This document shows, piece after piece, positions 1-21,211 of a stretch of 21,211 nt of DNA; position 1 is the stretch's first letter, and each line of letters begins with the position of its first letter. The notes below the pieces were generated by a model, which saw only the letters and a list, made by a program, of their open reading frames with translations, was not told the origin of the DNA and searched no databases. Position numbers and translations under genes: made by a program. The stretch spans positions 1 to 21,211 of IMG/VR virus record IMGVR_UViG_3300037264_001537. The stretch is one strand, 5' to 3'. The stretch is from a virus.

Positions 1-708
1 CTGACTTGCTTGTCCGGCATATTGCGAAGCTAAAGCCGAACTCTTTTGAGCTCCCAATCTTTCTAAAATTCCTTGTTCTCCTTGCGCTTCGGATAAATTG
101 GTTCTACTAGATTCTATATTGGCAGTTCCTTTCGCAAGATTTTGTTCAAGTTGCTTTTGCTCTTCAAGAGTTTTATTCATCGCTTGCTGTTGAGCGGTAA
201 ATGCTTCGCTTGGTTGAGAAAATCTATTAGCTAAATCAGTTGCCGCTTGACCATAAAATCCAGCGTTGGGTTGATATGATTGCGGCCCAGTTTGTAATTG
301 TGGCTGATTTTGATTTGTGTTTTGCGGTTTAATCGCTTCCCAATTTGTTCCATTCCATTTTTGAGTTTGTCCATTTATATCAGCAGTCATTCCTACTTGT
401 AATCCAGCACCAGGAGCATTTGAACTTGTTTGAGTTGATTGATTATTGGTTTGTGGGGCAACTTGATTTTGTTGGTTAAGTAATACGGTTTGTGGGGTTG
501 GTGTAGGATTTGCTCCTCCCTTTCTAACTTCCGTTGTATCTATTTTGGGAGTAGGAGTAGGATTTTTACTCCCAATTATAGTAGGTAAATTTATAAGTCC
601 GCCCACATTTGGCGGAGTATAATTGAGCGAAAAAGGACTCTTATAAGCATTCGCTTTCATAAGACCTTGAACTGGTTTATTTTGTGAAACTACATTTGGT
701 GTTTGCAT
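1..708 (-). CDS. Gln/Asn-rich virion-associated protein, 3' part missing
   Basis: The frame is open from an ATG at 708 to the window edge, giving 236 residues with no stop, so the protein is truncated at its C-terminus. I do not recognise a family. The first ~110 residues are low-complexity and rich in P, T, N and Q, with two P-T-P-T-P stretches (about residues 50 and 70). A compact segment with the motif W-N-G-T-N-W follows near residue 123. From residue 160 the protein becomes helical and Gln/Ala-rich and is probably coiled coil. It starts 4 bases after the stop of the adaptor gene, in the context TTAAAATTATG, so it is translated in the same late unit. Composition and position fit a structural or internal virion protein, for example an ejected protein, but this is inference. 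Confidence 0.8.
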   Translation of the reverse strand, partial: MQTPNVVSQNKPVQGLMKANAYKSPFSLNYTPPNVGGLINLPTIIGSKNPTPTPKIDTTEVRKGGANPTPTPQTVLLNQQNQVAPQTNNQSTQTSSNAPGAGLQVGMTADINGQTQKWNGTNWEAIKPQNTNQNQPQLQTGPQSYQPNAGFYGQAATDLANRFSQPSEAFTAQQQAMNKTLEEQKQLEQNLAKGTANIESSRTNLSEAQGEQGILERLGAQKSSALASQYAGQASQ

Positions 709-712
709 AATT

Positions 713-1837
713 TTAACTTCCGTAAATATAAAGATTAGGATTTTGTTGAATAGGGGATTCCGACAAATCCACATTCACTTGTTTATTAGCTAAATAGTAT
801 TCCATTTGCTGAAGTTTTTCGGCATACAATCCGTTATAAAGAGCGTGTCGTTCAGAATCTTTATTTATTGACATAAAGTAAATTCTTAATGCTCCATAAA
901 CGATAATATCGTGAAAATCGGGAGATAATAACGGATATTGCCCTATCTTATAATTTGCTCCACTCGTATTTGGAGCATAGACTACCGGTTTTGTTAATGT
1001 CGCAGATGTCCCATTGCTTCCGAATTGCTGAATTTGATAATAAAAACCATCTCCTTTCGATGGATTGGCTATAAGGAAAAGATTAGTGAAAGTCAAATCA
1101 GTGTTAGTCGGAAATGGAGTATTCCAAGATGTTCCAGTTCCTGTAATAGAATTTGAATAAGCCGCCATTGTCGCCAATGAACCCGTAGAATAATCTTCAT
1201 AAGTCATATCGGGAATACTCACTTGGCAATTAAGAGTAATCAAATCACCCGTTGCGGCTGGAATTGGCCAGAAGTTTATCTGGTTTTGATAAATAAAGAA
1301 GTAAGCAGGTATTGATGATGTGTAAGGCAAGGCGTTTAATTTAGTCCATTCTTGAGTAGATTGAACTGGAGCAGGGCTATAAACAAGTTGTCCTATGGTA
1401 ATTGTAGAGTTCTTTATTTTAGAAACATTGGGAGGCAAAGGATAAGATTGGACTCCCACAAGAGAAGCACTTGTCCCCGCAGAACTTGAAAGCGGAGATT
1501 GCCAAGTTATTAATGTTGACCCTTGAGTAAAATTAGCGGTTCTCTGTTCGCTATTTGAAAAAACCACAAATTGCGGGCAAGAAATATAACTCCAAGCTGA
1601 TGATAGAGTAGCGTTTGTGCCACCCGTAATAACCCCAGTAGTCCCGCTTGTGGCAACCAAAGTAGAAGCTCTTGGGCCGATTGTCGTCATTGTAAAAGAA
1701 CGCTCAGTATCAAAATACTTTTGAACTAAATATCTGTGTTGGTCGTTTATTAAAATGCCAGCCAATGAATCGTTGGTTGACGATGAATTTAGTGATAAAG
1801 TTGTAAATAATGACTTTAGCGTTGTAAAACTCTTCAT
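713..1837 (-). CDS. Putative head-tail adaptor (connector) protein
   Basis: This 374-residue protein resembles the adaptor proteins that sit under the portal in short-tailed phages. The recognisable part is a segment near residues 178-207 (F-F-I-Y-Q-N-Q-I-N-F-W-P-I-P followed by a beta strand), which matches the usual 'aromatic-x-I-x-P-x-P' strand pair of these proteins. A long C-terminal helix (about residues 313-352, starting V-Y-G-A and ending in Y-Y-L-A-N-K) also fits. A Ser/Thr/Gly-rich beta insertion (about 220-290) with the T-G-T-G-T-S-W pattern lies between them and looks like a small beta domain seen in virion proteins. Start is an ATG with no Shine-Dalgarno; TATAAT occurs about 10 bases upstream but has no convincing -35 partner. 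Family assignment is by pattern only and could be another connector or tail-tube protein. Confidence 0.6.
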   Translation of the reverse strand: MKSFTTLKSLFTTLSLNSSSTNDSLAGILINDQHRYLVQKYFDTERSFTMTTIGPRASTLVATSGTTGVITGGTNATLSSAWSYISCPQFVVFSNSEQRTANFTQGSTLITWQSPLSSSAGTSASLVGVQSYPLPPNVSKIKNSTITIGQLVYSPAPVQSTQEWTKLNALPYTSSIPAYFFIYQNQINFWPIPAATGDLITLNCQVSIPDMTYEDYSTGSLATMAAYSNSITGTGTSWNTPFPTNTDLTFTNLFLIANPSKGDGFYYQIQQFGSNGTSATLTKPVVYAPNTSGANYKIGQYPLLSPDFHDIIVYGALRIYFMSINKDSERHALYNGLYAEKLQQMEYYLANKQVNVDLSESPIQQNPNLYIYGS

Positions 1838-1889
1838 ATTGCTTTAATTATAATACTTTTTAATAATTTAATAAATTTTTTCGTGTATT

Positions 1890-2339
1890 TTAAGCGGTAA
1901 AAACTAAATAAACAATAGCATTGCCAACTGAACTTGAAACAATAGTTAATGGGTTTCCCCTTGTGTATGTCGCAAGTGTTCCAGTAGATAAATTAGTCGC
2001 TCCCACCATTACTCCCGCAGTTGTCCCTTTCGCCATTGTCGCAATAGTAATCCTATTGTTTATAACCGATATAGTCCCAGCGGTTGTGTCTAATGCCGTT
2101 AAAAAAGCTCCCGTTATAGTTAAATCGGCTTTTGCCCCATTATCTCCAAACACAGGGACAGCAGTCGTTCCAGTAGTTATTGCCGCAACACAAAAATTAT
2201 TAGGATTATTTTCTAAATTCGTAAAAGGAATAAAAGGAGCATCTATATTGTTATGAATATGATAAGGAACCGTTGGAACACGATATTGCGAACTCAATAA
2301 CATACTATTTATCAATTGGACTATTTCATCTCTTTCCAT
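1890..2339 (-). CDS. Small beta-rich virion protein, possibly tail-fibre related
   Basis: A 149-residue protein. The N-terminal 45 residues include V-P-Y-H-I-H-N-N-I-D-A-P-F-I, which resembles the 'H-x-H-N-G-x-D-S/A-P' signature common in phage tail-fibre and minor virion proteins. The rest is Gly/Thr/Ala-rich with alternating hydrophobic residues, as expected for an all-beta fold. It follows the 642-residue virion protein by 4 bases, with the start context CATAAAATTATG. A 52-base spacer separates its stop from the adaptor gene. I cannot give a precise function; a small fibre or decoration subunit is the best guess. Confidence 0.65.
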   Translation of the reverse strand: MERDEIVQLINSMLLSSQYRVPTVPYHIHNNIDAPFIPFTNLENNPNNFCVAAITTGTTAVPVFGDNGAKADLTITGAFLTALDTTAGTISVINNRITIATMAKGTTAGVMVGATNLSTGTLATYTRGNPLTIVSSSVGNAIVYLVFTA

Positions 2340-2343
2340 AATT

Positions 2344-4272
2344 TTATGAAACTACATAAGATTGTTTTTGCGCGCTATAACTTTGCGTTCCGCCAATTAT
2401 TCTTATTTCTGTCAATCTATTAAAACTATTAGATGTGGGTGTCGCGCTTGTTCCACCAGTTAAAATAGCCTTAACCAAAAGCCATTGGTTCTTTTCAATA
2501 GGGAATTTCTCGCTATTGCCTGAAATCAAACTGCCATCGCCATTAACTATTAAAGCACTCGTAAATGTCGGGCTCGTGCCAGATGTAAGAGTTTGAGCCA
2601 CTTGAAGTTCCACAATTTCGCCAGCCAATAATGGAGCGGCTAATTTGAACTCTAATTGTGATGATGTGGTCGGATTAAGTTTAGTTCCTATTGGAATCAT
2701 ATCTGAAATAATTATTGATTGTCCGCCAGAATAAAGAGAACCCGAACTGGCATCTATCCCATTAACACTTCCATAATAAGTATTATCCCAACCAATTATT
2801 AAACCCGACCCAAGAGGATTACTGGAAGGATAAGCCCCGCCCAAAGCAAAACTACTTGGATTTCCTTGTCCAAATAAAGCAGTAGCATTTCCAGCATTGC
2901 CACCATAAGACAATTCATTCGCTAATCTTAATGCTTTTGAATCAATATCTAATCCCCAAACTCCTCCATAATTTGGTATTCTATTACCGGCATTATCGGT
3001 TGCTGAAATTCCAAAATATAAATGATTTCTCAAATTACAAACTCCGCCCCAAGTAAAATAAGGCTCAACGGTATATGAAAGATGGTCTGGCACTTTTTTA
3101 AATAAATTAGCTTGCGCTCCATTTGTAATATAAATTCTTCCCCTATTTCCTACAAAAGCATAAGTATTAGTATTAACCGTTATCATTTTAACAACATTAC
3201 TTTCGGGCAAAAGAATAGGATAACTAATTTGATTTGAAGTAGTATTCCAAGTATAGATAACATTGCCTGCTCCCCCTATAAGAACATTTGTTCCTGAAGG
3301 AGCCAAACATTGAGCAAGATCGCTTAAGGGTAAAAGCGGAAAAGTTGAATATGTATAACTTGATATATTGGCAGGATCAAAAGTCGTTCCACTTAAATCA
3401 GTTTGATAAAACTTTCCAACATTCGGACCATCGCAAAAATAAATTCTTCCATCAGGCATTAACCAAGATTCGTGCGAATTACCGCTCCCTGCTGTTGATT
3501 TAAGACCAGTTATATTCCCAGTGGTTCCGCTAGTTGGCGACCAACCATATTGCCAAGACACTGCCACAGATGGAGGGTCATAAGGATTAACCAAAGTATA
3601 ATCAATAACCGCTCCTCTAAAAGCGAAAATATATCCCTTTGTTGTATCAGATGTCGGATAATAAACAAGACCATTGCCATTTGCTCCTGTAACATTTGTA
3701 TTGCCAGTAAAAGTCCAATATCCGCTTGTAGTAGTTTTTTTATTGCTCCAAACCTGACCCGATGAATCTATCATCCAATTAACAGGAGTATTTGAAGTAT
3801 AATAAATTTCATTACCTTGCTGTATTACATATTTGGGAGTAGCGATATTATAAGTTGTCCAAGTTCCAGTAGCCGTCCCACTCCCATAATAAGCATTGTT
3901 ATTTCTTTCATAATCCGTAGTCACGCCGAAAGTTAAACCATTTATAAAATTTACCCAATATGGGGTGCTATTTACTACACCCGTGCTTCCACTTGATAAA
4001 CTTGTGAAATAAACACACATCCCTATTTCAAGATTTGTAGTTGTATTTGAAATTATTAAAACATTTCCGCCATTATTTGAAACGCTAGTCACACTACCGG
4101 TTAATTTCGGTGGAGTTTTTGTCGCAGTTTTAAAATTAACGCTTGCCTCTCCTGTTACCGAAGAAAGATTAACATTTTTTAAATCAGTCAAACCCGAATA
4201 AGGAGAATCTCCTATTCCCTTTTCAAAACCATTTATTATTAAATCTCCAGTTGCGGGGTCTATTGAATACAT
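2344..4272 (-). CDS. Large virion protein, probable beta-propeller
   Basis: A 642-residue protein without membrane segments or coiled coils. The opening (M-Y-S-I-D-P-A-T-G-D-L-I-I-N-G-F-E-K-G-I) and the following S-P-Y-x-G-L-x-D-L-K-N-V-N pattern look like the N-termini of tail hub or tube proteins of metagenomic phages. The middle, roughly residues 200-480, has several strands ending in short W or Y motifs (for example I-Y-T-W-N, G-R-I-Y-I-T-N, H-L-Y-F-G-I) spaced 40-50 residues apart, as in beta-propeller blades. The C-terminal ~150 residues look like a beta-sandwich. It sits between small beta-rich virion proteins and shares their start context (3 bases after the upstream stop). A tail protein contacting the host or forming the tail tube is likely; the propeller call is inference from spacing. 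Confidence 0.65.
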   Translation of the reverse strand: MYSIDPATGDLIINGFEKGIGDSPYSGLTDLKNVNLSSVTGEASVNFKTATKTPPKLTGSVTSVSNNGGNVLIISNTTTNLEIGMCVYFTSLSSGSTGVVNSTPYWVNFINGLTFGVTTDYERNNNAYYGSGTATGTWTTYNIATPKYVIQQGNEIYYTSNTPVNWMIDSSGQVWSNKKTTTSGYWTFTGNTNVTGANGNGLVYYPTSDTTKGYIFAFRGAVIDYTLVNPYDPPSVAVSWQYGWSPTSGTTGNITGLKSTAGSGNSHESWLMPDGRIYFCDGPNVGKFYQTDLSGTTFDPANISSYTYSTFPLLPLSDLAQCLAPSGTNVLIGGAGNVIYTWNTTSNQISYPILLPESNVVKMITVNTNTYAFVGNRGRIYITNGAQANLFKKVPDHLSYTVEPYFTWGGVCNLRNHLYFGISATDNAGNRIPNYGGVWGLDIDSKALRLANELSYGGNAGNATALFGQGNPSSFALGGAYPSSNPLGSGLIIGWDNTYYGSVNGIDASSGSLYSGGQSIIISDMIPIGTKLNPTTSSQLEFKLAAPLLAGEIVELQVAQTLTSGTSPTFTSALIVNGDGSLISGNSEKFPIEKNQWLLVKAILTGGTSATPTSNSFNRLTEIRIIGGTQSYSAQKQSYVVS

Positions 4273-4275
4273 AAA

Positions 4276-4614
4276 TTAAATAATATATTTCCAAACTACG
4301 ACATTCCCTGATGGTATTCCCGATGCCAATGTCAAAGTATTACCGCTTACAGTGTATTCAGAAGATGGTGTTGCTAATGAACCATTTATATGAACTTCAA
4401 AATCTGCTACAACTGTCGCAGATGCCGTAAAAATTGTCTGATTATTTGTTGATGTAAAAGTATCTGTTTGAAAATGTGAAGATAAACCCGTTATATCAAC
4501 CAAAAGCCGATGGGTTGTTTCATCTGCCCAAAGAACCACAGGCGTTTTCCCGTCAGAACTGCTTACTCCCAATAAACTTGTTACAAAATTTTCATCTCTC
4601 TTAGAATTTGCCAT
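4276..4614 (-). CDS. Small virion protein: R-D-E-N-F repeat unit plus tail-fibre beta module
   Basis: This 112-residue protein has two parts. Residues 5-41 are one copy of a ~35-residue repeat (K-R-D-E-N-F-V-T-S-L-L-G-V-S-S-S-D-G-K-T then a short acidic strand) that also occurs twice in the next gene upstream. Residues 48-112 form a module widely seen in phage tail fibres: F-T-S-T-N-N-Q-T-I-F-T, then V-H-I-N-G-S-L, then Y-T-V-S-G-N-T-L-T-L-A-S-G-I, then V-V-V-W-K. It overlaps nothing and starts one base after the neighbouring stop. Together these suggest a small fibre or fibre-anchoring subunit. The module match is by pattern, not by alignment. Confidence 0.7.
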   Translation of the reverse strand: MANSKRDENFVTSLLGVSSSDGKTPVVLWADETTHRLLVDITGLSSHFQTDTFTSTNNQTIFTASATVVADFEVHINGSLATPSSEYTVSGNTLTLASGIPSGNVVVWKYII

Positions 4615-4615
4615 A

Positions 4616-4885
4616 TCAAGTGCTTTGTATTAATAAATTGCCATTTAAATCTGCGTATAATGGAACTATCGTTTTGCCATCACTTGAAGAAACAGCCACA
4701 AGTGTTGAAACAAAATTATCATCTTTTAGCGCGTTCTCTGGTCCATAATCAGAACCTGTTGTCCCATCTAAAACGCATAAAGAATGATTACTTTCAGCAC
4801 AAATCGGGATTATTGTTTCTCCATTAGTATTTAAAACACCCAAAATTGTTGGCTTAAAATTTTCATCTCTTGATGCATTAGACAT
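4616..4885 (-). CDS. Small virion protein with two R-D-E-N-F repeat units
   Basis: An 89-residue protein made almost entirely of two copies of the same unit. Unit one spans residues 5-40 (S-R-D-E-N-F-K-P-T-I-L-G-V) and unit two residues 54-88 (K-D-D-N-F-V-S-T-L-V-A-V-S-S-S-D-G-K-T). A third copy forms the N-terminus of the next gene downstream, so the pair of genes probably arose by tandem duplication. Such units, with an 'L-G-V-S-S-x-D-G' core followed by a 'L-Y-A-D-x-x-x-x-L-L' strand, are familiar from small phage virion proteins, but I know of no tested function. The start overlaps the end of the upstream gene by 8 bases, indicating translational coupling. Confidence 0.7.
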   Translation of the reverse strand: MSNASRDENFKPTILGVLNTNGETIIPICAESNHSLCVLDGTTGSDYGPENALKDDNFVSTLVAVSSSDGKTIVPLYADLNGNLLIQST

Positions 4886-5210
4886 AGGAAATGATTATAT
4901 TGCTATTTGCCGTTCCCATCCCTACAACCAACCCATTATTCAAAGCAACATCGTAATGTAATGTTATAGGCTGGGGCGAAGCAGGAACAGTTATTATTCC
5001 AAAAGTTCCAGTTGCCGCAGAAGTGCTATCGTATAAAGTAATTACTGATGTGGCTGTCGGAGTGTTGAAAGTAATCAATCCCAAAAATCCAGCCGATGCC
5101 TTAATAACTGTCGGAGTGGCTGTCGTGCCAGTCATATTCTTATAATTCCATCCCATTGGGAAATTTGAATCATCCCTTATAAGTTGTCCTCTCTGTGTAA
5201 TGTCTGCCAT
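4878..5210 (-). CDS. Small beta-sandwich virion protein
   Basis: A 110-residue protein that is nearly all beta. The pattern G-F-L-G-L-I-T-F-N-T-P-T-A-T, then I-T-L-Y-D-S-T-S-A, then I-T-L-H-Y-D-V-A-L-N-N-G-L-V-V is common among small phage structural proteins, where the 'x-Y-D-x-x-x-x-x-G-L' strand is the hallmark. The exact role of that group in virions is unknown to me; fibre, decoration or baseplate-like parts are possible. It starts 4 bases after the stop of the coiled-coil gene in the context CATAAAATTATG and overlaps the following gene by 8 bases. Confidence 0.65.
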   Translation of the reverse strand: MADITQRGQLIRDDSNFPMGWNYKNMTGTTATPTVIKASAGFLGLITFNTPTATSVITLYDSTSAATGTFGIITVPASPQPITLHYDVALNNGLVVGMGTANSNIIISYV

Positions 5211-5214
5211 AATT

Positions 5215-5934
5215 TTATGCTAATCTATTATCCCTTAATCTTTTTATTGCTCGTTCCAAAGTCGCTCTTTGGTCGGAAACTTGAATTTTTTCTTTTGCCA
5301 ACTCTTTTTCTCTTTCGGCAAAAGATATTTCTTTATTTTCTAAATCTTTTTCCTTTTTATTTATTTCATTTTCTCTCAAAACTAAACTTTCTTCTGTATC
5401 TTTTTTAAAATGAATAACCGATTCTTCAACCCCTTTAGCCTTTAAAAGAATTTGTTTGGCTTCGTCTTTTTCTTCTTTCGCCTTGCGATGAAGATTTTCA
5501 GCAAGTTCTTTATGGCTTTCAGCTCGTTTTGAATCGCCTACGGCTTTTTTTATAGCTATTGCTATATCAATTTCTTTTAAGCCTAATTCCTCTTCTCTTT
5601 TATCCAAATCTTCTTTCTCTTTTTCAAGTTTAACTTTAAGTTCAGATAGTTCTTTCCTTTTAGCTGTCATTTCGGGCGAAAGAGCATTTAGTTTAATTTG
5701 AAGTTTTTCTATATCGGATAAAATACCTTCTTTCTTTTGAAGAAGTTTACTTATTTCTTGAGTTATTGTTTTAAGAGATTCGTCCCTAAACCTTGCCAAT
5801 GCCAATTCCTCATCGGATTTAAGATTACGCAAATTATCAACCTTGCGGGCTATTTTTATCCCTTCCTGAATTTCATTATTTCTATCTTTGGCTTTCGCTT
5901 CGTTTATCTCTTCTTTCTTAAGAAGTCTTATCAT
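5215..5934 (-). CDS. Long coiled-coil protein of the virion module
   Basis: A 239-residue, very charged protein (K/E-rich) that is predicted helical over almost its whole length. Heptad-like runs are clear between about residues 45 and 235, for example K-E-K-E-D-L-D-K-R-E-E-E-L and I-N-K-K-E-K-D-L-E-N-K-E. There is no signal peptide or TM segment. It is too short and too charged for a typical tape measure protein, and no tail-tube genes flank it. It lies one base after the 169-residue gene and just before small beta-rich virion proteins, so a rod-like structural, fibre-stalk or assembly protein is the most reasonable reading. Function is unknown. Confidence 0.65.
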   Translation of the reverse strand: MIRLLKKEEINEAKAKDRNNEIQEGIKIARKVDNLRNLKSDEELALARFRDESLKTITQEISKLLQKKEGILSDIEKLQIKLNALSPEMTAKRKELSELKVKLEKEKEDLDKREEELGLKEIDIAIAIKKAVGDSKRAESHKELAENLHRKAKEEKDEAKQILLKAKGVEESVIHFKKDTEESLVLRENEINKKEKDLENKEISFAEREKELAKEKIQVSDQRATLERAIKRLRDNRLA

Positions 5935-5935
5935 A

Positions 5936-6445
5936 TTAGGCTGATTCTAAAGCTTTCTTTCTTAAAGAAGTTTTTTTGTCTATGACTTGCGTGTTTAATT
6001 CCCCCTCTTCGTTTTTACTTAACCTATCTTCAATCGGTTCTTCTATTACATCTCTCACTTCAGCTTTTGATATAGCTAAAGGTTCAAGACATTTTTGGAT
6101 ATATAGAGTTAAACTTTCAATAGAATAAGTTCCAGCTTGATGAATAGAATTTAAACGAGGCGAACCATCAGTATTTCTCTCTTGAGAATTAAGCTTTGCG
6201 TATTCTTTACTTTTAAAGAACTCTCTTTCTGCCAAATTCTTGGCGAATTTCTTTCTGATTTGCTGTATTTCAAGTGGTGTCTGATTAACTATCAAAATTG
6301 GAGAAGTAGTTTGAGCTGGGAATATATATTCTTTATTTCCCCATTTCGCCACAAAGTCTTCTTCAGTCCAATTCGTGAATCTAAATGTCCCGCCAAAATT
6401 TTCGGGAAGGACTGATTCATAGTCCATTATTGTTTTATTTTCCAT
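5936..6445 (-). CDS. Conserved-looking phage protein of the head module, function unknown
   Basis: A 169-residue soluble protein. The N-terminal third contains F-G-G-T-F-R-F-T-N-W-T-E-E-D-F-V-A-K-W followed by E-Y-I-F-P-A-Q-T, i.e. two aromatic beta hairpins. Next is a helical piece (E-I-Q-Q-I-R-K-K-F-A-K-N-L-A-E-R-E-F-F) and a charged, probably disordered C-terminus. I have the impression of having seen this arrangement in other phage head modules next to capsid genes, without an assigned function. Its leader (6446-6534) is unusual: it carries a GC-rich hairpin and a near-copy of the GNRA hairpin motif found before the scaffold gene, so this gene may be regulated together with the scaffold. 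Confidence 0.65.
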   Translation of the reverse strand: MENKTIMDYESVLPENFGGTFRFTNWTEEDFVAKWGNKEYIFPAQTTSPILIVNQTPLEIQQIRKKFAKNLAEREFFKSKEYAKLNSQERNTDGSPRLNSIHQAGTYSIESLTLYIQKCLEPLAISKAEVRDVIEEPIEDRLSKNEEGELNTQVIDKKTSLRKKALESA

Positions 6446-6449
6446 GTTA

Positions 6450-6484
6450 TTTCTAACTTTTACGCCTTTTTCAAGGACTTAATT
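6450..6484 (-). promoter_or_regulatory. Leader motif copy B with GAAA tetraloop hairpin
   Basis: Read on the minus strand, these 35 bases match the leader at 9417-9451 at 29 of 35 positions. The core is CCTT-GAAA-AAGG (6465-6476), a 4-bp stem closed by a GNRA tetraloop, followed at once by CGTAAAAG. It ends 4 bases before the ATG at 6445. The two copies differ in the loop (GAAA here, GCGA in the other) yet both remain GNRA, which argues for a selected RNA hairpin, for example a binding site for a regulator of translation. The binding partner is unknown. Confidence 0.6.
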
Positions 6485-6495
6485 ATTTTTATCCC

Positions 6496-6521
6496 CTCCC
6501 GCCCCTCGATTGAGGCGGGAG
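6496..6521 (-). other. GC-rich hairpin in leader of the 169-residue gene
   Basis: The perfect arms CTCCCGCC (6496-6503) and GGCGGGAG (6514-6521) enclose a 10-base loop that can pair further (CTC/GAG around GATT). It is by far the most GC-rich spot in an AT-rich region and lies 13 bases beyond the stop of the decoration gene. On the minus strand it is followed by GGGATAAAAATAATT, not by a T-run, so a classical intrinsic terminator is not supported. A 3' stabilising or processing hairpin for the capsid message is possible. Confidence 0.55.
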
Positions 6522-6534
6522 AAGATAGATAACT

Positions 6535-7311
6535 TTACAAGTTAACGAATACGGGTCTCGCTTCCGCTGATACTCCCGCAATAGCTGTATAACCAATTAC
6601 TGCGTTTGTAAGGGTGCTTCCTGTGCTTGTCGCTACTGTAATCGCTCCGGCAGTTGTTACTGAAGGAGCAATCGCATAACCAACACCCGCAATTGAAGCA
6701 TCGCTTAAAGCTGATGTAATTCCTTTTGCGACAAGGAATCCATAACTCGAAGCCGCAATCGGATATAACGCCACGCCAGCCTCAACATTCGTTCTAGTTG
6801 TCGGGCTATCAACGACATTTAAACCATGAGCTGGGACAAAACTTATTCTACTATCGCTTGCAACCAAAGCAACATTCGGAGAATCTTCAAGGGTTATTAC
6901 ACCTTGAGTTCCGCTTGCGATAGAAGCAGTATTGCTTGCGACACGAAGACATTGACCGATACCGGTTCCTGAATTGACTACCAAGAATCCTCCTTGATAT
7001 TGATTAGCTGTCATCGCTGTAGCTCCAATAGTTATTATTACGGAAGCTTGCTTTTGGGTAGTTGCAGAATAAGCGGTAAATGTGCCTACTGTAGCATTTT
7101 GATGGTTTGCGATTAATGCCGCATCTTGCATCAAATGTCCTGAAGTAGCAACCCCAGCACTTGATACTGAAACCAAGATTACCTGACGGCCATCTGCCAA
7201 GTCATACCTAGTTCCAACCATTGATGCGAGATTCGCATCGGTTGAAGTTTGGAATGTGCTTCCAGCAAAAATGGAAATCGGTGCCGCTCCTTTATTTGAG
7301 ATATAAGACAT
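6535..7311 (-). CDS. Putative capsid decoration / head-associated protein
   Basis: A 258-residue, Ala/Gly/Ser/Thr-rich all-beta protein two genes after the major capsid protein. Recognisable patterns are Y-D-L-A-D-G-R-Q-V-I-L-V (residues 41-52), A-T-A-M-T-A-N-Q-Y-Q-G-G-F-L-V-V-N-S-G-T-G (near 98-118) and I-A-A-S-S-Y-G-F-L-V-A-K-G near the C-terminus. The same set recurs in proteins encoded next to phage capsid genes; they are thought to decorate the head, but this is family knowledge, not shown here. The start has no Shine-Dalgarno and is preceded by an A-rich leader very like that of the capsid gene, fitting high expression. Confidence 0.65.
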   Translation of the reverse strand: MSYISNKGAAPISIFAGSTFQTSTDANLASMVGTRYDLADGRQVILVSVSSAGVATSGHLMQDAALIANHQNATVGTFTAYSATTQKQASVIITIGATAMTANQYQGGFLVVNSGTGIGQCLRVASNTASIASGTQGVITLEDSPNVALVASDSRISFVPAHGLNVVDSPTTRTNVEAGVALYPIAASSYGFLVAKGITSALSDASIAGVGYAIAPSVTTAGAITVATSTGSTLTNAVIGYTAIAGVSAEARPVFVNL

Positions 7312-7341
7312 AATTTTTTAATTTGTTTTAATTATTCGACT
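7312..7341 (-). promoter_or_regulatory. A-rich translation leader of decoration gene
   Basis: On the minus strand the leader begins AGTCGAATAATTAAAA and runs A-rich to the ATG at 7311 without any Shine-Dalgarno sequence. It is closely similar to the leader of the major capsid gene (8630-8662) and weakly to that at 7557-7587. This looks like a Shine-Dalgarno-independent ribosome-loading region. Confidence 0.45.
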
Positions 7342-7343
7342 TT

Positions 7344-7556
7344 TTAACTTGCTGTCGTCACGGCAGTCCAAGCTGTTGAACCATCAGTATTGATGTATGC
7401 TCTATCGTTTGTGGTTGTTCCGCCAGTATTAAGGTAAAATGAACCTTTTGGGGCAGTTACAACCGCATTGGGAGTTCCACTTCCAACAATAAAATCAATA
7501 CCAAGAAACTGGAATGCCGGTTCAAACTTACTAAATTTTTTAGATGTATCTGCCAT
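7344..7556 (-). CDS. Small virion protein between capsid and decoration genes
   Basis: A 70-residue protein. Its second half (G-S-G-T-P-N-A-V-V-T-A-P-K-G-S, then F-Y-L-N-T-G-G-T-T-T-N-D-R-A-Y-I-N-T-D-G-S-T-A-W in broken form) follows a pattern widespread in small phage virion proteins: a Gly/Pro-rich turn, a 'G-S-x-Y-L' strand and a final 'Y-I-N-T-x-x-x-x-x-W' strand. The first 20 residues are charged and probably flexible. Position directly after the major capsid gene suggests a head protein, possibly minor decoration or head fibre, but the role is not known. Start ATG at 7556 lacks a Shine-Dalgarno. Confidence 0.65.
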   Translation of the reverse strand: MADTSKKFSKFEPAFQFLGIDFIVGSGTPNAVVTAPKGSFYLNTGGTTTNDRAYINTDGSTAWTAVTTAS

Positions 7557-7587
7557 AGTGATTTGAATTTTATTTCAACTAACGACT
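7557..7587 (-). promoter_or_regulatory. A-rich translation leader, divergent copy
   Basis: On the minus strand it begins AGTCGTTAGTTGAAATAAAA and reaches the ATG at 7556 after 31 bases. It shares AGTCG and the A-rich tract with the leaders at 7312-7341 and 8630-8662 but is less similar. No Shine-Dalgarno is present. Confidence 0.35.
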
Positions 7588-7588
7588 A

Positions 7589-8629
7589 TTAGTTGACTCC
7601 TGTAATTCCAGTTAATACTCCTTGACGAAACGGAGCGGTGCAAATCAACTGACCTCCCAAAATCATAAAACCATTAACGGTTCCTTGATTGTAGGCTCTA
7701 ATCATACCAGTCCAAGTGAAAGCATCTCCAGGCGCATATATTTTGTCAACATAAACATTCCCTTCAATATCTTTCGCTTTCGGGGTAACTCTTTCACCCT
7801 CCCACCACTTAAGACCATACCATTCAAGGAATTTAGTATTAAGCATATAGAAGTAGCCAGTTGTGATTTTCTTATCTCTTGCGATAAGCATTCCATCCCA
7901 ATACTGTTCATCGTAACCAGATGTTGAAGCCTTCAAAGCCGCTCCAGCTCCCTTGAAATCAGAAGTATTTCTCTGATAAGGAGTTTGAAGTTGTTCAAAA
8001 TAACCCCAAGTTGTGTAATCAGTTATGATGAAGTCGGGTTTAACCGGACCATCAGAAATGGCGTTCCAAAGCGTTCTTACTTTAGCCAAAGAAATCGTTC
8101 CGCCAGAAGCGGTAACGGTTGAATTAAGACCAGTATAAGAAGCTCTTGTTAATCCGCCATAAGTGGAAGCGGTTGTCCCATCATCGATTGTGTTTGCGAG
8201 ACCATTCGGGGCTTTACTCCCAAATGAAGTCCCATCCCCTTGTAAGAGCGTTCCGATGTCGTCTGCGGCATCTTGCGCTCTTGATTCCATGACAACCTTC
8301 ATAAGTTTGAGGGCTTGCATGGGCGTTTCGTTAATAGACAAATCCGAACCAGCTAAAGCGACATTGGTCGCTACGAAAGTTGGATAGAAAGTCATATTAA
8401 CAGAAACTGGTTGCTGCGTAATCGGCAAAAGGTCAAAACCATTAAAAGCGACAGAGGCAACACCTTTCTGATATTTAATCGGAAAGAGCATTTGCGAACC
8501 ATCCCATTTCTTTGTTTTTGACATCAGTTTGCCGAAGAAATAGTTATCACGCAATATCTGGTCAACCCAAAAAGGCGCCAAATACTGATTTGTAGTCGTG
8601 GTAATATTTACTCCAGGTACACTTGCCAT
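7589..8629 (-). CDS. Major capsid protein (HK97-like fold)
   Basis: A 346-residue protein that forms the icosahedral head shell. Length, position directly after the scaffold gene and sequence pattern fit phage major capsid proteins. Near the N-terminus are the W-V-D-Q-I-L-R-D-N-Y-F-F-G-K-L segment and the G-S-Q-M-L-F-P-I-K-Y strand. The central spine-helix region (P-M-Q-A-L-K-L-M-K-V-V-M-E-S-R-A-Q-D-A) leads to G-T-L-L-Q-G-D-G-T, then G-L-A-N-T-I-D-D-G. The segment P-D-F-I-I-T-D-Y-T-T-W-G-Y-F at about residue 200 is typical of this class. No protease gene is seen nearby, so the scaffold may leave without cleavage or the protease may be elsewhere. The start is ATG at 8629 with an A-rich, Shine-Dalgarno-free leader. 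Confidence 0.88.
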   Translation of the reverse strand: MASVPGVNITTTTNQYLAPFWVDQILRDNYFFGKLMSKTKKWDGSQMLFPIKYQKGVASVAFNGFDLLPITQQPVSVNMTFYPTFVATNVALAGSDLSINETPMQALKLMKVVMESRAQDAADDIGTLLQGDGTSFGSKAPNGLANTIDDGTTASTYGGLTRASYTGLNSTVTASGGTISLAKVRTLWNAISDGPVKPDFIITDYTTWGYFEQLQTPYQRNTSDFKGAGAALKASTSGYDEQYWDGMLIARDKKITTGYFYMLNTKFLEWYGLKWWEGERVTPKAKDIEGNVYVDKIYAPGDAFTWTGMIRAYNQGTVNGFMILGGQLICTAPFRQGVLTGITGVN

Positions 8630-8662
8630 ATATTTGTAAATTTATTTTAATTATTTTCGACT
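8630..8662 (-). promoter_or_regulatory. A-rich translation leader of major capsid gene
   Basis: On the minus strand this leader overlaps the scaffold stop codon (TAGTCGAAAATAATTAAAAT) and continues A/T-rich to the ATG at 8629. It nearly matches the leader of the decoration gene, allowing two short gaps. With no Shine-Dalgarno present, the shared AGTCGAA plus TAATTAAAA tract is the best candidate for the translation start signal of the two most abundant head proteins. Confidence 0.45.
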
Positions 8663-9404
8663 ATATTATTCCGTGTTCTTTTAAGAACCGTTCTGTAGAA
8701 TCATTTTGAAGATTACTTTCTTTTGAATTACCCCCTCTAAACATTGAACGCCCAGCAAGTTCTTTCGCCCTGCTATTGGACTTTTCCATATTTGATTTAA
8801 AAATCTCATATACTGTTTCGGGGTCGGCATATTCAATTATATTTCCACCAGCATCTTTCGGAGAAAGCTTTTCCAAAAGAGTAAGAAATCCCTTTCGTAC
8901 TGTTTGATTTGAGAAATCCGCATTATGCGAATCTTCCAAATTATCCATCATATCCTCAAGACTTTCTTCTTCTTGTTTAACCGCTTGAGTTTCATTGTTG
9001 CGTTCTTGCTCAAAACTTTCCTTTGATTCTTTAAGGGCTTCTTCTTTGGCGGCTTTGTGGACGCCTTGGAGAGCTTTCTTAAGAAGTTCAGTAGCTTCTT
9101 GAGCTTCAGGAGTAGCAGTCCCATAAATCTTTTCAACAAGCTTAAGGTAATCCGCTTCTTCTGTTGTTCCGCGCAATTTTTGAGCTTCTTGTATGCCTTG
9201 TAATCGGGCAGTAGCAGTTAATGCTTCTTCTCTTAATTGCTGATTTTTTTCCAATAATCGTCTTTCTCGGCGATTTTTGGCTTTCATTTCATCGTCTTCG
9301 GAGGTTTCCTCTTCTGTTGATGAAATTTCTTCGGTTAATGGCTTATTCAGCACATCGTCCTCAGTAGGAACTAAATCTTCTAAAAATTTTTCTTGTTCGT
9401 TCAT
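8661..9404 (-). CDS. Putative capsid scaffolding protein
   Basis: A 247-residue, very acidic, mostly helical protein immediately upstream of the major capsid gene, the usual place and character of a scaffold. Residues 1-40 are strongly acidic (E-E-T-S-E-D-D-E). Residues 43-150 are alternating-charge helix, and the C-terminal ~30 residues (R-S-M-F-R-G-G-N-S-K, then F-L-K-E-H-G-I-I) would be the capsid-binding part in this class. I chose the ATG at 9404. A TTG at 9422 is in frame and would add six residues, but it falls inside the leader motif shared with the gene at 5936-6445, where the motif lies upstream of the ATG. The stop codon TAG overlaps the capsid leader. Scaffold function is inferred from context. 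Confidence 0.7.
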   Translation of the reverse strand: MNEQEKFLEDLVPTEDDVLNKPLTEEISSTEEETSEDDEMKAKNRRERRLLEKNQQLREEALTATARLQGIQEAQKLRGTTEEADYLKLVEKIYGTATPEAQEATELLKKALQGVHKAAKEEALKESKESFEQERNNETQAVKQEEESLEDMMDNLEDSHNADFSNQTVRKGFLTLLEKLSPKDAGGNIIEYADPETVYEIFKSNMEKSNSRAKELAGRSMFRGGNSKESNLQNDSTERFLKEHGII

Positions 9405-9416
9405 ATTTTTATGCTT

Positions 9417-9451
9417 TTTCAAGCTTTTACGCCTTTCGCAAGGTCTTTATT
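9417..9451 (-). promoter_or_regulatory. Leader motif copy A with GCGA tetraloop hairpin
   Basis: On the minus strand the core is CCTT-GCGA-AAGG (9432-9443) followed by CGTAAAAG. It matches 29 of 35 bases of the motif at 6450-6484, and both loops are GNRA. An 11-base direct repeat AAAAGCTTGAA flanks the hairpin (9450-9460 and 9418-9428), which could mark a dimeric binding site. The motif ends 12 bases before the scaffold ATG. Confidence 0.6.
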
Positions 9452-9480
9452 CAAGCTTTTAGATGGAGCTTTACAACCAA

Positions 9481-9505
9481 AAAAGGTGTCTTGATAACAC
9501 CTTTT
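9481..9505 (-). terminator. Terminator-like hairpin in scaffold leader
   Basis: The arms AAAAGGTGT and ACACCTTTT (9 bp) enclose a 7-base loop. On the minus strand the second arm runs into TTTTTTGG, the form of a weak intrinsic terminator. It lies about 75 bases before the scaffold ATG, so it would act as an attenuator rather than an operon end. A segment of the loop upstream (CACCCTTT on the minus strand) is nearly complementary to its first arm and could compete with it; that is inference. Confidence 0.5.
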
Positions 9506-9508
9506 ATA

Positions 9509-9573
9509 TGTCCACAGGAAACATCACTAACCTATGGACACACAAAGGGTGCTACCAAGTTTCTGTGATGTTT
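9509..9573 (-). ncRNA. Structured leader RNA with two interleaved helices
   Basis: On the minus strand the order is AAACATCAC, a 24-base stretch, TGTCCATAGG, TTA, GTGATGTTT, CCTGTGGACA. The first and third segments pair perfectly over 9 bases. The second and fourth pair over 10 bases with one G-U, and two more outer pairs are possible. The helices are interleaved, so they form a pseudoknot or two competing hairpins. Because no base separates the third and fourth segments, complete formation of both at once is sterically unlikely, which favours a switch or a partial pseudoknot. The terminator-like hairpin follows within a few bases. I do not recognise it as a known riboswitch or ribozyme class. 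Confidence 0.6.
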
Positions 9574-9588
9574 TTATTTAATTGTTAA

Positions 9589-9711
9589 TTATTCGTCTTC
9601 CTCTTCTTCTTTTTCTTCCTCTTCTTCGTATTTCTTATGTTTCTTTTTATCAAACTTTTTTTCGGCTTTCTCGGACATTTTCTTCTTGATAGCCTTTGAT
9701 TTCGCTTCCAT
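9589..9711 (-). CDS. 40-residue bipolar charged microprotein
   Basis: An ATG-to-TAA frame of 40 residues, starting 2 bases after the stop of the preceding small gene. The N-terminal half is basic (M-E-A-K-S-K-A-I-K-K-K-M) and the C-terminal half is an unbroken acidic run of Glu and Asp. The A-K-S-K-A-I-K-K-K segment recurs in the genes at 9866-10123 and 10141-10284. It may act as a head-assembly, DNA-condensing or scaffold-assisting peptide; no family is recognised. The low-complexity sequence makes coding potential harder to judge, but the tight packing supports a gene. Confidence 0.5.
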   Translation of the reverse strand: MEAKSKAIKKKMSEKAEKKFDKKKHKKYEEEEEKEEEEDE

Positions 9712-9713
9712 AG

Positions 9714-9830
9714 TTAAGGATTTTGACCATAGGACATTTTATCTTGTTCTGATGGTGCTTTAACTTGAGGGGCTACGACCTCTGCCTCCTTTATTTCTTC
9801 TTTTATTTCTTCTTGTTTTTTCTTTGGCAT
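9714..9830 (-). CDS. 38-residue charged microprotein
   Basis: An ATG-to-TAA frame of 38 residues: a Lys/Glu-rich N-terminal helix (P-K-K-K-Q-E-E-I-K-E-E-I-K-E-A-E) followed by a Pro-containing tail ending in M-S-Y-G-Q-N-P. Its stop lies 2 bases before the next start, and it belongs to the row of five very small genes between portal and scaffold. No domain is recognised. No Shine-Dalgarno is present, as elsewhere in the window. Confidence 0.5.
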   Translation of the reverse strand: MPKKKQEEIKEEIKEAEVVAPQVKAPSEQDKMSYGQNP

Positions 9831-9865
9831 ATTATTTAGATTTATTCTTTAATGCTCGACCATAG

Positions 9866-10123
9866 TTATTTATTTGATACAAATTCAGAAAAAGAACCTT
9901 TACGACCTTCTTTTTTCCACTCTTTATGCCAATCTTTTAGTCCTGGCTTAGTAAACTTAGTCCAATGAGGCGTCTTCCCCGCTACCTCTTTTTTCTTTGC
10001 TAATGCTTTAGATTTTGCTTTAGGTGAACTATGAAGCGAATGGTGTCCTAATTTTTCTGATTTTTCAAAAATTTTATCCATTCTATCATTATATCGTTGT
10101 GCTCCTGTTTTATAGTTTGCCAT
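9866..10123 (-). CDS. Small basic phage protein
   Basis: An 85-residue, strongly basic protein (many Lys and His, with H-H-S-L-H-S-S-P-K-A-K-S-K-A-L-A-K-K-K in the middle). The C-terminus has W-T-K-F-T-K-P-G-L-K-D-W-H-K-E-W-K-K-E-G-R in broken form, an aromatic/basic amphipathic helix. It carries the shared A-K-S-K-A-L motif. Composition suggests nucleic-acid binding, perhaps packed with the genome or active during packaging, but that is inference. It follows the 47-residue gene by 17 bases. Confidence 0.6.
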   Translation of the reverse strand: MANYKTGAQRYNDRMDKIFEKSEKLGHHSLHSSPKAKSKALAKKKEVAGKTPHWTKFTKPGLKDWHKEWKKEGRKGSFSEFVSNK

Positions 10124-10140
10124 AATTATCTTATTATAAT

Positions 10141-10284
10141 TTATATTTGAGATTTTTTTCTTTTTAAAGCTTTCGACTTAGCTCTTGCCTGTGCTTCTTT
10201 ATAAATCTTTTGAGCACGAGGAGTTTCTGCTATTTTTTTCATATTTTCATATCCTTTTCTAAAGTTTGGATGAATTTCTTTCAT
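10141..10284 (-). CDS. 47-residue basic microprotein
   Basis: An ATG-to-TAA frame of 47 residues, helical and basic throughout. The motif A-R-A-K-S-K-A-L-K-R-K-K-S at the C-terminus matches the A-K-S-K-A segment in the neighbouring small genes. The 29 bases before the start (GGTCGAATATAAATT on the minus strand) resemble the A-rich leaders of the capsid genes. It lies 49 bases after the stop of the 48-residue gene. No family recognised; DNA or RNA binding is possible. Confidence 0.5.
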   Translation of the reverse strand: MKEIHPNFRKGYENMKKIAETPRAQKIYKEAQARAKSKALKRKKSQI

Positions 10285-10333
10285 ATTTTACAATTATAAT
10301 TTATATTCGACCCTTTGTTAATAAAATCGTGTA

Positions 10334-10480
10334 TTATTTATACTTTTTCAATTCTTCGGCTTGCTCTTTATATTCTTTTTTAGCTCCTTTGCCGGTTTTT
10401 AAAACTTTAAGCAAGTGTTTATGCTCTTTGACAAAATCGGGCTTCTTCATTTTTATTATTGCTTGGTTTTTAGCGTTCAT
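10334..10480 (-). CDS. 48-residue basic microprotein coupled to portal gene
   Basis: An ATG-to-TAA frame of 48 residues whose ATG overlaps the portal stop codon in an ATGA arrangement, a strong sign of translational coupling. It is Lys-rich and helical (K-E-H-K-H-L-L-K-V-L-K-T-G-K-G-A-K-K-E). Similar short proteins with an 'H-K-H-L-x-x-V-L-K' core seem to occur in other phages, to my recollection, without known function. Confidence 0.55.
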   Translation of the reverse strand: MNAKNQAIIKMKKPDFVKEHKHLLKVLKTGKGAKKEYKEQAEELKKYK

Positions 10481-12411
10481 ACTTGAGATAATTTAGCGCT
10501 CGCTGACTCGGTGCTTTGTTGAAGTTTCTGTTTATGCGATTCATCACTTTGCTGAAGCTTTTGCTGATGTTCGGCTTGTTTCATACCTAACCCTTGCTGG
10601 AATTGCTGTGTTTCTTGCCCTTGTTGTCGAGCTTGAACTTGAGCTTGTTGAGCTTGTTGTTCCGCCATCATTTGTTGTAATTGGGCAAATAGTTCAGAGA
10701 AATTAAGCTTTAGATATGCTTGCGGGTCAACTTTCCACAATACTCCATCAGCCGCCGCTTCATCGGGATTTGGAAAATCTAAAGTTTCAAGAAGAATCTT
10801 CGGGCCGATAGCCCCTCTCGTATATAAATCAATGGCTTGATTCATCTTACTTACTTCGTCTTTCGGCTTCATTGAGTTAGGCGAAACACCCACAACAATT
10901 TGCCTATTTATATCCCTTGAAGATAACTCAACATATTGAACCGCCTTACCAACTCCCATAACAGCGGCAAAATGTTGTTCGTCATAAAACACTACATAAA
11001 GTTGAACTAACCAATTAAATACTGAACGGGCAACTGATTGTTCTATAACATCACTAATTCCGCCTCCAATTCTTGAAGTATCCCTGCCCTGATTCATTAT
11101 CATTCCCCTTGCCGTTTCGTCTTTTTTGGGTTGTTGTGAAGATATGCCTTGAACCCCCCACGATGAACGCAAGTGATTTTCGCTATTCTCAAGGTCTTTA
11201 AAAGCTGAGTCCGGCATATTAGGAGCGGCAATACGAACAATAGCTTCGCTTACAGGCCCACCTGGCGGAATTAAAACCTTACCTATACCCCTTGTAAGGG
11301 CATTAGAGGCCTGCTTAGCCGTCTCTTGGTTAAAATTGTTTTCCGAAAAAGCTAAACCATTATTACTTTGGCTTACATTATCATCAATCTGTTCTACCCG
11401 CTTACTTATCTTAGCTTGATTAGGAATGTTCTGCTCTATAAGACCAGTAATATCGTGCGGGCGTTCTTGTAAAGAGAAAACAGATAGAAAAGTATAAGGC
11501 TTTTGTGGTGAGGCGAAATGATTAAAAGGCTTCGTTTGAATAGGCGCTCCCAATTCATCAACATCTTCCGTGTCCTTGGCATAATTAAAGTATTCATTTT
11601 TATGCTTCTCTAAAACTATTTTCTTGTAAGTCTTGAAGCAATAATCATCAGTCCACCATTCAGTATAGATTACTTCAGTGCCTAACTTAACTCCATCGGC
11701 ATCTGTAACCGATTTCTCGATATAATCCTTTTTATCAGGGAATAAATCAATAAGCTCTTTAGCGGTTAAAGACATTCTTTCTCCAAGCCAAGACGAAAAG
11801 TTTCCATAAACATCAACAAACCCATCAGGGTCAAATAAAAAATCTTGTATCTTTCTATTCTCAACCGAAACATCTTTAATCTTTTCATTCCAACCATATT
11901 TTAATACTGCGAGTTGATAAATACTCCATCTTCGAGCCATTACTTCCAATTTACGCTTCAAAAGCAACTGGTCAGCGTGAAATTGAAGCATAGTTCTTAC
12001 TGCTTCAGCTATAGCATTTCCTTCGGGAGTATTGTCCGAATAAACTAAAGGGTCGGGATTACGAGCCAATGCCGCAGGCAAAAATGTTTCTTCCGACTCA
12101 AATTGTAAATTAGCGGCTCCTGGCTTGTCTTCATCCAATAAAGAACCATCTTTTTGTCTACCCAAATAAGACCTTAAATTTCTTTGAAAAGTCTTTGTTA
12201 TTCTACTTTCATAAGGAGCATAAATTTTTTCCCAATCATCTCTCAATTCTAAAAGCTCATCATCTGACATTGGCAAATCAAGCACATCAAGCAATTCGCC
12301 TGTTGCCCCTTCCATTTCATCGTTAGTGCCGGAAGCCACCTTGTTTATCCCGCTTTCAACAAGGTCAGTCACACCCTTTATATTAGCCGAAAAAGTATCT
12401 TCGTTTTTCAT
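10477..12411 (-). CDS. Portal protein
   Basis: A 644-residue protein forming the dodecameric ring through which DNA enters and leaves the head. The length, place after the large terminase and sequence match large portals of short-tailed phages. Supporting segments are the N-terminal helical wing (W-E-K-I-Y-A-P-Y-E-S-R-I-T-K-T-F-Q), the F-E-S-E-E-T-F-L-P-A-A-L-A-R-N-P-D-P-L wing entry near residue 105, and the stem/helix part with G-I-G-G-G-type turns. Residues 575-644 form a Gln-rich helical tail, including a tandem 11-residue repeat (H-Q-Q-K-L-Q-Q-S-D-E-S then H-K-Q-K-L-Q-Q-S-T-E-S). It recalls the C-terminal barrel of the P22 portal, which is known to signal head fullness; that parallel is inference. 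Its stop overlaps the next start. Confidence 0.82.
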   Translation of the reverse strand: MKNEDTFSANIKGVTDLVESGINKVASGTNDEMEGATGELLDVLDLPMSDDELLELRDDWEKIYAPYESRITKTFQRNLRSYLGRQKDGSLLDEDKPGAANLQFESEETFLPAALARNPDPLVYSDNTPEGNAIAEAVRTMLQFHADQLLLKRKLEVMARRWSIYQLAVLKYGWNEKIKDVSVENRKIQDFLFDPDGFVDVYGNFSSWLGERMSLTAKELIDLFPDKKDYIEKSVTDADGVKLGTEVIYTEWWTDDYCFKTYKKIVLEKHKNEYFNYAKDTEDVDELGAPIQTKPFNHFASPQKPYTFLSVFSLQERPHDITGLIEQNIPNQAKISKRVEQIDDNVSQSNNGLAFSENNFNQETAKQASNALTRGIGKVLIPPGGPVSEAIVRIAAPNMPDSAFKDLENSENHLRSSWGVQGISSQQPKKDETARGMIMNQGRDTSRIGGGISDVIEQSVARSVFNWLVQLYVVFYDEQHFAAVMGVGKAVQYVELSSRDINRQIVVGVSPNSMKPKDEVSKMNQAIDLYTRGAIGPKILLETLDFPNPDEAAADGVLWKVDPQAYLKLNFSELFAQLQQMMAEQQAQQAQVQARQQGQETQQFQQGLGMKQAEHQQKLQQSDESHKQKLQQSTESASAKLSQV

Positions 12412-12421
12412 TTACTATATT

Positions 12422-12670
12422 TTATAACAATTGACTCTTATTATCCAAATTTTCGTGTATTATTTTATAATAAGGACAACATTCATGATATTTATCATTT
12501 TCTTCAGTTAAAAAAATACCACATTCAGGGCATTGATTATTAGCCAACCGCTTAAGCTTCATCTTATTATTCCCTATATTAGTTCTCCACCTCCTCATCC
12601 AATTCTTGCGATACTCTTTACATTTATCGCATTTACATTTGCCAGCCAATTTTGAATTATGCTCAATCAT
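12422..12670 (-). CDS. Small zinc-binding protein between terminase and portal
   Basis: An 82-residue basic protein with two metal-ligand groups: C12, C14 and C17, then C47-P-E-C50 with H62, C64 and C65. The middle (Y-R-K-N-W-M-R-R-W-R-T) is a basic helix. The arrangement suggests a zinc ribbon or knuckle that binds nucleic acid. HNH endonucleases are common beside terminases, and the C-x-x-C halves are reminiscent of them, but I see no HNH catalytic histidine motif. Its ATG overlaps the large-terminase stop in an ATGA arrangement, so the two are coupled. Function unknown. Confidence 0.6.
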   Translation of the reverse strand: MIEHNSKLAGKCKCDKCKEYRKNWMRRWRTNIGNNKMKLKRLANNQCPECGIFLTEENDKYHECCPYYKIIHENLDNKSQLL

Positions 12671-14301
12671 AAATTAACAGGTTCGGACAAAATTATATTT
12701 TCATCAACCAGTCGCCCCTTTGGTATGCTGTCTAACCAATTATCACCCCCAACTATTTTAGCTTTCTCTCCACTATATTTCTGAAGTCCCACTATCGCAT
12801 AAAGCAAGGCATGGCAATAATGGTCTGCTCCATTCCTTTTCCATACATAATCAGCTCCGTATAAGCTTCTATCGTCTTTGTCGGGCATATCCTTAACAAT
12901 AATTCTTTCCCGATATATATTTCCAAAATGCGAGGCGAAGTCAGACCATTCTTCTGCCGTGCCATTTAATCTTATTCTGCCCATATCTCTTAATTGCTCA
13001 ACCATAAGCGTCATCATCCTATTCCTATCAACTTGAACCTTGCCGAACTCTTCGTCTTTGCCCCATTGGACTAACTCTAAACTCTTCCTATCCTTTCTAT
13101 AAAAACAAAGAAAAACTCTTCCGGGAAATTCAGACTGAAGCTTGCGAACGCCTATTAAATCTCCGCCTTGGTCAAATACAGCTACAGAATTAACAAACCT
13201 CTTTAAATGACTTCTAATAGCGTCATAAGGGTCTTTTGAAGCTGTTATCTCAGTTTCTTGGTCGTAATAAAATACCCCCTGCGAGTTCATTAAAACATAA
13301 TGTATTCCATGTCCAGTATCAGCTCCTATTATAGTTCTACCCTCTTGCTCATTAACCTTATCTACGCAATTTCTTAAAACAACAGACGATTCAATCCTGT
13401 CCTCACTTCCAATATATGGCAAGCCTAAAACATAGTTGTAAAAGTATTGCTTGTCTTTGAGCGGGTCTTTAAATGACTTTATAATATCTTTAGCCGACTT
13501 GTTATAAAGCATTAACTGCGAGACGTGATAACCCGAAAATTCTCCCTCTGCAGTTGGCTTCCAATATCCGCTTATCCTATCTTCCGTCTTCAACTCTCCC
13601 TTACACTTGGAGCAGATATAAATTCCATTCTCCATATCCACATTGTCGGGCCAAGTCATCGTCTGCTCGTGCCTACAATGCGGGCAAGTTATAAACCATT
13701 CTTTTTTATCGCTTTGTTGCCAATAAATATCTACTCCATGTCCGCATAAGCTTGGATGTGAGAAGTACCATCTCCAACCGCCATCTTCTTGCGCTTGAAG
13801 CCTATTCTCATACTGCGTGATAATATCAGGATTTGAGGCATCTACCTCATCGTGTATGTTTAATCCCGAAGGAACCATCATCGCTTGTTTAGCCGTGAAA
13901 GTTCCACGATAAAATATCATTGCCTCGCCTACGGTCTTTTGTTCTATAGTATCGTGTTCTTTTACCCAACTCATTAAAATTGGATTTTGAGCTATAATAC
14001 GATTTATCGCCCCGCCAACCATATCTTGAACATCTGATTGAGCCGGTAATGTATAAATTATCTGCCTTTTAAACTTCTTTGCGACATAAAAAGATTTAAG
14101 AGTTTGGCATACAGTCGCTCCGATTTGCGGAGGCTTTAACCAAACTTGTAAAGGAGAAAGGTCATTATAAATATCAAATAAAAATCGCCTATTCTTAAAT
14201 TCAATGAGCGAACCTATTTCATTCTTTATTTGGTGCTTTATTGTCCAAAGTGCTGGCGATCCCTCCATCGCTTGGGACACTTGTTCCTCTGTATATTCCA
14301 T
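12667..14301 (-). CDS. terL: Terminase large subunit, GpA-type
   Basis: This 544-residue packaging motor cuts concatemeric DNA and pumps it into the prohead. The ATPase part shows a deviant Walker A (K56-P-P-Q-I-G-A-T) with the lysine at the front, as in lambda gpA, and a Walker B at I-H-D151-E152. C206/C209 and C230/C233 form the zinc pair typical of the GpA family. The nuclease part carries likely metal-binding acids at G-A-D328-T-G, V-F-D377-Q-G-G and G-A-D493-H-Y-C-H. All of this is visible in the sequence; the family roles are established for lambda and relatives. The start overlaps the small-subunit gene by 83 bases. A second Met at residue 12 would shorten the overlap but not remove it. 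Confidence 0.92.
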   Translation of the reverse strand: MEYTEEQVSQAMEGSPALWTIKHQIKNEIGSLIEFKNRRFLFDIYNDLSPLQVWLKPPQIGATVCQTLKSFYVAKKFKRQIIYTLPAQSDVQDMVGGAINRIIAQNPILMSWVKEHDTIEQKTVGEAMIFYRGTFTAKQAMMVPSGLNIHDEVDASNPDIITQYENRLQAQEDGGWRWYFSHPSLCGHGVDIYWQQSDKKEWFITCPHCRHEQTMTWPDNVDMENGIYICSKCKGELKTEDRISGYWKPTAEGEFSGYHVSQLMLYNKSAKDIIKSFKDPLKDKQYFYNYVLGLPYIGSEDRIESSVVLRNCVDKVNEQEGRTIIGADTGHGIHYVLMNSQGVFYYDQETEITASKDPYDAIRSHLKRFVNSVAVFDQGGDLIGVRKLQSEFPGRVFLCFYRKDRKSLELVQWGKDEEFGKVQVDRNRMMTLMVEQLRDMGRIRLNGTAEEWSDFASHFGNIYRERIIVKDMPDKDDRSLYGADYVWKRNGADHYCHALLYAIVGLQKYSGEKAKIVGGDNWLDSIPKGRLVDENIILSEPVNL

Positions 14302-14695
14302 TTAACTTTTTAGTTAATTCTTTTATTTGGGGCGTAGAATTTAATTCTATATTAACATTTAAACTTTTTTCAGGAGCATATTTGCCTTTTAATTTATAAC
14401 CCATATCTAACCCCTTGCTTATTGCCTGGCTATCCAATTCTTCATACTCCGACTCTAAATCACCTTTTATATAACGCCTTACTTTTTTAGGCACTTCTAA
14501 TAATTCTCTATGTTTTTCTGCTAATAATTTATCAGGCAAATACTTTTCCATTAACTCTAGCCAACCCTTTGACTTAGTTAATTTTGTAGGTGCAATAGCA
14601 GTATTTTTACTATATCCTGCTTTTACCATTACCTCTCCAATTTTTCTACCACTTTCTACTAACTTAAATGCCTTTTTTTGTTTTAGTGTCGCCAT
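14219..14695 (-). CDS. terS: Terminase small subunit
   Basis: A 158-residue protein that recognises the packaging site and assembles as a ring beside the large subunit. The N-terminal 40 residues form a helix-turn-helix with the usual pattern (K-Q-K-K-A-F-K-L-V-E-S-G, then V-M-V-K-A-G-Y-S-K-N-T-A). A helical oligomerisation part (Y-L-P-D-K-L-L-A-E-K-H-R-E-L-L-E) follows, and a flexible Pro/Ser/Asn-rich tail ends the protein. It starts immediately after the 327-residue gene with no spare bases and overlaps terL by 83 bases. Pattern and place agree; no alignment was run. Confidence 0.85.
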   Translation of the reverse strand: MATLKQKKAFKLVESGRKIGEVMVKAGYSKNTAIAPTKLTKSKGWLELMEKYLPDKLLAEKHRELLEVPKKVRRYIKGDLESEYEELDSQAISKGLDMGYKLKGKYAPEKSLNVNIELNSTPQIKELTKKLNGIYRGTSVPSDGGIASTLDNKAPNKE

Positions 14696-15679
14696 TTATC
14701 TTTTATTTATTACTTTTATTCGAGGCGGGAGATTACCATCAGGAAACATAGCATTATAAATCGCTATTCTTTCCGCTATATTTAATCCCTTTGTATCATA
14801 ATCGCCGTATAGTAAACTATAAAATATATCCGCTTCATCTAATTTGACATTATCCCAATTTATAGCATTTATAGCTTCTTTAATATCTTTTTTGAATTTT
14901 GGAATCCACCAAATTACTTTTAATACATTTGCTCCCCTTTTAAAAGAATCTATCGGTTTTGCTTCTTTATCTGGAGTTCTATCCGCGTGAATTTTTAACA
15001 ATCTTTCCATCTCTTTGGGGAAATTCCTTAACAACTCTTCCTTATTCGCTTCTGCCATTATATCTTGAGCTGGAATACGATAAGCATTATCAAATTCAAA
15101 CATTGCTCCAAAATTTTCTGCTGTTTTTTCCGCCACATCTTCATTTACCCATAAATTAACTAAAAATGCTTTTACTCCTTTTTGAATTTCCTTTACAAAC
15201 TTGCAGTAACATCCATCGAGATAATAGGGTCGCATAGTTAAATCTGAAATCTCATTAAAATAACTACATATCCGATTTATCCTTCCCTTTTTATGTATTG
15301 TTGTTAAAAATCTTATCGCATCTATAAATAATCTCTTTACGGGGCAAACTGCATAAATAGCTTCTACCGGCGCATATGTCTTGCTTGGAAAAGGGCAACC
15401 ATACCAATAAACAAAATTCCCTTCTCCTTTTATACTTTCAAACCTTTCGGGGATAAAACCTACTTGTCCGCCCGAACCATCGTCTCTTATTTCTCCCCAT
15501 TGTTCTTGTGATGGGTTAGCCCTATTAAACCTATATCTGAACACACTATCTTCTAATGGTGGCGGTATTTTATAACCTGCCTGTTCTAACCCTTGAAATC
15601 CATTATTTTGTATTGGTTCTTGTTTTAAAACTATTTTATGTTTGCAATTCGGGCAAAATAATAAATTTTCATTTTCCAT
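14696..15679 (-). CDS. Unknown phage protein with N-terminal zinc ribbon, upstream of terminase
   Basis: A 327-residue protein. The first 20 residues hold C9-P-N-C12-K-H-K, half of a zinc ribbon; no clear partner pair follows nearby. The central part has G-N-F-V-Y-W-Y-G-C-P-F and Y-A-P-V-E-A-I-Y-A-V. A helical domain contains M-F-E-F-D-N-A-Y-R-I-P-A-Q-D-I and D-E-A-D-I-F-Y-S-L-L-Y-G-D-Y-D. I think I have seen this F-E-Y/F-D-N-A-Y-R segment in other phage packaging modules without an assigned function, but cannot verify that. It lies between the chaperonin genes and terS, overlaps the previous gene by 11 bases, and is probably a conserved partner of packaging or head assembly. Confidence 0.65.
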   Translation of the reverse strand: MENENLLFCPNCKHKIVLKQEPIQNNGFQGLEQAGYKIPPPLEDSVFRYRFNRANPSQEQWGEIRDDGSGGQVGFIPERFESIKGEGNFVYWYGCPFPSKTYAPVEAIYAVCPVKRLFIDAIRFLTTIHKKGRINRICSYFNEISDLTMRPYYLDGCYCKFVKEIQKGVKAFLVNLWVNEDVAEKTAENFGAMFEFDNAYRIPAQDIMAEANKEELLRNFPKEMERLLKIHADRTPDKEAKPIDSFKRGANVLKVIWWIPKFKKDIKEAINAINWDNVKLDEADIFYSLLYGDYDTKGLNIAERIAIYNAMFPDGNLPPRIKVINKR

Positions 15680-15839
15680 CGTTAGTTAGTAATTTAACTA
15701 ATACATCTTCAGGCTTTATTTCCCGTGCCTCTATAACTTTGCCATATTTCTGCATCCAACCTTTATAATTACCATCTTCTTGCTTTTCTATAACTATCAC
15801 ATTTGGGTTAATTTCGGGGTTAAATTCTTTATCTTCCAT
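15669..15839 (-). CDS. 56-residue conserved-looking small protein
   Basis: An ATG-to-TGA frame of 56 residues. The second half (G-W-M-Q-K-Y-G-K-V-I-E-A-R-E-I-K-P-E-D-V-L-V-K-L-L-T-N-D-G in broken form) follows a pattern I associate with small phage proteins of the 'R-x-x-x-P-E-D-V-L-x-x-L-L-T-H/N-D-G' type. It overlaps both neighbours by 11 bases, which strongly supports it as a real gene in the operon. No function is known to me. Confidence 0.6.
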   Translation of the reverse strand: MEDKEFNPEINPNVIVIEKQEDGNYKGWMQKYGKVIEAREIKPEDVLVKLLTNDGK

Positions 15840-15996
15840 TTTTATTAAAATCTACAGCTTTTTGAATTATTTTTTGGCAGTTTCGACACATTAGCTTTTG
15901 GCTTAAAGCCACCCCGCCAATAGGCATAACTATTCCTCGTCTTTTAATTATAAACTTGCGTTTTTTACAAGTTTCACACAATGAAAATATCTTCAT
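15829..15996 (-). CDS. 55-residue zinc-ribbon microprotein
   Basis: An ATG-to-TAA frame of 55 residues with C7-x-x-C10 and C37-x-x-C40 separated by a basic, hydrophobic stretch: a two-CxxC zinc ribbon. The ATG overlaps the groEL stop codon as ATGA, and the stop overlaps the next start by 11 bases, so it is clearly part of the operon. It may bind nucleic acid or a protein partner; function unknown. Confidence 0.6.
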   Translation of the reverse strand: MKIFSLCETCKKRKFIIKRRGIVMPIGGVALSQKLMCRNCQKIIQKAVDFNKNGR

Positions 15997-17531
15997 ATTT
16001 GATTTTGTGGCATTAAATGACTTTCTTCTTTTGATAAAAGCACCACATTGCCAATAGTTAGAATTGAAGCCGCTACTCCAATAGCATTTTTAACGGCATT
16101 TATTTCCACATCAACAGGATTTACAATACCTTTTTTCATTAAATCCTCAACCTTGCCCGTTCTGCTATTAAAACACTTTTTGCCCCCTACTTTCAATTTA
16201 TTGGGTTCTTTGCCAAAATTTTTAACTATTCTATTAAAGGGTTCTTTTAATACTTCAGCCATTATTTTACCACCAATTTCATTTAAAAGCAAATTTTTAG
16301 TAGAATTTATCAAAGCAATACCACCACCAACAACAATTCCATTTTCTAAAGCACAACTACTAGCATTAATAGCATCTTCAACCTTAAGTCGCCTATAATA
16401 TAATGCTTGGTCTGAATAAGCGCCCACAAAATAGCGAGCAGTTTTAGTATTAAGCCGTCCAGCTCTTTGTAAGGCACTATCGCTCCCATCTTTTCTTAAT
16501 GCTTCTATATGTTCCGATAAATCATTAATCCCATCAATATAAGTGTCTTCTTTTGTAATTGTAATATGGCTAAACTGCCCCAAATCTTCATCCGTAACAT
16601 TTGATAAACTCTTACCAATTCCATCAATTATTTTTCCCCCGCTTGCTTGAGCCAAATCTTCCCACCATTCATCCCGCCATAATACCGGCATTTTAACAAC
16701 CATTGTCTTAAATCCCCTTTCTATTCTTGTCTTAACCAAACTTGCCACCACTGGCATTTCTATTTCTTCACAAAAAATAACTAATTCCTTTATATTTTTA
16801 GTAAATAATGACGACAAAATCGTATTAAGGTCATCATTAGACATTATTTTTTGCTTTGCAAGCAAGATTTTAGGTTCTTTCCAAATTATTCCATTCATAA
16901 ACCTACCCAAAGCATCAACATCGCACATATAAGGACTTACATAAGTAGCTCCGTGAATTGTTATACCTGTGCCTATTGTGTAGCCATCCTCGGCCGTTTT
17001 TGAAATATCCCAACTTATAACGCCGTCTTTACCTATTTTTTTATAAATTTCCTGTATCATATTGCCTATTCCTTCATCTTCTGAAGAAATAGTAGCAACT
17101 TTTGAAACTTCATTAAGAGTAATTTTTTTTGATTGTTCTTTAAGAGATTTTTCTAATAAGGGAATACATTTTTCAAGAGAATTTTTTATATCCATCGGCG
17201 AAAATTTATCAAGATATTTTCTACCCTCTTCTAAAATTGCCGAAGTTAAGACACAAGTAGTTGAAGAGCCATCTCCGCTTGCCTTATTAGCACGAGAAAC
17301 CGCCTCTCTTATTATTTTTCTTCCTATTTCTTCTAAAGGGTCAGCAAATTTAATAGCATCGACAATGGTAGCTCCATCATTTGTTGTGGATATGCCAGGA
17401 TTTTCAAAGGTTTCTATTAAGCTATTTTTGCCGAAAGTTCCCATAGTCGCCCCAACCGCATCTGCCACTTTTTTTACTCCCCGCATTACCCCATCTATTG
17501 CTTCTTTTCCAAAAATTAAATTATCTATCAT
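15993..17531 (-). CDS. groEL: Phage-encoded GroEL-type chaperonin
   Basis: A 512-residue group I chaperonin that would form the ATP-driven folding chamber in the cytoplasm. The equatorial ATP-site signatures are present: T29-M-G-T-F-G34-K-N (GroEL: T-L-G-P-K-G-R-N), T-N-D52-G, and G86-D87-G-S-S-T-T. The catalytic-aspartate region K-V-E-D386-A-I-N-A-S and G-G-G at 402-404 are also kept. The apical domain (about 190-335) is recognisable by Y-V-S-P-Y and the A-S-G-G-K-I-I-D motif. Differences from bacterial GroEL include loss of the P33-K34 pair, a shortened intermediate-domain segment after the apical domain, a Trp-rich run (L-W-R-D-E-W-W near 284-290) where GroEL has G-F-G-D-R-R, and no G-G-M tail. 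It is coupled by ATGA overlaps on both sides. It probably folds capsid or other virion proteins. Confidence 0.92.
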   Translation of the reverse strand: MIDNLIFGKEAIDGVMRGVKKVADAVGATMGTFGKNSLIETFENPGISTTNDGATIVDAIKFADPLEEIGRKIIREAVSRANKASGDGSSTTCVLTSAILEEGRKYLDKFSPMDIKNSLEKCIPLLEKSLKEQSKKITLNEVSKVATISSEDEGIGNMIQEIYKKIGKDGVISWDISKTAEDGYTIGTGITIHGATYVSPYMCDVDALGRFMNGIIWKEPKILLAKQKIMSNDDLNTILSSLFTKNIKELVIFCEEIEMPVVASLVKTRIERGFKTMVVKMPVLWRDEWWEDLAQASGGKIIDGIGKSLSNVTDEDLGQFSHITITKEDTYIDGINDLSEHIEALRKDGSDSALQRAGRLNTKTARYFVGAYSDQALYYRRLKVEDAINASSCALENGIVVGGGIALINSTKNLLLNEIGGKIMAEVLKEPFNRIVKNFGKEPNKLKVGGKKCFNSRTGKVEDLMKKGIVNPVDVEINAVKNAIGVAASILTIGNVVLLSKEESHLMPQNQI

Positions 17532-18094
17532 AAATTCATATTTTTATATGGCCCAAATGGTCCGGGAATAGAAACTTCTCCCTTCTCTAAGCTTGGGAAA
17601 AACATAAAACAAGTAGCATTACCAAATCTTGCTTTTAATACCGATTCCGTTAAATTGAATCCATATATTTGACCCTTTTTAAGGACATTACCCTTGTAGT
17701 TCCAAATAGCAGTTCCCTTATCTTGACCTATCATTGTATAAACCTTTCCTTCAGCATCTTCGTCCATTCCCAATAATGTCCAAGCAAAAACAAAAGTATT
17801 TTCATCGACTATGGACGCTGTTATCTGGCAAGACTGGGGAATCTCTTTGGGTGGCTCTATCGGAGAAGATATTATTTCTTGTGGTTTAATTTGTTTATTC
17901 ATATTGTCTATTTTTAATTGAAATAATTTATTTTGAAGTTCTTCGACCTGTTTTAAAAGAAGTTCTATTTGTAATTTAAGAACTTTTGTTGTTAATTCTT
18001 GAATTTGTAAATCAATTTGCGGATTATTTGAGGCGGAACTAATAGTAGGCGATAAAAGTATTAATGCTATCAAGATATAAATTAGTTTTTTCAT
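17528..18094 (-). CDS. Exported coiled-coil protein between groES and groEL
   Basis: A 188-residue protein with a clear N-terminal signal peptide: two Lys, a hydrophobic core (about residues 4-17) and a likely signal-peptidase site after S-S-A near residue 21. There is no lipobox cysteine. A coiled coil follows (about 25-70, L-Q-I-E-L-L-L-K-Q-V-E-E-L-Q), then a Pro-rich linker and a beta-rich C-terminal domain (87-188) with two cysteines, C89 and C162, that could form a disulfide outside the cytoplasm. It overlaps both neighbours by 4 bases. An exported protein in a chaperonin operon is unexpected. Lysis or spanin-like function, or an envelope role during infection, are possible; I recognise no family. 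Confidence 0.75.
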   Translation of the reverse strand: MKKLIYILIALILLSPTISSASNNPQIDLQIQELTTKVLKLQIELLLKQVEELQNKLFQLKIDNMNKQIKPQEIISSPIEPPKEIPQSCQITASIVDENTFVFAWTLLGMDEDAEGKVYTMIGQDKGTAIWNYKGNVLKKGQIYGFNLTESVLKARFGNATCFMFFPSLEKGEVSIPGPFGPYKNMNL

Positions 18095-18306
18095 AAGTAT
18101 TCTTTTTTAAACATTGAATCACTTGGCTTTAAAATTTCTCTTATATGCCACGAAATGTAAATATGATTAGGACAATTTGCTGGGAAAAACTTTGTTATTC
18201 CGCATCTCTCACATCTTTCCAACGAACCACCTTTTATTATCTTTAATTGCTTAAACTTATGAAGCCAACCTCTTTTTTGACAATAGCTATTTTGGTATCT
18301 CTTCAT
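18091..18306 (-). CDS. Small zinc-knuckle protein, downstream of groES
   Basis: I take the start as the ATG at 18306, giving 71 residues with a 20-base overlap of groES. A longer frame is open to 18417, but its first 37 residues would lie wholly within groES. The core is C32-E-R-C35-G-I-T-K-F-F-P-A-N-C45-P-N-H48, a four-ligand zinc site, followed by Y-I-S-W-H-I-R-E-I-L-K. It appears to be a small nucleic-acid or protein-binding knuckle. The stop overlaps the next start by 4 bases. Function unknown. Confidence 0.6.
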   Translation of the reverse strand: MKRYQNSYCQKRGWLHKFKQLKIIKGGSLERCERCGITKFFPANCPNHIYISWHIREILKPSDSMFKKEYL

Positions 18307-18544
18307 TTGTTTCAGTAGCTCTAATATCTTCATATCTAACGAGCCAAAAAAATGTTTTTCCATCTCCTGTTGGATATTTCGCGGCCAAATAACTATCAAA
18401 ATATACCCTACTTCCAATAAATAATCCCGAATCGCCCGAATTTACAACTATACCTATTTCTTCATAAATATCTTTTTCAGAAGCAATGAAAGAATCGCTT
18501 TTTAAAGGTTCTATTAAAATATAATTATTTATCGGTTGTATCAT
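18287..18544 (-). CDS. groES: GroES-like co-chaperonin
   Basis: An 85-residue protein with the layout of GroES: I-Q-P-I-N-N-Y-I-L-I-E-P-L at the N-terminus (GroES: I-R-P-L-H-D-R-V-I-V-K), G-I-V-V-N-S-G-D-S-G-L-F-I-G-S-R-V-Y-F in the barrel, and W-L-V-R-Y-E-D-I-R-A at the end (GroES: L-I-M-S-E-S-D-I-L-A). It would cap the chaperonin ring. Residues 15-28 are in the place of the GroEL-binding mobile loop, but the usual G-G-I-V-L is absent; F-I-A-S is a candidate replacement. With a divergent GroEL three genes on, a co-adapted pair is plausible. T4 gp31 is the known precedent for a phage co-chaperonin of low similarity. It overlaps both neighbours by 20 bases. Confidence 0.78.
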   Translation of the reverse strand: MIQPINNYILIEPLKSDSFIASEKDIYEEIGIVVNSGDSGLFIGSRVYFDSYLAAKYPTGDGKTFFWLVRYEDIRATETNEEIPK

Positions 18545-18719
18545 CTTTTATTTCTTCGCTTAATAAATCTCTTTCCGGCATTATAATCGTAGCCATTTTC
18601 TTTTGAATTGTAGACAAATTCTTAGTTAAAACCTTAAATCTGTCATCTAATAATTCAGGACTTTTATCTATTTTATATTCAGATAAATTCCACAAATTCT
18701 TTAAGCGTTTTAATATCAT
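18525..18719 (-). CDS. 64-residue unknown protein
   Basis: A small soluble protein: a basic N-terminal helix (M-I-L-K-R-L-K-N-L-W-N-L-S-E-Y), a central K-K-M-A-T-I-I-M-P segment and an acidic C-terminus. I recall similar small proteins (start 'L-x-x-L-W-x-L-S-E-Y', middle 'K-K-M-A-T-I') in phage operons but no function. It overlaps the previous gene by 4 bases and groES by 20, so it is translationally coupled. Confidence 0.6.
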   Translation of the reverse strand: MILKRLKNLWNLSEYKIDKSPELLDDRFKVLTKNLSTIQKKMATIIMPERDLLSEEIKDDTTDK

Positions 18720-18898
18720 TTCAACATTTTTTCTTTATTCATTTCTTCTAAATCAACGGGCGTTGTTTGAACTATAACTTTAAAACTTCCCTTTTCATCG
18801 GGAACAAACATAGGATAAGAGGCGAAATCAACATTAAACTTTTTAACTAATGCCCCATATTCTTCCATAAACGATTCAATTTTTGTTTTTATTTCCAT
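18716..18898 (-). CDS. 60-residue unknown protein
   Basis: A small protein with a helical first half (I-E-S-F-M-E-E-Y-G-A-L-V-K-K-F-N-V-D-F) and the strand segment Y-P-M-F-V-P-D-E-K-G-S-F-K-V-I-V-Q-T-T-P-V-D. The second part is a pattern I associate with small conserved phage proteins, unassigned in function. It overlaps the following gene by 4 bases. The upstream 61 bases to the membrane-protein gene are extremely A/T-rich without a recognised signal. Confidence 0.6.
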   Translation of the reverse strand: MEIKTKIESFMEEYGALVKKFNVDFASYPMFVPDEKGSFKVIVQTTPVDLEEMNKEKMLK

Positions 18899-18959
18899 AA
18901 AATTTATATAGACTAAAAAGAATTATTATTAAACAAATTTCAATAATTATAAATTATAA

Positions 18960-19133
18960 TCATATTACATTTCCCCCCACTAATTTAATTAAAGTGTCTT
19001 GATTTTGTATAATTTTATCTAATTTTTGTAATAATTCCGTGGCAAAAAGGAAAGCGCCAATTAAAGCTAAAATGAAAAGCACGATTTTTATTTTTTGTGA
19101 GCCATCACTCACTTTTAAAGGTTTTTCACCCAT
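18960..19133 (-). CDS. 57-residue single-TM microprotein
   Basis: An ATG-to-TGA frame of 57 residues. A polar, basic N-terminus (residues 1-16) precedes one hydrophobic span (about 17-34, I-V-L-F-I-L-A-L-I-G-A-F-L-F-A). An amphipathic C-terminal helix (L-L-Q-K-L-D-K-I-I-Q-N-Q) follows. It is the first gene after the promoter at 19143-19171, and that promoter leaves little or no 5' leader. A small holin-like or membrane-anchoring role is possible but has no sequence proof, and one TM segment alone is not diagnostic. Confidence 0.6.
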   Translation of the reverse strand: MGEKPLKVSDGSQKIKIVLFILALIGAFLFATELLQKLDKIIQNQDTLIKLVGGNVI

Positions 19134-19142
19134 AATTACCTA

Positions 19143-19171
19143 ATTATACCACACTTTTATTTATAAATCAA
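19143..19171 (-). promoter_or_regulatory. Sigma70-type promoter with extended -10
   Basis: On the minus strand: TTGATT (19166-19171), a 17-base spacer, then TATAAT (19143-19148) preceded by TGG, giving an extended -10. The -10 is a perfect consensus match. Transcription should start 6-8 bases further on, at about 19135-19137, only 1-3 bases before the ATG at 19133. The message for the chaperonin and packaging operon would then be leaderless or nearly so. Confidence 0.65.
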
Positions 19172-19214
19172 CTACTCCCACAACCTTATTTTTATTTATT
19201 TAATTCTCCGACCT

Positions 19215-19484
19215 TTAGTTTTTCATATCTTCTATTAATTGTTTGACTTCACTAATTGCCCTATTCACTCCGAAATCTTGGCTCGTTTCTAATTCGGGAT
19301 TTCCAGTATATCTAAGTTTATCAATCTCTTTCTCCAATTCATCAAGTTGTTCGGTTAGTGCGGTGCGGAAATGGTTTTTAAATTCTTTCACTTTATATTC
19401 TCTCGGAGTATCTTCGCCAAGCTCCGTATCAATATACACAAACTTTTTATCAAATTCTTCCAACCTTTCGTTTATTGTTTTCAT
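19215..19484 (-). CDS. Small acidic helical protein, unknown
   Basis: An 89-residue protein rich in E and K with two helical stretches: N-terminal (I-N-E-R-L-E-E-F-D-K-K-F) and central (T-E-Q-L-D-E-L-E-K-E-I-D-K-L). No ligands, signals or TM segments. It is the last gene of the right-hand cluster before the promoter gap and starts 4 bases after the stop of the 185-residue gene. The 81-base gap after it holds the promoter. Confidence 0.6.
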   Translation of the reverse strand: MKTINERLEEFDKKFVYIDTELGEDTPREYKVKEFKNHFRTALTEQLDELEKEIDKLRYTGNPELETSQDFGVNRAISEVKQLIEDMKN

Positions 19485-19488
19485 ATTT

Positions 19489-20046
19489 TTAATCCCACGG
19501 ATTTTTAGTTAAAAAACATCTTATTAGTGCCTGTGCTTGATATGGTGTTAGGGTAGATAGATTTTCAGCGTCTTTCGGCAGGCAACTCATCATCAATTCC
19601 CATTGTCTTTCCCTCTCCGCTTTTTGAATACTCTTTATTTCTTTCATATTCCAAAATTCAGTAATACCAAGTTCTCGTAGTAAATCTTCTCGTCCTTTTT
19701 GATGTCCCTCTTTCTCCCATTCAATTTTTTTGGTGCGGATTTTTTCAATGGTATTTTTTATAATTTCATCTCTCTTATCGCAATTATTCTCTTTGTGATA
19801 TTTAGCCCAAAAGCCGAAAAGGATTGTTTCAATTCCGTCATCTTCCCAATTTTCCTTTTCGGGCTGGATTTCGGCGGGCTTTTGTCCTTTTATTATTCTT
19901 CCAATATATTTTAATCCTTTCTCCTTATTCCCGCATAATTTTCTTTCTTCTGATTTAATTTCGGCAGGCTTTTTATTCTTTTGACAAATAGGACAATCTC
20001 TTTTTTCACTCTCCCATTCGTGTTTTTCACAATAAAATTTAATCAT
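19489..20046 (-). CDS. Unknown protein with N-terminal zinc finger
   Basis: A 185-residue protein beginning with C6-E-K-H9 and C18-P-I-C21, a likely zinc site. A short internal duplication follows: K-K-P-A-E-I-K-S-E-E and, about 30 residues later, Q-K-P-A-E-I-Q-P-E-K. The C-terminal two thirds are helical and charged, with F-W-A-K-Y-H-K-E near residue 79. It ends with a compact helical motif (L-T-P-Y-Q-A-Q-A-L-I-R-C-F-L). The role is unknown; a nucleic-acid-associated accessory protein is possible. Confidence 0.6.
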   Translation of the reverse strand: MIKFYCEKHEWESEKRDCPICQKNKKPAEIKSEERKLCGNKEKGLKYIGRIIKGQKPAEIQPEKENWEDDGIETILFGFWAKYHKENNCDKRDEIIKNTIEKIRTKKIEWEKEGHQKGREDLLRELGITEFWNMKEIKSIQKAERERQWELMMSCLPKDAENLSTLTPYQAQALIRCFLTKNPWD

Positions 20047-20063
20047 ATTTACTTTTAGTTTGT

Positions 20064-20237
20064 TTAGTCAAAAATTTTATATTTTGACGCTATCCCTAAT
20101 ACAATTCCTTTCGCAAAATGAAAGTTTGCCCCTGTTTCTTTTTCTAAATCATCAAAACGCTCAATAATAGCATTTATTATAATTCCCATTGCGATTTTAC
20201 TTTCTTTTTTTTGCTTACTTATCTTTATTTTAGACAT
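20064..20237 (-). CDS. 57-residue unknown protein
   Basis: An ATG-to-TAA frame of 57 residues. The N-terminal 15 residues are very basic. A mixed helical part follows (G-I-I-I-N-A-I-I-E-R-F-D-D-L-E-K-E-T-G), then F-A-K-G-I-V-L-G-I-A. Its start lies 2 bases after the YopX gene stop, which supports a real gene. I do not recognise the family. The hydrophobicity is too mixed for a confident membrane call. Confidence 0.55.
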   Translation of the reverse strand: MSKIKISKQKKESKIAMGIIINAIIERFDDLEKETGANFHFAKGIVLGIASKYKIFD

Positions 20238-20239
20238 AT

Positions 20240-20734
20240 TTAGGTTTTAGGGGTTAATAGTTCGGGGTTTTCGTAGATGTCTGTGTTGTCAAGTAGATGC
20301 TTTGATTCGTAGATGTTGCCGATGACTTTTAAATCTTCTCTTTCTATTCTGTAAGGATTTTCCCTGTTCCAAACAAGACCATATTTAAAATTTTTTCTTC
20401 CAATTCCAAGACCCGTTATCCAACCATCCTTTGATTTTTGATAAAACCCATAATTTGGATATTCACTTTGCCAAAAAATAACCCATCCATTTTGTAAAAT
20501 ATCCCCCTCATAAATTTCCTTTCCATTTTTATCAAGAAGTCCTGTGAATTGTCCAAGCGTTTCAATATCTATTTCGTGGGCAACATTCTCCTGAATAATA
20601 CAATATCTCCCAACTCCACTATCTAAAAATTGACCATCGCAATTAAATTCCGTAGTAATCGGTGTTTTTACAAAATATCCATAAGCCCAGCGTCCATCAT
20701 CTATTCTTTTTGCTCTAAATTTAATCTCTCTCAT
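20240..20734 (-). CDS. YopX-family protein
   Basis: A 164-residue protein matching the YopX family found in many phages and prophages. The hallmarks are M-R-E-I-K-F-R-A-K-R at the start, W-A-Y-G-Y, then G-Q-F-T-G-L-L-D-K-N-G-K-E-I-Y-E-G-D-I-L, and V-I-G-N-I-Y-E at the C-terminus. All are present in the right order. The family is small and beta-rich and its biochemical role remains unclear, although it is a reliable phage marker. The C-terminal ~20 residues after V-I-G-N-I-Y-E-S are extra and repeat the 'N-P-E-L-L' tail often seen in this family. Confidence 0.9.
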   Translation of the reverse strand: MREIKFRAKRIDDGRWAYGYFVKTPITTEFNCDGQFLDSGVGRYCIIQENVAHEIDIETLGQFTGLLDKNGKEIYEGDILQNGWVIFWQSEYPNYGFYQKSKDGWITGLGIGRKNFKYGLVWNRENPYRIEREDLKVIGNIYESKHLLDNTDIYENPELLTPKT

Positions 20735-20769
20735 ATACTTTTAATCTATTTTTTTGGGCGACCTTTTAA

Positions 20770-20928
20770 TTAAAACTTATCAATAAATTCCCACTCGTCT
20801 TTAGTCATACACCAACTTCTATGCTCTCTGGCACATTCTTCGCACAAAGCACGACCATCATCGCAAAAATTACATCTCATTTTAATTGCTTTTTCTTCTC
20901 CACAACTTGAACATTTTTCTATAATCAT
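20770..20928 (-). CDS. 52-residue zinc-finger microprotein
   Basis: An ATG-to-TAA frame of 52 residues with three Cys pairs or near-pairs: C6-S-S-C9, C19-N-F-C22 and C29-E-E-C32, then H36 and C40. The density of C-x-x-C motifs suggests a two-zinc, B-box-like fold. It lies between the 74-residue gene and the YopX gene, with ordinary short gaps on both sides. It could be a regulator or adaptor; function unknown. Confidence 0.6.
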   Translation of the reverse strand: MIIEKCSSCGEEKAIKMRCNFCDDGRALCEECAREHRSWCMTKDEWEFIDKF

Positions 20929-20952
20929 ATTTTTGTTATAAATTGGGGTGGG

Positions 20953-21177
20953 TTAGGTTAAAATCTTTAATAGGAAATCTATAACTTCGGCTTTCTGTTT
21001 TGATAGGGGTTGGGATAAGTCCCAAAGATTTAATAAATGATTAGTCGTTCTAACCCACATTCCGCCAATTTCTACATTTTTTTCTTCAATACTTCCACTT
21101 TTCATCGCCCGCAAAACATCTGCGAGGGTGATTTCTCTATAATGTTTTTCTACCTTATATAGATAAATTTGTTTCAT
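20953..21177 (-). CDS. Unknown small protein, possibly longer at its N-terminus
   Basis: From the ATG at 21177 this gives 74 residues with I-T-L-A-D-V-L-R-A-M-K and W-V-R-T-T-N-H-L-L-N-L-W-D-L-S, a pattern I associate with small phage proteins of unknown function. The frame stays open upstream to the window edge (reading D-S-I-E-L-A-D-E-W-D-E before this Met), so the true start may lie outside the window. No Shine-Dalgarno precedes the ATG, which leaves the choice undecided. Confidence 0.6.
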   Translation of the reverse strand: MKQIYLYKVEKHYREITLADVLRAMKSGSIEEKNVEIGGMWVRTTNHLLNLWDLSQPLSKQKAEVIDFLLKILT

Positions 21178-21211
21178 TTCATCCCATTCATCCGCTAATT
21201 CTATACTATCA

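Follow-up and report, generated by a model that had tools for sequence, protein, structure and literature searches.

What does a phage of modest genome size do with both halves of a chaperonin, and are the two genes what they seem? We addressed these questions for the window, the whole 21,211-nucleotide stretch of an uncultivated phage analyzed here (IMG/VR record IMGVR_UViG_3300037264_001537), in which a GroES-like gene (positions 18287..18544) and a GroEL gene (15993..17531) lie on the minus strand. A preliminary description made from the sequence alone had placed both genes there, and family and fold matches bear this out. The larger gene encodes 512 amino acids and lacks the GGM tail. Its product exceeds the Pfam Cpn60_TCP1 cut-off by a wide margin (119.2 bits against 34.3; E = 2.6e-34), is matched over residues 4-504 by the PHROG profile phrog_5725, "chaperonin groEL" (E = 1.6e-89), and over residues 7-496 by chaperonin chains of the PDB. 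At the level of sequence, this confirms a divergent full-length group I chaperonin. The divergence is considerable, with about 31% identity to Escherichia coli GroEL and at most 34% to any sequence in the compared set outside the clade of related phages described below, whose GroELs form their own branch with full support (100/100) in the tree of that set. The score against TIGR02348, the NCBI equivalog for GroEL, is 269.5 bits and falls below the curated cut-off of 582.1, so that by profile score the protein is a member of the chaperonin family outside the bacterial GroEL equivalog.

Conservation within the clade is uneven across the GroEL protein. The equivalents of the catalytic aspartates D52, D87, and D398 are all three retained in every clade GroEL examined, the DGTTT loop reads DGSST in nearly all of them, and the apical Y199 and Y203 equivalents are largely retained. 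The surface that binds GroES in E. coli is partly changed, with N, D, or E in place of L234 and a variable residue at V264, and the inter-ring contact region shows no conservation across the clade. As GroES-binding residues are replaced and the inter-ring region is unconserved, neither the assembly state nor the choice of partner should be assumed.

Assigning the smaller protein, of 85 amino acids, is more challenging. Taken alone it scores 14.3 bits against Pfam Cpn10, under the cut-off of 21.1 (E = 0.043), and a phmmer search of PDB sequences returned no match. Because this match is marginal, we tested its identity through its family, with 20 members aligned. Cpn10 is matched by 12 of the 20 (best E = 1.7e-6), and the GroES of a related phage, L052, passes the cut-off at 27.1 bits. 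The AlphaFold model of the window protein (pLDDT 80) has as its best PDB match the Thermus Cpn10 1wnr (Z 9.8, rmsd 2.1 over 72 residues); it is also near further GroES chains, among them the Mycobacterium tuberculosis Cpn10. Cpn10/GroES or gp31 occupies nearly all of the top 16 places, and models of viral GroES proteins match it as well. The preliminary description would have abandoned its reading for a model without a GroES barrel; the model obtained shows a Cpn10 fold, and prediction thus confirms the protein as a GroES with the Cpn10 beta-barrel. Its roof loop is short, and its mobile loop is shortened. Low pLDDT falls between strands E8-13 and E28-35, in the blocks covering residues 11-30, which is the place of the GroES mobile loop. 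Within this stretch most of the 20 aligned members carry a hydrophobic tripeptide, FIA (as in the window), FLP, or YLP, which would act as the counterpart of the E. coli IVL.

The two genes belong to one operon, as had been proposed from the open reading frames. Two small genes, p108 and p188, separate GroES from GroEL in the window, with overlaps of 20 bases between GroES and p108 and of 4 bases at each of the p108/p188, p188/GroEL, and GroEL/next gene junctions, in agreement with the 4- to 20-base linkage first described, and same-strand frames run on to the terminase, portal, and capsid genes. The gene that follows GroEL encodes a small CxxC protein of 55 amino acids (15829..15996) and is itself followed by a small open reading frame of 56 amino acids (15669..15839), both known from the ORF table. 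Between GroEL and the packaging genes there is then a 327-amino-acid protein with no significant Pfam or PHROG match (14696..15679). A 158-amino-acid gene just 5' of the large terminase gene is, by position and with no significant family match, a probable small terminase (14219..14695). Still on the minus strand, the unit continues into the large terminase subunit, TerL (12667..14301; phrog_675, 2e-79; Pfam GpA_ATPase, 1.9e-16), the portal protein (10477..12411; phrog_156, 1e-15), a probable scaffold protein recognized by its acidic composition and its position upstream of the capsid gene (8661..9422), and the major head protein (7589..8629; phrog_9953, 1.7e-35).

To ask whether this arrangement recurs, we scanned viral contigs. 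Single GroEL or GroES sequences from the window gave no matches in these scans, and it was the TerL scan that revealed the family, with 46 related loci. In nearly all close relatives whose contig extends so far, GroES-p108-GroEL precedes TerL, and the gene order is constant, with p108 as the only gene between the two in most members. Homologues that never co-occur had been named at the outset as evidence against a matched pair. The viral-contig loci are linked throughout: p108 and GroEL are adjacent in 28 of 28 loci seeded with GroES, and GroES is present in all 31 loci seeded with GroEL that have at least 1.2 kb of upstream sequence. Both genes occur in all ten clade records of at least 36 kb, including L011, which initially looked like an exception but carries the pair at another place in its 42-kb record. 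The ends of the G017 record (42.7 kb) overlap by 127 bp, which puts clade genomes at about 43 kb, within an overall range of ~40 to 43 kb. Recurrence in dozens of related contigs excludes a chance arrangement. Two classes of locus are ruled out by the same counts, a lone co-chaperonin of the gp31 type, as GroEL is present in 28/28 GroES loci, and a GroES-independent chaperonin of the EL type, with no GroES in the genome, as GroES is always upstream of GroEL.

Selection on the pair is apparent in the closest pair of relatives, L024 and L031, for which dN/dS is 0.05 for GroEL and 0.02 for GroES. Retention of the ATPase residues together with strong purifying selection indicates that the chaperonin pair is in use. 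The new phage clade thus has a genuine and conserved GroES/GroEL pair that is probably functional. This lineage of about 40 to 43 kb always spends about 2 kb on the pair, and such an outlay, always kept in so small a genome, suggests that the pair is probably essential there.

The small genes between the two differ in their standing. Listed as an open reading frame of 108 amino acids from a TTG, p108 has its conserved start at the ATG at 18306, giving a C/H-rich protein of 71 amino acids (18091..18306, minus strand). In the family alignment residues C9, H16, C32, and C35 are invariant or nearly so and make up a probable zinc site. The gene lies directly after GroES in 28/28 GroES-seeded loci, and its dN/dS in the L024/L031 comparison is 0.10. 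Its model is confident (pLDDT 90.6), and fold searches with it gave no PDB match above Z 2.8 and no BFVD match at E 0.001. A weak relative lies near TerL in L051 (L051:1401-1682), on an 8-kb contig without GroES or GroEL, and p108 therefore need not be a chaperonin subunit. The second small gene, p188 (17528..18094, minus strand), encodes 188 amino acids with a signal-like N terminus and, by eye, a coiled-coil-like stretch, and has no match in Pfam or PHROG. It lies between p108 and GroEL only in the window, and the set contains a single, weak relative of it, which in L003 is located after GroEL; p188 is an accessory local insertion outside the conserved module.

How unusual is such a pair among phages? 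The preliminary description had confined phage GroEL to a few large phages and called a matched pair in one compact phage operon uncommon, which overstates the case. A tblastn search matched 219 phage records, a few of which are bacterial contigs, and pairs are annotated in phages of 60 to 160 kb, with a probable further one in the 39-kb MW202566. Matched GroES/GroEL pairs are annotated in Cellulophaga phage phi38:1, in the Flavobacterium elemo and immuto phages, and in MW202828, and such pairs in phages have been stated in general terms (PMC7185714). As pairs were already known in phi38:1, elemovirus, and immutovirus, the window represents a new clade of known gene cargo. In the mid-size phage phi38:1 (NC_021796, 72.5 kb), Cpn10, gp006, and GroEL run in one direction with one small gene between, as in the clade, but the pair sits beside DNA polymerase genes rather than packaging genes, the intervening gene is not p108 by profile search, and the GroEL is about 30% identical to that of the window. 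The elemo (60 kb) and immuto (160 kb) phages have GroES and GroEL annotated side by side, and the elemo GroES is found by the clade GroES profile; however, the elemo order is GroEL-GroES, and in both Flavobacterium groups p108 was not found and the pair lies outside the head operon. MW202566, a circular phage from a cave spring, has a gene annotated as mhsp60, probably the co-chaperonin, followed by GroEL, with TerL and portal a few genes further on; it differs from the clade in its strong Shine-Dalgarno use (0.70), in a GroEL of 27% identity, and in p108, which was not found.

A more distant relative of the clade is L052, a 39.8-kb complete phage (G026:C51) of a sister TerL lineage, which likewise has GroEL, GroES, and p108 upstream of TerL but in the order GroEL-HNH-like-GroES-p108, and whose GroEL is only 29% identical. 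This GroEL is possibly a separate acquisition from that of the clade. In a first GroEL tree it grouped with Patescibacteria GroELs (98/96), a grouping that was gone from a second tree with four long rows removed, and AU tests did not reject either the group of L052 with Patescibacteria GroELs or its union with the clade (p = 0.26 and 0.49). More distant parallels are the group I-like chaperonins encoded by EL (gp146), AR9, and OBP, which unlike the clade are jumbo phages; EL has been reported without a known GroES (PMC7185714). Viral GroEL-like proteins of soil, seen as transcripts and peptides and distinct from marine ones (PMC8390657), are likened to ours here by description.

We consider it highly probable that the window encodes a complete phage GroES/GroEL chaperonin, likely serving the folding of virion proteins. 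The phage GroEL would form a ring, bind unfolded protein, and hydrolyze ATP, and the phage GroES would cap the ring through its mobile-loop tripeptide, closing the folding chamber. Both would be translated from one late transcript shared with terminase, portal, scaffold, and capsid, so that the machine would be at hand during bulk synthesis of virion proteins, with the major head protein as the most likely client, or otherwise another virion protein. Ring assembly, mutual binding, the shared transcript, and the client are what we infer for the phage pair, and the position in the late operon fits folding of the phage's own virion proteins. That GroEL instead dispenses with GroES, the mode proposed for phages EL and OBP, leaving another role to the 85-residue protein, is very unlikely: the divergent apical and inter-ring residues would agree with it, but every clade member seen has GroES directly upstream, and purifying selection is strongest on GroES. 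About as unlikely is that the phage GroES redirects host GroEL, with only a secondary part left to the phage GroEL. T4 gp31 acts in that manner, being a phage co-chaperonin with the Cpn10 fold that partners host GroEL in a phage without a GroEL of its own; it matches the window GroES model at Z 8.1, and the short roof loop recalls it. Yet our searches met no clade member that has GroES but not GroEL, and selection on GroEL is strong. The compact, divergent pair is available for mechanistic study.

A different explanation concerns the host, namely, that these phages carry a full GroE because Patescibacteria-like hosts of small genome size have lost GroEL and GroES, and phage proteins needing a chaperonin would otherwise go unfolded. 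In the TerL tree the clade groups (100/100) with three TerLs from metagenome-assembled contigs, L052 from G026, L053 from "Ca. Nealsonbacteria" (of the Patescibacteria group), and L051 from an Ignavibacteriae bin of a 0.1-um filter, and next with prophage-type TerLs of Patescibacteria; the cultured phages tried fall outside. Related TerLs were found in 6 of 380 Patescibacteria genomes versus 1 of 395 from the Ignavibacteria phylum. Two of the prophage TerLs, L120 (G557:C1) and L121 (G715:C1), are inside near-complete Patescibacteria chromosomes, on contigs of 0.82 and 1.10 Mb, beside parts of a comM/Mg-chelatase gene, which suggests that prophages of this type integrate at comM. In the family of G026 (G031-G044; genomes of 0.6 to 1.0 Mb), 13 of 15 genomes lack GroEL and 13 of 15 lack GroES, the well-assembled G031 included; G042 has both genes, and G026 has only the phage copies. 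The RpoB of G026 is 56% identical to that of Nealsonbacteria and 51% to that of E. coli, and by sequence its order is likely Patescibacteria. Start signals point the same way. Across clade genes, Shine-Dalgarno motifs are at background, and a TATAAT-like box lies ~10 nt upstream of about 41 of 214 starts versus 15 of 214 at a control position, the window alone being too small a sample for this box (n = 19). Together these signals suggest leaderless transcripts, and they resemble those of sampled Patescibacteria more than those of two genomes of G025's phylum. Within the window itself, a Shine-Dalgarno-like motif precedes 0 of 32 minus-strand gene starts. These data support a Patescibacteria-like bacterium as a candidate host for the window clade.

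As the reason for the pair, however, host loss seems unlikely. L052 is a free complete phage with a 141-bp end overlap, which led us to reject integration as a way to its host, and the link to G026 rests on binning. Within the order of G026, where genomes measure 0.4 to 1.1 Mb, 110 of 148 genomes have GroEL, and five prophage-type Patescibacteria loci of the same TerL group have no chaperonin nearby. GroE pairs also occur in phages of Cellulophaga and Flavobacterium, hosts expected to have a genomic GroEL of their own. Our searches turned up no host for the window clade itself, and a phage secreted protein, tried as a host marker, gave no information (0/197 and 1/198). In the CPR, groEL and groES have been described as co-occurring or co-absent and as retained overall (PMC12641178). 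Our literature search found no paper tying Patescibacteria phages to GroEL. The idea of supplying what the host lacks is the part worth following. If the hosts are chaperonin-free Patescibacteria, the reason that phages carry GroE becomes testable, as host absence rather than host competition, and if the idea holds, a phage would be supplying a near-universal function that its host lacks.

The TerL genes of the family show a further feature. Three of them, of 831 to 851 amino acids (L030:2099-4654, L038:789-3284, and L041:7983-10487), contain an intein-like insert at a shared site, DH[FY]|CF[IV]AGT...V[SA]N|CH. In L030 an HNH endonuclease frame (Pfam HNH_3, 2e-14) overlaps the TerL insert in another reading frame, and the long TerL frames of L045 and L046 have inserts at other sites.
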